DNA of 64,000 nt from Streptomyces sp. BA2 (GTDB taxonomy: Bacteria; Actinomycetota; Actinomycetes; Streptomycetales; Streptomycetaceae). The DNA is taken from contig NZ_WSRO01000002.1 in NCBI RefSeq assembly GCF_009769735.1, positions 6,869,001-6,933,000 of the forward strand. Reading direction: 5' to 3'. This document shows, in pieces, positions 1-64,000 of the stretch (positions are counted from its first letter, which is position 1; each line of letters opens with the position of its first letter). The notes beneath the pieces are model-generated. The model did not search any database. It saw only the letters and a list, made by a program, of their open reading frames with translations, and had not been told where the DNA came from. The position numbers and the translations under genes are program-made.

Positions 1-551
1 GCGTCTGGCCCGCGCAGGTGCTCGGCACGTACTGCCTGGGCGGCACCCTCACCTCACGCCTGGACCGCGTCCTGCGCGAGGAGAAGGGATACACCTACGG
101 CGTACGGGCGTTCGCCCAGGTCCTGCGGTCCGCTCCGGACGGCAGCGGCGCCGCGATGCTCGCCATCAGCGGCTCCGTGGACACCGAGTCCACGGGTCTG
201 GCCCTCGACGACCTGTGGAAGGTCCTGCGCACCCTCGCGGCCGACGGCCTGACGGACGCCGAACGCGACGTGGCTGTCCAGAACCTGGTGGGTGTGGCCC
301 CGCTCAAGTACGAGATGGCGGCGTCCGTCGCGGCCACTCTCGCCGACCAGGTCGAGCAGCACCTACCGGACGACTTCCAGGCCCAGCTGTACCGCCAGTT
401 GGCCGCCACCGGCACCGTGGAGGCCACAGCCGCCGTGGTGAGCGCCTTCCCCGGGGACCGTCTCGTGACGGTGCTCGTCGGTGACGCCGCGCAGATCGAG
501 GAGCCCGTCAGGGCGCTCGGCATCGGTGAAGTGAGTGTGGTCACGGGGTGA
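1..551 (+). CDS. M16 (insulinase-family) peptidase, C-terminal part, 5'-truncated
   Basis: The reading frame is open from base 3 at the window edge, so the true start lies upstream. The visible ~182 residues match the C-terminal half of M16 zinc-peptidase subunits: LGGTLTSRL followed by LREEKGYTYGV is the conserved GG-x-SRL...LRE-x-GY-Y signature. The catalytic HxxEH motif is normally in the N-terminal half, or in a partner subunit, and is not visible. Actinobacterial genomes often carry two adjacent M16 genes; this would be the second, non-catalytic type, which helps form the closed substrate chamber. The gene ends just before a very strong inverted repeat. Family assignment is confident; subunit type and substrate are not. 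Confidence 0.85.
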   Translation, partial: VWPAQVLGTYCLGGTLTSRLDRVLREEKGYTYGVRAFAQVLRSAPDGSGAAMLAISGSVDTESTGLALDDLWKVLRTLAADGLTDAERDVAVQNLVGVAPLKYEMAASVAATLADQVEQHLPDDFQAQLYRQLAATGTVEATAAVVSAFPGDRLVTVLVGDAAQIEEPVRALGIGEVSVVTG

Positions 552-583
552 GCGCGGGGTGACTGCGGGCTGAGGGGCAGTCA

Positions 584-637
584 GGACATATCGGGACCCC
601 AGTGGCGAGAAAACGCCACTGGGGCCCTCATATGTCC
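584..637 (+). terminator. Long stem-loop terminator after the M16 gene
   Basis: CCCCAGTGGCG (597-607) pairs perfectly with CGCCACTGGGG (614-624) around an AGAAAA loop. Outer arms GGACATA (584-590) and TATGTCC (631-637) extend the hairpin to 54 nt with small internal bulges. There is no U-tract, which is usual for streptomycete terminators. Confidence 0.85.
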
Positions 638-774
638 GAATTGGTATGGAGGTTACGTGTCTGACCTGTGGCGTGCGCTACAAAAGCTCTGATCCGTTTG
701 TCGTTTGAAAGACGCCCCGCTTAGCGTCTGGTCCGGCTGTTCGTCATGCAGTACGCCGCACCCGCGGCACCGGA

Positions 775-925
775 CAGTCATCGCCGAGTCCCCGTACGGC
801 GCGAGCCAGGGGAGCCGGGGACCCACATGTCCCCTTGGGGTGAATCGGGAACCTCGCCGTGAGGTGAGGGACCCGTAGGAGACCTTCCTGCTCCGAACCC
901 GTCAGCTAACCCGGTAGGCGAGAAG
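775..925 (+). promoter_or_regulatory. c-di-AMP riboswitch (ydaO/yuaA type) in the M23 peptidase leader
   Basis: The leader carries the characteristic conserved blocks in order: CGCCGAGTCC (about 782-791), GAGCCAGGGGAGCCGGGGA (about 813-831), GGGGTGAATCGGG (837-849), CTGCTCCGAACCCGTCAG (about 889-905) and CTAACCCGGTAGGCGA (about 906-921). The terminal stem TCGCC (781-785) pairs with GGCGA (917-921). In the established family, c-di-AMP binding usually turns expression off, and in actinobacteria the switch often precedes resuscitation factors and cell-wall hydrolases. That fits the M23 gene 25 bases downstream. Outer boundaries are approximate. No obvious terminator lies between aptamer and start codon, so control could be by ribosome access or by a structure I cannot fold by eye. 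Confidence 0.9.
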
Positions 926-947
926 GAAGGAAAGGATCAGCCGCTTC

Positions 948-1748
948 ATGGCGTTCACCCGTGCCACCGGGAAGCACCGTCGCCCGAGCCGCCTCACGCG
1001 TACGACCGCGAACGTGGCGGGCGTCGCCGCCCTCACCACCACTGGTGTCATCGGAGGCCTGGCCGCTCCGGCGCTCGCCGCCGACGACGCGGCTCTTGAG
1101 CACACCGGCCTCACCCAGGCCATCTCCGTGGGCGACTCGCTCGCCCAGAGCATCGACGCGCAGGCCGCTGCCCAGCAGCAGGCCGCCGACGACGCCGCAG
1201 CCGCCAAGAAGGCCGAAGAGGCCGCCAAGAAGAAGGCCGCAGAGGCGAAGCGCAAGGCCGAGGCCGAGGCGAAGGCCAAGGCCAAGAAGGAGCGCGAGGC
1301 CAAGGAGCGTGCCGCTCGCGAGGCCGAGCGCAAGCGCCTCAACAGCTACGTATCGCCGATCACCGGCTCGTCCATCTCCACGGGCTACCAGACCGGCGGC
1401 GCCATGTGGTCCTCCGGCAGCCACACCGGCGTCGACTTCCACGCCGCGTCCGGCACCTCGGTCCACGCGGTCGGCTCCGGCACCGTCGTCGAGGCCGGCT
1501 GGGGCGGCGCCTACGGCAACAACGTGGTCATCAAGATGAACGACGGCACGTACACCCAGTACGGCCACATGTCGTCCCTCGGTGTCACGGTCGGCCAGGC
1601 GGTCACCCCGGGCCAGCAGATAGGCCTCTCCGGCTCCACCGGCAACTCCAGCGGCCCGCACCTCCACTTCGAGGCCCGCACCGGCGCGGACTACGGCACG
1701 GACATCGACCCGGTCGCCTACCTCCGCTCGCACGGCGTCAACGTCTGA
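948..1748 (+). CDS. Secreted M23 (LytM-type) metallopeptidase with coiled-coil
   Basis: 266 aa. A signal sequence with a basic N-terminus and a hydrophobic stretch (about residues 25-43, ending ALAADD) predicts export. Residues ~65-125 are an Ala/Lys/Glu-rich coiled-coil. Residues ~140-262 form an M23 domain: HTGVDFH supplies the first metal His and Asp, and HLHFE supplies the catalytic and metal histidines. Such enzymes cut glycyl/peptide cross-bridges in peptidoglycan; the coiled-coil resembles other growth-related LytM proteins. GAAGGAAAGG is a good ribosome site ahead of the ATG. Control by the c-di-AMP riboswitch links the enzyme to turgor and osmotic state. An intrinsic terminator follows. 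Confidence 0.93.
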   Translation: MAFTRATGKHRRPSRLTRTTANVAGVAALTTTGVIGGLAAPALAADDAALEHTGLTQAISVGDSLAQSIDAQAAAQQQAADDAAAAKKAEEAAKKKAAEAKRKAEAEAKAKAKKEREAKERAAREAERKRLNSYVSPITGSSISTGYQTGGAMWSSGSHTGVDFHAASGTSVHAVGSGTVVEAGWGGAYGNNVVIKMNDGTYTQYGHMSSLGVTVGQAVTPGQQIGLSGSTGNSSGPHLHFEARTGADYGTDIDPVAYLRSHGVNV

Positions 1749-1792
1749 TCCACGCCGATCCAGGCGGTCGCGCGAAGCGCACCTGATTCAAC

Positions 1793-1825
1793 GAAAGCCC
1801 CGGCTCGTCGAGAGCCGGGGCTTTC
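1793..1825 (+). terminator. Intrinsic terminator after the M23 gene
   Basis: GAAAGCCCCGGCT (1793-1805) pairs perfectly with AGCCGGGGCTTTC (1813-1825) around a 7-nt loop, 45 bases after the stop codon. Confidence 0.88.
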
Positions 1826-1961
1826 GCCGTTCTCGTATCTCCTTTGGCCAAAAGTATCCCTGGATTTCGGCCGACCGTCGGAAATTCAGCCGTTCTGCAA
1901 TAGAGTCGCTGAACAGGCGTCGATCGACCGCGTTTCGCGGGGATTAAGGCGGAGGTCAGGC

Positions 1962-2648
1962 ATGCGCATTCCCGCGCACTCGGTATGCACGGCCATCCGG
2001 GACGACATCGTCTCCGGTGTCTACGAACGGGGTGGCCGGCTCACCGAGGAACTACTGGCGCGCCGCTATGGGGTCTCCCGCGTCCCCGTGCGCGAGGCCC
2101 TGCGCACCCTGGAGGCCGAGGGGTTCGTCGTCACGCGCAGGCACGCGGGCGCGTGCGTCGCGGAGCCCACCGAGCAGGAGGCGGCCGACCTCCTGGAGAT
2201 ACGCGCGCTCCTGGAGCCGCTGGGCGCGGCCCGCGCCGCACAGCGTCGCACGGAGGCGCACCTGAAGGTCCTGCGCGGCCTCGTCAGGCTCGGCCAGGAG
2301 CGGTCGAGGCGCGGTCGGAGTGAGGATCTGCGCTCCCTGGGCGGCTGGTTCCACGAGACGCTCGCCCAGGCATCCGGCAGCCAGGGCCTCACGGCACTGC
2401 TCACCCAGCTCCGGCACAAGATCGCCTGGATGTACGTGGTCGAGACGTCGGCCGCCCCCGCCGAGGCCTGGGCCGAGCACGCCGCGATCGTCGACGCGGT
2501 CGCCCGCGGGGACGCGGAGCGGGCCAGGTCGCTCACCGCCGCGCACACGGAGCGGACGACGGCCGCGCACCGGCTGCGCCTCGGGCGCAATCTCCCGGGT
2601 GTGAGGGGTTCGCAACATTCCGTAAACACTGCGGGTCTGCGCCTTTAA
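1962..2648 (+). CDS. GntR-family transcriptional regulator, FCD type
   Basis: 228 aa, ATG start with GGCGGAGGTC upstream. The N-terminal winged helix (residues ~5-70) has the GntR pattern: GGRLTEELLARRYGVS then VPVREALRTLEAEGFV. Residues ~85-215 form an alpha-helical FCD effector-binding domain; the His/Asp-rich pattern (WFHETL, EHAAIVDAV, AAHTERT) fits a metal-containing FCD pocket that binds small organic acids. No catabolic operon adjoins it, so the ligand cannot be inferred. It stands alone between two terminators. The family call is firm; the regulon is unknown. Confidence 0.9.
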   Translation: MRIPAHSVCTAIRDDIVSGVYERGGRLTEELLARRYGVSRVPVREALRTLEAEGFVVTRRHAGACVAEPTEQEAADLLEIRALLEPLGAARAAQRRTEAHLKVLRGLVRLGQERSRRGRSEDLRSLGGWFHETLAQASGSQGLTALLTQLRHKIAWMYVVETSAAPAEAWAEHAAIVDAVARGDAERARSLTAAHTERTTAAHRLRLGRNLPGVRGSQHSVNTAGLRL

Positions 2649-2755
2649 CAGAGGCGCCGTATACAAAGAAGTGCTATTCGGCGGGGCATTATTTCTGCTG
2701 CCCGAATTCAATGCGGGATGCTCGGTAAACGGGGCGGCGGCAGAAGCAGTAAAAA

Positions 2756-2796
2756 CGCTGAAGGGCCCGCCCCTATTTCGGGCGGGCCCTTCAGCG
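2756..2796. terminator. Bidirectional terminator between gntR-like gene and ptsH
   Basis: A perfect 17-bp inverted repeat (2756-2772 with 2780-2796), core AAGGGCCCGCCC, has a 7-nt loop. It is preceded by five A residues and sits between two convergent genes, so it can serve both. Confidence 0.9.
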
Positions 2797-2814
2797 TATG
2801 AGTACCAGTCTTTA

Positions 2815-3096
2815 CTAGACGGTCTCGGGGAGTTCCTCGAGGCCGTCCGCGACCAGCTTCGCCAGACGGTCGAGAGCGGCGTCCGCGCCCTCGGCGTCGG
2901 AGGCGAGGGTGATCTCCTCGCCGCCCTGCGCGCCCAGACCGAGCACCGCGAGCATGGAGGCGGCGTTCACGGGGTTGCCGTCAGCCTTGGCGATCGTCAC
3001 GGGGACGCCCGCGGCGGTGGCCGCGCGGACGAAGATGGAGGCGGGTCGGGCGTGAAGGCCCTCGGCCCAGCCGACGTTGACGCGGCGCTCAGCCAT
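2815..3096 (-). CDS. ptsH: HPr phosphocarrier protein of the PTS
   Basis: 93 aa. HPr carries phosphate from enzyme I to sugar-specific enzyme II components in the cytoplasm. GLHARPAS places the phosphorylated His at residue 15, the canonical position, and NAASMLAVLGLGA matches the regulatory-serine helix. An in-frame start 9 codons upstream exists, but the ATG at 3096 follows GGAAGGG at good spacing and gives the family-standard N-terminus. The gene is monocistronic. The divergent neighbour is the GNAT/acyl-CoA synthetase fusion; from memory this HPr-acetyltransferase pairing is conserved in streptomycetes. Confidence 0.95.
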   Translation of the reverse strand: MAERRVNVGWAEGLHARPASIFVRAATAAGVPVTIAKADGNPVNAASMLAVLGLGAQGGEEITLASDAEGADAALDRLAKLVADGLEELPETV

Positions 3097-3221
3097 GTGT
3101 TGCTGCCCTTCCAGGTGTCTCACACTTGTCTAGACCAGTGTCTCATGCCGTCACGGGTGCTCTGCCGACGACTCCTAGCGTGCCCCGGCCAAGGCGCCCC
3201 CGCGACCCGTACCCTGGGCCC

Positions 3222-6188
3222 ATGCAGACCCCGTCGGACCGGCACGCATACCCCTCCCACTGGGAAGCCGATGTCGTCCTGCGTGACGGAGGCACCGCCC
3301 GGATCAGGCCGATCACGGCCGAGGACGCGGAGCGCCTGGTCAGCTTCTACGAACAGGTCTCCGACGAGTCGAAGTACTACCGCTTCTTCGCGCCCTACCC
3401 CCGCCTGTCCGCCAAGGACGTGCACCGCTTCACGCACCACGACCAGGTGGACCGGGTGGGTCTCGCGGCCACCGTGGGCGGCGAGTTCATCGCCACCGTG
3501 CGCTTCGACCGCATCGACGAGCGCGGCATGTCCGCCAGCGCGCCCGCCGACGAGGCCGAGGTCGCCTTCCTCGTGCAGGACGCCCACCAGGGCAGGGGTG
3601 TCGCCTCCACGCTCCTCGAACACATCGCCGCCGTCGCCAGGGAGCGCGGCATCCGCCGCTTCGCCGCCGAGGTGCTGCCCGCCAACACCAAGATGATCAA
3701 GGTCTTCACGGACGCGGGCTACCAGCAGAAGCGCAGCTTCGAGGACGGCGTCGTACGTCTCGAATTCGATCTGGAGCCGACGGACCGCTCCCTTGCCGTG
3801 CAGCGCGCCCGTGAGCAGCGGGCCGAGGCGCGGTCGGTGCAGCGGCTGCTCACGCCGAAGTCGGTCGCCGTGATCGGCGTCGGGCGCACGCCGGGCGGCG
3901 TGGGGCGCAGCGTGCTCCGCAACCTGCGCGAGGCGGGCTTCACGGGGCGGCTGTACGCGGTGAACAGCGCCTTCGACTTCGAGGAGGGGGAGGAGGCCGA
4001 GGTCGACGGTGTGCCCGCGTACCGCTCCGTGCGGGACATCGACGAGACCGTCGAGCTCGCCGTCGTCACCGTGCCCGCCGAGCGGGTGCCGCAGGCCGTC
4101 GCCGAGTGCGGTGAGCGCGGGGTGCTCGGGCTCGTCGTGATCTCCGCCGGGTACGCGGAGAGCGGTCCCGAAGGGCGGGAGAGGCAGCGCGAACTGGTGC
4201 GCCAGGCGCGGTCGTACGGCACGCGCATCCTCGGCCCGAACGCCTTCGGCGTCATCAACACGTCGCCCGAGGTGCGGCTCAACGCGTCGCTCGCCCCGCA
4301 TCCTCCCGAGCGCGGCAGGATCGGCCTCTTCACCCAGTCCGGTGCGATCGGCATCGCGCTCCTTTCCGGTCTGCACCGGCGTGGTGCGGGCCTCTCGACC
4401 TTCGTGAGCGCGGGCAACCGCGCGGATGTGTCCGGCAACGACGTCCTCCAGTACTGGTACGAGGACCCGGACACCGACGTCGCCCTGATGTACCTCGAAT
4501 CCATCGGCAACCCGCGCAAGTTCACCCGGCTCGCCCGGCGCGCGGCGACGGCGAAGCCGCTGGTCGTGGTGCAGGGGGCGCGGCACAGCGGGATCGCGCC
4601 CACGGGGCACGCGGTGCAGGCCACGCGGCTTCCGCATGCCACGGTGTCGGCGCTGCTGCGCCAGGCGGGGGTCATCCGGGTCGACACCGTCACGGAGATG
4701 GTGGACGCGGGGCTGCTGCTCGCGGGGCAGCCGTTGCCGGCGGGGCCGCGGGTGGCCATTCTCGGCAACTCCGAGTCGCTCGGGCTTCTCACGTACGACG
4801 CGTGCGTCGCCGATGGGCTTCGGCCGATGCCGCCGGTGGATCTGACCACCGGGGCCACCCCGGACGACTTCCGGGTCGCGCTCGCCGATGCGTTGTCGGA
4901 CGACGCCTGCGATGCCGTGATCGTCACCGCGATCCCCTGGGTGGGGGAGGACGGGGCCACGGGGTCTCCTGAGGGTGAGGAGCTGGCCACTGCGTTGCGG
5001 GCTGCGGCTGCCGGGTGCCCCGCGAAGCCGGTGGCTGTGGTGCACGTGGAACTCGGCGGGCTCGCCGAAGCGTTGGCTGCCGCGACGCGCACTCGCCCTG
5101 ACGCTGCTGTAACTGTGCCCGGCGGTGAGGGCTGTGCCCACCCTTCCCCAAGCTCTCAACTCCGTTCGAGCAGGGGAGACCCCAATCGCCCTGCGGGACG
5201 CCTGCCCACAGCGGCGGCGGCCACGGAGGGTGGGCCCGCAGCGGGGGCGCCCGCGGCGGCGGCAGCAACGACGGCAGGGACCGCGGAGCCCCAAGGCCGC
5301 CCCAGCCCGGCGCAGCCGCACCGTATCCCCGCCTACCCCGCCGCCGAGCGCGCCGTCCGGGCCCTCGCCGAAGCCGTGAAGTACGCGCAATGGCGGCGTG
5401 AGGCCAAGGAACCCGGCAAGGTCCACGAGTACGAGGACATCGACGAGAGCGGTGCCGCCCGGCGGATCGACGAGCTGCTCGCCGCGCAGGACGACCCCCG
5501 CGGCGCCACGCTCGCCCAGGACGACGCCCGCGAGCTGCTCGGGCGGTACGGCATCGACGTACGGGACGCCCTGCCCGCGCCCGACCCGGACGTGGCCGTG
5601 GCGGCAGCCCGCGCGCTCGGCTACCCCGTGGCCCTCAAGACCACGGCCCCGCACCTGCGCCACCGTGCCGACCTGGGCGGCGTGCGGCTCGACCTGGCGG
5701 ACGAGGAACAACTGCGCCGCGCCTACGCCGAATTGACCGACGCCTTCGGCAAGCCTGCCGAGCTGCGGCCCGTCGTGCAGGCGATGGCGCCCCGCGGCGT
5801 CGACACCGTCGTCCGCGCGGTCATCGACCCGGCGGCCGGAGCGGTGCTCTCGTTCGGGCTCGCCGGCGCCGCGTCCGAGCTGCTCGGCGACACCGGGCAC
5901 CGGCTCATCCCGGTGACCGAGCGTGACGCGGGTTCCCTGGTCAGGTCCATCCGGACCGCCCCGCTCCTCTTCGGCTGGCGCGGCTCGGCGCCGGTCGACA
6001 CCCCGGCCCTGGAGGAGCTGCTCCAGCGGGTCTCGCGCCTCGTGGACGATCACCCCGAGGTGGTCGCCGTGTCCCTGGAGCCCGTGGTCGTCGCCCAGCG
6101 GGGCCTCTCCGTGCTCGGCGCCTCCGTGCGGCTCGCGCCCCCGCCCGTCCGCAACGACCTCGGTCCGCGCGCCCTGCCCGGGTACTGA
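3222..6188 (+). CDS. GNAT acetyltransferase / ADP-forming acyl-CoA synthetase fusion (Pat-like protein acetyltransferase)
   Basis: 988 aa. Residues ~25-185 are a GNAT domain (acetyl-CoA loop in FLVQDAHQGRGVASTLLEHI). Then come a CoA-binding Rossmann domain (~205-330, VIGVGRTPGGVG), a succinyl-CoA-ligase-like domain (~340-625, GLFTQSGAIGIALL) and an ATP-grasp domain (~765-985). This is the architecture of Pat/PatA lysine acetyltransferases that control enzymes such as acetyl-CoA synthetase. The ATG at 3222 was chosen over an upstream in-frame start because it begins the conserved N-terminus. Oddity: residues ~630-705 are an Ala/Gly/Pro-rich insert between domains, encoded by what looks like a dispersed repeat. 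The ligase half may be degenerate and act as a sensor, as in homologues; I cannot settle that here. Confidence 0.9.
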   Translation: MQTPSDRHAYPSHWEADVVLRDGGTARIRPITAEDAERLVSFYEQVSDESKYYRFFAPYPRLSAKDVHRFTHHDQVDRVGLAATVGGEFIATVRFDRIDERGMSASAPADEAEVAFLVQDAHQGRGVASTLLEHIAAVARERGIRRFAAEVLPANTKMIKVFTDAGYQQKRSFEDGVVRLEFDLEPTDRSLAVQRAREQRAEARSVQRLLTPKSVAVIGVGRTPGGVGRSVLRNLREAGFTGRLYAVNSAFDFEEGEEAEVDGVPAYRSVRDIDETVELAVVTVPAERVPQAVAECGERGVLGLVVISAGYAESGPEGRERQRELVRQARSYGTRILGPNAFGVINTSPEVRLNASLAPHPPERGRIGLFTQSGAIGIALLSGLHRRGAGLSTFVSAGNRADVSGNDVLQYWYEDPDTDVALMYLESIGNPRKFTRLARRAATAKPLVVVQGARHSGIAPTGHAVQATRLPHATVSALLRQAGVIRVDTVTEMVDAGLLLAGQPLPAGPRVAILGNSESLGLLTYDACVADGLRPMPPVDLTTGATPDDFRVALADALSDDACDAVIVTAIPWVGEDGATGSPEGEELATALRAAAAGCPAKPVAVVHVELGGLAEALAAATRTRPDAAVTVPGGEGCAHPSPSSQLRSSRGDPNRPAGRLPTAAAATEGGPAAGAPAAAAATTAGTAEPQGRPSPAQPHRIPAYPAAERAVRALAEAVKYAQWRREAKEPGKVHEYEDIDESGAARRIDELLAAQDDPRGATLAQDDARELLGRYGIDVRDALPAPDPDVAVAAARALGYPVALKTTAPHLRHRADLGGVRLDLADEEQLRRAYAELTDAFGKPAELRPVVQAMAPRGVDTVVRAVIDPAAGAVLSFGLAGAASELLGDTGHRLIPVTERDAGSLVRSIRTAPLLFGWRGSAPVDTPALEELLQRVSRLVDDHPEVVAVSLEPVVVAQRGLSVLGASVRLAPPPVRNDLGPRALPGY
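5133..5235. repeat. Dispersed Streptomyces-type inverted-repeat element inside a coding sequence
   Basis: The core hairpin at 5145-5177 has arms TCCCC/GGGGA and GCTC/GAGC around TCAACTCCGTTC. Outer arms GCCCACCC (5136-5143) and GGGTGGGC (5228-5235) enclose it. The motif (TCCCCAAGCTC...CGAGCAGGGGAGACCCC) resembles a short repeat I recognise from intergenic and in-gene sites in many Streptomyces genomes. Here it is read through in frame and forms part of the linker of the acetyltransferase fusion. Confidence 0.65.
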
Positions 6189-6239
6189 GGCGGCCAGTGG
6201 GGCACCGTGCGCCCTCCGCCGGGTCGTAGGATGGGCGGC

Positions 6240-6827
6240 ATGGCAAAGACCGGTACGACGACCCAGGGGCTGCGCGCGGCGATCGAGCGCAGTGGCTACT
6301 ACCCGGCCCTCGTGGCCGAGGCGGTGGAGGCCGCGATCGGCGGCGAGGCCATCGGGTCGTACCTGGTCCACCAGGAGACCACGTTCGACGCGAACGAAGT
6401 GCGCCGGCACGTGACGGTGCTCGTCCTGACCGGGACCCGCTTCATCGTCAGCCACACCGACGAGCAGGCGGCGGACAGCACATCCCCGACGCCGTACGCG
6501 ACGACCTCCACGGAGTCCGTGAAGATCGGCCGGATCTCATCCGTCGTCGTCAGCCGCGTCGTCGCCAACCCCGAGAAGTACGTCCCGGGCTCGCTGCCCC
6601 GCGAGGTCGTCCTGACCATCGGCTGGGGCGCCGTGTCGCGCATCGACCTGGAGCCCGCCGCCTGCGGCGACCCCAACTGCGAAGCGGACCACGGCTACAC
6701 CGGCAGCTCCACCGCCGACGACCTCAGCCTCCGGGTCAGCGAGGCGGGCGACGGCCCCGACGCCGTGCGCCAGACCCTGGCCTTCGCGCAGGCGCTGTCC
6801 GAGGCGACCGCGGACACCGCGCGCTGA
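6240..6827 (+). CDS. DUF5998-type conserved actinobacterial protein
   Basis: 195 aa, soluble, no signal or membrane segment. It contains a beta-rich core (about residues 35-140: VTVLVLTGTRFIVSHTD, IGRISSVVVSRVV, VLTIGWG) and a short Cys pair in AACGDPNCEADHGY that could bind metal. I recognise the protein as the conserved partner always found before the phosphodiesterase gene in streptomycetes; no activity is known to me. The ATG at 6240 is used; another in-frame ATG lies 9 bases upstream (6231). The stop overlaps the next start by one base (TGATG), so the two genes are translationally coupled. Confidence 0.8.
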   Translation: MAKTGTTTQGLRAAIERSGYYPALVAEAVEAAIGGEAIGSYLVHQETTFDANEVRRHVTVLVLTGTRFIVSHTDEQAADSTSPTPYATTSTESVKIGRISSVVVSRVVANPEKYVPGSLPREVVLTIGWGAVSRIDLEPAACGDPNCEADHGYTGSSTADDLSLRVSEAGDGPDAVRQTLAFAQALSEATADTAR

Positions 6828-8020
6828 TGTCCCTGCCCGCCTGGGACGACGTACAGCCGCTCGCCCTCGAATCCGCACCCCTGCCCGAGTACGGTGCGGG
6901 CTCGCTCGCCGACCTGCTGCCCACGCTCGTCTCCCACCAGGGCGTCGACGGCTTCGCGCCCGTCATCCCGGAACTCGCCCCGGCCGACCGGAACTGCGTC
7001 TTCCTGATCGACGGCCTCGGCTGGGAGCAGCTCCGCGCCCACCCGGACGAGGCGCCCTTCCTGACCTCGCTCATCAGTTCCTCACGTGGCGGTACGGGAC
7101 GTCCGATCACGGCGGGCTTCCCCGCCACCACCGCGACCTCCCTCGCCTCGGTCGGCACGGGCCTGCCGCCCGCCTCGCACGGCCTGCCGGGCTACACCGT
7201 GCGCAACCCCGCCACCGGCGAGCTGATGAACCAGCTCCGCTGGAACCCGTGGACCGACCCGCGCAAGTGGCAGCCGTACCCCACCGTCTTCCAGCAGGCC
7301 CACGCGGCGGGCGTGCACACCGCCCAGGTGTCCTCCCCGACGTTCGAGAACACCCCGCTCACCAAGATCGCGCTGAGCGGCGGCAGCTTCCGCGGCCGGC
7401 TCTCCGGCGAGGAGCGCATGGACCTCGCGGCCGAGCAACTGGGCGCGGGCGAGCGTTCGCTGGTCTACACGTACTACGCGGAGGTCGACGGCAAGGGCCA
7501 CCGCTTCGGCGTCGACTCCGACGCCTGGCGCGGCCAGCTCATGTACGTCGACCGGCTTGCCCAGCGTCTGGCCGAGCAGCTCCCGCCGCGCAGCGCCCTG
7601 TACGTCACCGCCGACCACGGCATGCTCGACATCCCCTTCGACGAGCAGTCCCGCATCGACTTCGACGAGGACTGGGAGCTGCGCGCCGGCGTCACCCTCC
7701 TCGGTGGCGAGGGCCGCGCCCGCCATGTGTACGCGGTGCCGGGCGCGGAGAACGACGTCCTGACCGTCTGGCGCGAGGTGCTCGGCGAGCAGTTCTGGGT
7801 GGCGAGCCGGGACGAGGCGATCGCGGCGGGCTGGTTCGGCCCGCCCGGTGCCGTCGAGGAGCGGGTGTACGGACGCATCGGCGACGTCGTCGCGGCGGCC
7901 CACGACGACGTGGCGATCATCGCCACCGAGAGGGAGCCGAAGGAGTCGGCACTGGTCGGCATGCACGGTTCGATGACCGCCGTCGAGCAGCTCGTACCGC
8001 TCCTCGAAGTACGCTCCTGA
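6827..8020 (+). CDS. Alkaline-phosphatase-superfamily phosphodiesterase / nucleotide pyrophosphatase-like protein
   Basis: 397 aa. The fold is recognisable from metal-site motifs: FLIDGLGWEQL (first Asp), GFPATTATSLASVGTG (catalytic Thr region), YAEVDGKGHRFG (Asp/His) and YVTADHGMLD (Asp-His), followed by GMHGSMT (final His). This matches the type I phosphodiesterase/nucleotide pyrophosphatase family, which uses two zinc ions to hydrolyse phosphodiesters. No signal peptide is seen, so it is probably cytoplasmic. It starts within the stop of the preceding DUF5998 gene and is followed by thymidine kinase, suggesting a nucleotide-related operon. The substrate is unknown. Confidence 0.88.
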   Translation: MSLPAWDDVQPLALESAPLPEYGAGSLADLLPTLVSHQGVDGFAPVIPELAPADRNCVFLIDGLGWEQLRAHPDEAPFLTSLISSSRGGTGRPITAGFPATTATSLASVGTGLPPASHGLPGYTVRNPATGELMNQLRWNPWTDPRKWQPYPTVFQQAHAAGVHTAQVSSPTFENTPLTKIALSGGSFRGRLSGEERMDLAAEQLGAGERSLVYTYYAEVDGKGHRFGVDSDAWRGQLMYVDRLAQRLAEQLPPRSALYVTADHGMLDIPFDEQSRIDFDEDWELRAGVTLLGGEGRARHVYAVPGAENDVLTVWREVLGEQFWVASRDEAIAAGWFGPPGAVEERVYGRIGDVVAAAHDDVAIIATEREPKESALVGMHGSMTAVEQLVPLLEVRS

Positions 8021-8028
8021 GCAGACCG

Positions 8029-8061
8029 CTGACCCGTACCTGACCCGTACCTGACCCGTAC
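8029..8061 (+). repeat. Three tandem copies of an 11-bp unit
   Basis: CTGACCCGTAC is repeated exactly three times head to tail between the phosphodiesterase stop and the tdk start. A partial copy, likely slippage-derived; no function is evident. Confidence 0.8.
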
Positions 8062-8095
8062 TGCCCCCGCACGTCCCGAAAGGCTTCAACTCCCC

Positions 8096-8746
8096 ATGCC
8101 CGAGCTGGTGTTCTTCTCCGGAACGATGGACTGCGGAAAGAGCACCCTGGCTCTGCAGATCGAGCACAACCGCTCGGCCCGCGGTCTGAAGGGCATGATC
8201 TTCACCCGTGACGACCGCGCGGGCGAGGGCAAGCTCTCCTCGCGGCTCGGTCTCGTCACGGACGCGATCGAGGCCGCCGACGACTTCGACTTCTACGCCC
8301 ATCTCGTCGACCACCTCTCGCAGGGCGGCCGCGCGGACTACGTGATCGTGGACGAGGCGCAGTTCCTCGCCCCCGGCCAGATCGACCAGCTGGCCCGTGT
8401 CGTCGACGACCTGGGCCTCGACGTCTTCGCCTTCGGCATCACCACGGACTTCCGCTCCAAGCTCTTCCCCGGTTCGCAGCGTCTGGTCGAACTCGCCGAC
8501 CGCGTCGAGGTGTTGCAGGTCGAGGCGCTGTGCTGGTGCGGCGCCCGTGCCACGCACAACGCGCGCACCATAGGCGGTGTGATGGTCGTCGAAGGTGCTC
8601 AGGTCGTCGTCGGTGACGTCAACCAGGCGGCGGACGAGGTGGGTTACGAGGTGCTGTGCCGCCGTCACCACAGGCGCCGGATGACGAGCGCCACGGCGCA
8701 CGCGGCGGCCCTGTCGCCCGATGTGCTGCCTGTCGCCTCTGCCTGA
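8096..8746 (+). CDS. tdk: Thymidine kinase
   Basis: 216 aa, the usual length for the bacterial type II enzyme. The Walker A motif GTMDCGKST (residues 9-17), the DEAQF Walker B-like motif, and the lasso-domain zinc ligands (CWCGARATHNAR and the later CRRHHRRR) are all present, though the distal zinc cysteine pair is partly replaced by histidines. It phosphorylates thymidine with ATP in the salvage pathway. It lies 75 bases after the phosphodiesterase gene in the same orientation and is followed by a terminator. The ATG start places the P-loop at the expected distance from the N-terminus. Confidence 0.93.
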   Translation: MPELVFFSGTMDCGKSTLALQIEHNRSARGLKGMIFTRDDRAGEGKLSSRLGLVTDAIEAADDFDFYAHLVDHLSQGGRADYVIVDEAQFLAPGQIDQLARVVDDLGLDVFAFGITTDFRSKLFPGSQRLVELADRVEVLQVEALCWCGARATHNARTIGGVMVVEGAQVVVGDVNQAADEVGYEVLCRRHHRRRMTSATAHAAALSPDVLPVASA

Positions 8747-8754
8747 TCAGCGCT

Positions 8755-8786
8755 TCGGCGGTGACGCCCGGATGCGTCACCGCCGA
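8755..8786. terminator. Convergent terminator between tdk and the NCS2 permease
   Basis: TCGGCGGTGACGC (8755-8767) pairs with GCGTCACCGCCGA (8774-8786); perfect 13-bp arms with a 6-nt loop. Confidence 0.87.
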
Positions 8787-8812
8787 GGCCGCCCGGCCAC
8801 CGCAGTCCCGGG

Positions 8813-10285
8813 TCACTTCACCCCGAGCAGCTGCTCCAGCGGATCGATGGCGAAGTAGACGAGGAAGAGCGCCGCCGTGCCCCACAGCAGCCAGTGGACC
8901 TCGCGGGCCTTGCCCAGGCAGGCCTTGATGGCGACGTACGCGATGAAACCGGCGCCGATGCCGTTGGTGATGGAGTACGTGAACGGCATGACCGCGATGG
9001 TCAGGAACGCCGGTACCGCCAGTTCGTAGCGGTCCCAGTCGATGTGCTTGACCTGGGTCATCATCAGGAATCCGACCGCGACGAGAGCGGGCGACGCGGC
9101 CTGCATGGGCACCATGGTCAGGACCGGGGTCAGGAACAGGGCGAGGCCGAAGAGGCCGCCGGTGACCAGGTTCGCGAAGCCGGTGCGGGCGCCTTCCCCG
9201 ACTCCGGCCGCCGACTCGATGTACGTGGTGGCGGAGGACGACGAGGACGCGCCGCCCACGACGGCCGCCGCACCGTCGATGAGCAGCACCCGGCCCAGGC
9301 CGGGGACCTGGCCGCGCTCGTCGAGGAGGCCGGCCTCGGCCGTGACGCCGACGATGGTGCCCATCGTGTCGAAGAAGTCCGACAGGATGAGGGTGAAGAC
9401 GAGCAGAACCACCGTGAGGACGCTCACCTGCCCGAAGGAGCCGAACAGGTCGAAGTCGCCGAGGAGGGCGAAGTCGGGGGCGGCGACGGGCTTGTCGGGC
9501 ATCGACGGCGCGGTCAGGCCCCACGACTTGACGTCGGCGAGCCCGTTGACGATCACGGCAAGGACCGTCGTCACCACGATGCTGATGAGGATGGCGCCCT
9601 TCACCTTGCGGGCGAGCAGTACGACCGTCAGGAGCACACCGAGGCAGAACACGAGCATGGGCCAGCCGGTCAGTGAGCCGGTGCCGAGCTGGACGGGAAT
9701 GGTGCTGTTCGCGGCGTCCGGGACACGCGTGACGAACCCCGCGTCGACGAAGCCGATGAACGCGATGAACAGGCCGATCCCCACGCTGATGGCCTGCTTG
9801 AGCGGCTGTGGGATGGCGTGCATGATCGCCTCGCGCAAGCCGGTCATCACCAGGACGCAGATCAGCAGGCCTTCGAGCACGATGAGACCCATCGCGTCGT
9901 CCCAGCTCATCAGCGGCGCGATCTGGAACGCCACGACGGCATTGATCCCCAGGCCCGCGGCGAGTGCGAGCGGCAGATTGCCGCCGACGCCCATGATCAG
10001 GGTCATCACCGCGGCCACGAGAGCCGTGGCGGTGACCAGTTGGGCCGCGTCCAGCTGGTTGCCGAACTTGTCCTCGGCGCTGCCGAGGATGATCGGGTTG
10101 AGCACAAGGATGTACGCCATGGTGAAGAACGTGGCGAATCCGCCGCGTATCTCCCGGCCGTACGTCGAACCCCGTTCGGTGATGCGGAAGAACCGGTCGA
10201 GCGGGCCGCGGGGATACACCGGCGGCGCGTCGGCGGTGCCTGGCTGGCCGAACGGCCCGGACGGGCCTGTCGCGCTGGTCGTCAT
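8813..10285 (-). CDS. NCS2-family purine permease (AzgA-type, adenine/guanine/hypoxanthine)
   Basis: 490 aa with about 12-14 hydrophobic segments. FFRITERGSTYGREIRGGFATFFTMAYI is the conserved N-terminus of AzgA-type NCS2 permeases, and SSSSSATTYIES is the conserved motif preceding the substrate helix. The family carries adenine, guanine or hypoxanthine with protons. The ATG at 10285 is chosen over an upstream in-frame start because CAGGAGAAAC precedes it. It is divergent from an XRE-type regulator gene across a 261-bp intergenic region containing palindromes, so the regulator may control it. Exact substrate is inferred from family only. Confidence 0.9.
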   Translation of the reverse strand: MTTSATGPSGPFGQPGTADAPPVYPRGPLDRFFRITERGSTYGREIRGGFATFFTMAYILVLNPIILGSAEDKFGNQLDAAQLVTATALVAAVMTLIMGVGGNLPLALAAGLGINAVVAFQIAPLMSWDDAMGLIVLEGLLICVLVMTGLREAIMHAIPQPLKQAISVGIGLFIAFIGFVDAGFVTRVPDAANSTIPVQLGTGSLTGWPMLVFCLGVLLTVVLLARKVKGAILISIVVTTVLAVIVNGLADVKSWGLTAPSMPDKPVAAPDFALLGDFDLFGSFGQVSVLTVVLLVFTLILSDFFDTMGTIVGVTAEAGLLDERGQVPGLGRVLLIDGAAAVVGGASSSSSATTYIESAAGVGEGARTGFANLVTGGLFGLALFLTPVLTMVPMQAASPALVAVGFLMMTQVKHIDWDRYELAVPAFLTIAVMPFTYSITNGIGAGFIAYVAIKACLGKAREVHWLLWGTAALFLVYFAIDPLEQLLGVK

Positions 10286-10546
10286 GAACGTTTCTCCTGG
10301 ACCGACAAATGGGGACGTGTGACGGAGGGGCACCGAGAGCATGCGAGCGGTATTTGGGGGAACGCACATGCGGCGCCTCGCGAGCGGATCATACGGGGGG
10401 TCGTCACACCCTCAACTTCGGCCTCATTACTGGGCAGTAAAGGGCAAGAGAGCTCTTGTCGGTTCCTACGAACTTGACTGCGACGCTTACGCGAAAACCG
10501 AAACAAAGGCGACAGGTGACGTGGAGTTAACGGCCGTAACTCCATA
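10286..10546. promoter_or_regulatory. Divergent intergenic region with two palindromes
   Basis: TTACTGGGCAGTAA (10427-10440) is a perfect 6-2-6 palindrome. AGTTAACGGCCGTAACT (10526-10542) is a near-palindrome ending 4 bases before the GTG start of the XRE-type regulator. Their positions fit operator sites shared by the permease and regulator. Short open frames in the region have no recognisable protein features. Confidence 0.45.
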
Positions 10547-11251
10547 GTGTCTGGCCCCGTGCACCCACCACCACCGTTCAACGCCCGGGCTGCCCGGATG
10601 CTCCGCGACAAGCTAGGAATGGCCCCCGGCCACGTCGCCTACGGCATGCGTGTCTCGTACGGCCTGGAGTACGTATCGCCGGAACATGTCACCGCATGGG
10701 AGCAGGGCAGGGCGGTACCCACGTCGAACGAGCTCGCCGCGCTTGCCGGTGCCTTGTGGTGCGCGCCCCATGAACTCATCGGCGCCCCGCGGACTCTGCG
10801 GGACCACCGTCTCGCGAGCGGGCTCGCCATCGAGGACGTCTCCCGGGCGACCGGCCTCGACGTGCGTGCCTACCAGCACATGGAAGAGACCAACACCTGG
10901 ACGGGAAACCGGCGCCAGTCGGCCCACCTCGGGGCCGTGCTGAAGCTGGGGCCACGGGATTTCGTGGCCGTCACCGGCCTGGAGGACGAACTCGCCCGGC
11001 TCCTCGGGGAAGCCGTCAACACACGGTGGCAGGCGCACATCCGCCCCATCGCCAAACTGCTCTCCATGGAGCGCCGCGCTCTGGAGGAGCCCCTGAAGGC
11101 CATGCACCAGGAGTACCAGTCCCTCCTGACGGCCACCCTCGGCCGGGTCGGCAACGCCGCCGCGTCGGGCGAGACGGGGCGGCGTTACCTCGAAGACATC
11201 GTCGACCACTTCTGGTCCAGGTTCCCCGGCAGTGCTCCCGGCGGGAGGTGA
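10547..11251 (+). CDS. XRE-like helix-turn-helix regulator
   Basis: 234 aa with a GTG start. Residues ~14-75 carry an XRE-type fold (ARAARMLRDKLGMAPGHVAYGM, then VTAWEQGRAVPTSNELAALAGAL). A second HTH-like stretch follows at ~87-125 (LRDHRLASGLAIEDVSRATGL). The C-terminal half is helical with no family I recognise. The tandem HTH arrangement recurs in streptomycete proteins encoded next to purine permeases. The palindrome overlapping its ribosome site suggests autorepression. Ligand and targets are unknown; purine control of the neighbouring permease is an inference. Confidence 0.8.
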   Translation: MSGPVHPPPPFNARAARMLRDKLGMAPGHVAYGMRVSYGLEYVSPEHVTAWEQGRAVPTSNELAALAGALWCAPHELIGAPRTLRDHRLASGLAIEDVSRATGLDVRAYQHMEETNTWTGNRRQSAHLGAVLKLGPRDFVAVTGLEDELARLLGEAVNTRWQAHIRPIAKLLSMERRALEEPLKAMHQEYQSLLTATLGRVGNAAASGETGRRYLEDIVDHFWSRFPGSAPGGR

Positions 11252-11277
11252 CCGTACGTACGGCAGGTCTCGCGGGG

Positions 11278-12090
11278 TCAGCCCTCCGAGCGCACGAGCG
11301 TGAAGACCGCGCCCTCCGGGTCGGCGACCGTGGCCACCCGCCCATGGGCGCCCGCCTGCGCGGACTTGACGACGTGGCCGCCGAGTTCGATGACCCGCCG
11401 TACCGATTCGTCCACGTCGGCGACTTCGAAGTACGTCATCCAGTGCGCCCCCCGGTCCCGCGGCAGCGCCTGGCCCATGCCGTGCACCGAGGCCACCGGC
11501 CGTCCGTCGACCTGGAGTGTCACGTAGTCGAAGTCGGCCGAGACGACCGCCTCTTCCGTGTATCCGAAGACCGCTTGGTAGAACTTGACGACGCCCGCGG
11601 TCTCCTGGGTGACCAGTTCGTTCCAGGCCGGGGCTCCGGGCTCACCGACGAGGGCGGAGCCCAGGTGCTCCGCCGCCTGCCAGATGCCGAACACCGCGCC
11701 CGCGGGGTCCACCGCGATGGCCATCCGCCCGGCCGGGCCCGCGTCCAGCGGGCCGACGCCGATCGTGCCGCAGCAGTGCCGCACGGCCTCGGCCGTCGCG
11801 TCCACGTCGTCCGACGCCAGGTACGGCGTCCAGGCGATCGGCAGATGGTGGTCGGGCGGCAGTTGCCCGATCCCGGCGACCTCGTGGCCGTCGAGCAGCG
11901 CCCGTACGTAGGGCCCGAGCTGCTCCGGGCCAGGCCGGAACTCCCAGCCGAACAACGCTCCGTAGAACTCCTGGGTCGTGGCCAGGCCATGCACCATCAG
12001 GCTCACCCAGGTGGGTGTGCCGGGCGCGCGGCGGACGGCCCCCGAGCCATCACGCTGACCCGTCGACCCCCGTGCCTCCGTCATCGTCAC
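11278..12090 (-). CDS. VOC-family protein with two glyoxalase-like domains
   Basis: 270 aa made of two tandem VOC modules (residues ~25-140 and ~152-268). Repeated elements such as LATTQEFYGALFGWEF / TAGVVKFYQAVFGYTE and VDPAGAVFGIW / ADPEGAVFTLV show the internal duplication. Members include glyoxalases, dioxygenases and antibiotic-binding proteins; the streptomycete members of this exact type are usually annotated as hydroxylase-like with no proven reaction. GTG at 12090 follows GAGGAGAG; an in-frame ATG two codons later is also possible. It is convergent with the XRE-type gene, with only a 26-base gap. Confidence 0.85.
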   Translation of the reverse strand: MTMTEARGSTGQRDGSGAVRRAPGTPTWVSLMVHGLATTQEFYGALFGWEFRPGPEQLGPYVRALLDGHEVAGIGQLPPDHHLPIAWTPYLASDDVDATAEAVRHCCGTIGVGPLDAGPAGRMAIAVDPAGAVFGIWQAAEHLGSALVGEPGAPAWNELVTQETAGVVKFYQAVFGYTEEAVVSADFDYVTLQVDGRPVASVHGMGQALPRDRGAHWMTYFEVADVDESVRRVIELGGHVVKSAQAGAHGRVATVADPEGAVFTLVRSEG

Positions 12091-12403
12091 TCTCTCCTCG
12101 GCCCGTCATGGTGGCCGCTAGGCTCCGCTTTCGAACGCGCGTGCCTACGCCGCGCGTTTGCCCGCCCGTGCAGATGCTCGCACCGCCTGTGGCGCCGCGC
12201 GCCCCGGCCGCGCCGCTTGCCCCGGCTCCGCCCAGAGGATGCCCGGTTTGCCGTTTCTCATCCGTTGACGCGCGATTGCTCAGTGGTGTCGCTCGGCAGT
12301 ACACGGCGTGCCCGGTTCCGTACGCCGCGTGTTCGGCGGTCGTCCGGCGGCAGGGTAGCCGGACCTGGCCGACGCGGCCACCCCGTACGCAAGGATGGGG
12401 CCC
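12091..12403. other. Divergent intergenic spacer, no gene seen
   Basis: It separates the VOC gene and the rhodanese gene, which point away from each other, so it must hold both promoters. I see no convincing -10/-35 pair, RNA structure or protein-like frame. Confidence 0.5.
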
Positions 12404-13258
12404 ATGAACGCCATCATCTCCGCAACCGAACTCGCCAGCGACCTGACGGGCGAGAACCCGCCAGTGCTCCTGGACATCCGCTGGCAGCTGAGCACCGCGA
12501 AGGCTGCCGGCGCCCCCGCCTTCGACGGGCGGGCCGAGTACGAGAAGGGGCACATCCCGGGCGCCGTCTTCGTCGACCTGGACGCGGATCTCGCGGGCCC
12601 GGCGGGCCCGGCCGGCCGGCATCCCCTGCCGGACGTGGAGCACTTCGCAGCGGTGATGCGGGCGGCCGGGGTCTCCGCGGGCCGGGACGTGGTCGTGTAC
12701 GACGGCGGGCAGGGCTGGGCCGCCGCACGCGCCTGGTGGCTGCTGCGCTGGACGGGGCACCCTTCGGTCCGGGTGCTCGACGGCGGGCTGGCGGCGTGGG
12801 GCGGCCCGCTGGAGTCGGGCGACGAGCGCCCGGCGGCCGAGGGCTCGTTCGCCCCCGAGACGAACACCACGGATCTCCTGGACGCCGACGCCGCGGCGGC
12901 CCTGGCCCGCTCCGGGCTGCTTCTGGACGCTCGCGCGGCCGAGCGCTACCGCGGTGACGTCGAGCCGATCGACCGCGTGGGCGGCCACATCCCGGGTGCG
13001 GTCTCCGCCCCGACCACGGAGAACGTCACGGCGGACGGCACCTTCAGGCCGGCCGCCGACCTCGCGGAACGTTTCAACTCCCTGGGCGCATCCGAGACTT
13101 CCGAGGTCGGCGTCTACTGCGGCTCAGGTGTGTCCGGCGCGCACGAGGTGCTCGCCCTCGCGGTGGCGGGCATCCCGGCGTCGCTGTACGTCGGCTCGTG
13201 GTCGGAGTGGTCGTCGGACGAGTCCCGTCCGGTGGCCAAGGGCCCGGATCCGCAGTAG
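12404..13258 (+). CDS. Thiosulfate / 3-mercaptopyruvate sulfurtransferase (two-domain rhodanese)
   Basis: 284 aa, the standard length for tandem rhodaneses. The N-terminal domain (~1-140) is inactive (VVYDGGQGWAAARAWW, with Asp where the Cys would be). The C-terminal domain (~155-280) carries the catalytic loop VYCGSGVSG, whose Cys takes the persulfide. CGSGV is typical of the 3-mercaptopyruvate/thiosulfate class. The ATG at 12404 is preceded by AAGGA; an ATG three codons earlier lacks a site. Monocistronic and followed by a strong terminator. Confidence 0.92.
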   Translation: MNAIISATELASDLTGENPPVLLDIRWQLSTAKAAGAPAFDGRAEYEKGHIPGAVFVDLDADLAGPAGPAGRHPLPDVEHFAAVMRAAGVSAGRDVVVYDGGQGWAAARAWWLLRWTGHPSVRVLDGGLAAWGGPLESGDERPAAEGSFAPETNTTDLLDADAAAALARSGLLLDARAAERYRGDVEPIDRVGGHIPGAVSAPTTENVTADGTFRPAADLAERFNSLGASETSEVGVYCGSGVSGAHEVLALAVAGIPASLYVGSWSEWSSDESRPVAKGPDPQ

Positions 13259-13270
13259 CCCACGGCACAT

Positions 13271-13309
13271 GGCCGGGGCCCCGCACTGTGCGAATGCGGG
13301 GCCCCGGCC
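13271..13309. terminator. Convergent terminator between the rhodanese gene and sepH
   Basis: A 15-bp perfect inverted repeat (GGCCGGGGCCCCGCA, 13271-13285, with 13295-13309) has a 9-nt loop and lies between the two convergent stops. Confidence 0.9.
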
Positions 13310-13323
13310 GTTCGGACGACGTG

Positions 13324-14433
13324 CTACTCCTGCTTCTTGCGGCGTGTGCCGAAGACGATCTCGTCCCAGCTGGGCACCGCCGCGCGCCGTCCGGGGCGGA
13401 CGCCGTCGGCCTCCGCCTGGCGGTCGGTGGTGCCGACGAGGCGGTCGCGGTGGCTGGCCACCGAGCGCGGCATCAGGACGTCCGCGTACGCGGAACCCGC
13501 GCCGGCCGATGCCGCGGGGGGCTCCTCCGCCTCGGGGTCCTGCTCGGGCTCCTCCACCGGAACCGGCACCGGCGGAAGGTCCGTGGGCTGCGGCACGGGG
13601 CGCTCCGGCACGATCATGTCGCCGCGGAAGCTCGGCACCGCCTCCAGGAGGCTCGTGAGCGAGTCCCGCTCCGACTCGGAGACGGCGGCCGTCGCGCCGG
13701 TGGCCGCGGTCTCCTCCGAAGGCTCCGGGGACAGCGGCACGCTCGGGCGCTCCAACTGCCGGTCCAGGGCGCGGTCGAGGGGACGGTCGAGCGAGGGCCT
13801 GTCCCGGGGCAGCCGGGCGATGCGCGGCACGAACGGGAAGCTGGGCTCGGGCGCGGCGATGTCGTCCGTCTCGCCGATCAGCGAGCGGGCCTCGTCGTCC
13901 ACGGCCTGCACGAGCCGCCGCGGCGGGTCGTAAGTCCAGCTCGCGGAGTGCGGTTCGGTCGCGACGCGGTAGACGAGCAGGACCTCCCAGGTGCCGTCGT
14001 CGCGGCGCCAGGAGTCCCACTGGACGGTTTCCTTGTCGGCGCCACGCAGGAGCAGTCGCTCCGAGACGGCCTCGCCGAGCTGGGGTCCGGTGTTCTCGCC
14101 GGGACGGCGCACGGGGGTCTTCCGGGCCCGCTCGGCCATGAAGGCGCGCTCGGCGAGCACGGGTCCTTCGAAGCGGCGGACGCGATCGACGGGGATTCCG
14201 GCGAGAGAGGCGACTTCCTCCGCGCTGGCACCGGCACGTATACGCGCCTGGATGTCGCGGGGGCGGAGGTGGCTCTCCACCTCGATCTCGATCTGGCCGA
14301 GGCGCGGGCGGTCGCCGCGCACCGCGGCGCGCAGCCGCTCGTCGATCGGAAGCGTGTACTCCGTGCTGTCCGCAGCTTTGAGCACCAGCCGTGTGCCGTC
14401 GTTGCTGACGGCCACGACACGCAGTTCGGGCAT
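13324..14433 (-). CDS. sepH: SepH septation protein
   Basis: 369 aa. The N-terminal DUF3071 domain (MPELRVVAVSNDGTRLVLK... through about residue 165) contains a helix-turn-helix-like segment (ASAEEVASLAGIPVDRVRRFEGPVLAERA). A long acidic/proline-rich disordered linker follows, and a basic C-terminal tail ends with PSWDEIVFGTRRKKQE. In established work SepH binds FtsZ through the HTH-like helices and promotes FtsZ ring assembly in sporulation and vegetative septation. The ATG at 14433 follows GGGAGG; the upstream in-frame extension is not protein-like. The gene is monocistronic. Assignment is confident from both termini. Confidence 0.93.
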   Translation of the reverse strand: MPELRVVAVSNDGTRLVLKAADSTEYTLPIDERLRAAVRGDRPRLGQIEIEVESHLRPRDIQARIRAGASAEEVASLAGIPVDRVRRFEGPVLAERAFMAERARKTPVRRPGENTGPQLGEAVSERLLLRGADKETVQWDSWRRDDGTWEVLLVYRVATEPHSASWTYDPPRRLVQAVDDEARSLIGETDDIAAPEPSFPFVPRIARLPRDRPSLDRPLDRALDRQLERPSVPLSPEPSEETAATGATAAVSESERDSLTSLLEAVPSFRGDMIVPERPVPQPTDLPPVPVPVEEPEQDPEAEEPPAASAGAGSAYADVLMPRSVASHRDRLVGTTDRQAEADGVRPGRRAAVPSWDEIVFGTRRKKQE

Positions 14434-14894
14434 GGGGACCTCCCGGGTGGTGCCTGCCGACGTCACGTGCGTCGCTGCTTCCGCTAGTCGAGTGTGGCCT
14501 GCCCGGGTGCAGCCTGCCACAACCTTGCCGAGTTGCCCGGCGTGTCGGGCATGGGCCCAAGGTCGCCGTTATGGCACGGTTACCTTTTCGCAACTCTCAG
14601 TGACCACTTTGGTCACCCTGTGCAGCGAGCCCCCTCCCGGCGGTCCTGGAAGGCCCCGGGCACCCAGGTGGGAGACCGGACCCAGGGCTCGCAACAGTAC
14701 TCCATTCGGGCCACGCGGGTGGTCCGCCGCGCCGCCGAACTTCTCGCAGGGGACGGGAGTTGGCGCCCCGGGATACCCGGGCAGGGTGGTACACGAGTGG
14801 CGCACTTCACGGAATCTCCAGAAACGGAACTATCCACTTCACCCATACGTCCCTTCTCGTGCAGTCAGTCGAGAAAGGCAGGCAAGGGTCGGAG
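14434..14894. promoter_or_regulatory. Divergent intergenic region between sepH and a membrane-protein gene, with a palindrome
   Basis: 461 bp without a convincing gene. GTGACCACTTTGGTCAC (14600-14616) is a perfect 7-3-7 palindrome and a plausible operator. Short open frames here do not resemble proteins. Confidence 0.45.
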
Positions 14895-16145
<1,251 letters not shown>

Positions 16146-16158
16146 GCGGCGCCGGTCC

Positions 16159-17490
16159 TCAGGCGCCCAGGACGCGGCGCAGGTAGTCGTTGCCGAACAT
16201 GCGGTCCGGGTCCAGGCGGTCGCGCAGGGCCGTGAACTCGGCGAAGCGCGGATAGGCCCGCGCGAAGTAGTCGGCGTCGCGGGTGTGGATCTTGCCCCAG
16301 TGGGGCCGGCCCTCGTGCGCGGTGAAGATCCGCTCGGCGGCGGTGAAGTACGCCTGGTAGGGCGTGCCCCGGTACATGTGGACGGCGACGTACGCGCTCT
16401 CCCGGCCCGAGGCCGTGGAGAGCGTGATGTCGTCCGCGGGGGCCGTGCGGACCTCCACGGGGAAGCTGATCCGCAGGTTCGAGCGCTCCACCATCGTCTT
16501 CAGCTCGCGCAGCGTCTCGACGAGGGCGGCCCGCGGGACGGCGTACTCCATCTCCATGAAGCGCACGCGGCGCGGGCTTGTGAAGACCTTGTAGGGGATG
16601 TCCGTGTAGGTGCGGGCGGAGAGCGCCTTGCTGGAGATCTTGGCGATGCCGGGGATGGTCGCGGGGACGGCCCTGCCGATCGTGTTGACCACCTGGAAGA
16701 GGCCGTTGGAGAGAATTTCGTCCTCTACGAAGGCGCTGACCTTGCCGGGCGGGGCGGCGGGGCCCGCGCTGCGGTTGTTGCGCTTGGTGGTGCAGTTGCC
16801 GGTGTGCGGGAACCAGTAGAACTCGAAGTGCTCGTTCTCCGCGTAGAGCGCGTCGAACTCGCTCGTGACCTTGTCGAAGGTCATCGGCTCCTCACGGGCG
16901 GTGAGGAAGAAGACGGGCTCCACGGCGAAAGTGATCGCGCTGATCACGCCGAGTGCGCCGAGGCCGATCCGGGCCGCCGCGAAGACCTCGGGATTCTCCT
17001 TCTCGGAGCAGGTGAGGACCGTGCCGTCCGCGGTGACCAGCTCAAGTGCCGTGATCTGTGCGGATATCGAGGCCGAGTCGCGGCCGGTGCCGTGCGTCCC
17101 GGTGCTGGTCGCGCCGGAGACCGTCTGCTCCATGATGTCGCCCATGTTCGTGAGCGACAGGCCTTCGCGGGCGAGCGCCGCGTTCAGGCGCTTCAGCGGC
17201 GTGCCCGCTTCCACCGTGACGGTGCCGGCCTCGCGGTCGATCTTCCGGATACCGGTGAGGAGTTCGGGGCGTATCAGGAGGCCGTCGGTCGCCGCGGCCG
17301 CCGTGAAGGAGTGGCCGGTGCCGACCGGTTTCGCCCTGAGGCCTTCGTCCTTGGCCTGACGCAGCGCGGCGGAGAGCTCGTCGACCGACGCGGGGGTGAC
17401 CTCCCTGGCCGGGCGCGCGGTGACGTTGCCCGCCCAGTTACGCCACGCCGCTGTGCTCTTCCCGCTGCCCGTGCCCGTTGCCGTGCTCAT
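16159..17490 (-). CDS. FAD-linked sugar-1,4-lactone oxidase (D-arabinono/L-gulono-lactone oxidase family)
   Basis: 443 aa. The N-terminal PCMH FAD-binding domain (~20-190) contains VGTGHSFTAAAATDG, where the His in GHS is the flavin-contacting or linking residue, and SGATSTGTHGTG. The C-terminal ALO domain (~200-440) ends with RPHWGKIH, matching the HWxK signature that contacts flavin N5 and substrate. Family members oxidise aldonolactones or alditols with oxygen. There is no signal peptide. Its start region overlaps the end of the upstream MFS gene by 53 bases, so the two are probably co-transcribed and coupled. The true substrate is not deducible. Confidence 0.88.
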   Translation of the reverse strand: MSTATGTGSGKSTAAWRNWAGNVTARPAREVTPASVDELSAALRQAKDEGLRAKPVGTGHSFTAAAATDGLLIRPELLTGIRKIDREAGTVTVEAGTPLKRLNAALAREGLSLTNMGDIMEQTVSGATSTGTHGTGRDSASISAQITALELVTADGTVLTCSEKENPEVFAAARIGLGALGVISAITFAVEPVFFLTAREEPMTFDKVTSEFDALYAENEHFEFYWFPHTGNCTTKRNNRSAGPAAPPGKVSAFVEDEILSNGLFQVVNTIGRAVPATIPGIAKISSKALSARTYTDIPYKVFTSPRRVRFMEMEYAVPRAALVETLRELKTMVERSNLRISFPVEVRTAPADDITLSTASGRESAYVAVHMYRGTPYQAYFTAAERIFTAHEGRPHWGKIHTRDADYFARAYPRFAEFTALRDRLDPDRMFGNDYLRRVLGA

Positions 17491-18688
17491 GGGTCCCTCC
17501 CCGTTGCGGAACCGGCTTCTTCAGCCGGCGATACCCCAGGAACCCGACCGCCACCGCGACGGCCCCGGAAAGACCGGGGACCGCGTACCCGGCGTCCGAT
17601 CCGGCCGCGTCGATGACCCAGCCGGCCGCTGAGGAGCCGAGCGCGACGCCGACCGCGAGTCCGGTGCTCACCCAGGTCATGCCCTCGGTCAGCTTCGCGC
17701 GTGGTACGTGCTGTTCGATGAGGGCCATCGTCGTGATCATGGTCGGCGCTATGGAAAGGCCCGCGATGAACAACGCCACGGCCAGAAACGGAAGGTTCCC
17801 GGCTAGTTGAAGCGGGATCATACTCACGGCCATCGCACACACACCCAGCAGCCATCTCGGTGCGGGAGCGCCCTTGAAGTGCATGAGCCCGAAGGCGGCT
17901 CCCGCCAGGCAGGAGCCGAGCGCGTAGACGGCGAGCACGAGGCTGGCCACCGACTTGTGACCGTGGTCCTCGGCGTACGCGACGGTCACCACGTCGATGG
18001 ACCCGAAGATCGCACCCGTCGCCACGAAGGTCGCGACCAGGACCTGCAGCCCTCCGGAGCGCAGCGCCGAGCCCTTGGTGTGGTGCTCACGGCCGTGCGG
18101 CACGGGCTCGGTGGCCCGCTGCGCCGTCAGCCAGAAGACACCCACGGCGAGGAAGACCCCGGCCAGGAGCGGCCCTGCCTCCGGGAACCACACCGTGGAG
18201 AGCCCGATCGAGATGATCGGCCCGAAGATGAAGCAGATCTCGTCCACCACGGACTCGAAGGAGTACGCGGTGTGCAGCTGCGGAGTGTCCCGGTAGAGCA
18301 CCGCCCAGCGCGCCCTGATCATCGAGCCCACGCTCGGCACGCAGCCGACGAGGGCGGCGAAGGCGAAGAGCGTCCAGTCCGGGAGTTCGTACTTGGCGCA
18401 GAGCAGGAGCCCGGCGACCGCGGCCAGGGACGCCAGGGTCGCGGGCCGCAGCACGCGGCGCTGGCCGTACCGGTCGACGAGCCGGGAGATCTGCGGGCCG
18501 ATCGCGGCGGCGGAGAGCGCGACGGTCGCGGAGAGCGCGCCCGCGAGTCCGTACCGCCCGGTGAGCTGGGACACCATCGTCACGATGCCGATGCCCATCA
18601 TCGACAGCGGCATCCGGCCGAGGAAGCCGGCCGTCGAGAACCCCTTGGTGCCGGGGGCGGCGAAGATGGCGCGGTAGGGGCTAGGCAC
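17438..18688 (-). CDS. MFS transporter, probably an exporter
   Basis: 416 aa with twelve predicted hydrophobic helices. The motif A region reads GPQISRLVDRYGQRRVLRP between helices 2 and 3, as in drug/metabolite MFS exporters. The C-terminal tail is hydrophilic and His-rich (GGTHEHGNGHGQREEH). The GTG at 18688 follows GGAG with 8-base spacing. The 3' end overlaps the lactone oxidase gene by 53 bases in another frame; the overlap encodes the His-rich tail. It is divergent from ferrochelatase across 108 bp. Substrate unknown. Confidence 0.88.
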   Translation of the reverse strand: MPSPYRAIFAAPGTKGFSTAGFLGRMPLSMMGIGIVTMVSQLTGRYGLAGALSATVALSAAAIGPQISRLVDRYGQRRVLRPATLASLAAVAGLLLCAKYELPDWTLFAFAALVGCVPSVGSMIRARWAVLYRDTPQLHTAYSFESVVDEICFIFGPIISIGLSTVWFPEAGPLLAGVFLAVGVFWLTAQRATEPVPHGREHHTKGSALRSGGLQVLVATFVATGAIFGSIDVVTVAYAEDHGHKSVASLVLAVYALGSCLAGAAFGLMHFKGAPAPRWLLGVCAMAVSMIPLQLAGNLPFLAVALFIAGLSIAPTMITTMALIEQHVPRAKLTEGMTWVSTGLAVGVALGSSAAGWVIDAAGSDAGYAVPGLSGAVAVAVGFLGYRRLKKPVPQRGGTHEHGNGHGQREEHSGVA

Positions 18689-18796
18689 GTGGGACTCCGG
18701 TAAGGCGTAAAGATGGCCGATACAGCTTACGGTCCCGACGGGGCCGGACGCACCGTGATTTTCCGGCTGTCAGTGGCGGGTGGCAGGATCGGATAC

Positions 18797-19924
18797 ATGT
18801 CCGATGCGCTCGATGCCTCTCCCTATGACGCCCTGCTGCTGCTCTCGTTCGGCGGCCCCGAAGGCCCCGACGACGTGGTCCCGTTCCTGGAGAACGTGAC
18901 GCGGGGCCGTGGCATCCCCAAGGAGCGGCTCAAGGAGGTGGGGCAGCACTACTTCCTGTTCGGCGGGGTCAGCCCGATCAACGACCAGAACCGCGCCCTC
19001 CTGGACGCCCTGCGCAAGGACTTCGCCGAGCACGGCCTTGACCTGCCGGTCTACTGGGGCAATCGCAACTGGGCGCCCTATCTGACCGACACCCTGCGCG
19101 AGCTCGTCCAGGACGGCCACCGCCGCGTGCTCGTCCTGGCGACCAGCGCGTACGCCTCGTACTCGGGCTGCCGCCAGTACAGGGAAAACCTCGCCGACTC
19201 CCTCGCCGTGCTCGCCTCCGAGGGCCTCGAAGTGCCGCGCGTCGACAAGCTCCGGCACTACTTCAACCACCCGGGCTTCGTCCGCCCCATGATCGACGGG
19301 GTCCTGAAGTCCCTGGCCGACCTCCCCGGTGACGTACGCGACGGGGCGCACCTGGCCTTCACGACGCACTCCATCCCGACCGCCGCCGCCGACACGTCGG
19401 GGCGCGTGGAGGACCACGGGGACGGCGGCGCGTACGTCGCGGAGCACCTGGACGTGGCCCGGCTCATCGCCGAAGCCGTGCGCGAGGAGACCGGCGTCGA
19501 GCACCCCTGGGAGCTCGTCTACCAGTCGCGCAGCGGCGCCCCGCACATCCCGTGGCTGGAGCCGGACATCTGCGATCACCTTCAGGAGCGGCACGCCGCG
19601 GGCGCACCCGCGGTGGTGATGGCCCCCATCGGTTTCGTGTCGGACCACATGGAAGTGCTGTACGACCTCGACACCGAGGCCGAGGCCAAGGCCGCGGAGC
19701 TGGGCCTCCCGGTCCGCCGCTCGGCCACGGTCGGCGCCGACCCGCGGTTCGCCGCCGCGGTGCGGGAGCTCGTCCTGGAGCGCGCCGCCACGGAGAGCGG
19801 GCAGAGCGTCGCGCCCTGCGCCCTGGGCGCGCTCGGCGCGAGCCACGACCTGTGCCCGGTGGGCTGCTGCCCGGCGCGCGCCCCGAAGCCCGCGGCCGCG
19901 GGCGCCGACAGCCCGTACGCGTAA
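18797..19924 (+). CDS. cpfC/hemH: Ferrochelatase (coproporphyrin III type)
   Basis: 375 aa. [17 protein letters not shown] begins the chelatase fold. FTTHSIP supplies the conserved catalytic His and [13 protein letters not shown] the conserved Glu. It inserts ferrous iron into the porphyrin; in actinobacteria the established route is coproporphyrin-dependent, so the likely substrate is coproporphyrin III. SGCRQY plus the C-terminal cysteines ([18 protein letters not shown]) fit the [2Fe-2S] cluster of actinobacterial enzymes. ATG at 18797 was chosen because it follows CAGGATCGG and starts the family N-terminus. It is followed 10 bases later by an inositol monophosphatase gene and probably co-transcribed with it. 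Confidence 0.94.
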
Positions 19925-19934
19925 GGACTCCGAC

Positions 19935-20750
19935 GTGACTGACGTGACCGACGTGACCGACCTCAAGGCAGAACTCCTCACCGTCGCCTTGGAGGCCGCG
20001 CACCGCGCCGGAGCCTTCCTGCGCGACGGGCGCCCGGACGACCTGGGCGTGGCCGCCACCAAGACCAGTGCGGTCGACGTCGTCACCGAGATGGACATCG
20101 CCTCCGAGAAGCTGATCACCGACTTCCTCGCCGAGCGCAGGCCGGACGACGGCGTGCTCGGCGAGGAGGGCGCGAGCGCCGAGGGCAGCAGCGGCGTCCA
20201 GTGGGTGATCGACCCGATCGACGGCACCGTCAACTACCTGTACGGCCGCCCGGACTGGTCCGTGTCCATCGCGGCCCGCAAGGACGGCGAGACGCTGGTC
20301 GGCGTGGTGCACGCCCCGATGCGCGGCGAGACCTACCGAGCCGTCCTCGGAGAGGGCGCTTTCGTCAACGACAAGCAGGCGCACACCCGCCCCGCGCCCC
20401 CCTTCGAACAAGCCCTCGTCGGCACCGGTTTCGGGTACGTCACCGAGCGCCGCGTCCGCCAGGCCGAGGTGGCCCGGCAGCTGATCCCGCTGGTCAGGGA
20501 CATCCGGCGCGGCGGCTCGGCGGCGATCGACCTGTGCGACGTCGCGCTCGGCCGCCTGGACGCGTACTACGAGCGCGGCCTCAACCCGTGGGACTTCGCG
20601 GCCGGCGACCTCGTCGCGCGGGAGGCGGGCGCGCTGACCGGTGGACGCCCTGGAGAGGCTCCCACCGGGGAGCTGACCATCGCGGCCCCGCCCGGCCTCT
20701 TCGAGGACCTGCAGGGCCGCCTGGAGGAGCTCGGCGCCTGGCACGACTGA
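19935..20750 (+). CDS. Inositol monophosphatase family protein
   Basis: 271 aa. All metal-site motifs are present: GEEGAS (Glu), DPIDGTVNY (Asp-x-Ile-Asp-Gly-Thr) and NPWDFAAGDL (WDxAAG). The enzyme class removes phosphate from inositol-1-phosphate or related sugar phosphates using magnesium. The GTG at 19935 follows AAGGA. The first codons are three near-identical 9-bp repeats (GACGTGACC-like), giving a TDVTDVTD start and alternative GTG starts 9 bases apart. It probably shares a transcript with ferrochelatase and is closed by a terminator. Confidence 0.92.
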   Translation: MTDVTDVTDLKAELLTVALEAAHRAGAFLRDGRPDDLGVAATKTSAVDVVTEMDIASEKLITDFLAERRPDDGVLGEEGASAEGSSGVQWVIDPIDGTVNYLYGRPDWSVSIAARKDGETLVGVVHAPMRGETYRAVLGEGAFVNDKQAHTRPAPPFEQALVGTGFGYVTERRVRQAEVARQLIPLVRDIRRGGSAAIDLCDVALGRLDAYYERGLNPWDFAAGDLVAREAGALTGGRPGEAPTGELTIAAPPGLFEDLQGRLEELGAWHD

Positions 20751-20781
20751 GGCGGCGCGGGCAGCGCACGGCACACGCGGA

Positions 20782-20819
20782 AGGGCCCCGGCATCTCGTC
20801 CACGGATGCCGGGGCCCCT
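20782..20819. terminator. Convergent terminator after the inositol monophosphatase gene
   Basis: AGGGCCCCGGCAT (20782-20794) pairs with ATGCCGGGGCCCCT (20806-20819), with an 11-nt loop. Confidence 0.88.
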
Positions 20820-20847
20820 CTGCTCGCGATGGATCAGGAGCGATGGA

Positions 20848-21021
20848 TCAGGCGTGCAGCGCGCCGACCTCCACCCCGTGCTCGGCGGCCAGCCGGTGGA
20901 GATCTTCGAGTTCGGCCTGCTCGACCTCGGCAAGGAAGTCGTCGCCCGTCTCACGGGCCATCGTGAGGTCGGATTCCGTGGCCTTTATGCGCTGCAGCAG
21001 TCCTGCGGTAAAAGCGTCCAT
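20848..21021 (-). CDS. Small helical conserved hypothetical protein
   Basis: 57 aa. The ATG at 21021 is preceded by GGGGGCGCAACC and gives a compact acidic, helix-forming protein (MDAFTAGLLQRIKATESDLT, DDFLAEVEQAELEDLHRLA). The pattern of leucines suggests one coiled-coil. Starts further upstream in the same frame yield a basic, low-complexity extension that looks spurious. No known function. From memory, similar short proteins occur between the imp and cutR genes in other streptomycetes. Confidence 0.7.
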   Translation of the reverse strand: MDAFTAGLLQRIKATESDLTMARETGDDFLAEVEQAELEDLHRLAAEHGVEVGALHA

Positions 21022-21342
21022 GGTTGCGCCCCCTCGGCTGGGTCGTGGGTCGATGGCACGGGGGTGTGCCCTCAAGAAGGGGCGATCACGTCTCAAGCCG
21101 CCCGCCCTGCGGCGGAGAGCGGGTTGTGGCGCGCCACATACAAAGCGTGATCGCGGGTGTGAGGTCGTCCTCCCCTGGCTCCCTTCTACGGAAACCTCAA
21201 CCCTCGGAGAAAATCCCGCATTCCCCGGCCCGGGAGGCCCCAGGGGACCGCCTTACAGCCGGTTTATGGCCGAAAGGGGCAGGATGGAGCCCACACCCCA
21301 CGAACAGACCTGCCCGCAGGGGCACAGAGGAAGGACAGCGCC
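21022..21342. other. Divergent intergenic region upstream of cutR
   Basis: 321 bp. The only structure noted is GCGATCACG (21082-21090) with CGTGATCGC (21146-21154), a spaced 9-bp inverted repeat. No protein-like frame was found. It should contain the cutRS promoter and that of the 57-aa gene. Confidence 0.4.
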
Positions 21343-21996
21343 GTGCGCGTACTCGTCGTCGAGGACGAGCAGCTGCTCGCCGATGCGGTGGCCACCGGAC
21401 TGCGCCGGGAGGCCATGGCCGTCGACGTCGTGTACGACGGAGCGGCCGCCCTGGAACGCATCGGGGTCAATGACTACGACGTCGTGGTGCTCGACCGGGA
21501 CCTCCCGCTCGTGCACGGCGACGACGTCTGCCGCAAGATCGTCGAGCTCGGCATGCCGACCCGCGTCCTGATGCTCACCGCGTCGGGCGACGTCAGCGAC
21601 CGCGTCGAGGGCCTGGAGATCGGCGCCGACGACTATCTCCCCAAGCCCTTCGCGTTCAGCGAGCTCACGGCACGCGTGCGTGCCCTCGGCCGGCGTACGA
21701 GCGTCCCGCTCCCGCCCGTCCTGGAGCGCGCCGGGATCAAGCTCGACCCGAACCGCCGCGAGATCTTCCGCGACGGCAAGGAGATCCAGCTCGCGCCCAA
21801 GGAGTTCGCGGTCCTCGAAGTGCTGCTGCGCAGCGAGGGCGCCGTCGTCTCCGCCGAGCAGCTGCTTGAGAAGGCCTGGGACGAGAACACCGACCCGTTC
21901 ACGAACGTGGTCCGGGTGACCGTCATGACCCTGCGGCGAAAGCTCGGCGAGCCCGCCGTCATCGTGACGGTGCCCGGCTCCGGCTACCGGATCTGA
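21343..21996 (+). CDS. cutR: CutR response regulator (OmpR family)
   Basis: 217 aa, matching the CutR length known from S. lividans/S. coelicolor. The receiver domain has the acidic pair in VVEDEQ, phospho-acceptor Asp51 (VVVLDRDLP), Thr in MLTAS, and the Lys in LPKPF. The C-terminal winged helix (residues ~120-217) carries LAPKEFAVLEVLLRSEG and VRVTVMTLRRKLGE. In published work CutRS responds to extracytoplasmic protein-folding or secretion stress and affects antibiotic production. cutS follows after 6 bases, so the pair is an operon. Confidence 0.93.
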   Translation: MRVLVVEDEQLLADAVATGLRREAMAVDVVYDGAAALERIGVNDYDVVVLDRDLPLVHGDDVCRKIVELGMPTRVLMLTASGDVSDRVEGLEIGADDYLPKPFAFSELTARVRALGRRTSVPLPPVLERAGIKLDPNRREIFRDGKEIQLAPKEFAVLEVLLRSEGAVVSAEQLLEKAWDENTDPFTNVVRVTVMTLRRKLGEPAVIVTVPGSGYRI

Positions 21997-22002
21997 TCCC
22001 CG

Positions 22003-23235
22003 GTGGCCGCGACCCCGGCGCCACCCGCCGCGCCCCCGAAACCCACCTGGGACCCCAGGAAGGCAGAACCGCCCTTCCCGTGGCTGCGCCCCACGATCCG
22101 CATACGGCTCACGTTGCTGTACGGCGGCATGTTCCTGATTGCGGGCATCCTGCTGCTCTCGATCATCTATCTGCTCGCCGCGCAGGCTCTGAACGTCGGC
22201 AGCGACCTGCCGTTCAAGATCGTCTCCGGCCAGGTGGCCAGCGACACCTGCAACTTCCCGAGCCAGCCGTCGGCGGGCGAGCTCAACAACGCCATGAACG
22301 CCTGCGTCAACGAACAGCGCCAGCACGCCCTGGACAACCTCCTGAGCCGCTCACTGCTGGCCCTGCTCGGGCTCGCGGTGATCGCCTTCGCGTTCGGTTA
22401 CGCGATGGCGGGCCGCGTCCTTTCGCCGCTGGGCCGCATCACGCGCACCGCGCGCAGGGTGGCCGGCACGGACCTGTCACGGCGTATCGAACTGGACGGT
22501 CCCGACGACGAGTTGAAGGAGCTCTCGGACACCTTCGACGAGATGCTCGACCGCCTGGAGCGGGCCTTCACCGCCCAGCAGCGGTTCGTCGGCAACGCCT
22601 CGCACGAACTGCGCACGCCCCTCGCGATCAACCGCACGCTCCTCGAGGTGCACCTCTCCGACCCCGGCGCGCCCCCCGAGCTCCACCAGCTCGGCAAGAC
22701 GCTCCTCGCCACGAACGAGCGCAGTGAGCAGCTCGTGGAGGGCCTGCTGCTGCTCGCCCGCAGCGACAACCAGATCGTGGAGCGCAAGCCGGTCGACCTC
22801 GCCGAGGTCGCCGACCGTGCCGTCGACCAGGTGCGGACCGAGGCCGAGGCCAAGGGCGTGGAGATCCGCGGGGAGCGGGGCCCGGCCGTCGTCCAGGGCA
22901 ACGGCGTACTCCTGGAGCGGATCGCCCTGAACCTCGTCCAGAACGCCGTCAGGTACAACGTGCCGGACGAGGGCTGGGTCGAGGTCACCACGGAGGCCCA
23001 GCACGGCCAGGCGGTCCTCGTGGTGTCGAACACGGGTCCCGTGGTGCCCGCGTACGAGATCGACAACCTCTTCGAGCCGTTCCGGCGGCTCAGGACCGAG
23101 CGCACGGGCAGCGACAAGGGCGTGGGACTCGGCCTGTCGATCGCCCGGTCGGTGGCGCGGGCCCACGGGGGCCGTATCATCGCGGAGCCGCGCGAGGGGG
23201 GAGGGCTCGTGATGCGAGTCACCCTTCCTCTCTGA
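22003..23235 (+). CDS. cutS: CutS sensor histidine kinase
   Basis: 410 aa with a GTG start, 6 bases after cutR. Topology: TM1 at ~38-62, an extracytoplasmic loop of ~55 residues, TM2 at ~116-136, then HAMP (~138-190) and the kinase core. The H-box is GNASHELRTPLAI, His201. The ATP domain has NLVQNAVRYN (N box) and DKGVGLGLSIA (G box). The sensor loop holds two cysteines (Cys83, Cys101), consistent with the proposed role of a redox-sensitive disulfide in sensing misfolding outside the membrane. Directly downstream is a 393-bp non-coding stretch. Confidence 0.92.
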   Translation: MAATPAPPAAPPKPTWDPRKAEPPFPWLRPTIRIRLTLLYGGMFLIAGILLLSIIYLLAAQALNVGSDLPFKIVSGQVASDTCNFPSQPSAGELNNAMNACVNEQRQHALDNLLSRSLLALLGLAVIAFAFGYAMAGRVLSPLGRITRTARRVAGTDLSRRIELDGPDDELKELSDTFDEMLDRLERAFTAQQRFVGNASHELRTPLAINRTLLEVHLSDPGAPPELHQLGKTLLATNERSEQLVEGLLLLARSDNQIVERKPVDLAEVADRAVDQVRTEAEAKGVEIRGERGPAVVQGNGVLLERIALNLVQNAVRYNVPDEGWVEVTTEAQHGQAVLVVSNTGPVVPAYEIDNLFEPFRRLRTERTGSDKGVGLGLSIARSVARAHGGRIIAEPREGGGLVMRVTLPL

Positions 23236-23628
23236 GATGCTGCCGCGGACTCGCCGCGATGTTCGCTTTGCGCGGAATTTTCTGGACCTGTTCCTGGAGA
23301 TTTCGTGTGCGATCGATCACAGGGGCGAATTTTCGGCCATCTACTCTCCGTGATCGTGAAAGTCGTCGGAAAGCCGGGAAAATCCGGGTTTTCAGGGGTC
23401 TTGATCACGGGAAGTACACGGGGTGGCGCCTGTGAAGTGCGACATTCGGACCGTGTACGGTCCCGATCGCCATCCAAACCGATCACCTCTTCAGGGGTGC
23501 GGTTGGGTGTCGATTGAGTAACAGACCTTGATGTGAGGCAAAATCTCCGCCTCAGGTCGGGCACAAGTCCGGCCTCTCACGCGTTACGTGCGCTGAGACA
23601 CCGCAGACACCCAGAGGGGGAGAGCGAC
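23236..23628. other. Intergenic region between cutS and the DUF4193 gene
   Basis: 393 bp with lower G+C than the surroundings. I see AT-richer promoter-like segments but no clear -35/-10 pair, no perfect hairpin and no protein-like frame. An sRNA or long 5' leader is possible. Confidence 0.4.
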
Positions 23629-23925
23629 ATGGCAACGGACTACGACACCCCACGCAAGACCGACGATGACGTCAACGAGGACAGCATCGAGGAACTCAAG
23701 GCGCGGCGGAACGACAAGTCGACGTCGGCAGTGGACGTCGACGAGTTCGAGGCCGCAGAGGGCCTCGAACTGCCCGGCGCGGATCTGTCGAACGAGGAGC
23801 TCGCCGTTCGGGTGCTCCCGAAGCAGCAGGACGAGTTCACCTGCATGAGCTGCTTCCTGGTGCACCACCGCAGCCAGCTGGCCAGGGAGAAGAACGGCCA
23901 GCCGATCTGCCGCGACTGCGACTAG
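23629..23925 (+). CDS. DUF4193 zinc-ribbon protein
   Basis: 98 aa, acidic. The C-terminal CMSC ... CRDCD forms a four-cysteine zinc knuckle of the DUF4193 family, which is restricted to actinobacteria and abundant in that phylum. The N-terminal half is disordered and Asp/Glu-rich. The ATG at 23629 follows GAGGGGGAGAG. No activity is established. The next gene starts 13 bases later, so they may be co-transcribed. Confidence 0.88.
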   Translation: MATDYDTPRKTDDDVNEDSIEELKARRNDKSTSAVDVDEFEAAEGLELPGADLSNEELAVRVLPKQQDEFTCMSCFLVHHRSQLAREKNGQPICRDCD

Positions 23926-23938
23926 GGCAGGGTCGGCC

Positions 23939-24871
23939 GTGACAGGCTCGACCCCGCCGAGGAAGCGCCGCTTCCGCAAGCGCGGAGCGGACCAAGAAAG
24001 CGCCATCCCAGACGGCGTGCGTGACGACGAGCGGGGCTCTTCCCCCACAGGAACAGCCTCGCTCGGACCGGCGAACGCCCCAGAGGTGGCAGCACACGAC
24101 GAGACGGCGGCCGACAAGGCGTCCAGGGCCCATGGGTCCAAGGGCCGCGTTGCCGCCGTCACGGACGGAGTCAAGGCGGGCGTACGCAAGAGCGGACGCA
24201 GCGCCAAGGCCGGCATCGGCTATCTCGCCGACCGGATCATCGAGAACGCCCCGCGGATCCCGGTCCGCGACCTGGGTACTCTCCGCAAACAGTTCCCGGG
24301 CCTCGACGCCGAGCGGCTCGCGGACAAACTCATCTCCGGCGCGGCCAACGCGACCTCGACGGTCGGTGCCGGAGTCGGCGCCGCGGCGATGATGCCCGTG
24401 CCGCCCGCGATGCCCGCGGAGATGGCCGCCGAGATCACCGGAGTCGCGGCGATCGAGCTGAAGCTGATCGCCGAACTCCACGAGGTCTACGGCCTGCGCC
24501 CGCCGGGCAACCTCAAGGAGCGCAGCTCCGCCTACCTCACCGCGTGGACCGAGGAGCGCGGTATCGACGTGGTGAAGCCCGCGTCGATCAACGCCGCGCT
24601 CGGCGGACAGATGAAGCGCGAACTGCGCCAGCAGATCATGAAGCGCATGGTGCGGAACCTCCCGAACCTGATGCCCTTCATGGTGGGCGCCGCGGTCGGG
24701 GCGGTCATGAACCGCCGTGACACCAAGAAGCTCGCTGAGCGGGTCCGTGCGGACCTGCGGAGGGCGCAGGTGCCCTGGGACGCCCTGCCCGAGCTGCCGC
24801 CCCTTGAGCAGCCCGTGAAGCCTCTGGACCCCCTGCGTCCCGGCACGCCGCCCAAGGAGCTGGGGCGCTGA
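23939..24871 (+). CDS. Conserved hypothetical protein with EcsC-like hydrophobic core
   Basis: 310 aa, GTG start. The first ~70 residues are charged and disordered. Residues ~125-190 (TSTVGAGVGAAAMMPVPPAMPA, then EITGVAAIELKLIAELHEVYG) resemble the helical core of EcsC-like proteins, and a second hydrophobic helix lies at ~238-256 (NLMPFMVGAAVGAVMNRRD). It may be peripheral or integral to the membrane. The C-terminus is Pro-rich. No catalytic motif is seen and no function is known to me. It is convergent with DUF3093, with only 4 bases between stops. Confidence 0.7.
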   Translation: MTGSTPPRKRRFRKRGADQESAIPDGVRDDERGSSPTGTASLGPANAPEVAAHDETAADKASRAHGSKGRVAAVTDGVKAGVRKSGRSAKAGIGYLADRIIENAPRIPVRDLGTLRKQFPGLDAERLADKLISGAANATSTVGAGVGAAAMMPVPPAMPAEMAAEITGVAAIELKLIAELHEVYGLRPPGNLKERSSAYLTAWTEERGIDVVKPASINAALGGQMKRELRQQIMKRMVRNLPNLMPFMVGAAVGAVMNRRDTKKLAERVRADLRRAQVPWDALPELPPLEQPVKPLDPLRPGTPPKELGR

Positions 24872-24875
24872 CCCC

Positions 24876-25322
24876 CTAAGAAGCCCGTACCGCCGTCAGT
24901 GCCGCCGCGAGCGCCTCGGGGTGCCGCGTCGACACGTACACGTACGGAGTCGGGTCCTGCGGGTCCGTGATCTCGACGCGCAGCGCCGTCGGGATGTAGG
25001 CGCGCAGCAGCATGAAGGCGCGCGGGTCGGCCTTCGGGCCGCGCCAGGCGCGCGCCTCTTCCGCGTCGAGTACCACCGGCTCGCCCAGGGCGGAGACCGG
25101 GATCTTCGCGTCACCCGCGACGAGCGAGCCCGCCACCACGCGGATCCGGGGGGAGCCGTACGAACTGGTGACGACCGCGGCGACCGCCGTCCCGGCGACC
25201 AGGCCGCCGAGCAGCGGCAGGGTGCCGAAGGGGAGCATGATCAGCGCCATCGCGACACCGACCAGGAGCGAGACAAGCCACCAGGAACGGGGCGCCGTCA
25301 GGCGTTCTTCGTAAGGCTGCAT
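24876..25322 (-). CDS. DUF3093 membrane protein
   Basis: 148 aa. Two adjacent transmembrane helices at ~15-60 (WWLVSLLVGVAMALIMLPFG, then a Gly/Ala/Val-rich helix) are followed by a cytoplasmic beta-rich domain ending in YVYVSTRHPEALAAAL. This is the DUF3093 pattern of actinobacteria; from memory it is regularly found next to dut. The start MQPYEERL at 25322 was chosen on family N-terminus; the ribosome site is weak. Divergent from the thioesterase/dut operon, 58 bp apart. Confidence 0.85.
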   Translation of the reverse strand: MQPYEERLTAPRSWWLVSLLVGVAMALIMLPFGTLPLLGGLVAGTAVAAVVTSSYGSPRIRVVAGSLVAGDAKIPVSALGEPVVLDAEEARAWRGPKADPRAFMLLRAYIPTALRVEITDPQDPTPYVYVSTRHPEALAAALTAVRAS

Positions 25323-25380
25323 GTATGCAAGCTTGGCACGATGAGCTGAGTCGGTGGACTCGCGGGTAAGGTCTGCGGCT

Positions 25381-25965
25381 GTGAGTGGTACTTCAGCAGC
25401 TCTGACGCCCCCGGCCGACGCGATAGCGCCCGTCCGCCACCCCGACGCGCCCGCCCCCGGCGAGCTCATCGGAGCCCATTACGAGCACTGTTTCGGCTGC
25501 GGCGAAGGGCAGGCCCACGGGCTGCACCTCGCGGCGTACGCCGGCGAAGGCGTGGGCGTCACCGCCGAGTTCACCGTCCGGGAGGCCCATCAGGGCGCTC
25601 CGGGCCTCGCCCACGGCGGGGTGCTCGCCACGGCGCTCGACGAGACGCTCGGCTCGCTGAACTGGCTGCTGCGGGTGATCGCCGTGACCGGACGGCTCGA
25701 GACCGACTTCGCGCTGCCCGTGCCGCTGGGCACCGTGCTCTTCCTCGAGGCCGAGGTGACCGCCGTCGCAGGGCGGAAGATCTACTCCCGGGCCACCGGG
25801 CGGATCGGCGGCCCCGACGGGCCCGTCGCCGTCCGCGCCAAGGCCCTCTTCATCGAGGTCAAGGTCGACCACTTCGTCGAGAACGGCCGCCCGGAGGAGA
25901 TCCGGGCCGCCATGGACGACCCGGACCAGCTCCGCCGCGCACGTGCCTTCGAGGTGAACCCGTGA
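25381..25965 (+). CDS. PaaI-family hotdog thioesterase
   Basis: 194 aa from the GTG at 25381 (an in-frame start 27 bases upstream is possible). The hotdog fold is marked by GAPGLAHGGVLATALDETLG, in which HGG and the following Asp are the usual active-site residues. HCFGCGEGQAHGLHL upstream is a Cys-rich motif typical of this subgroup. Members hydrolyse acyl-CoA thioesters; the natural acyl group is unknown. The stop overlaps the dut GTG start by 4 bases (GTGA), which implies translational coupling. Confidence 0.88.
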   Translation: MSGTSAALTPPADAIAPVRHPDAPAPGELIGAHYEHCFGCGEGQAHGLHLAAYAGEGVGVTAEFTVREAHQGAPGLAHGGVLATALDETLGSLNWLLRVIAVTGRLETDFALPVPLGTVLFLEAEVTAVAGRKIYSRATGRIGGPDGPVAVRAKALFIEVKVDHFVENGRPEEIRAAMDDPDQLRRARAFEVNP

Positions 25966-26498
25966 CCCCTGTATCCCGACCGGAGCTCGACGTACTGATC
26001 CGTCGCGTCGACTCCGACGTGCCGCTGCCGTCGTACGCGCAGCCCGGTGACGCCGGAGCGGATCTGCGGACCACCGAAGCGTGCGAACTCGCCCCTGGCG
26101 AGCGGGCGGTACTGCCCACCGGGGTGTCTATCGCGCTGCCGGAGGGGTACGCGGCCTTCGTGCACCCGCGTTCCGGGCTCGCCGCCCGCTGCGGTGTCGC
26201 CCTGGTGAATGCCCCAGGGACGGTGGATGCCGGGTACCGTGGAGAGATCAAGGTGATCGTGGTGAATCTCGACCCGCGCGAACGCGTGCGGTTCGAGCGC
26301 TTCGACCGGATTGCCCAACTGGTCGTCCAGCAGGTCGAGAAGGTGCGCTTCCGGGAGGTGGCGGAGCTTCCCGACTCGGCGCGGGCCGAGGGGGGCTTCG
26401 GGTCCACCGGCGGTCATGCCGCCGTGGGCGCCGGCTCGGGTGAAAAAACGGGTGGGAATCGATACGCATCGGTCGTATCTGACCGGGAAGGACAGTGA
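25962..26498 (+). CDS. dut: dUTP diphosphatase
   Basis: 178 aa. All five trimeric dUTPase motifs are present in order: DAGADL, HPRSGLAARCG, NAPGTVDAGYRGE, RIAQLVVQ and the C-terminal EGGFGSTG P-loop-like arm. It converts dUTP to dUMP and pyrophosphate, keeping uracil out of DNA and feeding dTMP synthesis. GTG start in a GTGA overlap with the thioesterase gene. A ~25-residue tail beyond motif V is unusual but common in streptomycetes. The DUF3710 gene begins one base after the stop. Confidence 0.95.
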   Translation: MTPVSRPELDVLIRRVDSDVPLPSYAQPGDAGADLRTTEACELAPGERAVLPTGVSIALPEGYAAFVHPRSGLAARCGVALVNAPGTVDAGYRGEIKVIVVNLDPRERVRFERFDRIAQLVVQQVEKVRFREVAELPDSARAEGGFGSTGGHAAVGAGSGEKTGGNRYASVVSDREGQ

Positions 26499-26499
26499 C

Positions 26500-27273
26500 G
26501 TGTTCGGACGTCGCAAGAAGGACAGTGCCGCCGAGGACGCGGCGGGCGAGGCCGAGCAGGTCGTCGAGGACGCTGACCGTGCTGACAGTGATGACACGGC
26601 CGCGGCGTCGTCGCGCGTGAGGCTCGAGCCCGAGCCCCGCCCCGACGGTCCCTGGGACGTCTCGGAGGTCCGGGAGCCCGGCGAGGGCCGCGTGGACCTG
26701 GGCGGCCTCTTCGTACCGGGTGTCGAGGGCATGGAGCTGCGCGTGGAGGTCGCCGGTGACGCGATCGTCGCCGCGACCGTCGTGCTCCAGGACAGCGCCA
26801 TCCAGCTGCAGGGCTTCGCCGCCCCGAAGAAGCAGGGCATCTGGGGCGAGGTCCGCGAGGAGATCGCATCCGGCATCACCCAGCAGGGCGGTGTCATCGA
26901 CGAGGTCGAGGGCCCCCTCGGCTGGGAGCTGCGCGCGCAGGTGCCGGTGCAGCTGCCGGACGGCACGGGCGGGGTGCAGGTCGTGCGCTTCATCGGCGTG
27001 GACGGTCCGCGGTGGTTCCTGCGCGGGGTCATCTCCGGCCAGGGCGCGGTGCAGCCGCAGGCCGCGGGTCTCCTGGAGCAGATCTTCCGGGACACCGTCA
27101 TCGTGCGCGGCGAAGGACCGATGGCGCCTCGCGACCCGATCGTCCTGAAGCTGCCGGACGACGCCCAGATGGTCGCCGAGGGCGGTGTCCAGCAGGAGCA
27201 GCAGGAGGGCTCGCGCTTCTCCGGCGGCATGGGCCAGCTCCAGCGGGGCCCTGAGATCACCGAGGTGCGCTAG
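26500..27273 (+). CDS. DUF3710 protein
   Basis: 257 aa. The GTG at 26500 follows GGGAAGGACAG and gives the family N-terminus FGRRKKD. An acidic disordered stretch (~10-50) precedes a beta-rich DUF3710 domain (~55-225: VDLGGLFVPGVEGMELRVEV, QLQGFAAPKKQGIWGEVREE, RFIGVDGPRWFLRGVISG). The function is unknown; the gene is conserved directly after dut in actinobacteria. It ends the thioesterase-dut operon, closed by a terminator 18 bases later. Confidence 0.88.
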   Translation: MFGRRKKDSAAEDAAGEAEQVVEDADRADSDDTAAASSRVRLEPEPRPDGPWDVSEVREPGEGRVDLGGLFVPGVEGMELRVEVAGDAIVAATVVLQDSAIQLQGFAAPKKQGIWGEVREEIASGITQQGGVIDEVEGPLGWELRAQVPVQLPDGTGGVQVVRFIGVDGPRWFLRGVISGQGAVQPQAAGLLEQIFRDTVIVRGEGPMAPRDPIVLKLPDDAQMVAEGGVQQEQQEGSRFSGGMGQLQRGPEITEVR

Positions 27274-27290
27274 CGCCCCCTGACGTACAG

Positions 27291-27332
27291 GCCGATGGGC
27301 CGCATTCCCTGACGGGAGTGCGGCCCATCGGC
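27291..27332 (+). terminator. Strong terminator closing the dut operon
   Basis: 19-bp arms (27291-27309 with 27314-27332, one G-T mismatch), a TGAC loop and a trailing GTTTT. This isolates the kdp operon from upstream transcription. Confidence 0.9.
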
Positions 27333-27378
27333 GTTTTCGCAGGTGGGAGCCGGGTCTGGGCCGGAGAGCGCAAGTAGA

Positions 27379-27430
27379 CGTAAGAGAGTCGTCAATGGAG
27401 CGCCAACGGCCGTAAGGGAGCCGTCAACGG
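27379..27430 (+). promoter_or_regulatory. Direct repeats upstream of kdp: candidate KdpE operator
   Basis: CGTAAGAGAGTCGTCAATGG (27379-27398) and CGTAAGGGAGCCGTCAACGG (27411-27430) match at 17 of 20 positions, spaced 32 bp apart (about three helical turns). They lie 72-123 bp before the first kdp start codon. Tandem sites on one helix face are typical of OmpR-family regulators such as KdpE. Operator function is inference. Confidence 0.55.
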
Positions 27431-27501
27431 TGGTCGTTTCCAGCCATACAGGGGGTTTGCTCAAGACGTCAGATCAAACGCCTCTCATCTAGGAGCACAC
27501 G

Positions 27502-27585
27502 ATGGCCGACGCGGCCTTCGTCGTCACCACGATCGCGGTCTTCGCGCTGGTGGCGTTCATCGCCAAGGGGGTGGCGAAGCTGTGA
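27502..27585 (+). CDS. 27-aa single-helix membrane microprotein upstream of kdpF
   Basis: The ATG follows AGGAG at 9-base spacing. The peptide starts [20 protein letters not shown] and ends with a Lys-rich AKGVAKL: one hydrophobic helix and a basic tail. Its stop overlaps the kdpF GTG start by 4 bases (GTGA), so it is the translational leader of the operon. It resembles KdpF in size but not in sequence. I recall similar short frames before streptomycete kdp operons, mostly unannotated. It may be a second small subunit of the pump or a coupling leader. Confidence 0.7.
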
Positions 27586-27671
27586 CTGCCGAGAACATCG
27601 TCGGTCTCGTCGTGGCCGTCGCCCTGCTGGGCTATCTCGTCCTCGCTCTCGTGTTCCCGGAGAGGTTCTGA
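27582..27671 (+). CDS. kdpF: KdpF small subunit of the K+-transporting ATPase
   Basis: 29 aa starting [20 protein letters not shown] and ending FPERF. A single transmembrane helix and the PE-RF C-terminus match KdpF, which stabilises the KdpABC complex in the membrane. The GTG start overlaps the preceding microprotein stop, and kdpA begins 8 bases later. Confidence 0.9.
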
Positions 27672-27679
27672 GTACGGAT

Positions 27680-29344
27680 ATGAGCCCCGTTCTTGCTGGT
27701 GTGCTCCAGTTCCTGGCGCTGATCGTGGCGCTCGCCCTGGCATACCGTCCGCTCGGCGACCACATGGCCAAGGTCTACTCCTCCGAGAAGCATCTGCGCG
27801 TGGAGAAGTGGATCTACAAGGCCATCGGCGCCAACCCGAACGCCGAGATGCGCTGGACCGCCTATCTGCGCGGAGTACTCGCCTTCTCCGCCGTGAGCGT
27901 GCTGTTCCTGTATCTGCTGCAGCGCCTCCAGGGCTCGCTGCCCGGGTCGCTCGGCTTCAAGGCCATCGATCCGGACCAGGCTTTCAACACCGCCGCGTCG
28001 TTCGTGGCGAACACCAACTGGCAGTCGTACTCCGGCGAGCAGGCCATGGGCCACGTCGTGCAGACCGGCGGCCTCGCGGTGCAGAACTTCGTCTCCGCCG
28101 CCGTGGGCATCGCCGTCGCGGTGGCCCTGGTGCGGGGCTTCGCCCGGTCGCGGACCGGGGAGTTGGGGAACTTCTGGTCCGACCTGGTGCGCGGTGTCGT
28201 ACGCATCCTGATCCCGATCTCGGTGATCGGCGCGGTCGTCCTCGTCGCCTGCGGTGCGATACAGAACTTCTCCGGCATCCACGGGGTCGGCCAGTTCCTG
28301 GGCGGCAGCCAGCAGTGGAACGGCGGTGCGGTCGCCTCGCAGGAGGTCATCAAGGAGCTGGGCACCAACGGAGGCGGCTACTTCAACGCCAACTCCGCCC
28401 ACCCCTTCGAGAATCCGAACGGATTCTCCAACCTCTTCGAGGTCTTCCTGATCCTCGTCATCCCCTTCGCGCTCACGCGGACCTTCGGGCGGATGGTCGG
28501 TTCCCTCAGGCAGGGGTACGCGATTCTCGCCACGATGGTGACCATCTGGGTCGGGTTCACCGCGCTGATGATGTGGACGGAGTTCCACCACGGCGCCCCC
28601 GCCTTCGACATCGCGGGCGGCGCGATGGAGGGCAAGGAGACGCGGTTCGGGATCGCGGGGTCGGCGATCTTCTCGGTCGCCACGACGCTGACATCGACGG
28701 GCGCGGTCAACTCCTTCCACTCCTCCAACACCGGCTTCGGCGGCGGGCTCGACCTCCTCGGCATGCAGCTGGGCGAGATCGCGCCGGGCGGCACGGGGTC
28801 GGGTCTGTACGGCATGCTGATCATGGCGATCATCGCGGTGTTCATCGCCGGTCTCATGGTGGGCCGTACGCCCGAGTACCTGGGCAAGAAGATCGGCACC
28901 CGCGAGATCAAGCTGGCGGCCTGCTACATCCTCATCACCCCCGCCCTCGTGCTCGGCTTCACGGCGGTGTCGATGGCGCTGCCCACGCCCAAGGACTCGA
29001 TGCTCAACTCCGGGGCGCACGGCTTCTCCGAGATCCTCTACGCCTACACATCGGGCGCCAACAACAACGGTTCGGCGTTCGCCGGGCTGAGCGCGGACAC
29101 GAACTGGTTCAACACCACGATCGGTCTCGCGATGCTGCTCGGCCGGTTCCTGCCGATGGTGTTCGTCCTCGCGCTCGCGGGTTCGCTGGCCGAGCAGAAG
29201 CCGATCCCGGCGACGGCGGGCACCCTGCGCACGGAGAAGCCCCTGTTCACCGGGTTGCTGGTCGGCACCATCATGATCATCACCGGTCTGACCTACTTCC
29301 CGGCGCTCGCCCTCGGGCCGCTGGCCGAGGGGTTGGCGTCATGA
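27680..29344 (+). CDS. kdpA: KdpA, potassium-binding channel subunit
   Basis: 554 aa with ten predicted transmembrane helices. The four pore loops of the SKT-type selectivity filter are recognisable: [42 protein letters not shown] and [14 protein letters not shown]. KdpA binds and conducts K+ in the high-affinity Kdp pump. The ATG at 27680 is 8 bases after kdpF. The stop TGA overlaps the kdpB ATG (ATGA). Confidence 0.96.
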
Positions 29345-31488
29345 CCACCGAGACGAAGAAGCCTGAGGAGCCCGGCTCCATGTCCACCGCTACTCCCACC
29401 CGTGCGCCGCACCAGGACGTGCCCGGCGGGCACCAGGACGACGGCGGCCGTGTCGGCGGGGGTCTGTTCGACCCCAAGCAGCTCCTGAAGTCCTTCCCGG
29501 ACGCCGTGCGGAAGCTCGATCCGCGGGTGATGGTCAAGTCGCCCGTCATGTTCGTGGTGCTCGTCGGCTCGGTGATCACCACCGTCCTCGCGGTCAAGGA
29601 CCCGGGGGACTGGTTCGGCTGGGCCATCGCGGTCTGGCTCTGGCTGACCACGATCTTCGCCAACCTGGCGGAGGCGGTGGCCGAGGGCCGCGGCAAGGCG
29701 CAGGCGGACACCCTGCGCAAGGCCAAGACCTCCACGGTCGCGCGCAGGCTGAACGGCACGACCGAGGAGCAGGTGCCCGGCACCGAGCTGCGCATCGGCG
29801 ACCTCGTCGTCTGCGAGGCGGGCGACGTGATCCCCGGCGACGGTGACGTCGTCGACGGTGTCGCGAGCGTCGACGAGTCGGCGATCACCGGTGAATCGGC
29901 CCCCGTCATCCGGGAGTCGGGCGGTGACAGGTCCGCCGTCACCGGCGGCACGAAGGTCCTCTCCGACCGCATCGTCATCAAGATCACGACGAAGCCCGGC
30001 GAGACGTTCATCGACCGCATGATCAACTTGGTCGAGGGCGCTGCCCGGCAGAAGACGCCCAACGAGGTCGCGCTCAACATCCTTCTCGCGTCCCTCACCA
30101 TCGTCTTCCTGCTCGCGGTCGTCACGCTCCAGCCGTTCGCCGTGTACGCCGGTGCCGAGCAGTCCATGATCGTCCTTGCCGCGCTCCTGGTGTGCCTGAT
30201 CCCGACGACCATCGGCGCCCTGCTCTCCGCGATCGGCATCGCGGGCATGGACCGCCTGGTCCAGCGCAACGTCCTTGCCATGTCCGGGCGGGCGGTCGAG
30301 GCCGCCGGCGACGTCTCGACGCTGCTGCTCGACAAGACGGGCACCATCACGCTCGGCAACCGTCAGGCCGCCGAGTTCGTGCCCGTGCGCGGGACGACCG
30401 AGGCCGAGCTCGCGGACGCCGCCCAGCTCTCCTCGCTGGCCGACGAGACGCCCGAGGGCCGCTCCGTCGTCGTACTCGCGAAGGAGAAGTACGGGCTTCG
30501 CGAGCGCCACCAGGGGGAGTTGGAGGGGGCCGAGTGGGTCGCCTTCACCGCGCAGACGCGGATGTCCGGCGTAGACCTCGTCGAGGGCGGTGCCGGGCGC
30601 AAGGTCCGCAAGGGTGCGACCGGTTCGGTCGTCGCCTGGGTCACCGAGAACGGCGGCACCGTCTCCGACGACGCCCAGGCCCTGACCGACACGATCTCGC
30701 AGGCCGGTGGCACACCGCTGCTTGTCGCGGCGGAGGACGAGAAGGGCGCGCGGGTACTCGGCGTCATCCACCTGAAGGACGTCGTCAAGGAAGGCATGCG
30801 GGAGCGGTTCGACGAGCTGCGGCGCATGGGCATCAAGACGGTCATGATCACGGGCGACAATCCGCTGACCGCCAAGGCGATCGCGGACGAGGCGGGCGTG
30901 GACGACTTCCTCGCCGAGGCCACGCCCGAGGACAAGATGGCGCTGATCAAGCGGGAGCAGGCCGGCGGCAAGCTCGTCGCGATGACCGGTGACGGCACGA
31001 ACGACGCGCCCGCGCTCGCCCAGGCGGACGTGGGTGTGGCCATGAACACCGGGACCTCCGCCGCCAAGGAGGCCGGGAACATGGTGGACCTGGACTCCAA
31101 CCCCACCAAGCTCATCGAGATCGTCGAGATCGGCAAGCAACTCCTGATCACCCGAGGTGCGTTGACGACCTTCTCGATCGCCAACGACGTCGCGAAGTAC
31201 TTCGCGATCATCCCCGCGATGTTCGCCGTGGTCTATCCGGGCCTCGACAAGCTCAACATCATGAACCTGTCGTCCCCGGAGTCGGCCATTCTGTCGGCCG
31301 TCGTCTTCAACGCGCTGATCATCGTCGCCCTGGTGCCGCTGGCCCTGAAGGGCGTGCGCTACCGGCCGATGAGCGCCGACAGGATGCTGCGGCGCAACCT
31401 CGGCGTCTACGGACTCGGCGGTCTCGTCGCCCCGTTCATCGGCATCAAGATCATCGACATGATCATCTCCCTCATCCCCGGGCTGTAG
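29341..31488 (+). CDS. kdpB: KdpB, P-type ATPase subunit
   Basis: 715 aa. The phosphorylation motif [12 protein letters not shown] places the acceptor Asp at residue 331. The actuator motif is [10 protein letters not shown], and the hinge is [18 protein letters not shown]. KdpB hydrolyses ATP to drive K+ uptake through KdpA. An N-terminal extension of ~40 hydrophilic residues (Pro/Thr/Gly-rich, before FDPKQLLKS) is longer than in E. coli. The SAITGESAP serine corresponds to the inhibitory phosphorylation site reported for E. coli KdpB. It starts in an ATGA overlap with kdpA. Confidence 0.96.
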
Positions 31489-31511
31489 TTCCTGAAAGCG
31501 TGCTGATCGTC

Positions 31512-32192
31512 ATGAACAACTCCGTCGGAAGTACGGCACGGTTGCTGGGCGCGGGCCTGCGTGCCCTGCTCGTGCTGACCGTGATCTGCGGTGTCATCTA
31601 TCCGCTCGCCGTCACCGGGGTCGCCCAGGGCCTGTTCCACGACAAGGCCAACGGCTCCGAGATCAGGAGCGAGGGCAAGGTCGTCGGCTCCGAACTCATC
31701 GGGCAGCGCTACGACCTGCCGCTGAAGAAGGGCCAGGAGACCGCGGCGCCCGATCTGAAGTGGTTCCAGCCCCGGCCGTCCAACGGGCTCGGCTCCAACC
31801 AGGACTCGGGGGTGAACACCCAGTACGACCTGATCCTGTCGGGTGCGACGAACCTGTCCGGTGACAACAAGGACCTGATCGCGAACGTCAAGGCGGCCAA
31901 GGCGGCCGTGGTCAAGGACAACTCCACGGCGGGCTTCAAGGTCAAGCCGTCGGACGTGCCGGCCGAGGCAGTCACCTCGTCCGGATCGGGTCTGGACCCG
32001 CACATCTCCCCGGAGTACGCGGAGTTGCAGGTCCACCGGGTGGCCGAGAAGAACGGCCTCGCCGTGAAGGAGGTCGAGAAGCTGGTCGACGAGCACACCG
32101 AAGGCCGGATCCTCGGCTTCGTGGGCGAGCCCCGGGTCAACGTCCTCCAGCTCAACGTCGCGCTGAAGGGCCTTGTCGCCGACGGGAGCTGA
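31512..32192 (+). CDS. kdpC: KdpC subunit
   Basis: 226 aa. One N-terminal transmembrane helix (~12-38) is followed by an extracytoplasmic domain containing the family blocks GSELIGQRYD, WFQPRPS and SGSGLDPHISPEYAELQVHRVA. KdpC holds the KdpABC complex together and raises K+ affinity. The ATG at 31512 is preferred; a GTG at 31500 leaves no room for a ribosome site. No terminator is obvious after it; the first FtsX-type permease starts 113 bases later. Confidence 0.94.
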   Translation: MNNSVGSTARLLGAGLRALLVLTVICGVIYPLAVTGVAQGLFHDKANGSEIRSEGKVVGSELIGQRYDLPLKKGQETAAPDLKWFQPRPSNGLGSNQDSGVNTQYDLILSGATNLSGDNKDLIANVKAAKAAVVKDNSTAGFKVKPSDVPAEAVTSSGSGLDPHISPEYAELQVHRVAEKNGLAVKEVEKLVDEHTEGRILGFVGEPRVNVLQLNVALKGLVADGS

Positions 32193-32304
32193 TCTCCAGT
32201 CAACTCCCTTGTGGCCCAAGCTGGTTCGGCTCTACCGACCGGAGCATTGCGGGCCACATTCGCGTACGTCCATACTGTGCCGGTCACGCGGGGGGAGACC
32301 GGTG

Positions 32305-35300
32305 GTGAGCGGACGGCGCGTGCCCGCCGTGGTGCGGAGCGGCCGGTATCACGGGATGGTGCTCGGGGCAGCCGGGCTCGCCGTCCTGCTTGCGGCCACG
32401 GTGCTCGCCGCCCTTGCCGCGCTGACCGAGAAGGCCGTCGAAGGCGGGGTGCGGCAGCGGCTCGCCGCGGACCGGGATGCCGTCGTCGAGGTGGCAGGGC
32501 GTTACGGCGCCGACAGCGTGCGGCGGCTCGACGCGGACGTACGGGCCGCCGTCGACCGCACCTATGGCGACGTGCCCCACCGGACGCGGCTCGCGCTGCG
32601 GGCGCCCGCGGCACGCAACGACGAGCTCGCCGTGACCGAGGCCGGCGGGCAGCGGCGTGAGGACGCCACGGCGTCCGTGGTCGCCTTCGAAGGGGCCCGG
32701 TCCCATGCCGGCCTGGTGGCGGGCCGGTGGCCGCGCGGCGGTTCCGGCGGCTCATCCGGTGGGGTTACGGAGACGGTGCTGACCAGGGCATACGCCGCCG
32801 AGCTCGCGGTGCGTACCGGTGACGATGTGGTCGTGCGCGGCGCCGGTGAGCGGCTTGTGCGGATGCGGGTCGTCGGGCTCTACGCGACCGAGGGGCGCGA
32901 ACCCGCGGTCTGGGCGGGCCTGAGCAGCACATTCGGGACGGCCGACTCCATCGCGCTCGTGCCCCGGGGCGCGTTCACGGCGCGGCCGGGGCTCGCGAAG
33001 GACGCGGGCGCCCTGTGGCTCGGCGTGCCCGAGGCGCGGGGGCTGCGGCTCGGTGACATCGGTCCGCTGGCCGAGCGTGCCCGGCGGTTCGGAGGCAGCG
33101 ACGCCTCGCTCTCGGTGCTGCGGGGGAAGAACCCCGAGGCGGAGCTGACCGTGTCGGCGGGGCTGCGCAGGGCGCTCGACCGGCTCACCACGCCCATCGC
33201 CGTGGCCCGCGCCGGGCTCTACGTCCCCGCCACGCTGCTGGCCGCCCTCGCGGTCGCGGCCCTGGTGCTGACTGGGCGTCAGCTCGCCGAACACCGGCGC
33301 CCGGAGCTGGCGTTGCTGGCAGCCCGGGGTGCGGGAACGCGGCGGCTCGTGCTGTCGACCGGGGTGCAGTGGGCGCTGGTGGCCCTTCCGGTGGGGGGCG
33401 CCGCGCCCTTCCTCGCGGGGCCGCTGCTGGGCCTCCTTGAAGGGGCGGGGGTGCTGCACGGCGGGGTGCCGGACGCGGCCGCGATCGGTGCCGCCTGGGT
33501 GGCCGCCGCCTTCGCCGTCGTGGTGCACGGGTGCGCGGTGCTGGTGCCGACGGTGCGGGTGGTGCGGGACCGGCAGGCGGTGAGCCGACTGCGCCTGCGG
33601 GTGGGACGGTTCGCGGGGGCGCAGCGGGTCGGGGCCGATGTGGTCCTCGGGGCGGTGGCCGTCCTCGGGTGGCTGCAGTTGCGGCAGTACCGGTCGACGG
33701 TGACCGGTGACGGTGTCGACCCGGTGCTGGTGTTCGCGCCGGTGGTGATGACCACCGCGGCCGCCCTGCTCGTGCTGCGCCTGCTGCCCTTCCTTACGCG
33801 GGCCGTCGAGCCGCTCGCCCGGCGGGGCAGGGGGCTCGTGCTGCCGCTCGGCGGGTGGCAGATCGCCCGGCGCGCGGCACGGCACGCGGGGCCCGCCCTG
33901 GTGGTGACGCTCGCCCTGGCCGTCGCGGCCCTGAGCAGCACCGCCCTCGCCATTCTCGACCGGGGGGACCGCGACCAGGCCGCTTTCCAGGTGGGTGCGG
34001 ACCTGCGGATCGAACCGGGGGAGAGCGTGCCCGCCGGGGAGCGGCGTGCGACGTACGGTGCGCTGCCGGGGGTCGAGTCGGTCACTCCCGTGGTGATCAC
34101 GGAGGGCTACATCGGGCAGGACGCGGTGGCCGTCACCGGCATCAACACCGGGCGGGGCCCGGTGCCTTCGCTGCGGGGCGACCTCGCGGAGCGGCCCGTG
34201 CGGGAGATGGTCGCGCCGCTGGGGGAGGGGGTGCCGGCGCACGGGCTGGCTGTCGGCGACGTTCGTGCCGGTGGTGAACTCCCGCTCCGGGTGGGGCTGT
34301 CGGCCGATGGCCCCGGGCGTGCTGTGCCGGTGCGGCTGACGGTCTTCTTCGAGGACGAGGACGGCCTGGTCCACTCAAGTGCCGCCCTTCTTAAAGAAGG
34401 TGGTCTGCGGGCGGTGCCGCTGAGGGTGCCGGTACGGAGCGGTGGCCTACGGATCCTCCAGATCGACCTGAGCATGGCGGGCGAGACGGTGCGGCGTACG
34501 TACCGTCTCCGGATCGACCGGGTGCCGGGGCTCACCCAGGAGGCCCGCTGGCGCGACCTGCGCGAGGACGCGCCGGACCGCTACGGGGCGGGGTGCCCCG
34601 GGGCCGAGCCGCCGCGGGGTGCGGTGGGGGAGGCACCCGGACCGGTGCTCTGCCGTGACCGGCCCGGAGCCGGGGTGCTGCTCGACGCGGTGCTTCGGGG
34701 GCCCGACACGCGGCTCAAGTACCCGACGTGGAGCGTCCGTCTCGGTACGGACAACGCGAGGGGGCGCCCCGCGGCACCCGCTCTCGCCGATCGTGCGCTG
34801 CTGGACTCCGGGGCGGTACGGGTGGGGGACGTCGTGACGGTGCGGCGGAGTACGGGCGGCAGCGTCCGGCTGAAGGTGGTCGGGCGGATCGCGGCGGTGC
34901 CGGGCGAAGCGCGGGACCGGCCCCGGCTGCTCGCCGACTCGCGGGCGGTGGCGGCCCAGTTGGTGCTGAGCGGGGCGTTGCCGGGGTCGGAGAGCGCGTG
35001 GTGGGCGGGGGCGGCGCGGGGAGACGCGAGCGCCGCGTGGAAGGCGGTACGGGACAGCCCGCGGCTCGGAACCGCCGTGGACGTGCCGCACGCGCGCGTG
35101 GAGCTCGCCGAGGATCCGCTGCGGCGCGGGGCCCGTGGCGGCCTCTGGCTCTGCCTCGCCCTCGCACCGGCGTTCGCCGTCATCGCCTTCACGCTGCATA
35201 CGGTGCTGGCGGTGCGGGCGAGGGGGCGGGAGTTCGCGCTGCTGCGGGCGTTGGGGGTACGGCGGGGCCAACTCGCCGCGTACCTGTGGACGGAACAGTT

Positions 35301-35556
35301 GGCGCTGGCAGGGGTGGCGGCGCTCCTGGGCACGGGTCTCGGAGCGGGCCTCGCGGCCGTGATCATGCCGGTGGTGACGGTGGACGCGACGGGCGCCCCG
35401 GTCTTCCCCGGCCTGCTGACGGAGGTGCCGTGGGTGCGGGTCTGGCTGGTGGCGGGTGGAGTGACGGTGGTGATCTGCGGGGTGGTGAGCGGGGTGGCGC
35501 GGGTTCTGGGGCGGGTGGACCTGGGGCGGGTTCTGCGGGCGGGGGAGGACGTGTGA
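32305..35556 (+). CDS. Large FtsX-type ABC transporter permease
   Basis: About 1083 aa. TM1 near the N-terminus (MVLGAAGLAVLLAATVLAAL) is followed by a ~270-residue extracytoplasmic domain, a TM2-4 FtsX domain (~305-460, with the motif LALLAARGAGTRRLV), further helices, a second large extracytoplasmic domain (~540-930), and a final FtsX domain (~945-1080, FALLRALGVRRGQLAAYLW). Such permeases work with a cytoplasmic ATPase in envelope or lipoprotein/peptide handling, not classical import. GTG codons at 32302 and 32305 both follow GGGGGAG; 32305 has the better spacing. No ATPase gene adjoins it; the nearest are at 39296 and 41604. It ends at the hairpin array. Confidence 0.85.
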   Translation: MSGRRVPAVVRSGRYHGMVLGAAGLAVLLAATVLAALAALTEKAVEGGVRQRLAADRDAVVEVAGRYGADSVRRLDADVRAAVDRTYGDVPHRTRLALRAPAARNDELAVTEAGGQRREDATASVVAFEGARSHAGLVAGRWPRGGSGGSSGGVTETVLTRAYAAELAVRTGDDVVVRGAGERLVRMRVVGLYATEGREPAVWAGLSSTFGTADSIALVPRGAFTARPGLAKDAGALWLGVPEARGLRLGDIGPLAERARRFGGSDASLSVLRGKNPEAELTVSAGLRRALDRLTTPIAVARAGLYVPATLLAALAVAALVLTGRQLAEHRRPELALLAARGAGTRRLVLSTGVQWALVALPVGGAAPFLAGPLLGLLEGAGVLHGGVPDAAAIGAAWVAAAFAVVVHGCAVLVPTVRVVRDRQAVSRLRLRVGRFAGAQRVGADVVLGAVAVLGWLQLRQYRSTVTGDGVDPVLVFAPVVMTTAAALLVLRLLPFLTRAVEPLARRGRGLVLPLGGWQIARRAARHAGPALVVTLALAVAALSSTALAILDRGDRDQAAFQVGADLRIEPGESVPAGERRATYGALPGVESVTPVVITEGYIGQDAVAVTGINTGRGPVPSLRGDLAERPVREMVAPLGEGVPAHGLAVGDVRAGGELPLRVGLSADGPGRAVPVRLTVFFEDEDGLVHSSAALLKEGGLRAVPLRVPVRSGGLRILQIDLSMAGETVRRTYRLRIDRVPGLTQEARWRDLREDAPDRYGAGCPGAEPPRGAVGEAPGPVLCRDRPGAGVLLDAVLRGPDTRLKYPTWSVRLGTDNARGRPAAPALADRALLDSGAVRVGDVVTVRRSTGGSVRLKVVGRIAAVPGEARDRPRLLADSRAVAAQLVLSGALPGSESAWWAGAARGDASAAWKAVRDSPRLGTAVDVPHARVELAEDPLRRGARGGLWLCLALAPAFAVIAFTLHTVLAVRARGREFALLRALGVRRGQLAAYLWTEQLALAGVAALLGTGLGAGLAAVIMPVVTVDATGAPVFPGLLTEVPWVRVWLVAGGVTVVICGVVSGVARVLGRVDLGRVLRAGEDV

Positions 35557-35696
35557 GGGGACCCTGCGGGGCTTGGGCGGGGGTCTGCCGAGGCCTGGCG
35601 GCCTCGGTCCCCATGGCGGGCTACTTGGGCGGGGGGCCGCTGCGGCTGCGGGTCGTTGTGCGTTGCTGTGGGCGGACACCGGCGTGTGGCCTCGGG

Positions 35697-36222
35697 TTGT
35701 GCTGCCGTCTGGGGGTGCGTGCGGGGTGCGGGGTGCGGGGTCGGCGCGTGTGTGGGTGCGGGGCCGTGCCGGTATGTCCGTCCTCGCTATCGTCCGGTGG
35801 CCGTGGGGTTGCTTTGGCTCCGGAGTCTTTGGGAGCCGTGCTCCGGGCAGACATACCGGCACGTCCCCTTGCGTGCGTTGCCGTCTGGGGGTGCGTGCGT
35901 GCTGCGGGGCTGGCGCGTGTGTGGGTGCGGGGCCGTGCCGGTATGTCCGTCCTCGCTATCGTCCGGTGGCCGTGGGGTTGCTTTGGCTCCGGAGTCTTTG
36001 GGAGCCGTGCTCCGGGCAGACATACCGGCACGTCCCCTTGCGTGCGTTGCCGTCTGGGGGTGCGTGCGTGCTGCGGGGTCGGCGCGTGTGTGGGTGCGGG
36101 GCCGTGCCGGTATGTCCGTCCTCGCTATCGTCCGGTGGCCGTGGGGTTGCTTCGGTTCCGGGGTCTTCGGGAGCCGTGCTCCGGGCAGACATACCGGCAC
36201 GTCCCCTTGCGTGCGCTCCCGG
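35697..36222. repeat. Tandem array of three 169-bp units, each with a 97-bp inverted repeat
   Basis: Units are phased exactly 169 bp apart (GGTATGTCCG at 35771, 35940 and 36109). Each holds arms GTGCCGGTATGTC and GACATACCGGCAC at 35766-35862, 35935-36031 and 36104-36200. Inside each is a second hairpin (GGCTCC...GGAGCC; GGTTCC in unit 3, keeping a G-T pair). Units 1 and 2 are almost identical; unit 3 has four scattered changes in its central part. Diverged flanks share GTTGCTG...GGGCGGAC...CCGGCGTGTG on both sides (about 35655-35696 and 36238-36275). Because 169 is not a multiple of three, the same peptide appears in different frames in successive units, which argues against coding. Confidence 0.9.
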
Positions 36223-36350
36223 CTGCGGGGTGTCGTGTGTTGCTGCGGGCGGACGCCGGCGTGTGCCCTCGCGAGCGCTGCCGGCTGCGGGTGTGGCGCT
36301 TTCCTGTTGGCGATCACTGGCCACCCGACGTGTACGGATCACCCCCGGCA

Positions 36351-36424
36351 GTACGTTCCGCACCGTGCAACTTCCCACCTCCGGCTGTACGTTCCCTACC
36401 CACCCCACCGTGCAACTTCCCACC
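36351..36424 (+). repeat. Degenerate direct repeat with CACCGTGCAACTTCCCACC
   Basis: CACCGTGCAACTTCCCACC occurs exactly at 36361-36379 and 36406-36424 and is preceded in each case by GTACGTTCC (36351 and 36387). It lies just after the hairpin array; no protein-like frame. Confidence 0.8.
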
Positions 36425-36476
36425 CTCCCCTCATCTCGGCGGACCCCCCACCCACCCTCGGCACCGCGGGGCAATC

Positions 36477-36545
36477 GGGTGGGTGGGTGGGAGAGCTTGT
36501 TCGTGCAGGGGGAGATGCGGGGTGATCGGGTGGGTGGGAGGGGGG
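36477..36545 (+). repeat. Two G-quadruplex motifs upstream of the second permease
   Basis: GGGTGGGTGGGTGGG (36477-36491) and GGGTGGGTGGGAGGGGGG (about 36528-36545) are canonical four-run motifs with single-base loops. Pyrimidine tracts CCCCCCACCCACCC (about 36443-36457) could alternatively pair with the first. The second ends 41 bases before the permease start. Confidence 0.75.
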
Positions 36546-36585
36546 TCTTGAAGTCGTGGGGGTGGCGTTGGGGCGAGGGGGGCTT

Positions 36586-39303
36586 ATGAGGCGGGGGGAG
36601 TTGGGGGTCTGGGGGTGCCTTGCCGTGCTTTTTGTTGTGCTCAGCGCCGTGGCCATCGCAGGGCCTGGGGTGCTGGACCGCGCCGCCGGGCGTGCCTTGG
36701 GGGACCGGCTCGAGCAGGTGCAGCGGGACGCGCCCGGCATCACCCACCGGGTGCGGTTCGGCGCGGAGGACGAGCAGGGCGGGGCGAAGAGCTCGCTGGG
36801 CGCCGACCTGCGGCGGGTCTCCACCGCCGTCGAGAACGCCGCCCCCGCCCCCCTCCGAGGCAAGCTGCTGCGCGACTCCACCCGGGTCGCCCTGCCCGGC
36901 GTACGGGCCCCTGACGGCACCACACTCTCCCTGGTGTACGCCTCCGACGCCCCGCCCCGCTCCGCGTACGCCGCTGGACGGCCCCCCGCCGCGCGGGGCC
37001 GCGTCGTGGAGATCGCCGTGTCCACCCACACCCGTGACGCCCTGAAGCTGCGCCTCGGGCAGGAACTCCGGCTCGGACGGGGCGCGTTGGAGATCGTGGA
37101 CGCACCGGCCCGGGTGGTCGGGTTCTACGCCGCGGATGGCGAGCGGCGGCTCTGGCGCGAGCAGCCCCTGCTCGCGCGCACGGGGCGGGACGCGCAGGGC
37201 GGTGCGGTGCGGTACGCAGGCGCCCTCCTCGCGCCGCGCGGCGTCGAACTGCTGCAGAGTCAGGCGGAGGCCGACCTCACCGTGATCTGGGGCATGCGCC
37301 TCGACCTCGGCGACGATGCCGCGCGCTTCGTCGGCGATCAGGGGCAGCGCGACTTCGAGCGCCTCATGCTCCGCTACCCGGACTCCGTGCGGGGCGTCAC
37401 GTGCGACCTCGGCATGATCAGCGGCGGCATGCCCTGCGCCTTCGGTTCGCATCCGGCCACCGAGTCGGAGACCGCCACCGAACTGCCGGACGCCTTGGAG
37501 GAGTTCCAGCGGCAGTGGCGGCAGGCCAGTGTCGTGATCTCCTTCGCGCTCGCCTCGGTGACGGCGGTCGGGCTCGCCGCCGTGGTGGTGGGCGCGCTCC
37601 TGTCCGTACGCCGTCGCCTCGACGCCCATCGGCTGCAACGCGCGCGTGGGGCATCGGCCCTGGGGATCGCGCTGGGACGTGCCGTGGCAACCGCACCGGC
37701 CGTGCTGCTGGGTTTCGTGGGCGGGTGCGTGGTCGCCTCGGCGCTGCCGGGGGCGTCGCCCGCGTACGGGCGAGGGCTGCTCGTCGCCGTGGGCGCGTGG
37801 CTGTTGCTGCCCCTGCTGACCTGGTGGGCCGTCCGGGACCGTGCCCTGCTTCGGGACAAGGCGGGAGGCGGTGGGCGCCGCGTCGTCGCCGAGGTGAGTG
37901 TCGTGGTCGTCGCAGCGGCGGGCGTCCTCGCACTGCGGGCCCGTGGGACCGCGGGCGGGGCGGGAAGCGATCCGCTGCTCGCCGCCGTGCCCGTGCTGCT
38001 CGGGCTCGCCACGGTCGTGGTGCTGGTGCGCCTCTACCCGTGGCCGGTACGCCTCGTCGCGCGCTGGGCCGCCCGTGGACGCGGAGCCGTGACCCTCATC
38101 GCGCTCTCCCGCGCCGCCAAGGAGGCTCCGGCTCGGGCGCTCGCGCTGCTCGTCCTGGTGGTGACGCTGGCCGGTGCCGTGTTCGGCGGTCTGGTCGCGG
38201 GGACGCTGACGGAGGGGCGGCGGGATGCCGCCGCCTGGCGGGTGGGCGCCGACGCGTCCTTCCTGGGAGCGGGGCGCGACCCGGACACCGCGAAGCGCGT
38301 GGCACGCGCGCGTGGAGTGCGGGAGAAGGTGGCGGTGCGGCAGCTGCGGGTCGATCCGGTGAGCACGAAGGACGGCGGGCGGTACGGGATCGCGAGCCTG
38401 GTGGGCGTCGACGGCGCGAAACTGCGCTCGGCGGCGGGGAGTTCGGCCGCCGCCCGCGCGCTGCGGGACGCCGGTCTCAGTGGCAGCAAGGGCGGTGGCG
38501 GCAGCGGCCGTGACATCCGCGTACTCGCCGACGCCGCCGACGCGGGGGACCTGCTGACCATCACCGTCCACGGCAAGGAGCGGCGCCTGCGCGTCGTGGG
38601 CACCCTCCCCGAAGCGGTGCGACGCGACCCCGCACTCGGCCCCGTAGGCGCCGCCACCGAGGCCAGGGACCACCTCCTGCTCGCCGACAACGGGGACCTC
38701 AAGGGCTTCGGCGCGAGCGAGTTCGAGGAGTCGGCCCTGCTCCTCTACGGCCCGCGCCTGGACGTCGCTGAGCTGCGCTCGGTGGTCCCGCGCGCCGCGC
38801 CCGGGGGCGCCGCCGGAGAGCTGCGGACCCGTGCCGAGGAGCAGGCCGAGGCCGACGAGGACGGTCTGATCGCGGCCCTGACCGCCGCGCACACCGCCTG
38901 CACCGCCCTGGCCGTGTTCCTCGCGCTGCTCGCCCTCGTGCTCGAACTCCTGCTGTCCGCCCCGGCACGCGGCAGCACCGCGGCCAGGCTGCGCACGCTG
39001 GGACTCGGAGGCCGCGCCACCGCCGGGCTGCATCTGCTCCAGCTGCTGCCCCTGGTGCTCGCGGCCGTGGCCGGCGGCGTCGCGCTCGGTCTGACGCTGC
39101 CCGGTCTGCTCGGACCCGCCCTCGACCTGCGGGAGTTCACCGGCGGGCCCACCGAGCCCGCCCTGCGGGCCGACGCGCTGTTCACCGTGGTTCTGGCGAC
39201 CGGAACCGTCGCCCTGATGGCCGTCGCGGTGGGTGTGGAGACCTGGCTGGGGCGGCGGCGTGGTCTTGGAGCTGTGCTGCGACTGGGGAGGAACGATGAC
39301 TGA
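36586..39303 (+). CDS. Second large FtsX-type ABC transporter permease
   Basis: 905 aa. TM1 (WGCLAVLFVVLSAVAIAG), then an extracytoplasmic domain of ~280 residues, a middle membrane block (~315-560), a second extracytoplasmic segment (~565-755), and a C-terminal FtsX block (~760-900) with LRTLGLGGRATAGLHLLQLL. It is related in plan to the 32305 permease but divergent in sequence. Start ATG at 36586 has GAGGGGGG just upstream. The next gene's ATG lies 8 bases inside this coding sequence, so permease and ATPase are translationally coupled and are probably one transporter. Substrate unknown. Confidence 0.85.
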   Translation: MRRGELGVWGCLAVLFVVLSAVAIAGPGVLDRAAGRALGDRLEQVQRDAPGITHRVRFGAEDEQGGAKSSLGADLRRVSTAVENAAPAPLRGKLLRDSTRVALPGVRAPDGTTLSLVYASDAPPRSAYAAGRPPAARGRVVEIAVSTHTRDALKLRLGQELRLGRGALEIVDAPARVVGFYAADGERRLWREQPLLARTGRDAQGGAVRYAGALLAPRGVELLQSQAEADLTVIWGMRLDLGDDAARFVGDQGQRDFERLMLRYPDSVRGVTCDLGMISGGMPCAFGSHPATESETATELPDALEEFQRQWRQASVVISFALASVTAVGLAAVVVGALLSVRRRLDAHRLQRARGASALGIALGRAVATAPAVLLGFVGGCVVASALPGASPAYGRGLLVAVGAWLLLPLLTWWAVRDRALLRDKAGGGGRRVVAEVSVVVVAAAGVLALRARGTAGGAGSDPLLAAVPVLLGLATVVVLVRLYPWPVRLVARWAARGRGAVTLIALSRAAKEAPARALALLVLVVTLAGAVFGGLVAGTLTEGRRDAAAWRVGADASFLGAGRDPDTAKRVARARGVREKVAVRQLRVDPVSTKDGGRYGIASLVGVDGAKLRSAAGSSAAARALRDAGLSGSKGGGGSGRDIRVLADAADAGDLLTITVHGKERRLRVVGTLPEAVRRDPALGPVGAATEARDHLLLADNGDLKGFGASEFEESALLLYGPRLDVAELRSVVPRAAPGGAAGELRTRAEEQAEADEDGLIAALTAAHTACTALAVFLALLALVLELLLSAPARGSTAARLRTLGLGGRATAGLHLLQLLPLVLAAVAGGVALGLTLPGLLGPALDLREFTGGPTEPALRADALFTVVLATGTVALMAVAVGVETWLGRRRGLGAVLRLGRNDD

Positions 39304-40210
39304 GCTCGCCGATCTGGAGGCCCGCGCGAACGCCGCGCGCCGTCCCGCGGGGGACGAGGGCCTTGTCGTCTGCGACAACCTCGTACGCGTCTATCGCACC
39401 GACAAGGTGGAGGTGCAGGCACTCCAGGGGCTCGACCTGGTGGTCGGGGAAGGGGAGTGCGTGGCCCTCGTGGGCGCGTCCGGCTCCGGCAAGTCCACCC
39501 TTCTGTCGATCCTCTCGGGGCTCGATCTGCCGACCGCGGGACGGGCCCGGGTCGCCGGGCACGACCTGCTCTCCATGGGGCGCCGCGAACGTCTGGGCTA
39601 CCGCAGGAACACCGTCGGGTTCGTATGGCAGCAGACGGGGCGCAATCTGCTCCCGTACCTCACGGCTGTCGAGAACGTGGCGCTGCCGATGAAGTACGCG
39701 CGCGTGCCCCGTCGCGAGCGCACGGCGCGGGCCGCCGAACTGCTCGGCGTGCTCGGTGTCGCGTACTGCGGCGACCGGCGGCCCGCCGAGCTGTCCGGCG
39801 GTGAGCAGCAGCGCGTCGCCGTGGCGGTCGCCACCGCCAACGCCCCGAAGGTGCTGCTCGCCGACGAGCCCACCGGGGAGCTGGACACGGCCAGTGGCGA
39901 GGAGGTGTTCGCCGCCCTTCGCCGTGCCAATGAGGAGCTCGGGGCGACCGTCCTGGTGGTCACGCATGATCCGCTCGTCTCCGGTCAGGTCCGCCGCACG
40001 GTGCGCATCCGGGACGGCCGTACGGCCACGGAGACGCTGCGTGAACAGGGCGGTGCGGGCGAGGAGTTCACGGTTCTGGACCGGGCGGGGCGGTTGCAGC
40101 TGCCGCGCGACTACGTGGAGCGCTACGGGCTGCGCGACCGCGTACGGCTCACGGAGGAGCCGGACCACATCGGCGTCTGGGGCGCGGGGCCGGACGACTT
40201 CACACCTTGA
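39296..40210 (+). CDS. ABC transporter ATP-binding protein (MacB/LolD type) with C-terminal extension
   Basis: 304 aa. Walker A is GASGSGKST, the Q-loop lies in FVWQQTGRN, the signature is LSGGEQQRVAVA, Walker B is VLLADEPTGELD, and the switch His is in VVTHDP. It partners the permease whose end it overlaps by 8 bases. Beyond the nucleotide-binding domain is a ~65-residue extension (EFTVLDRAGRLQLPRDYVER) resembling an AbrB/SpoVT-like 'strand-loop' element found in some streptomycete ABC ATPases. The start is fixed by the family N-terminus and the overlap. Confidence 0.92.
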   Translation: MTELADLEARANAARRPAGDEGLVVCDNLVRVYRTDKVEVQALQGLDLVVGEGECVALVGASGSGKSTLLSILSGLDLPTAGRARVAGHDLLSMGRRERLGYRRNTVGFVWQQTGRNLLPYLTAVENVALPMKYARVPRRERTARAAELLGVLGVAYCGDRRPAELSGGEQQRVAVAVATANAPKVLLADEPTGELDTASGEEVFAALRRANEELGATVLVVTHDPLVSGQVRRTVRIRDGRTATETLREQGGAGEEFTVLDRAGRLQLPRDYVERYGLRDRVRLTEEPDHIGVWGAGPDDFTP

Positions 40211-40289
40211 CGGAAGTCAGGTCCGTACCTATGGTCACGGCCCAACACGCGTGTTCAGAAAGGTACTTGACGTTCACATACGAGAATGG

Positions 40290-41528
40290 ATGGCTCTTCG
40301 CATGGCTGACACCCCCACACCCGTGCGCCACCACCGCAGACCCCGCACGGCAGTCCTCGCCACGCTCGCCTCCGTGGTGACCGCCCTGGTCGCCGCCCTC
40401 CTCGCCTGGCCCGGCGCCGAACGCGCCGACGCCGCGCCCAGCACCTTCAGCCACCCCGGAGTCACCGTCTCCCGCGGCCAGTTGGACTTCACCAGGGAGA
40501 AGGTCAACGCCGGCGCCCAGCCCTGGAAGGGCGCCTACAACCAGATGATGGGCAGCAAGTACGCCTCCCTCTCGCGCACGCCCAAGCCCCGCGCGGTCGT
40601 CGAGTGCGGCTCCTACTCGGACCCCAACCACGGCTGCACCGACGAGCGCGAGGACGCGATAGCCGCGTACACCACGGCACTCGCCTGGTACATCACCCGC
40701 GACGACCGCTACGCCAAGAAGTCCATCCAGCTGATGGACGCCTGGTCCGGCACCATCAAGGACCACACCAACAGCAACGCCCCCCTGCAGGCCGGCTGGG
40801 CGGGCTCGTCCTGGCCCAAGGCCGCCGAGATCATCAAGCACACGTACACCGGCGGTTGGGGCAACTCGGGCCGCTTCGCGACGATGCTGCGCAACGTCTA
40901 CCTGCCCGAGATCATCAACGGCTCCAATTCCAACGGCAACTGGGAGCTGTCGATGATGGAGGCCGCCATCGGCATCTCCGTCTTCATCGAGGACAAGGGG
41001 GCGTACGACAAGGCGATGGCGAAGTTCCGCACGCGTACCGCCGCGTACGTCTATCTCGCATCCGACGGCGAGCTGCCGAAGACCGTGCCGAGCCAGAACC
41101 TGGACACCCGCGCGAAGATCGTCAAGTACTGGCAGGGACAGGGCACCTTCACCACCGGGCTCACCCAGGAGACGTGCCGCGACTTCACCCACACCGGATA
41201 CGGACTCTCCGCGATCTCCCATGTCGCCGAGACCAGCCGCATCCAGGGCGAGGACCTCTACAAGACGGACGTGGGCGAGCGGCTGCGCCAGGGCCTCGGT
41301 TTTCAGGCCAAGTACGAACTGGGCGAGGCGCCCCCGAGCTCGCTCTGCGGCGGCTCGGTCCACCGGGCCCTCGGGCCGGTCACCGAGGTCGGCTACAACG
41401 CGCTCCACAACCGCCTCGGCCACGCCATGACCAACACCCAGAAGCTCACCGAGCAGAAGCGCCCGGCGGGTTCCAACAACCTGTTCGTCGCCTGGGAGAC
41501 CCTGACCCACGCCGACAACCCCAGCTGA
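40290..41528 (+). CDS. Secreted alginate-lyase-family protein
   Basis: 412 aa. A long n-region with HHRRPRT and a hydrophobic core ending AERADAAPS predicts export, possibly by Tat (paired arginines). The mature part is an alpha/alpha-toroid of the alginate lyase family (PF05426-like): NGNWELSMMEAAIGIS is the conserved Asn/Trp region and FTHTGYGLSAISHVAET carries the catalytic-type His/Tyr. Substrate may be alginate or another uronate polymer. ATG at 40290 was chosen; ATG at 40302 is also in frame. It is followed by a hairpin and sits between two ABC ATPase genes with no obvious link to them. Confidence 0.85.
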   Translation: MALRMADTPTPVRHHRRPRTAVLATLASVVTALVAALLAWPGAERADAAPSTFSHPGVTVSRGQLDFTREKVNAGAQPWKGAYNQMMGSKYASLSRTPKPRAVVECGSYSDPNHGCTDEREDAIAAYTTALAWYITRDDRYAKKSIQLMDAWSGTIKDHTNSNAPLQAGWAGSSWPKAAEIIKHTYTGGWGNSGRFATMLRNVYLPEIINGSNSNGNWELSMMEAAIGISVFIEDKGAYDKAMAKFRTRTAAYVYLASDGELPKTVPSQNLDTRAKIVKYWQGQGTFTTGLTQETCRDFTHTGYGLSAISHVAETSRIQGEDLYKTDVGERLRQGLGFQAKYELGEAPPSSLCGGSVHRALGPVTEVGYNALHNRLGHAMTNTQKLTEQKRPAGSNNLFVAWETLTHADNPS

Positions 41529-41541
41529 AACGGACCTTGTT

Positions 41542-41578
41542 CGGCCGGGCGTGCGGTGACCATACTGGCGCCCGGCCG
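41542..41578 (+). terminator. Hairpin after the alginate-lyase-like gene
   Basis: CGGCCGGGCG (41542-41551) pairs with CGCCCGGCCG (41569-41578). The loop holds CATACT, which also resembles a -10 box, so this may be a terminator merged with the promoter of the next gene. Confidence 0.6.
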
Positions 41579-41603
41579 GGCAGGACCGTACGGGGGAGTG
41601 GGC

Positions 41604-42284
41604 ATGACCGAGAGCGCGGTCGTCGTCGAGGATCTGCACCGCACCTACGGCAGTGGCGCGTCCGCTGTGCACGCCTTGCGCGGTGTCTCCTTCACCGTCC
41701 CGCGCGGTGAGCTGGTCGCCCTGAAGGGGCGCTCGGGGTCCGGCAAGACCACGCTGCTCAACCTCGTCGGCGGGCTCGACACCCCCGACGCGGGGAAGAT
41801 CACCGTCGAAGGGCTCGAACTCGCGGGACTCGGCGAGGACGGCCTCCTGGAGCTGCGCCGCGACCACGTCGGCTTCATCTTCCAGTCCTTCGGACTCATC
41901 CCGATCCTCACCGCCGCCGAGAACGTCGGCGTACCCCTTCGGCTCCGGAAGACCGATCCCCGCGCGCGTGAGGAGCGCGTCGCGCTGCTGCTCGCGCTCG
42001 TCGGCCTCGCCGACCACGCCGAGCAGCGGCCGGGCGAGCTCTCCGGAGGACAGCAGCAGCGCGTGGCGATCGCCCGCGCGCTCGCCAACAAGCCCTCCCT
42101 GCTCATCGCGGACGAGCCCACCGGACAGCTGGACGCCGAGACCGGGCTCGCCGTGATGGAGCTGCTGCGTGCCGTCGTCCGCGGCGAGGGCGTCACCGCA
42201 CTGGTCGCCACGCACGACGCGGCGCTGCTGGACCTCGCCGACCGGGTCCTGGAGCTGAGCGACGGCGAGATCGTCGAACGCTGA
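41604..42284 (+). CDS. ABC transporter ATP-binding protein (MacB/LolD type)
   Basis: 226 aa. Walker [11 protein letters not shown]-loop in FIFQSFGL, signature [15 protein letters not shown], Walker [13 protein letters not shown] and His in VATHDA are complete. It is a stand-alone nucleotide-binding subunit of the class that pairs with FtsX-type permeases. No permease adjoins it, so it is the candidate partner for the orphan permease at 32305. The ATG at 41604 follows GGGGGAG. kdpD starts 130 bases later. Confidence 0.92.
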
Positions 42285-42312
42285 GCACCGCGGCCCGCCC
42301 CATCAGGGTTGC

Positions 42313-42371
42313 GTCAAAGAGCGCCCCCCGGCGCACCCTCGCCCGATATGCGGGAAATGTTGGCCGTAAGG
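42313..42371 (+). promoter_or_regulatory. kdpD upstream motifs shared with the kdpF upstream region
   Basis: GTCAAAGAGCGCC (42313-42325) resembles GTCAATGGAGCGCC at 27391-27404, and GGCCGTAAGG (42362-42371) is identical to 27408-27417. The order and orientation are the same. This suggests KdpE also controls kdpDE. Confidence 0.5.
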
Positions 42372-42413
42372 TCGACGCTGCGTACACAGCAGTTTCGGGA
42401 AGACAATGGGGCC

Positions 42414-44960
42414 ATGGCACGCGGCAAGCTTCGGATATACCTCGGTTCGGCACCGGGCGTCGGCAAGACGTACGCGATGCTGTCCGAGGCGCACCGCCGC
42501 ATCGAGCGCGGCACCGACTGCGTGGTCGCCTTCGTGGAGCACCACGACAGGCCGCGCACCGAGGTGATGCTGCACGGCCTGGAGCAGGTGCCCCGCAAGG
42601 AGCTCGACTACCGCGGCACCCTCTTCACCGAGATGGACGTCGACGCCGCCCTGGAGCGCGCCCCCGCTGTCGCCCTCGTGGACGAACTGGCGCACACGAA
42701 CGTCCCCGGCTCCCGCAACGCCAAACGCTGGCAGGACGTCGAGGAGCTCCTCGCCGCGGGCATCGACGTCGTCTCGACCGTGAACATCCAGCACCTGGAG
42801 TCTCTCGGCGACGTCGTCGAGTCGATCACCGGCGTACGCCAGCGCGAGACGGTGCCGGACGAAGTGGTGCGGCGCGCGGACCAGATCGAGCTCGTCGACA
42901 TGTCGCCACAGGCGCTGCGCCGCCGCATGGCGCACGGCAACATCTACAAGCCCGACCGGGTCGACGCGGCCCTTTCCAACTACTTCCGGCCCGGCAACCT
43001 CACCGCCCTGCGCGAGCTCGCGCTGCTCTGGGTCGCCGACCGGGTCGACGAGTACCTCCAGCAGTACCGCGGCGAGCACGACATCCGCTCCACCTGGCAG
43101 GCCCGTGAGCGCATCGCCGTCGGCCTCACCGGCGGACCCGAGGGCCGCACGCTGATCCGTCGCGCCTCGCGGATGGCCGCCAAGGGCTCCGGCAGCGAGA
43201 TCCTCGCCGTCTACATCGCCCGCAGCGACGGCCTGACCGCCGCCTCGCCCAAGGAACTCGCGGTCCAGCGCACCCTGGTGGAGGACCTGGGCGGCACCTT
43301 CCACCACGTCATCGGCGACGACATACCCGCCGCGCTGCTCGACTTCGCCCGCGGCGTGAACGCCACCCAGATCGTCCTCGGCTCCTCGCGCCGCAAGACT
43401 TGGCAGTACATCTTCGGGCCCGGCGTCGGCGCGACGGTGGCCCGCGAATCGGGCCCCGACCTGGACGTCCACATCGTCACGCACGACGAGGTCGCCAAGG
43501 GCCGCGGCCTGCCCGTGGCGCGCGGGGCCCGCCTCGGGCGGTCCCGGAGCATCTGGGGCTGGCTGGTGGGCGTGGGCGGCCCGGCGCTCCTGACGCTCCT
43601 CCTGACCCATGTGGACGCGGACCTGGGGCTCGCCAACGACATGCTGCTGTTCCTGACGCTCACCGTCGCCGCCGCTCTGCTCGGCGGTCTCCTTCCGGCC
43701 CTGGCGTCGGCCGCGTTCGGCTCGCTGCTCCTGAACTACTACTTCACGCCGCCACTGCACCTGTGGACGATCTCCGACTCCAAGAACATCGTCGCGATCA
43801 TCGTCTTCGTGGGCGTCGCCATCTCCGTCGCCTCCGTCGTGGACCTCGCCGCCCGCCGCACCCACCAGGCCGCCAGGCTGCGCGCGGAGTCGGAGATACT
43901 CTCCTTCCTCGCCGGCAGCGTGCTGCGCGGCGAGACCTCGCTCGACGCGCTCCTGGAACGGGTGCGCGAGACCTTCAGCATGGACTCGGTGGCCCTCCTG
44001 GAGCGGGCGAGCGACGTCGCCCCCTGGACCTGCGCGGGCAGGGTCGGCGAGGGCCGCATGCTCGACCGCCCGGAGGACGCGGACGTGGACATGCCGGTCG
44101 GCGACCACATGGCGCTCGCCCTGTCCGGCCGGGTGCTGCCCGCCGAGGACCGCCGGGTGCTCGCCGCGTTCGCCGCGCAGGCCGCCGTGGTCCTGGACCG
44201 TCAGCGCCTGAAGTCCGAGGCCGACCAGGCCCGCACCCTCGCCGAGGGCAACCGCATCCGTACCGCGCTGCTCGCCGCCGTCAGCCATGACCTGCGTACG
44301 CCACTCGCGGGCATCAAGGCCGCCGTCTCGTCCCTGCGCTCCGACGACGTGGCCTGGTCCGCCGAGGACCAGGCCGAGCTCCTCGAAGGCATCGAGGACG
44401 GCGCCGACCGCCTTGACCACCTGGTCGGCAACCTCCTGGACATGTCCCGCCTGCAGACCGGCACCGTCACCCCGCTGATCCGCGCGATCGACCTCGACGA
44501 GGTCGTCCCGATGGCGCTCGGCGGCGTCCCCGACGGCAGCGCGGACCTCGACATCCCCGAGACGCTGCCCATGGTCTCCGTCGACAAGGGCCTCCTGGAG
44601 CGCGCGGTCGCCAACATCGTCGAGAACGCGGTCAAGTACAGCCGCGACGCCGAACCGGTCCTGGTCTCCGCGAGCACGCTCGGCGACCGCGTCGAACTGC
44701 GCGTCGTGGACCGCGGCCCCGGCGTCCCCGACGGAGCCAAGGACCGCATCTTCGAACCGTTTCAGCGCTACGGTGACGCTCCGCGCGGCGCGGGCGTGGG
44801 CCTCGGCCTCGCGGTCGCACGCGGCTTCGTCGAGTCCATGGGCGGCACGCTGGAGGCCGAGGACACCCCCGGCGGCGGCCTCACCATGGTCCTGACCCTG
44901 CGGGCGGCGGCGGGCGGACCGCAGGCCCTGCCGGACCTCTCCGCCCAGGCCGCCTCATGA
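42414..44960 (+). CDS. kdpD: KdpD sensor histidine kinase
   Basis: 848 aa, full length for KdpD. The cytoplasmic N-terminal domain has Walker A (GSAPGVGKT) and ALVDELAHTN. A Usp-like domain follows (~230-360, IVLGSSRRKTW). There are four transmembrane helices (~380-480) and a GAF-like domain (~500-600). The H-box AVSHDLRTPLAG puts the phospho-acceptor at His625, and NIVENAVKYS and GVGLGLAVARGF complete the kinase. It senses K+ limitation or osmotic stress and phosphorylates KdpE. The start at 42414 gives the usual MARGKLRIYLGSAPG. It overlaps kdpE by 4 bases if kdpE uses its upstream start. Confidence 0.95.
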   Translation: MARGKLRIYLGSAPGVGKTYAMLSEAHRRIERGTDCVVAFVEHHDRPRTEVMLHGLEQVPRKELDYRGTLFTEMDVDAALERAPAVALVDELAHTNVPGSRNAKRWQDVEELLAAGIDVVSTVNIQHLESLGDVVESITGVRQRETVPDEVVRRADQIELVDMSPQALRRRMAHGNIYKPDRVDAALSNYFRPGNLTALRELALLWVADRVDEYLQQYRGEHDIRSTWQARERIAVGLTGGPEGRTLIRRASRMAAKGSGSEILAVYIARSDGLTAASPKELAVQRTLVEDLGGTFHHVIGDDIPAALLDFARGVNATQIVLGSSRRKTWQYIFGPGVGATVARESGPDLDVHIVTHDEVAKGRGLPVARGARLGRSRSIWGWLVGVGGPALLTLLLTHVDADLGLANDMLLFLTLTVAAALLGGLLPALASAAFGSLLLNYYFTPPLHLWTISDSKNIVAIIVFVGVAISVASVVDLAARRTHQAARLRAESEILSFLAGSVLRGETSLDALLERVRETFSMDSVALLERASDVAPWTCAGRVGEGRMLDRPEDADVDMPVGDHMALALSGRVLPAEDRRVLAAFAAQAAVVLDRQRLKSEADQARTLAEGNRIRTALLAAVSHDLRTPLAGIKAAVSSLRSDDVAWSAEDQAELLEGIEDGADRLDHLVGNLLDMSRLQTGTVTPLIRAIDLDEVVPMALGGVPDGSADLDIPETLPMVSVDKGLLERAVANIVENAVKYSRDAEPVLVSASTLGDRVELRVVDRGPGVPDGAKDRIFEPFQRYGDAPRGAGVGLGLAVARGFVESMGGTLEAEDTPGGGLTMVLTLRAAAGGPQALPDLSAQAAS

Positions 44961-45004
44961 CCGCCGAGACGGCTACAACTGACAAGCCCGAAAGGCAGGT
45001 ACGC

Positions 45005-45688
45005 ATGACCCGGGTGCTCGTGGTCGACGACGAGCCGCAGATCGTACGCGCCCTCGTGATCAACCTGAAGGCGCGCAAGTACGACGTGGACGCGGCCCCG
45101 GACGGGGCCACCGCGCTCCAGCTCGCCGCCGCTCGCCACCCCGACGTGATCGTGCTCGACCTCGGCCTGCCCGACATGGACGGAGTCGAGGTCATCAGGG
45201 GCCTGCGCGGCTGGACGCGCGTCCCGATCCTGGTGCTCTCCGCGCGGCACAGCTCGGACGAGAAGGTCGAGGCGCTCGACGCGGGCGCCGACGACTACGT
45301 CACCAAGCCCTTCGGCATGGATGAGCTCCTGGCCCGGCTCCGGGCCTCCATCCGCAGGGCCGAGCCCACCGGAGCGGGCGAGGACGACGTGATGGTGGAC
45401 ACGGAGCACTTCACGGTCGACCTGGCCGCCAAGAAGGTCAACCGCGACGGGCGCGACGTACGCCTGACGCCCACCGAGTGGCATCTCCTCGAAGTCCTGG
45501 TGCGCAACACCGGGCGTCTGGTCAGCCAGAAGCAGCTGCTCCAGGAGGTGTGGGGCCCTTCGTACGGTACGGAGACGAACTACCTGCGCGTCTACATGGC
45601 ACAGCTGCGCCGCAAGCTGGAGGCGGACCCCGCGCATCCGCGGCACTTCATCACCGAGCCGGGAATGGGTTACAGGTTCGAGCGATGA
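45005..45688 (+). CDS. kdpE: KdpE response regulator (OmpR family)
   Basis: 227 aa from the ATG at 45005, which follows GGCAGG and begins MTRVLVVDDEPQ as in the family. An in-frame ATG at 44957 forms an ATGA overlap with the kdpD stop and would add 16 residues; both may be used. Asp52 in VIVLDLGLPDMDG is the acceptor; Thr/Ser in VLSARH and Lys in YVTKPFG complete the receiver. The winged helix includes LTPTEWHLLEVLVRN and YMAQLRRKLE. It is expected to activate kdpFABC; candidate sites lie upstream of kdpF and kdpD. Confidence 0.94.
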   Translation: MTRVLVVDDEPQIVRALVINLKARKYDVDAAPDGATALQLAAARHPDVIVLDLGLPDMDGVEVIRGLRGWTRVPILVLSARHSSDEKVEALDAGADDYVTKPFGMDELLARLRASIRRAEPTGAGEDDVMVDTEHFTVDLAAKKVNRDGRDVRLTPTEWHLLEVLVRNTGRLVSQKQLLQEVWGPSYGTETNYLRVYMAQLRRKLEADPAHPRHFITEPGMGYRFER

Positions 45689-45777
45689 GTCAAGGGTCGG
45701 GGACGGGCTGAGCGGGCATAAGCACAGATGAGCGCACCCATTGCGGCGCTGTCGGCGACCCCCGGTACGCTTCCTGT

Positions 45778-46176
45778 ATGAGTGCTGTTCCTGGTTCCGA
45801 GAAGCCGGCAGGCCGTTTCCGGCGCATGCTCGACCGGCTGTCCTCCTCCCAGGAGGATCTGGAGTCGGAGGAGCTGCGCGAGGACGCCGAGACGGCAGGG
45901 TGCACCCGCATCGGAGACTGCCACGACCGCCAGATAGTCACGGTTACTGGTACCTTGCGCACGGTCACCCTGCGACCACGCGCCGGCGTCCCCGCCCTGG
46001 AGGCGGAGCTGTTCGACGGCTCCGCGGCACTGGACGTGGTGTGGCTCGGCCGGCGCTCCATCGTGGGGATAGAGCCGGGGCGCAGACTGATCGCGTCCGG
46101 CCGGATCTCGATGAGCCGGGGCCGCCGGGTGCTCTTCAACCCGAAATACGAACTCAGACCCCTCGGACGGGAGTAG
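45778..46176 (+). CDS. OB-fold nucleic-acid-binding-domain protein
   Basis: 132 aa. The N-terminal ~40 residues are charged and helical (RFRRMLDRLSSSQEDLESEE). Residues ~48-130 have the five-strand OB-fold pattern: VTVTGTLRTVTLRPRAG, LEAELFDGSAALDVVWLGRR, RLIASGRISMSRGRRVLFNP. A conserved actinobacterial pair with the DUF3159 gene 4 bases downstream. Function unknown; the fold suggests single-stranded nucleic acid or oligosaccharide binding. Confidence 0.85.
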   Translation: MSAVPGSEKPAGRFRRMLDRLSSSQEDLESEELREDAETAGCTRIGDCHDRQIVTVTGTLRTVTLRPRAGVPALEAELFDGSAALDVVWLGRRSIVGIEPGRRLIASGRISMSRGRRVLFNPKYELRPLGRE

Positions 46177-46179
46177 CCG

Positions 46180-46902
46180 GTGACGTCCCTCGACAAGCCG
46201 ACGGACGAAGGAACCACGGATCAGGACCCCGATTCCAGGGCCGTGACCGAGGCCGCGCTCTTCGAGGCCTTCGGCGGCGTGCGGGGTCTGGTGGAGACCG
46301 TTCTGCCCGGCCTCCTCTTCGTGACCATCTTCACGATCAACAAGGACCTGCACATGTCGGCCATCGCGGCCCTCGCGGTGTCCCTGGTGCTCGTGGCGGT
46401 CCGCCTGGTCATGAAGGACACCGTCAAGCACGCCTTCAGCGGCGTCTTCGGTGTCGCCTTCGGTGTGGTCTTCGCGATGATGACCGGCAACGCCAAGGAC
46501 TTCTATCTGCCGGGCATGCTCTACACCCTGGGCCTCGCCCTCGCCTACATCATCACGGCCGTCGCGGGTGTCCCGCTGATCGGCCTGATCCTCGGCCCGG
46601 TCTTCAAGGAGAACCTCTCCTGGCGGACCCGCAACCCGGGCCGCAAGAAGGCGTACACAAAGGCCAGTTGGGCCTGGGGCCTGATCCTGCTCGCCAAGTG
46701 CGCGATCCTCTTCCCGCTCTACTGGTGGGCGGACACGACCCAGTTCGGCTGGGTCCTGATCGCCCTGAAGATCCCGCCGTTCCTGCTCGCCGTCTGGCTG
46801 ACCTGGGTCTTCCTCGCGAAGGCTCCGCCGCCCATCGACGTGTTCGCCGAGATGGAGGCCGCCGAGAAGGCGGAAGAGGAGCGCAAGGCCGCGCCCCGAT
46901 AG
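46180..46902 (+). CDS. DUF3159 membrane protein
   Basis: 240 aa, GTG start. Six hydrophobic segments (from VLPGLLFVTIFTI to FLLAVWLTWVFLA) and the block FKENLSWRTRNPGRKKAYTKAS match DUF3159, an actinobacterial membrane family of unknown role. It lies 4 bases after the OB-fold gene. Its last four codons and stop fall within a dispersed repeat, so the native C-terminus may have been replaced by repeat sequence. Confidence 0.87.
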   Translation: MTSLDKPTDEGTTDQDPDSRAVTEAALFEAFGGVRGLVETVLPGLLFVTIFTINKDLHMSAIAALAVSLVLVAVRLVMKDTVKHAFSGVFGVAFGVVFAMMTGNAKDFYLPGMLYTLGLALAYIITAVAGVPLIGLILGPVFKENLSWRTRNPGRKKAYTKASWAWGLILLAKCAILFPLYWWADTTQFGWVLIALKIPPFLLAVWLTWVFLAKAPPPIDVFAEMEAAEKAEEERKAAPR

Positions 46903-46943
46903 GGGCGCGGGGAACTGCGCCACCAGCCACGACGAACCCGCAG
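46890..46943. repeat. Dispersed Streptomyces intergenic repeat
   Basis: CGCGCCCC (46890-46897) and GGGGCGCG (46902-46909) form a hairpin, followed by GGAACTGCGCCACCAGCC and ACGACGAACCCGCAG. I recognise this string as a very common short repeat at gene ends in Streptomyces genomes. It supplies the stop codon of the DUF3159 gene. Confidence 0.7.
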
Positions 46944-46984
46944 ATGAGGGGGCGCCCGGAACCTTCCGGGCGCCCCCTCATCTG
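46941..46984. terminator. Bidirectional terminator between DUF3159 and the RCK genes
   Basis: A 20-bp perfect inverted repeat (46941-46960 with 46965-46984, core GAGGGGGCGCCCGGA) has a 4-nt loop, placed between convergent genes. Confidence 0.92.
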
Positions 46985-46997
46985 CGTACAAGCAGCG

Positions 46998-47675
46998 CTA
47001 GCTCGCCGCGTCTTCCCGGCGCACCGACAGCAGGTCCTCCAGCTGCTCCTCGCGAGCCTGCGCGGCCACGAACAGCAACTCGTCCCCCGCTTCCAGGGAA
47101 TCATCCGCGGTCGGCGCGAGGACGCGCGTGCCGCGGATGATCGTCACCAGTGAGGTGTCCTCGGGCCACTCGACGTCGCCGACCTGCGTGCCCGCGAGGG
47201 CCGACTCGGGCGGCAGGGTCAGCTCGACGAGGTTCGCGTCGCCGTGGCTGAAGCGCAGCAGACGTACGAGATCGCCGACGCTGACGGCCTCCTCGACGAG
47301 CGCGGACATCAGACGCGGGGTGGAGACCGCGACGTCGACGCCCCAGGACTCGTTGAAGAGCCATTCGTTCTTGGGGTTGTTCACGCGGGCGACGACCCGC
47401 GGGACGCCGTACTCGGTCTTCGCGAGCAGCGAGACGACGAGGTTGACCTTGTCGTCACCGGTCGCCGCGATCACCACGTTGCAGCGCTGGAGCGCCGCCT
47501 CGTCGAGCGAAGTGATCTCGCAGGCGTCGGCGAGCAGCCACTCGGCCTGCGGCACGCGCTCGACCGAGATGGCGGTCGGCGCCTTGTCGATGAGCAGAAT
47601 CTCGTGCCCGTTCTCCAGGAGCTCACCGGCGATGGAACGTCCCACCGCGCCTGCTCCGGCAATGGCGACCCTCAT
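46998..47675 (-). CDS. TrkA/RCK potassium-transport regulator (second of pair)
   Basis: 225 aa. The N-terminal Rossmann RCK domain has VAIAGAGAVGRSIAGEL and VVIAATGDDKVNLV; the C-terminal TrkA_C domain (~135-215) includes LVELTLPPESALAGTQV and LEAGDELLFVA. RCK proteins gate K+ transporters in response to NAD(H), ATP or c-di-AMP. The acidic residue ending the second beta strand (LLIDKAP) suggests NAD(H) preference over NADPH. It shares one base (TGATG) with the upstream RCK gene. No TrkH/KtrB channel gene is nearby. Confidence 0.92.
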   Translation of the reverse strand: MRVAIAGAGAVGRSIAGELLENGHEILLIDKAPTAISVERVPQAEWLLADACEITSLDEAALQRCNVVIAATGDDKVNLVVSLLAKTEYGVPRVVARVNNPKNEWLFNESWGVDVAVSTPRLMSALVEEAVSVGDLVRLLRFSHGDANLVELTLPPESALAGTQVGDVEWPEDTSLVTIIRGTRVLAPTADDSLEAGDELLFVAAQAREEQLEDLLSVRREDAAS

Positions 47676-48343
47676 CAGTGACCGCCTTCCTCGGGGCCTT
47701 CGGCGAACGCCGCTTCGACCTTCTCGACCTCGTCGGTGCGCATCATCACGTGCACCAGGTCGCCCTCCTGGAGCACCGTCTGGGAGGTCGGCAGGACCGC
47801 CTCGCCCAGCCGGGTGAGGAAGGCCACGCGCACGCCGGTCTCCTCCTGGAGCTCACTGATCTTGTGGCCGATCCAGGACGCGGACGCGTGCACCTCGGCG
47901 AGCTGTACGCCGCCGGTGGGGTCGCGCCACAGCGGCTCGGCCCCGGAGGGCAGCAGCCTGCGCAGCATCTGGTCGGCGGTCCAGCGGACCGTGGCGACGG
48001 TGGGGATGCCGAGGCGCTGGTAGACCTCGGCGCGGCGCGGGTCGTAGATGCGGGCCGCGACGTTCTCGATGCCGAACATCTCGCGGGCCACCCGGGCGGC
48101 GATGATGTTCGAGTTGTCGCCGCTGCTGACCGCGGCGAAGGCGCCCGCTTCCTCGATGCCGGCCTCGCGCAGGGTGTCCTGGTCGAAGCCGATGCCGGTG
48201 ACGCGACGGCCGCCGAAGCCGGAGCCCAGACGGCGGAAGGCGGTGGGGTCCTGGTCGATCACGGCGACCGTGTGCCCCTGTTGTTCCAGGGTTTGCGCGA
48301 GAGCGGATCCGACTCTCCCGCAGCCCATGATGACGATGTGCAC
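47675..48343 (-). CDS. TrkA/RCK potassium-transport regulator (first of pair)
   Basis: 222 aa. N-terminal RCK domain (IVIMGCGRVGSALAQTL, VAVIDQDPTAFRRL) and C-terminal TrkA_C domain (~135-215, LQEGDLVHVMMRTDE). The two tandem RCK genes are paralogues and likely form a mixed or paired ring, as CeoB/CeoC do in mycobacteria. The ATG at 48343 lies in a short AT-richer region. The adjacent KimA-like APC permease at 51598 is the nearest K+ transporter they could regulate. Confidence 0.92.
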   Translation of the reverse strand: MHIVIMGCGRVGSALAQTLEQQGHTVAVIDQDPTAFRRLGSGFGGRRVTGIGFDQDTLREAGIEEAGAFAAVSSGDNSNIIAARVAREMFGIENVAARIYDPRRAEVYQRLGIPTVATVRWTADQMLRRLLPSGAEPLWRDPTGGVQLAEVHASASWIGHKISELQEETGVRVAFLTRLGEAVLPTSQTVLQEGDLVHVMMRTDEVEKVEAAFAEGPEEGGH

Positions 48344-48481
48344 GCCCGTCCTTCCGGCTGTGTCAATACTTTTTGCTCAGGCTGAACGGTAAAAGCGTCT
48401 CAGACCGACGCCCAAGCTACACACGCACGGTCCGCGGAGGGCACCCCCGTGCACCTACCGGTGCTCGGACTCGTCACGGGC

Positions 48482-48721
48482 TCAGTCCACGCTGCGCAGC
48501 AGGCTCTCGACGGACTTGAGCCGGTAGTCGATCTCGACTAGCTGCAGCCGCGCCGCCTCCTGCTCGGACCTGGCGCGCTCGACGACCTCGCGGTACTGCT
48601 CCATCGCCTCGGCCCACTGGCGGTCGCGCTCGCGGTTGCGCTGCGACTGGAAGTAGGCGACGGCGACGACCGCGCCCGCGAGTATCAGGAAGAAGGCGAC
48701 CGGGATGATCACGTCGTCCAT
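48482..48721 (-). CDS. Small membrane protein with coiled-coil, coupled to an ArsR-like regulator
   Basis: 79 aa. One N-terminal transmembrane helix (~4-24, IIPVAFFLILAGAVVAVAYF) is followed by a charged coiled-coil (~28-78). The ATG at 48721 shares its A with the TAA stop of the ArsR-like gene. Function unknown; the coupling suggests the helix-coil protein and the regulator act together, perhaps as membrane anchor or sensor. Confidence 0.8.
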   Translation of the reverse strand: MDDVIIPVAFFLILAGAVVAVAYFQSQRNRERDRQWAEAMEQYREVVERARSEQEAARLQLVEIDYRLKSVESLLRSVD

Positions 48722-49050
48722 TAAGACCCCTCTGGTGAGTGCTGTCCGCCTTCGTCGGACGCGTCCTGCCGGACGGCCGCGAGGATCGTGTCCACGTTCA
48801 ATCGCACGTCGAACGGCGTCAGTTCGAAGTACTTGAGTGCCTTGCCGTCGTCGGAGAGTTCCAGGCGGCCGACGACGAGACCGGCCTTCTCCAGACGGTC
48901 GAGGTGCATGTAGAGCAGGGGCCGGGAGACGCCGAGCCGCCGCGCGAGTTCGCTGACGTACAGCTGTCCCGGGGCGAGCTCGGTGATGATCCGGATCCGC
49001 TGGGCGTGGCCGACGGCGGAGAGAAAGGCGAGCAGCTCTTCGCTGTCCAT
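48721..49050 (-). CDS. ArsR-like winged-helix regulator
   Basis: 109 aa. The winged helix spans residues ~5-80: LLAFLSAVGHAQRIRIITELA, LYVSELARRLGVSRPLLYMHLDRLEKAGLV. No ArsR/SmtB metal-binding cysteines are present, so it likely senses something other than metal, or a partner protein. It is divergent from an MMPL-family exporter across a region with direct repeats, which makes it the likely repressor of that exporter and of its own operon. Confidence 0.88.
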   Translation of the reverse strand: MDSEELLAFLSAVGHAQRIRIITELAPGQLYVSELARRLGVSRPLLYMHLDRLEKAGLVVGRLELSDDGKALKYFELTPFDVRLNVDTILAAVRQDASDEGGQHSPEGS

Positions 49051-49240
49051 GGCCCGCCTTCTCGCTGGTCTTCTTCACTGGTCTTCACTGGTCCCGAAAC
49101 CTGTCAGCCAAGACTTACGCATGACGGGATCCACTGTCAATCCGCTTCCTTGCAGCCTCGAATGACAGTTGACGGCTCATTCCTTCACCTGTCAGTCTCC
49201 ACTTACACATGAAGGACTGGAGAGCAGTGAAGGGGCGGGG
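49051..49240. promoter_or_regulatory. Divergent control region with 25-bp direct repeats
   Basis: CCTGTCAGCCAAGACTTACG CATGA (starting about 49100; read as one 25-mer) and CCTGTCAGTCTCCACTTACA CATGA (starting about 49188) agree at about 19 of 25 positions. ACTGTCA (49133-49139) and TGACAGT (49163-49169) form an inverted pair between them. TTCACTGGTC is tandemly doubled near 49074-49093. These are candidate operators for the ArsR-like regulator. Confidence 0.6.
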
Positions 49241-51535
49241 ATGGTCATGAGGAAGCGATCGGTCACGGTGCGCGTGGCCCGGTGGAGCGCGCTGCATCCA
49301 GGGCGCGCGGTCGTCGGCTGGCTGGTGTTCGTGGTGCTCTGCCTGGGGGGCGGCATCGCCGCCGGCATGAACAGCGCGACGTCGGAGGACTTCCGCGTCG
49401 GTGAAGCGGGCCGCGCCGAGGCACTGGCGACCGAGGGCGGTGTCCAGCTGCGGCCCACCGAACAGGTGCTGATCCGCGCCGAGTCGGGGCCGCTCGACGC
49501 GAAGGCCGCCGATGCCGCTGTCAAGGACATCACCGCCCGGATGAAGTCGCTGCCGGAGGTCGCATCGGTGGCGGCGCCGGTGCCGTCGGCCGACGGGCGG
49601 GTCCTGCGGGTCCAGGTGGAGCTCAACGGCTCCGAGCAGGAGGACCAGGAGACGGTTCCCCCGCTCCAGGCCCAGACCGAGGAGGCCGCGAAGGCTCACC
49701 CCGGCCTGGTGATCGAGGAGACCGGCGACGCCTCCGTGAGCAAGGGCGTCGACGACCAGCGCAACAAGGACCTGCAGTTCTCCGAGGCGATCACGCTGCC
49801 CATCACGCTGATCACGCTCGCCGTCGTCTTCGGCTCGGTGATCATGGTCGGCGTACCGCTGCTGCTCGCGGTCACCTCGATCATGGCGACGATGGGCCTC
49901 GCGATGCTGGCCTCGCACCTGCTGCCCGACACCGGCGTCGGGATGAGCATGATCCTGCTCATCGGCATGGCCGTCGGCGTCGACTACACGCTTTTCTACC
50001 TCAAGCGCGAACGTGAGGAGCGGGCCCGCGCGGGCGGCCGCCTCACCTCCGAGGCCCTGGTCGAGGCCGCCGCCGCGACGGCCGGCCGCGCCATCGTGGT
50101 CTCCGGCCTCGCCGTGATCGTCTCCACCACCGCGCTCTTCCTGGCGCGTGACGTGATCTTCGACTCCCTCGCCACCGGCACCATCCTGGTGGTCGCCGTG
50201 GCCGTGGTCAGCTCCGTGACCGTACTGCCCGCGCTCCTCGTCAAGCTCGGCCGCCGCGGTGAGCGCCGCGCCGCCAAGCGCCTCGCGCAGGGCAAGGCGG
50301 TCCGCAGGACGTACGGCGAGAAGGAGCCGGGCCGCGCCTGGAACGCCCTGCTCGCGCCCGCCCGCAAGCGCCCCGCGCTCACCCTGTGCCTCTCGGTCCT
50401 CGTCATGCTGGGACTCGCGCTGCCCGCACTGGACATGAACCTCAAGAACCCGGCGCGTGACAGCTTCTCGCGCGAGATCGAGGCGATGAAGGGGTACGAC
50501 AGGCTGCTCGAAGCCTTCCCGGAGCAGCGCGTCCGGCACCTGGTCGTCGTACGGGCCGAGGCCTCGCAGGCCGCCGAAGTGCGCGATGCCCTGCGGGAGC
50601 TGGACCGCGAGGCGCAGACCGACCCGCTCTTCTCGCACCCCTCAGGTGCGCCGGTCCTCCGCTCCTCAGAGGACCGCAGGACCACCACCCTGGAGCTCAA
50701 CACCCCGCACCCGACGTACTCCGAGAAGGCTGAAGCCTCGCTCGACCACCTCCGCCACGACCATCTCCCCGCGACCGTCGGCAAGGTGCCCGGCGTCGAG
50801 ACGGCCGTCACCGGCGAGGTGCCGCGCGGCACCGACTACGTGGAGCACCAGAACCAGAAGCTGCCGCTCGTCCTCGGCTTCCTGCTCCTGATGACCTTCG
50901 CCATGACGGTCTTCGCGTTCCGTTCGATCGTCCTCGGACTGCTCGGCATCGTGCTCAACCTGCTCTCGGCCGCGTCCGCGCTCGGACTGCTCGTCCTGGT
51001 CTTCCAGGGGGAGTGGGCCGAGGAACTGCTCTCGTTCATCTCGCTCGGCGGGATCTCGTCGCGGGTGCCGCTCTTCCTCTTCGTGATCCTCTTCGGGCTC
51101 TCGATGGACTACCAGGTGTTCGTGGTCAGCAGGATCCGGGAGGCCGCGCTGAACGGCGTACCCACCCGGCAGGCCGTCATCGAGGGCATCAGCTCGTCGG
51201 CCAAGGTCGTCACCAGCGCCGCGATCGTCATGGTCACCGTCTTCGCGAGCTTCGTGATGCTGCACATCCTGGAGATGAAGCAGATGGGCTTCGTCCTCGC
51301 CGCGGCCGTCCTGCTCGACGCGTTCGTGATCCGCATCATGATCCTTCCGGCCGCGCTGCTGCTGCTCGGGCGCGCCACCTGGTGGCCGTCCCGCGCGATC
51401 CGCCGTGCCGAGCAGCGGGTGGCCGAACGGCATGGGACGTACGGGACCCGGGAGGTACCGGAAGCACCGGTGGCCGACGACGGGCGTCCGCTTTCCGGGC
51501 ATTGGGCGGAGCCCGGGGCGGCGCGTCGTGGCTAA
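49241..51535 (+). CDS. MMPL-family RND transporter
   Basis: 764 aa. Two MMPL repeats are each built of a large extracytoplasmic domain and five to six helices. The helix-4/10 motifs read IGMAVGVDYTLFYLKREREE and FGLSMDYQVFVVSRIREA, whose GxxxD-Y and SMDY aspartates form the proton-relay network. Members export lipids, siderophores or drugs. ATG at 49241 follows GAAGGGGCGGGG. It is divergent from the ArsR-like operon. No lipid-synthesis genes are adjacent, so drug or envelope-stress efflux is as likely as lipid export. Confidence 0.92.
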   Translation: MVMRKRSVTVRVARWSALHPGRAVVGWLVFVVLCLGGGIAAGMNSATSEDFRVGEAGRAEALATEGGVQLRPTEQVLIRAESGPLDAKAADAAVKDITARMKSLPEVASVAAPVPSADGRVLRVQVELNGSEQEDQETVPPLQAQTEEAAKAHPGLVIEETGDASVSKGVDDQRNKDLQFSEAITLPITLITLAVVFGSVIMVGVPLLLAVTSIMATMGLAMLASHLLPDTGVGMSMILLIGMAVGVDYTLFYLKREREERARAGGRLTSEALVEAAAATAGRAIVVSGLAVIVSTTALFLARDVIFDSLATGTILVVAVAVVSSVTVLPALLVKLGRRGERRAAKRLAQGKAVRRTYGEKEPGRAWNALLAPARKRPALTLCLSVLVMLGLALPALDMNLKNPARDSFSREIEAMKGYDRLLEAFPEQRVRHLVVVRAEASQAAEVRDALRELDREAQTDPLFSHPSGAPVLRSSEDRRTTTLELNTPHPTYSEKAEASLDHLRHDHLPATVGKVPGVETAVTGEVPRGTDYVEHQNQKLPLVLGFLLLMTFAMTVFAFRSIVLGLLGIVLNLLSAASALGLLVLVFQGEWAEELLSFISLGGISSRVPLFLFVILFGLSMDYQVFVVSRIREAALNGVPTRQAVIEGISSSAKVVTSAAIVMVTVFASFVMLHILEMKQMGFVLAAAVLLDAFVIRIMILPAALLLLGRATWWPSRAIRRAEQRVAERHGTYGTREVPEAPVADDGRPLSGHWAEPGAARRG

Positions 51536-51597
51536 CCGGCGCGGTTAGGGGGGTGGTGGGTGGGCGGGCACCCATTCGAACGCTTACGATCCTCTGC

Positions 51598-53646
51598 GTG
51601 TCCAAACTGACCGACGTGCCCAAACGGATCCTCATCGGGCGCGCACTGCGCAGCGACCGGCTCGGAGAAACCCTCCTGCCGAAGCGCATCGCTCTACCCG
51701 TGTTCGCGTCCGACCCGCTCTCCTCCGTGGCCTATGCGCCGGGGGAAGTGCTCCTAGTCCTCTCGATCGCGGGTGTGTCGGCGTACCACTTCAGCCCCTG
51801 GATCGCCGTCGCGGTCGTCGTGCTGATGTTCACCGTCGTCGCGTCGTACCGGCAGAACGTGCACGCCTACCCGAGTGGCGGTGGCGACTACGAGGTCGCC
51901 AACACCAACCTCGGCCCCAAGGCCGGGCTCACCGTCGCGAGCGCGCTGCTCGTCGACTACGTCCTGACCGTGGCGGTGTCGATCTCCTCGGGCATCGAGA
52001 ACCTCGGCTCGGCGATCCCGTTCGTCGTCGAGCACAAGGTGCTCTGTGCGGTCGCCGTCATCGTGCTCCTGACGCTGATGAACCTGCGTGGCGTGAAGGA
52101 GTCCGGGAAGCTCTTCGCCATCCCGACGTACGTCTTCGTCGTCGGCGTCTTCATCATGATCGCCTGGGGTGCCTTCCAGGGCATCGTCCTGGACGAGACG
52201 ATGAAGGCGCCCACGGCGGACTACGAGATCAAGCCCGAGCACCAGGGCCTCGCGGGCTTCGCGTTGGTCTTCCTGCTCCTGCGGGCCTTCTCCTCCGGCT
52301 GTGCCGCGCTCACCGGCGTCGAGGCGATCAGCAACGGCGTCCCGGCCTTCCGCAAGCCCAAGAGCAAGAACGCGGCGAGCACCCTGGCCCTGATGGGCGC
52401 ACTCGCCGTCACCATGTTCTGCGGCATCATCGCGCTGGCCATGATGACCAAGGTCCGCATGGCGGAGAACCCGGCCAAGGACCTGTTCCACAACGGTGTC
52501 CCGGTCGGCGGCGACTACGTCCAGAACCCGGTGATCTCCCAGGTCGCCGAGGCCGTCTTCGGCAACGGCAGCTTCCTCTTCATCGTCCTGGCCGCCGCCA
52601 CCGCGCTGGTCCTCTTCCTCGCGGCCAACACCGCCTACAACGGCTTCCCGCTGCTCGGCTCGATCCTCGCGCAGGACCGCTACCTGCCGCGCCAGCTGCA
52701 CACCCGCGGCGACCGGCTCGCCTTCTCCAACGGCATCGTGCTGCTCGCGGGCGCCGCGATCCTGCTCGTCTGGATCTACGGCGCGGACTCGACGAAGCTG
52801 ATCCAGCTCTACATCGTCGGCGTCTTCGTCTCCTTCACGCTCAGCCAGATCGGCATGGTCCGGCACTGGAACCGCCATCTGCGCACCGAGAAGGACCAGG
52901 CCAAGCGCCGCCACATGATCCGCTCGCGGGCGATCAACGCCTTCGGTGCCTTCTTCACGGGCATGGTCCTGATCGTCGTACTCGTCACGAAGTTCACGCA
53001 CGGCGCGTGGGTCGCGCTGCTCGGCATGGTGATCTTCTACGCGACGATGTCGGCGATCCGCCGTCACTACGACCGCGTGGCCGAGGAGATCGCCGCCCCG
53101 GAGACCCCCTCCGACGACAGCGTGCGCCCCTCGCGCGTGCACTCCATCGTCCTGGTCTCCAAGATCCACCGGCCGACGCTGCGCGCCCTTGCCTACGCCA
53201 AGCTCATGCGCTCGGACACGCTCGAAGCGCTGAGCATCAACGTCGACCCGGCGGAGACCAAGGCCCTCAGGGCCGAGTGGGAGCGGCGCGGCCTCACCGT
53301 CCCGCTGAAGATCCTCGACTCGCCCTACCGCGAGATCACCCGGCCGATCATCGAGTACGTGAAGAACCTGCGCCGGGAGAGCCCGCGCGACGTGGTCAGC
53401 GTGATCATCCCGGAGTACGTGGTGGGCCACTGGTACGAGCACCTGCTCCACAACCAGAGTGCGCTGCGCCTCAAGGGCCGTTTGCTCTTCACCCCGGGCG
53501 TCATGGTGACGTCCGTCCCCTACCAGCTCGACTCCTCCGAGGCCGCGAAGAAGCGGGCACGCAAGCGCTCGGAGTGGAACGCGCCGGGTGCGGTGCGGCG
53601 GGGCCCGGTGGAAAAGCGCCCGAAGGAACCGAGCAACAAGGGCTAG
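51598..53646 (+). CDS. APC-superfamily permease, KimA-like potassium transporter
   Basis: 682 aa, GTG start. The N-terminus RILIGRALRSDRLGETLLPKRIALPVFASDPLSSVAYAPGE matches the KimA (YdaO) type, with a discontinuous helix 1 containing SDPLSSVAY. Twelve helices reach residue ~490, then a ~180-residue cytoplasmic domain (VHSIVLVSKIHRPTLRALAYAK) with a Usp-like fold. KimA is an established high-affinity K+/H+ symporter inhibited by c-di-AMP. The neighbouring RCK pair and kdp genes support a K+ role, but an amino-acid role cannot be excluded from sequence alone. Confidence 0.85.
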   Translation: MSKLTDVPKRILIGRALRSDRLGETLLPKRIALPVFASDPLSSVAYAPGEVLLVLSIAGVSAYHFSPWIAVAVVVLMFTVVASYRQNVHAYPSGGGDYEVANTNLGPKAGLTVASALLVDYVLTVAVSISSGIENLGSAIPFVVEHKVLCAVAVIVLLTLMNLRGVKESGKLFAIPTYVFVVGVFIMIAWGAFQGIVLDETMKAPTADYEIKPEHQGLAGFALVFLLLRAFSSGCAALTGVEAISNGVPAFRKPKSKNAASTLALMGALAVTMFCGIIALAMMTKVRMAENPAKDLFHNGVPVGGDYVQNPVISQVAEAVFGNGSFLFIVLAAATALVLFLAANTAYNGFPLLGSILAQDRYLPRQLHTRGDRLAFSNGIVLLAGAAILLVWIYGADSTKLIQLYIVGVFVSFTLSQIGMVRHWNRHLRTEKDQAKRRHMIRSRAINAFGAFFTGMVLIVVLVTKFTHGAWVALLGMVIFYATMSAIRRHYDRVAEEIAAPETPSDDSVRPSRVHSIVLVSKIHRPTLRALAYAKLMRSDTLEALSINVDPAETKALRAEWERRGLTVPLKILDSPYREITRPIIEYVKNLRRESPRDVVSVIIPEYVVGHWYEHLLHNQSALRLKGRLLFTPGVMVTSVPYQLDSSEAAKKRARKRSEWNAPGAVRRGPVEKRPKEPSNKG

Positions 53647-53664
53647 CCCCCGACGGTTGGCGAG

Positions 53665-53709
53665 CGGCCGGACAACACCCACGTAGACTGGTGGGCTGTT
53701 GTCCGGCCG
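53665..53709 (+). terminator. Stem-loop between the APC permease and the RNA methyltransferase
   Basis: CGGCCGGACAACA (53665-53677) pairs with TGTTGTCCGGCCG (53697-53709), continued inwards by CCCAC/GTGGG. The loop contains TAGACT, a possible -10 box for the next gene. Confidence 0.8.
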
Positions 53710-53754
53710 TTTCCTTTCGGCCGATGCCCCCTTACGTAGTGGAGTCACCCCGCC

Positions 53755-55164
53755 ATGCAGGCAGAACCGAAGAAATCGCAGGCGGGGAACTCGAAGGAGG
53801 ACTCGCGCTCGAAGGACGCGCAGGCGGCCTCCCTCGTCGGGCAGGAGTACGAGGTCGAGGTCGGCCCGGTCGCCCACGGCGGCCACTGCGTAGCGCGTAC
53901 GGCGGAGGGCCGCGTCCTCTTCGTCCGCCACACGCTCCCCGGCGAGAAGGTCATCGCGCGCGTGACGGAGGGCGACGAGGACAGCCGCTTCCTGCGCGCG
54001 GACGCGGTGACGGTCCTCGACCCCTCCAAGGACCGCGTCGAGGCCCCCTGCCCGTACGCGGGCCCCGGTCGCTGCGGAGGCTGCGACTGGCAGCACGCGA
54101 AGCCGGGCGCACAGCGCCGCCTCAAGGGCGAAGTCATCACCGAGCAGCTCCAGCGCCTCGCGGGTCTCACCCCCGAGGAGGCCGGCTGGGACGGCACGGT
54201 CGTCCCGGCCGAGGGTGACAAGCTGCCCTCGGGCGAGGTCCCGGCCTGGCGCACCCGCGTCCAGTACGCGGTCGACCCCGACGGCAACGCGGGCCTGCGC
54301 CGCCACCGCTCGCACGAGGTCGAGCCCATCGAGCACTGCATGATCGCGGCGCCCGGGGTCTCCGAGCTGGGCATCGAGAAGCACGACTGGTCCGGCATGG
54401 AGTCGGTCGAGGTGATCGCGGCGACGGGATCCCAGGACCGCCAGGTCATCCTGGAGCCGAAGCCGGGCGCGCGCCTCCCCCTGGTCGAACTGGACAAGCC
54501 GGTCTCGGTCCTTCGCATCGCCGAACAGGACGGCGGGGTCCACCGCGTCCACGGCCGCCCCTTCGTCCGCGAGCGCGCGGACGGCCGCACCTACCGCGTC
54601 GGCAACGGCGGCTTCTGGCAGGTCCACCCGAAGGCGGCCGAGACGCTCATGCTCGCCGTGATGCAGGGCCTGACCCCGCGCAAGGGCGAGACGGCGCTCG
54701 ACCTCTACTGCGGGGTGGGCCTGTTCGCCGGCGCGATCGCCGACCGGGTCGGCGACCAGGGCGCGGTCCTCGGTATCGAGTCCGGCAAGCGAGCGGTCGA
54801 GGACGCCCGCCACAACCTCGCCGCCTTCGACCGCGTCCGCATCGAACAGGGCAAGGTCGAAGCGGCCCTGCCGCGCACCGGCATCACAGAGGTCGACCTG
54901 ATCGTCCTGGACCCGCCCCGCGCGGGCGCGGGCAAGCAGACGGTCCGCCACCTGACGAAGCTGGGCGCCCGCCGAATCGCCTACGTGGCCTGCGACCCGG
55001 CGGCGCTGGCGCGGGACCTGGGGTACTTCCGGGACGGGGGGTACCGGGTGCGGTCGTTGAGGGCGTTCGATCTGTTTCCGATGACGCATCATGTGGAGTG
55101 CGTGGCGATCCTGGAGCCTGCGGCCAAGGGCTCCTCGGCAAAGAGCCCGGGCGCCGCGTCGTAA
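53755..55164 (+). CDS. TrmA/RumA-type RNA (uracil-5)-methyltransferase
   Basis: 469 aa. An N-terminal TRAM domain (~28-95, VGQEYEVEVGPVAHGGHCVAR) is followed by the iron-sulfur cysteines (CPYAGPGRCGGCDWQH plus a later EHC). The C-terminal SAM domain has LDLYCGVGLFAGAIA, the conserved LDPPRAGAGK and the catalytic Cys in YVACDPAALARDL. It methylates uridine C5 in rRNA or tRNA; the site cannot be assigned. An Ala/Ser-rich tail follows. It is the last core gene before the accessory block. Confidence 0.92.
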   Translation: MQAEPKKSQAGNSKEDSRSKDAQAASLVGQEYEVEVGPVAHGGHCVARTAEGRVLFVRHTLPGEKVIARVTEGDEDSRFLRADAVTVLDPSKDRVEAPCPYAGPGRCGGCDWQHAKPGAQRRLKGEVITEQLQRLAGLTPEEAGWDGTVVPAEGDKLPSGEVPAWRTRVQYAVDPDGNAGLRRHRSHEVEPIEHCMIAAPGVSELGIEKHDWSGMESVEVIAATGSQDRQVILEPKPGARLPLVELDKPVSVLRIAEQDGGVHRVHGRPFVRERADGRTYRVGNGGFWQVHPKAAETLMLAVMQGLTPRKGETALDLYCGVGLFAGAIADRVGDQGAVLGIESGKRAVEDARHNLAAFDRVRIEQGKVEAALPRTGITEVDLIVLDPPRAGAGKQTVRHLTKLGARRIAYVACDPAALARDLGYFRDGGYRVRSLRAFDLFPMTHHVECVAILEPAAKGSSAKSPGAAS

Positions 55165-55261
55165 CTGCCGCTCAGCTACCTTCTCGCATGCCGGTGTGAC
55201 TCCGCAGCCGTACATACGCTGCTGAGTCTGAGCTCCACCTGGCCGAGAGGGAACCCATCCG

Positions 55262-55996
55262 ATGGAACCGATAGCTCTTGTCTGCCTACCCTTCGCAGGG
55301 GCGGGCGCCTCGTTCTTCAGAGCCTGGGAGAAGCAGGTACCGCAGACCCTGCGGATGGTGGCGGTGCAACTCCCGGGGAGGGAGGAGCGCTTCGTCGAGC
55401 CGCCCCACACGGATGCGGCCCAGGCCGTGGCGGATGCGTACGAGCAGGTCGTGCGCTTCACCGGCGGTGCGGGCCGCGTGGCGGTCCTCGGTCACAGTCT
55501 CGGCGCCGTGCTCGCCTTCGAACTGGCCCGCATGCTGGGCGAGTTGGAAGGAATCACGGTTGAGAGGCTGTTCGTCAGTGGCTCACCCGGCCCCTGGAAC
55601 GGCAGGGAGACCCGGGCCAGCGAGCTGGACGACGAGGCCTTCCTGGCTCAGGTGCGGAGCTTTGCGGGATATGCGCATCCGGCTCTGGAGAACCCGGCCA
55701 TGCGGGAGTTGCTGCTGCCCCCGCTGCGCGCGGACGTCGCGATGCACGAGAACTACCGCCCCTTCTCGGACAAGCCCCTGCCGGTGCCCATCACGGCTCT
55801 GCGGGGCCGTCACGACGAGTTGGTGAGCGAGGACACGATCGCCCGATGGGCGGACGCCACCGAAAGTACGCTGAATGTCGTCGAGCTGGACGGCGGCCAC
55901 ATGTACCTGGCCGATGACGACGGGTCGGCTCTCCTCCGGGTGATCGACGCGCAGGTGCAGGCACTCCAGGGAGCCGACCGTGCGTCTGTCCGGTAA
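55262..55996 (+). CDS. Type II thioesterase
   Basis: 244 aa alpha/beta hydrolase of the external thioesterase class that removes stalled or wrong acyl groups from NRPS/PKS carrier proteins. LPFAGAGASFF forms the oxyanion region, GHSLGAVLAFELA carries the nucleophilic Ser, a late Asp lies in LRGRHDELV, and GGHMYL contains the His. The ATG follows GAGAGGGAA. It opens the biosynthetic locus and overlaps the SDR gene by 17 bases, indicating one operon. Confidence 0.92.
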   Translation: MEPIALVCLPFAGAGASFFRAWEKQVPQTLRMVAVQLPGREERFVEPPHTDAAQAVADAYEQVVRFTGGAGRVAVLGHSLGAVLAFELARMLGELEGITVERLFVSGSPGPWNGRETRASELDDEAFLAQVRSFAGYAHPALENPAMRELLLPPLRADVAMHENYRPFSDKPLPVPITALRGRHDELVSEDTIARWADATESTLNVVELDGGHMYLADDDGSALLRVIDAQVQALQGADRASVR

Positions 55997-56804
55997 GACC
56001 GCCCTCATCACCGGCGCCGCCCGAGGGCTTGGCCGTGCCTGCGCCACCGCCTTCGCGAAGGAAGGCGCGGACCTCGTCCTGATCGACATCGCCCGGAACC
56101 TCGACCAGGTGCCCTATCCGCTCGGGTCCGCCAGTCAACTCGCGCACACGGCGGAACTCTGCCGAGACCTCGGCGCCTCCGTCCTCGCTTCGTCGGTCGA
56201 CGTACGGGACGCGGACGCGGTCGACGCCGCGGTGGACGCGGCCGTCGCACGGTTCGGCGCGATCGACGTCCTGGTCAACAACGCGGGCATCGCGGCTCCT
56301 TCCGGCAAGGCCGCGCACGACATCGACGAGGACGAGTGGAACCTCATGCTCGACGTCGACCTGTCCGGGGCCTGGCGTCTCATCCGGGCCGTGGGCGGCC
56401 GCATGGTCGAGCGTGGTTCGGGCAGCATCGTCAACATCGCCTCCACCGCCGGACTGGTCGGCTACCGCCACTTCGCCGCCTACGTGGCCGCCAAGCACGG
56501 ACTCGTCGGCCTGACGAAGGCCGTGGCGCTGGACTACGCACCGCGCAAGGTGCGCGTGAACGCGCTCTGCCCGGGATCGGTCCGGGACGCGGACCACGTC
56601 GAAGGGCGCATGCTGTCCGAGATCGCCCGCGCCCTGGACGTCCCGGTCAACGAACATGAAGACACCTTCGTGCAGTCGCAGCCGATGAACGCGCTCGTCG
56701 AACCGGAGGACATCGCGTCGGCTGCCCTGTGGCTGGCCTCGGACGAATCGCGCCAGGTCACGGGCAGCGTCGTCACAGTCGATGGTGGCTTCACCACCCG
56801 CTGA
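55980..56804 (+). CDS. SDR-family oxidoreductase resembling mycofactocin-coupled SDRs
   Basis: 274 aa, GTG start inside the thioesterase gene. NAD(P) motif TGAARGLGRA, NNAGIA, catalytic Ser (NIASTAG) and Tyr-x3-Lys (YVAAKHG) are intact. After strand beta-2 there is an extra segment (DIARNLDQVPYPLGSASQLAHTAEL) like the insertion that defines mycofactocin-coupled SDRs, which hold NAD non-exchangeably. No mft genes are in the window. It probably oxidises or reduces the NRPS-bound or released product. Confidence 0.9.
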   Translation: MRLSGKTALITGAARGLGRACATAFAKEGADLVLIDIARNLDQVPYPLGSASQLAHTAELCRDLGASVLASSVDVRDADAVDAAVDAAVARFGAIDVLVNNAGIAAPSGKAAHDIDEDEWNLMLDVDLSGAWRLIRAVGGRMVERGSGSIVNIASTAGLVGYRHFAAYVAAKHGLVGLTKAVALDYAPRKVRVNALCPGSVRDADHVEGRMLSEIARALDVPVNEHEDTFVQSQPMNALVEPEDIASAALWLASDESRQVTGSVVTVDGGFTTR

Positions 56805-56868
56805 CGCCCCGACACGCTCCTGCCGGGCGCCGCGCCCTCCCCACGACCATGCCACTGGAGTTCAAGCC

Positions 56869-59820
56869 GTGCCCCGAACCGAAACGTCCTGCCTCACCCC
56901 CGCGGCCGCAGCCGCGTCCGCACGCTGCCACGCCCTCCACGTCCGCCTTCCGCAAGGCGTGGACGCGCAGTTGATGGGCCGGACGCTGGACGAGGCGGTC
57001 GGAGCCTGGTGGGGTGAGGACTCCGGGTGCAAGCTGCCCAGGCTGTGGCACGAGAGGGTCCCTGCCGACCGGGCCGCCGGGAGCGACCGGGTGCGCGCCG
57101 AGACGACCCGTGCTCTCCACCCTCGGCGAGAGGCCTTCCGCGCCGTTCTGCTCGAGTTCGCCGACGGGCAGGCCGATCTCGTCCTCGTGGCCCATCGCGA
57201 CCGCCTGGACGCGGAGTCCCTGCGCCTCGTCGCCGACGTCCTGACGGGCCGCTCGCGGCACGAGGAGACGCGCCCGGTCGAGCCGCACGACCCGGGGGAG
57301 GCGCCGGAAGAGACGCTCCAGGAGTGGCGGGCCGCGGACCGCGCGGCGGGACTGGACTGGGCGGCCGGGGAAGGGGGCGCGGGTGAGCGTACGGGACATG
57401 TCACCGTGGAGCTGCGTGCCGGGGCGCCCGGCATGGGAGCCCGGCTCGCGGTCGCGGCCGCCATCGTCATCGCCCGGTTCGAGGACCAGGACAGGCCGCT
57501 TCTGGGCGTGCTGCGGAACTGGTGGGACCGGCCCGCCCGGACGCTGGGCGCGTTCGACACCGGCACCTTGCTCGCTCTGGACCTCTCCGGCGCCGTCGAC
57601 ACGGGAGCCCTGCTGGCGCACGCGGGGGAAGCACTCACGGGACGCACCGGCCGGTGCGGAGCGGACCAGTACGCGGATCTCATGCGCGCCGGGGGCAGCG
57701 GGATCGCGGTGGGCGTCCTGGACGGAGCGGACGATGAGCCCTCGTACGCCGACGGCCGCCTCTACACGGCGTGCCAGACCGCTCCCTTCCCGCTCACCGT
57801 CATTCCTGGACGCACCTGCGCAGGGGCGCCACAGCTGATCGTCCAGCATCGTCTCCGCGAGGTGGGCGAGGAGGCGGCGGCGCGATTCGCGCGGCATGTC
57901 GCCTTCGTCTACGAGCAGCTGAGCAGTACGACAGAGCGGCTCGCGCCGGGCGACCTCGGGCTGCTCGGCGAGGAGGAGGCGCGTCGTACGGCCGAACTCG
58001 GCCTTCCCGCAACGTCGTTGACCTGGGAGCCGGAGCGGATCGACGCGGTCTTCGCCGCCAGGGCCGCCGAACGGCCCGATGCCGTGGCGGTCACCTGCGA
58101 GGGACGAACGCTGACGTACGCCGAACTGGAAGGGCGGGCCGCGCGCTGGGCCGCCGCCCTGCGGGCCGGCGGGGTCGGTGCCGGTGAGCGCGTGGGGATC
58201 TGTCTGGAGCGGTCGCTCGATCTCGTGGTCGCCATGCTCGCCGTGCTGAAGGCGGACTGCGTGTATGTGCCGATGGACCCGGACTACCCGGCCGACCGGC
58301 TCGCGTACACCGCCGAGGACGCGGGGCTGCGGGCCGTCGTGACCACCCTCGGCATCTTTCACGGGACCGCCGGTATGTGGTGCGTGCGCCCGGAGGAGCT
58401 GGAGGCGGGGGAGGCCGCCCCGGGTGCGGCACCGGAAGAAGTGAAGCCCACGCGGGCACCCGAGGATGCGGCATACGTCATCTACACCTCGGGCTCCACC
58501 GGCCGCCCCAAGGGCGTGGTCGTACCGCACCGCAACGTAGTGGCCCTCCTCGCCGCTACGCGGGACGACTTCGGCATCGGCCCGGACGACACCTGGACCC
58601 TCTTCCACTCCTGCGCCTTCGACTTCTCCGTGTGGGAGGTATGGGGAGCGCTCCTTACGGGAGCACGGCTCGTCGTCGTGCCGTTCTGGGTCTCCCGGTC
58701 ACCCGCGGAGTTCCACACCCTGATGCTGACCGAGCGGGTCACCGTGCTCAACCAGACGCCGTCGGCCTTCGCGCAGCTGATGGAAGCCGACCGCCGCAGC
58801 GGGGAGCAACTGGCCGTCCGGCTCGTCGTGTTCGGCGGTGAGGCCCTCGACGCGCGACCGCTGCGGACGTGGTTCGACCGCTACCCGGAGGACCGCTGCC
58901 GTGTGGTGAACATGTTCGGCATCACGGAGACCACCGTCCATGTCACGGCCCAGACCGTCACACGCCGGCAGGCGCTGTCCGGATCGCGATCGGTGGGCGC
59001 CGCCCTGCCCGGCTGGTGTCTGTACGTCCTCGACGAGCGGCGGCGCCCGGTTCCGTGCGGTGTTCCCGGCGAGATATACGTCGGTGGCGAGGGCCTCGCC
59101 CTGGAGTACCTGGGACGTCCCGACCTGACCCGGGAGCGGTTCGTGCCGGACCCCTTCAACGGCGGGCGCATGTACCGCAGCGGCGATCTCGGCCGGCTCC
59201 TGCCGGACGGCAGGCTTGAGCACCTGGGGCGTCTCGACTCGCAGGTGAAGGTGCGGGGCTTCCGGATCGAGCTGGACGAGATCCGCACCGTCCTGCTGGA
59301 GGCCCCGGACGTCACGGCGGCCGCGGTGGTCGTCGAGGGAGGCGAGACCGGCGACGCGGCTCAGGCCCGCATCACCGCGTACGTGGTGATGCGGGACACC
59401 GGGGGCGAAACGGAGCCGGTGCGCCTGCACGCGCAGAGCGTGCTGCCCTCGTACATGGTGCCGACGTCGGTGATCGCCGTCCCGGACCTGCCCCTGACCG
59501 CGAACGGCAAGCTGGATACGCGCAAGCTGGCGGAACACGCCGTCGCCCCCGCGCCGCCCGCACCCGTGGACACGGCCGCATCACCGGACGGTGACCCCGG
59601 CGACCTCGCGGCGTCCCTCGCCTCGGCCTGGGAGACGCTGCTCGGCGTGCCCGTCGGACCGGACGACAACTTCTTCCTGCTGGGCGGGAATTCGCTGCTC
59701 GCGGTGCGGCTGACAGCGGTCATGCACGAGCAGGGGATGCCACCTCTGCAACTGCGGGAGCTGTATCTCCATCCGACAGTGACACGGCTTGCGCGGGTGC
59801 TCGAGAGCAGTCGCACATGA
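56869..59820 (+). CDS. Single-module NRPS (degenerate C - adenylation[Thr] - PCP)
   Basis: 983 aa from the GTG at 56869 (GGAG eight bases upstream). Residues ~1-345 look like a condensation domain, but the HHxxxDG site reads AHRDRLDAES, so catalysis is doubtful. The A domain (~375-895) has YTSGSTGRPKG, and binding-pocket residues read from FDFSVWE, LNQTPSAF, VVFGGEAL and NMFGITETTVH plus the A10 Lys give DFWNVGMVHK, a known threonine code. The PCP has FFLLGGNSLLAV with the pantetheine Ser at 942. There is no TE or epimerase domain. The product would be threonyl-S-PCP for modification by partners such as the SDR. The 3' end overlaps the antisense LuxR gene by 101 bases. Confidence 0.9.
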   Translation: MPRTETSCLTPAAAAASARCHALHVRLPQGVDAQLMGRTLDEAVGAWWGEDSGCKLPRLWHERVPADRAAGSDRVRAETTRALHPRREAFRAVLLEFADGQADLVLVAHRDRLDAESLRLVADVLTGRSRHEETRPVEPHDPGEAPEETLQEWRAADRAAGLDWAAGEGGAGERTGHVTVELRAGAPGMGARLAVAAAIVIARFEDQDRPLLGVLRNWWDRPARTLGAFDTGTLLALDLSGAVDTGALLAHAGEALTGRTGRCGADQYADLMRAGGSGIAVGVLDGADDEPSYADGRLYTACQTAPFPLTVIPGRTCAGAPQLIVQHRLREVGEEAAARFARHVAFVYEQLSSTTERLAPGDLGLLGEEEARRTAELGLPATSLTWEPERIDAVFAARAAERPDAVAVTCEGRTLTYAELEGRAARWAAALRAGGVGAGERVGICLERSLDLVVAMLAVLKADCVYVPMDPDYPADRLAYTAEDAGLRAVVTTLGIFHGTAGMWCVRPEELEAGEAAPGAAPEEVKPTRAPEDAAYVIYTSGSTGRPKGVVVPHRNVVALLAATRDDFGIGPDDTWTLFHSCAFDFSVWEVWGALLTGARLVVVPFWVSRSPAEFHTLMLTERVTVLNQTPSAFAQLMEADRRSGEQLAVRLVVFGGEALDARPLRTWFDRYPEDRCRVVNMFGITETTVHVTAQTVTRRQALSGSRSVGAALPGWCLYVLDERRRPVPCGVPGEIYVGGEGLALEYLGRPDLTRERFVPDPFNGGRMYRSGDLGRLLPDGRLEHLGRLDSQVKVRGFRIELDEIRTVLLEAPDVTAAAVVVEGGETGDAAQARITAYVVMRDTGGETEPVRLHAQSVLPSYMVPTSVIAVPDLPLTANGKLDTRKLAEHAVAPAPPAPVDTAASPDGDPGDLAASLASAWETLLGVPVGPDDNFFLLGGNSLLAVRLTAVMHEQGMPPLQLRELYLHPTVTRLARVLESSRT

Positions 59821-60760
59821 CGCCGGCGTCGTCGAGAAGCTTCAGGGAGGGGGCGACGGCGCCGCCGTCCTGCGGGCGCAGAAGCGAGGAGGTCGCCAGC
59901 AGATAGCCCAGCTGGGCCCGGCTGCCGCTGGCAAGCTGTTGGGACACTTTGCGGACGTGCTCGGCCACACTGCGCCGGCTCATGCCAAGGCGCCGGGCGA
60001 TGGAGTCGTCCGTCTCTCCGGACACGATCGCCCGCAGGATGGTCTGCTGGATGTCCGAGGTGATCTCGGGCGAGCGCAAGGGGGCGGCCCGCGGAGTCAC
60101 GGGGACCGCCCTGTCCCAGGCGTTCTCGAAGAACTGCGCCAGAAAGCGGACGAGTCCCGGATGCGTGACCCGCAGCGCGGCGACGGAACGCTCCTCGGAC
60201 ACCGGTATGAAGGCGACCTCCCGATCGCAGATGATCATGCGCTCGAAGACCTCGGTCAGGGTACGGACTTGGGCACCCGACTCCGTGACCTCCTCGATGT
60301 ACGACAACGTCGCCTGGTGCGAGCGGACCGTGTGCTGGTAGATGGTGCGCTGCCGGACACCGCGCGACAGCAGGCGCATGTCTCGCTCCCTGGCCTCTTC
60401 GAGGAGGTCCGGGGCGCGCCCACCGCCGGGCTGCGCCGTCAGCAGCTCCTCGCGGCATCCCGCCACGGCTGCTTCCAGCGCGGAGCTGATCTGGCTGCCC
60501 CCGGTGAGCAGCGTGACCGTCACCTGCCGGTCCCCGCACGCGTCCGCGTACGCCTGCGACAGGGCGGCGAAGGTGGCCCGGGCGGTCAGCAATTCCTTGC
60601 GTCGGCGCGCCAGTTCGTCCTCCAGCGGCCCGAGTGCCGCGAAAGCCGCGGCCTCAGGCGGAACGATCTCGACCGAACCGGGCGAGTCGTGGCATTCGCG
60701 TACAAGGGACAGTTTCCACAGGCAATCCGGTACGTCCACGCGGGGCAGGGGTCCAGCCAT
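59720..60760 (-). CDS. LuxR-type regulator with TrmB-like effector domain
   Basis: 346 aa. The C-terminal LuxR HTH (~230-290) reads SDIQQTILRAIVSGETDDSIARRLGMSRRSVAEHVRKVSQQL. The middle (~40-215) resembles the PLD-like effector domain of TrmB-type regulators in streptomycete clusters (LLSRGVRQRTIYQHTVRSHQ, EVFERMIICDREVAFIPV). The classical N-terminal TrmB winged helix is short or absent. The ATG at 60760 is a best guess; its ribosome site is weak. A ~45-residue tail after the HTH is encoded antisense to the NRPS end. It likely controls this cluster. Confidence 0.8.
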   Translation of the reverse strand: MAGPLPRVDVPDCLWKLSLVRECHDSPGSVEIVPPEAAAFAALGPLEDELARRRKELLTARATFAALSQAYADACGDRQVTVTLLTGGSQISSALEAAVAGCREELLTAQPGGGRAPDLLEEARERDMRLLSRGVRQRTIYQHTVRSHQATLSYIEEVTESGAQVRTLTEVFERMIICDREVAFIPVSEERSVAALRVTHPGLVRFLAQFFENAWDRAVPVTPRAAPLRSPEITSDIQQTILRAIVSGETDDSIARRLGMSRRSVAEHVRKVSQQLASGSRAQLGYLLATSSLLRPQDGGAVAPSLKLLDDAGVMCDCSRAPAQAVSLSDGDTAPAVAEVASPARA

Positions 60761-60980
60761 GAGCGAGGCGCTGTACAGATCAAGTGCGGGAGCACAGGGT
60801 GAACTTGGCTGCGGGGTGTCGCATTCGCACAAGTTCGACCGAGTTTGTTTAAGGGTCACAAGTGTGAAGGTTACATTTGTGCGCCCTGGTGGACCTATGG
60901 AGAAGGTCACCTCGTCGGCAAGCATGGCGACAGGCGGCCCGCACGCCGCCCGATCACTTGATCCTGAGGGGGACCCACCC
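60761..60980. promoter_or_regulatory. Divergent promoter region of the LuxR and peptide/M18 operons
   Basis: CGCACAA (60826-60832) and TTGTGCG (60877-60883) form an inverted pair. TCACAAGTGTGA (60857-60868) is a perfect 12-bp palindrome at its centre. The region is clearly AT-richer than its surroundings, as expected for divergent promoters; TCACAAGTGTGA is a good operator candidate. Confidence 0.6.
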
Positions 60981-61133
60981 ATGCGTTACCTGATCCGCGC
61001 CACGATCGCATCCTTCGTCCTGGGGCTCATCGCGCTCGGGGGCCAGGCCCAGCCGGGCGCAGGAGAAGCGGACACGCACGTCAGCGCAGACTCGGCCTGG
61101 GGCCGCTCCGCGCCCGTCGACCACCGGCAGTGA
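60981..61133 (+). CDS. 50-aa secreted peptide precursor
   Basis: It begins MRYLIRATIASFVLGLIALG: a basic N-terminus and hydrophobic core, followed by GQAQ, a plausible signal-peptidase site. A 25-30-residue hydrophilic mature part ends SAPVDHRQ. The ATG follows GAGGGG at 8-base spacing. The stop overlaps the M18-like gene start by 4 bases (GTGA). No homologue is known to me. It could be a signalling peptide, a cluster-specific ligand or a small lipophilic partner. Confidence 0.7.
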   Translation: MRYLIRATIASFVLGLIALGGQAQPGAGEADTHVSADSAWGRSAPVDHRQ

Positions 61134-62389
61134 CCGCACCGCGCCCGATGCGGCACGGCGACGACCTGCTCACGTACATCGAGGCCGGGACATCGCCGTA
61201 CCACGCGGTGGAGGAGGCCACGGTCCGGCTCCGGGCGGCCGGGTTCCGGGAGTTGAGCGAGGAGGGTCACTGGGCGGACGCGACAGGCGGCTGTTTCGTG
61301 GCCGGCGGGGGCACGCTCATCGCCTGGTACGCCCCGCCCGGTGCCGCCGGTCCGACCCCGATCCGGCTCGTGGCCGCGAACACCGACGCGCCGAACCTGC
61401 GGATCGGGCCGACGCCGGATGCGGGGGCCCGGGGGTGGCAGCGGATCGCCGTGGACACCTACGGCCCCGTCCGTCTCGGCAGCTGGCTCGACCGGGACCT
61501 GGGCGTGTCCGGCCGGCTCGCCCTGTACGACGGGACCACCCGGCTCGTCTGCCTGGACTCGCCTCTCCTGCGGGCCCCGCAGCCGTTGCCGGACGCGCCC
61601 GATGGCGGCCTGGGCCGTGGCAGCCGGGAGCTCGCGCCCGTCTGGGGGCTTGGCGGGGAGGATCCGGGCCGCCTCCTGTACCGGCTGGCGAGCGAGGCGG
61701 AAGTCCACGCCGACGATGTGCTCGGCTGGGACCTAATGCTCCACGACGTGCAGCCGCCGGCCTTCCTGGGTGATGCCGGGGAATTCGTCGCATCGGCGCG
61801 TCTGAACAATCTCGTCTCCGTGCACTCGGGGCTCGCCGCGCTGCTGAGCGCGGCGGAGCGCGGGCCCCGAGCGGTCACCGCGTTCGTGGCCTTCGACCGC
61901 ATGGCCGTGCACCCGGGGGAGGCGGGAGGGTCGCAGTGCCTCCGGCTGGCCCGGGTGCTGCGCCGCTCCGTGGAGGCTCGGGGCGGTGGCCGGGAGGACT
62001 GGCAACGGGCCGTCGCGGGAACGCTGGCGGTCGCCGCCGGAATGACGGACGCGCTGCACCCGGATTCCCCGGAACCGTGCGGCCCGCTGCCCAACGGCGG
62101 GCCGGTCGTGGCGGACAGCACCGCGACCGCCGACCGCCCTCGTGTCGCGGACTTCGTGCGTGCCTGCCAGCGGGCCGGGGTGCCCTGGCAGTCCTGTGAC
62201 CGCGGGGGCGACCTGCCCGATGGCTCGCCCGTGGCGCGCCTGCTCGCCTCCCGTCTCGGCATCCCCGTCATCGACGTGGGCGTGCCCGGTCTGTCGCTCA
62301 ATTCGGTACGCGAACTGTGCGGTTCCCACGACCCGAGACTGCTCACGCGCGCACTCACCGAGTTCCTCCTGGCCGACCCCGCGCACTGA
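61130..62389 (+). CDS. M18 aminopeptidase homologue lacking metal ligands (pseudoenzyme)
   Basis: 419 aa, colinear with bacterial M18 aspartyl aminopeptidases (TPYHAV-like SPYHAVEEATVRL, WLDRDLGVSGRLAL, PVWGLG, GWDLMLHDVQ). The six residues that bind the two metals or act as base in the family are all changed: family HTDSP reads NTDAP (Asn84), RLDNL reads RLNNL (Asn226), DHEENGS reads DRMAVHPGEAGGS (256-), SSDxxHAxHP reads AAGMTDALHP, and MHSARE reads LNSVRE (Asn391). Hydrolysis is therefore unlikely. It may bind peptides or the carrier-bound aminoacyl group. GTG start in a GTGA overlap with the 50-aa peptide gene. Confidence 0.85.
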   Translation: MTAPRPMRHGDDLLTYIEAGTSPYHAVEEATVRLRAAGFRELSEEGHWADATGGCFVAGGGTLIAWYAPPGAAGPTPIRLVAANTDAPNLRIGPTPDAGARGWQRIAVDTYGPVRLGSWLDRDLGVSGRLALYDGTTRLVCLDSPLLRAPQPLPDAPDGGLGRGSRELAPVWGLGGEDPGRLLYRLASEAEVHADDVLGWDLMLHDVQPPAFLGDAGEFVASARLNNLVSVHSGLAALLSAAERGPRAVTAFVAFDRMAVHPGEAGGSQCLRLARVLRRSVEARGGGREDWQRAVAGTLAVAAGMTDALHPDSPEPCGPLPNGGPVVADSTATADRPRVADFVRACQRAGVPWQSCDRGGDLPDGSPVARLLASRLGIPVIDVGVPGLSLNSVRELCGSHDPRLLTRALTEFLLADPAH

Positions 62390-62438
62390 CCACTTTGCTC
62401 CACCCATCACGACGGAACTCCCATGGGAGGGAACGCAC

Positions 62439-63905
62439 TTGACGGCCACCATCAACGCCATGAGCCTCGGCGACCTGCTCCAGCACTACCGCGGCCGTGC
62501 CCGGCTGACACAGACCGAACTCGCCGGGCTCTCCGCCGTGAGTGTCCGTGCCATCCGCAACCTCGAACTCGGGCTCGCGCGAAACCCGCGCAAGGAGACG
62601 ATCCGGCTGCTCGCCGACGCGCTCAGGCTCGGTGGCGGCCGCCGGGCGGCGCTCTTCGTCGCGGCCGGACTCCGGGCCGACGACGCCAGTTTCGAAGTCC
62701 TGTCGGTGCTGCCCGCCGTGGCGGCGACACGCCCGCACGGCCGGGGCGCCGAACTGGAACGCACCGTCGGGATGTTGCGCCGGCCCACCGGGAGGGTCGT
62801 CACCGTCGCCGGTCTCGGCGGCTGCGGCAAGACCCGCCTCGCCCTGGCGGCAGCCCACATCCTGCACACCGAAACCGGCGTACCCACCTTGTGGATGAGC
62901 GTGTCCCGCGCTGCCGGACCCGACACAGGGATCCACGACGGGCTCCAGGTCGCCCCGGCCGCCGTCTGGATGGAAGGACTGCTCGCGCGCACCCGCGGTG
63001 CCGGCACCGAGGCCGCGCGACTGGTGGGTGACAGGGACGTCCTGCTGGTGATCGACGGCAACGACACCACACCGGACGGCGACCGCGTCTCCCGCGCGAC
63101 CATGGACGCCCTCCTCGCGGAGTGCCCACGGCTGCGCGTCGTGGAGACCGCGCGTACCGCGCGCGACAGGGAGCAGGACCGGACCGTCCAGCTGGGTCCG
63201 CTCCACGCCCATGACGTCGACGCGCTCGACGGACCGCACCCGGCGCCGCCCTCGCCCGCGCTCGCCGTCCTCCTCGACCGGATCGCCGTACTGCGCCCGG
63301 GCTACCGGCCGGACGCCGGTGACGCCGCCGCGCTGGGGGAGATCTGCTCCCTGCTCGACGGGCTGCCCCGGGCCCTTGAATCGGTTGCCTCCTGGCTCGT
63401 GCTGTGCCCACCCGACGAACTCGTGTCGATGGCCCGCTCCGAACCCCTGCTCCTGGCCGCACCCCCCTGCGACACCGCCGCCGGCAGCTGGATCGACCGG
63501 GCGCTCGCGCAGGCCGTCGCCGAACTGACGCCGGATCAGCGTACGTTGCTGGCCCAGCTGGCCGACCTGGACGGTCACTGGACGGTGGAGCAGGTGGCGC
63601 TGCGGCTCGGCCTGAGCCGTGCCTCCGCCGCGGTGGCGGTGCAGGCGATGCTGCACCAAGGGCTCGTCCGCCGAGAACACACGGACAGGCGGATCGCGTT
63701 CAGCGTCCTGAACCTCGTACGGGCGGCATGCCCCTCCGTACTGCCCCACCCTGCTACCCCCTCTCACCCCTCTATGCCCTCTCAACCTTCACAGCGACAG
63801 GAGGAAGCTCCCCATGACGGCGCAGACCATCGTCGGGATACTCGCCGATTCGGTACGGCTGCGGGTGTTCTCCGCGATCGTTCTCGGCGCGGGCACGCTG
63901 CCTGA
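62439..63905 (+). CDS. XRE-STAND (NB-ARC-like) ATPase regulator
   Basis: 488 aa. The likely start is TTG at 62439, because GGGAGG lies 8 bases upstream; an in-frame ATG at 62460 has no site. The XRE domain (~8-65: LLQHYRGRARLTQTELAGLSAVSVRAIRNLE) is followed by an AAA/STAND ATPase (~95-420) with P-loop GLGGCGKTRLAL (Lys131) and Walker B VLLVIDG. A winged-helix-like segment follows (~365-420). The usual TPR sensor array is missing, so the protein is short for the AfsR/NB-ARC class. The final ~30 residues overlap the next gene by 92 bases and look like non-coding translation; a frameshift or late stop is possible. Confidence 0.82.
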   Translation: MTATINAMSLGDLLQHYRGRARLTQTELAGLSAVSVRAIRNLELGLARNPRKETIRLLADALRLGGGRRAALFVAAGLRADDASFEVLSVLPAVAATRPHGRGAELERTVGMLRRPTGRVVTVAGLGGCGKTRLALAAAHILHTETGVPTLWMSVSRAAGPDTGIHDGLQVAPAAVWMEGLLARTRGAGTEAARLVGDRDVLLVIDGNDTTPDGDRVSRATMDALLAECPRLRVVETARTARDREQDRTVQLGPLHAHDVDALDGPHPAPPSPALAVLLDRIAVLRPGYRPDAGDAAALGEICSLLDGLPRALESVASWLVLCPPDELVSMARSEPLLLAAPPCDTAAGSWIDRALAQAVAELTPDQRTLLAQLADLDGHWTVEQVALRLGLSRASAAVAVQAMLHQGLVRREHTDRRIAFSVLNLVRAACPSVLPHPATPSHPSMPSQPSQRQEEAPHDGADHRRDTRRFGTAAGVLRDRSRRGHAA

Positions 63906-64000
63906 TGTGGCCCGGGCGGCCGGTACGGCACCCAAGGAGACCGCCGCCGCGGTGCGCAAGCTCGTCGCGGGCGGCCTTGTGACCGAAAGCGAAGGCCAAT
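63814..64000 (+). CDS. DUF2087-type winged-helix regulator, 3'-truncated by window end
   Basis: The first 62 residues are visible. ATG at 63814 follows ACAGGAGGAAG, a near-perfect ribosome site. MTAQTIVGILADSVRLRVF and DVARAAGTAPKETAAAVRKL form an ArsR-like winged helix, the usual N-terminus of streptomycete DUF2087 proteins. The DUF2087 domain itself would lie beyond the window. It starts 92 bases before the end of the XRE-STAND frame. Confidence 0.8.
   Translation, partial: MTAQTIVGILADSVRLRVFSAIVLGAGTLPDVARAAGTAPKETAAAVRKLVAGGLVTESEGQ

Follow-up and report, generated by a model that had tools for sequence, protein, structure and literature searches.

A tandem hairpin array in Streptomyces is a local multiplication of a dispersed intergenic palindromic repeat whose copies may overwrite one another

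What is the three-unit array of hairpins that lies in the window, as the whole 64,000-nucleotide stretch of DNA analysed here is called, and what has kept the arms of its hairpins complementary? An initial annotation, made from the sequence, had described three 169-bp units with exact spacing, and the repeat search confirmed this arrangement at 35726-36232 (TRF score 937; Table 1). The 13-bp arms GTGCCGGTATGTC and GACATACCGGCAC are perfect in all three units, as had been claimed, and the hairpin of unit 1 measures 97 bp end to end, from arm to arm. The repeat search also assigned to the array repeat 24-nt terminal inverted arms that are 88% complementary. The G-T wobble pair in the inner hairpin of unit 3 was found by eye, the diverged half-units described on the two flanks are present, and the period of 169 is, as remarked earlier, indivisible by three. 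Folding of the units as RNA gave -58.0, -58.0 and -57.5 kcal/mol for units 1 to 3 (z -5.4, -5.4 and -4.4), and none of the shuffled sequences folded as well. The opposite strand folds too, with -50.8 and -48.2 kcal/mol in units 1 and 3, the two units tested.

Table 1. Features of the array and its surroundings, in window positions. R1 is a covariance model built from 26 sequences, units 1 and 3 among them.
Feature	Position	Strand	Basis
Tandem unit 1 (169 bp)	35726..35894	+	Repeat search of window
Tandem unit 2 (169 bp; 98% to unit 1)	35895..36063	+	Repeat search of window
Tandem unit 3 (169 bp; 92% to unit 1)	36064..36232	+	Repeat search of window
Hairpin core 1	35755..35870 (= C2:6904755-6904870)	+	Covariance model R1, 130.9 bits
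Hairpin core 2	35924..36039	+	Covariance model R1, 130.9 bits
Hairpin core 3	36093..36208	+	Covariance model R1, 125.1 bits
Left 13-bp arm of unit 1	35766..35778, partner 35850-35862	+	Sequence and fold
Degenerate right half-element, left of array	35643..35694	+	Repeat family D5, 87% to 36220-36271; half assignment by eye
Degenerate right half-element, right of array	36220..36271	+	Repeat family D5; half assignment by eye
Left neighbour gene, FtsX-like permease	32299..35553 (predicted start)	+	Pfam PF02687
Right neighbour gene, no Pfam match	36586..39300 (predicted start)	+	Pfam search
ABC ATPase, next after right neighbour gene	39293-40207		Pfam
G-run module GGGTGGGTGGGTGGG	36466..36499	+	Repeat family D4

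The array had been placed between two ABC permease genes. This holds for the left neighbour; the right one has no Pfam match and is itself followed by an ABC ATPase gene. An alginate-lyase-domain protein is encoded amid the ABC transporter genes (window 40323-41525), and a c-di-AMP (ydaO/yuaA) riboswitch was detected with Rfam at 772-935 (88.5 bits). By eye, a G-quadruplex-like module TGCGGGGCAATCGGGTGGGTGGGCGGGAAAGCTTGTTCG was recognized at 36466-36550, and a similar run follows many copies of the hairpin in the host genome on their 3' side, in the same orientation. The G-run module may be a separate repeat within a mosaic.

When the unit was compared with the host genome (G000; 10.04 Mb, two contigs), blastn returned 33 matches ranging from full units down to short pieces, and R1 identified 25 full hairpins at 21 sites, tandem units being counted as one site (38 rows were obtained, 13 of which were the same hairpins on the other strand). 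Two further tandem pairs were found, at 5270929/5271100 and 5366897/5367068, each 171 bp apart. Since the element occupies 21 places in the host genome, three of which carry tandem units, the array is a local event: it consists of local tandem copies of a dispersed, non-coding, intergenic hairpin DNA element.

The occurrence of the element was then followed in other genomes. Blastn gave no match in 60 relatives, as would be expected of a species-specific repeat, a possibility that was ruled out because seven of the same 60 genomes match the covariance model; the blastn result was misleading because this search misses copies with other arms. In the genus, R1 matched 58 of 295 genomes, with at most 12 candidates scored per genome. 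A broader model, R2, built from 35 sequences, had matches in 74 of the 197 genomes sampled from the order, in one of six genera, and in nine of 296 from the class, in one of 114 actinobacterial genera (the two samples overlap, and both were searched with stricter filters). As far as sampled, the element appears to be confined to one genus, which the named records indicate to be Streptomyces: a DNA pattern search identified matching stretches, seven in all, in five Streptomyces records (NRRL B-1347, S. huasconensis, NBC_01446 with three, S. antnestii and CB01635). Copy numbers were 25 in the host genome, 17 in G332, 14 in G304, 10 in G117 and one in another genome; seven genomes searched at E 1e-6 had between 11 and 25 each. 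The initial annotation had considered that the unit might prove to be a known, widely dispersed repeat present at hundreds of loci; this is not so, as even with lax filters 1 to 25 copies were found in each of twelve genomes. Searches of plasmid and phage collections yielded no match to the element. No Rfam family reached its gathering score in the array, and an Rfam search of the family gave four matches with E values of 0.45-8.8, far under the gathering scores. In the open literature, searched by arm sequences and by Streptomyces palindrome and repeat topics, no description of the family was found; subscription papers were outside the scope of this search.

The unit is about 170-185 bp long and comprises a hairpin core of roughly 105-120 nt with about 30-40 nt on each side. 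Its outer ends, CGGGGCCG ... CGTCCCC, are near-invariant across subfamilies, and its length is largely kept. The arms vary by lineage yet stay complementary: they are CCGGTATGTCCG in the host genome, GGGGGTATGTGCG in G117, GGGGGCATGTACG in G332, CGGGGGGTGTCCG in the group of genomes referred to as clade A, and CCGGTACATCC elsewhere. In an alignment of 35 sequences, changes on both sides that preserved pairing in at least one sequence were found at 10 of 21 consensus pairs, a count with some built-in bias toward pairing because the sequences had been found with a structure model; the arm types are very different between subfamilies despite this recruitment. Within genomes the stems are nearly invariant. 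Of 3090 pair cells, counted in length classes with three or more copies and from copies that reach at least 75% identity to the class consensus, 3044 were unchanged, 29 were singly broken, 8 were single wobbles, 8 carried double changes and were paired, and 1 carried a double change and was broken. These results bear out the initial annotation in that structure is conserved and a reading frame is not. Six of the eight paired double changes belong to copies of another arm type assigned to the same class (G332 L179 and L181; G187 L089). The other two are single-copy changes (L079 of the host genome and G271 L211), which fit either selection or template switching from arm to arm, a route to compensatory changes that has been described elsewhere (PMC8794818). 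That the arms are better conserved than the spacers suggests that the arms are also recognized or selected.

Several arm types occur at different sites of G332 (L145-L183), one of them very like the type of Streptomyces sp. NBC_01446, and subfamilies therefore coexist or move between lineages. A number of irregular copies were also noticed. L026 (G000:C2:4642484-4642579) has its right part deleted and adjoins a tRNA-like gene, as judged by eye, and L027 and L028 are similar deletion derivatives. In the left flank of L064 a collapsed copy, GGGGCCGCGCCGGTATGGCACGTCCCC, which has kept both ends and lost the interior, lies just upstream of the full copy. In the right flanks of clade A copies (L215, L218-L283) the modules CTCGCCGTACGCGGG and GCGTACGGCGGCGGG resemble, by eye, inversions of each other, which would fit template switching, and in several of these flanks a second short hairpin repeat, GTGCCGCTAAGGGCGGCAC, comes next (by eye).

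Whether copies in different genomes occupy corresponding places was determined from their flanks. With the element and 200 bp on each side masked, 8 of the 14 G304 copies matched copies of the host genome on both flanks, in the same orientation. Copies were taken with flanks from G304 (14), G117 (10) and G332 (16 of 17), and those of G187 and G271 came from the R1 scan of the genus, in which scoring was limited to 12 candidates per genome; more shared sites were found among the six genomes, some on one flank only. In clade A, 13 of 15 copies of G447, 12 of 13 of G426 and 11 of 19 of G441 matched a G221 copy on both flanks, and one further G447 copy did so on one flank. No disagreement in orientation relative to the origin was seen among linked sites. 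One neighbourhood is rearranged: one flank of G117 L163 matches L076 of the host genome in forward orientation, the other in inverted orientation. These observations show that many sites are old and shared by descent with the same orientation.

Comparison of the same sites also revealed losses. In the nnrD-alr interval (gene names by eye), compared in 30 loci, the element was recognized by eye in 6 of the 22 loci with readable flanks. Full hairpins are present in the host genome, in G304 and, with other arms, in G332, and remnants were found in G185 (left half), G237 (right half) and G147 (left end). At the G221 L222 site, G447 has no hairpin and keeps GGGTCGGGGCCGCGC, which is a deletion scar. 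Thus, copies are lost through deletion of the hairpin, sometimes leaving one end behind. At the G221 L218 site, G426 lacks 185 bp, made up of the 119-bp hairpin with 30 and 36 bp beside it, and no clear target duplication is visible; G447 has no trace of the element there. The 185-bp unit of presence and absence agrees with the 169-171 bp tandem period in the host genome.

If a site is inherited, its hairpin might be expected to resemble that of the same site in a relative. Between the host genome and G304, interiors were 0.67 identical at the same site and 0.68 at different sites, and among the copies within each genome the values were 0.84 and 0.89, respectively. The arms were 0.90-0.93 identical between the two genomes versus 0.95-1.00 within genomes, and same-site flanks within 100 bp were at or near the shuffled baseline. 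In a maximum-likelihood tree of 81 hairpins from six genomes (16 G332 copies were used in the tree and in the identity counts), the genome label changed 7 times (minimum 5) and the site label 33 times (minimum 15), as counted over 38 rows at 16 shared sites, some of them linked by one flank. One exception was found: G117 L090 and G271 L209 group by site and not by genome. These results show that in the group of the host genome hairpins are more like other hairpins of the same genome than like the hairpin at the same site in a relative.

In clade A the flanks can still be aligned. At a distance of 80-100 bp from the hairpin, same-site identity was about 0.8; within 40 bp it was 0.5-0.7, equal to the identity between different sites of one genome. 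With such a profile, an exchange would extend over the hairpin and some tens of bases beyond it. Mean interior identities in this clade were 0.88 and 0.86 for same-site pairs and 0.88 and 0.88 within genomes; because these means are equal for both types of pair, they do not show homogenisation in clade A, the evidence for which comes from a single G221 variant. This variant, CCAACCAGCTGC, occurs in 11 of the 20 G221 copies; GGGGCCGTGTCGG occurs in 14 of the same 20. Neither is found in the 47 copies of G441, G447 and G426. CCAACCAGCTGC was also found in one copy outside the clade set (L110 of G284).

The orientation of the hairpins was compared with the direction of replication, dnaA being taken as the origin. 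In ten genomes, 122 of 163 sites have the hairpin strand directed away from the origin, a figure that is inflated because related genomes share sites. After linking of shared sites, 54 of 79 were co-oriented (p 0.0015) in the eight genomes of this count, from which G522, G531, G533 and the multi-contig G304 and G187 were omitted and in which a few links rest on one flank; this amounts to a mild preference of the hairpin strand for the lagging-strand template. By group, 22 of 29 sites were co-oriented in clade A and 32 of 50 in the others (p 0.065), with G117 reversed (3 of 10). Of the flanking genes, 79 of 152 were co-oriented with replication. The hairpin strand is G-rich (skew +0.117 over 148 loci), and general strand composition may therefore contribute to the bias.

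The position of the hairpins relative to genes, based on approximate gene calls by a codon-position score, bears on the possibility that the element acts as structured RNA, a transcribed hairpin that would serve as a terminator, as a shield of mRNA 3' ends or as a repeated small RNA. Sites lie between convergent genes in 20 cases, between tandem genes in 48 and between divergent genes in 7, with 2 inside an open frame and 2 without both neighbours. The very stable fold, the compensatory changes and the rarity of divergent as compared with convergent gene pairs (7 versus 20, p 0.02) would suit an RNA. However, 64 of 152 neighbouring genes are on the hairpin strand (p 0.06), that is, there is no positive orientation with genes, which disfavours a repeated small RNA or an operon RNA; the stem is followed by CCCCT without a T-run, there is no Rfam match, and compensatory changes can also arise from template switching (PMC8794818). 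A role as structured RNA is accordingly very unlikely. An intrinsic terminator was considered separately and rejected, as the stem runs into CCCCT without a T-run and is not oriented with the gene strand. A high-scoring open frame crosses the hairpin at 2 of 79 sites, where several frames are open at once, which speaks neither for nor against coding at these two. The neighbouring proteins are diverse: among 137 proteins scanned from 71 sites the commonest Pfam family, ABC_tran, accounts for 5, and the 25 commonest of the 219 families include none of mobile elements.

Bacterial intergenic palindromes such as ERIC and Correia/NEMIS are imperfect and roughly 100-150 bp long. The present family, compared with them by description, is likewise an imperfect intergenic palindrome, but it is found in another phylum, and for ERIC and Correia/NEMIS we know of no description of lineage-specific covarying arms. 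MITEs of DDE transposons are short, non-coding, flanked by terminal inverted repeats and dispersed between genes. The family shares these properties, but its interior is the hairpin spacer only. The one clean pair of presence and absence (L218 versus L285) has no clear target-site duplication, and no autonomous copy was seen among the 25 commonest Pfam families of the neighbouring proteins. Stem-loop families have also been described in Yersiniae, Bordetellae and Enterococci (PMC1590033).

Judged by the likeness of its architecture, the family is most likely a bacterial intergenic palindromic repeat closest to REPINs. Like REPINs and the REP-BIME elements with RAYT transposases of Pseudomonas and enterobacteria (PMC3116915), it forms intergenic hairpins with conserved inverted ends and a variable spacer of kept length, has compensatory changes, occurs in tandem clusters that include the flanks, and leaves single halves as remnants. 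Its copies could therefore be non-autonomous elements moved as single-stranded hairpins by a Y1 transposase or another enzyme of single-stranded DNA, which would re-insert them at preferred intergenic targets and whose divergence the lineage-specific arms would follow. Besides the architecture, the lagging-strand bias expected of single-strand transposition and the better conservation of arms than spacer are in accord with this explanation. Against it, the Y1 transposase family PF01797 was absent from 8 of the 12 carriers searched (G304, G117, G187, G271, G241, G105, G128 and the host genome, G000); it was present in four (G332, G185, G291 and G232) versus 1 of 10 non-carriers (Fisher p 0.32). 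Movement by a Y1 transposase as the general driver was rejected for this absence. The ends CGGGGCCG ... CGTCCCC do not show, by eye, the GT(A/G)G head that has been described for REPs (PMC2817692), in a paper that also gives usually over 100 REPs per genome as opposed to the 1 to 25 copies found here. The same 2010 paper reports that no RAYT homologues had been found in major lineages other than gammaproteobacteria. The family further differs from REPINs in its restriction to one genus, its many sites shared by descent and its homogenisation within genomes, and mobile-element families are missing from the commonest neighbours (see above). Taking these differences into account, REPIN-like movement appears unlikely.

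Another explanation is that the element is a functional chromosomal site, where a protein with a role in replication, segregation or nucleoid organisation would bind the hairpin or the inverted arms, selection would keep the sites, and arms and protein would diversify together. At the sites shared with G304 the flanks are at or near the shuffled baseline while the arms are 0.90-0.93 identical, there is a replication-strand bias without a gene-strand bias, and the arms are nearly invariant within genomes, all of which would be expected of such a site. On the other hand, no match was found in 237 of 295 and in 123 of 197 genomes (stricter filters), which shows that the genus can do without the element; relatives differ in copy number and in the sites occupied, and in the group of the host genome the spacer is homogenised too, beyond the arms. 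We regard a functional site as improbable, more so than REPIN-like movement. Of the three ideas put forward in the initial annotation, a small RNA is disfavoured (see above), a protein-binding or nucleoid-anchoring array is conceivable, and a non-autonomous hairpin element amplified in tandem comes nearest to the findings.

The best explanation in our opinion, for which the chances appear evenly balanced, is that paralogous copies overwrite one another at old sites, in a process presumably started by the DNA hairpin. The hairpin would be exposed in single-stranded form, most frequently on the template of the lagging strand, and would provoke breakage or template switching, and the gap would be filled from another copy. 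In this manner paralogues would replace the hairpin together with some tens of adjoining bases, and the more distant flanks would stay put. Template switching from arm to arm may help the arms to stay complementary, and unequal exchange between direct repeats around a copy could produce tandem arrays such as that of the window. In E. coli, palindrome-induced breakage and rearrangement involving SbcCD and RecA have been reported for longer palindromes. Several observations count against overwriting. The hairpins are short relative to break-inducing palindromes (460 bp in one study), the strand bias is small, is due chiefly to a single clade and runs the other way in G117, one pair of copies clusters by site, the clade A means do not discriminate, and the G221 variant is also found in G284. 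Conservation of the arms above that of the interiors within genomes is not a prediction of plain gene conversion and counts against it. Recurrent insertion at favoured sites would likewise give same-site copies with genome-specific sequence. The complete picture, a transposase-free 'site-holding' repeat that overwrites itself at inherited sites, is triggered by its hairpin on the lagging strand and has arms evolving in concert at many sites in each lineage, is put forward tentatively, as rather unlikely when all its parts are taken together.

For the best-studied intergenic palindromes of bacteria, a transposase provides the explanation. The family described here holds many inherited sites, can be uniform within a genome and changes both arms together between lineages, and most of the carriers searched have no Y1 transposase. 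If its copies do overwrite one another, within-genome homogenisation of short bacterial repeats becomes measurable, and should the arms also be recognized by a protein that diversifies with them, the element would represent a chromosomal landmark of a new class. The family also cautions against taking compensatory changes in hairpins of this kind as proof of an RNA function, and its many natural hairpins, in a genus of practical importance, offer material for studies of hairpin-induced recombination.
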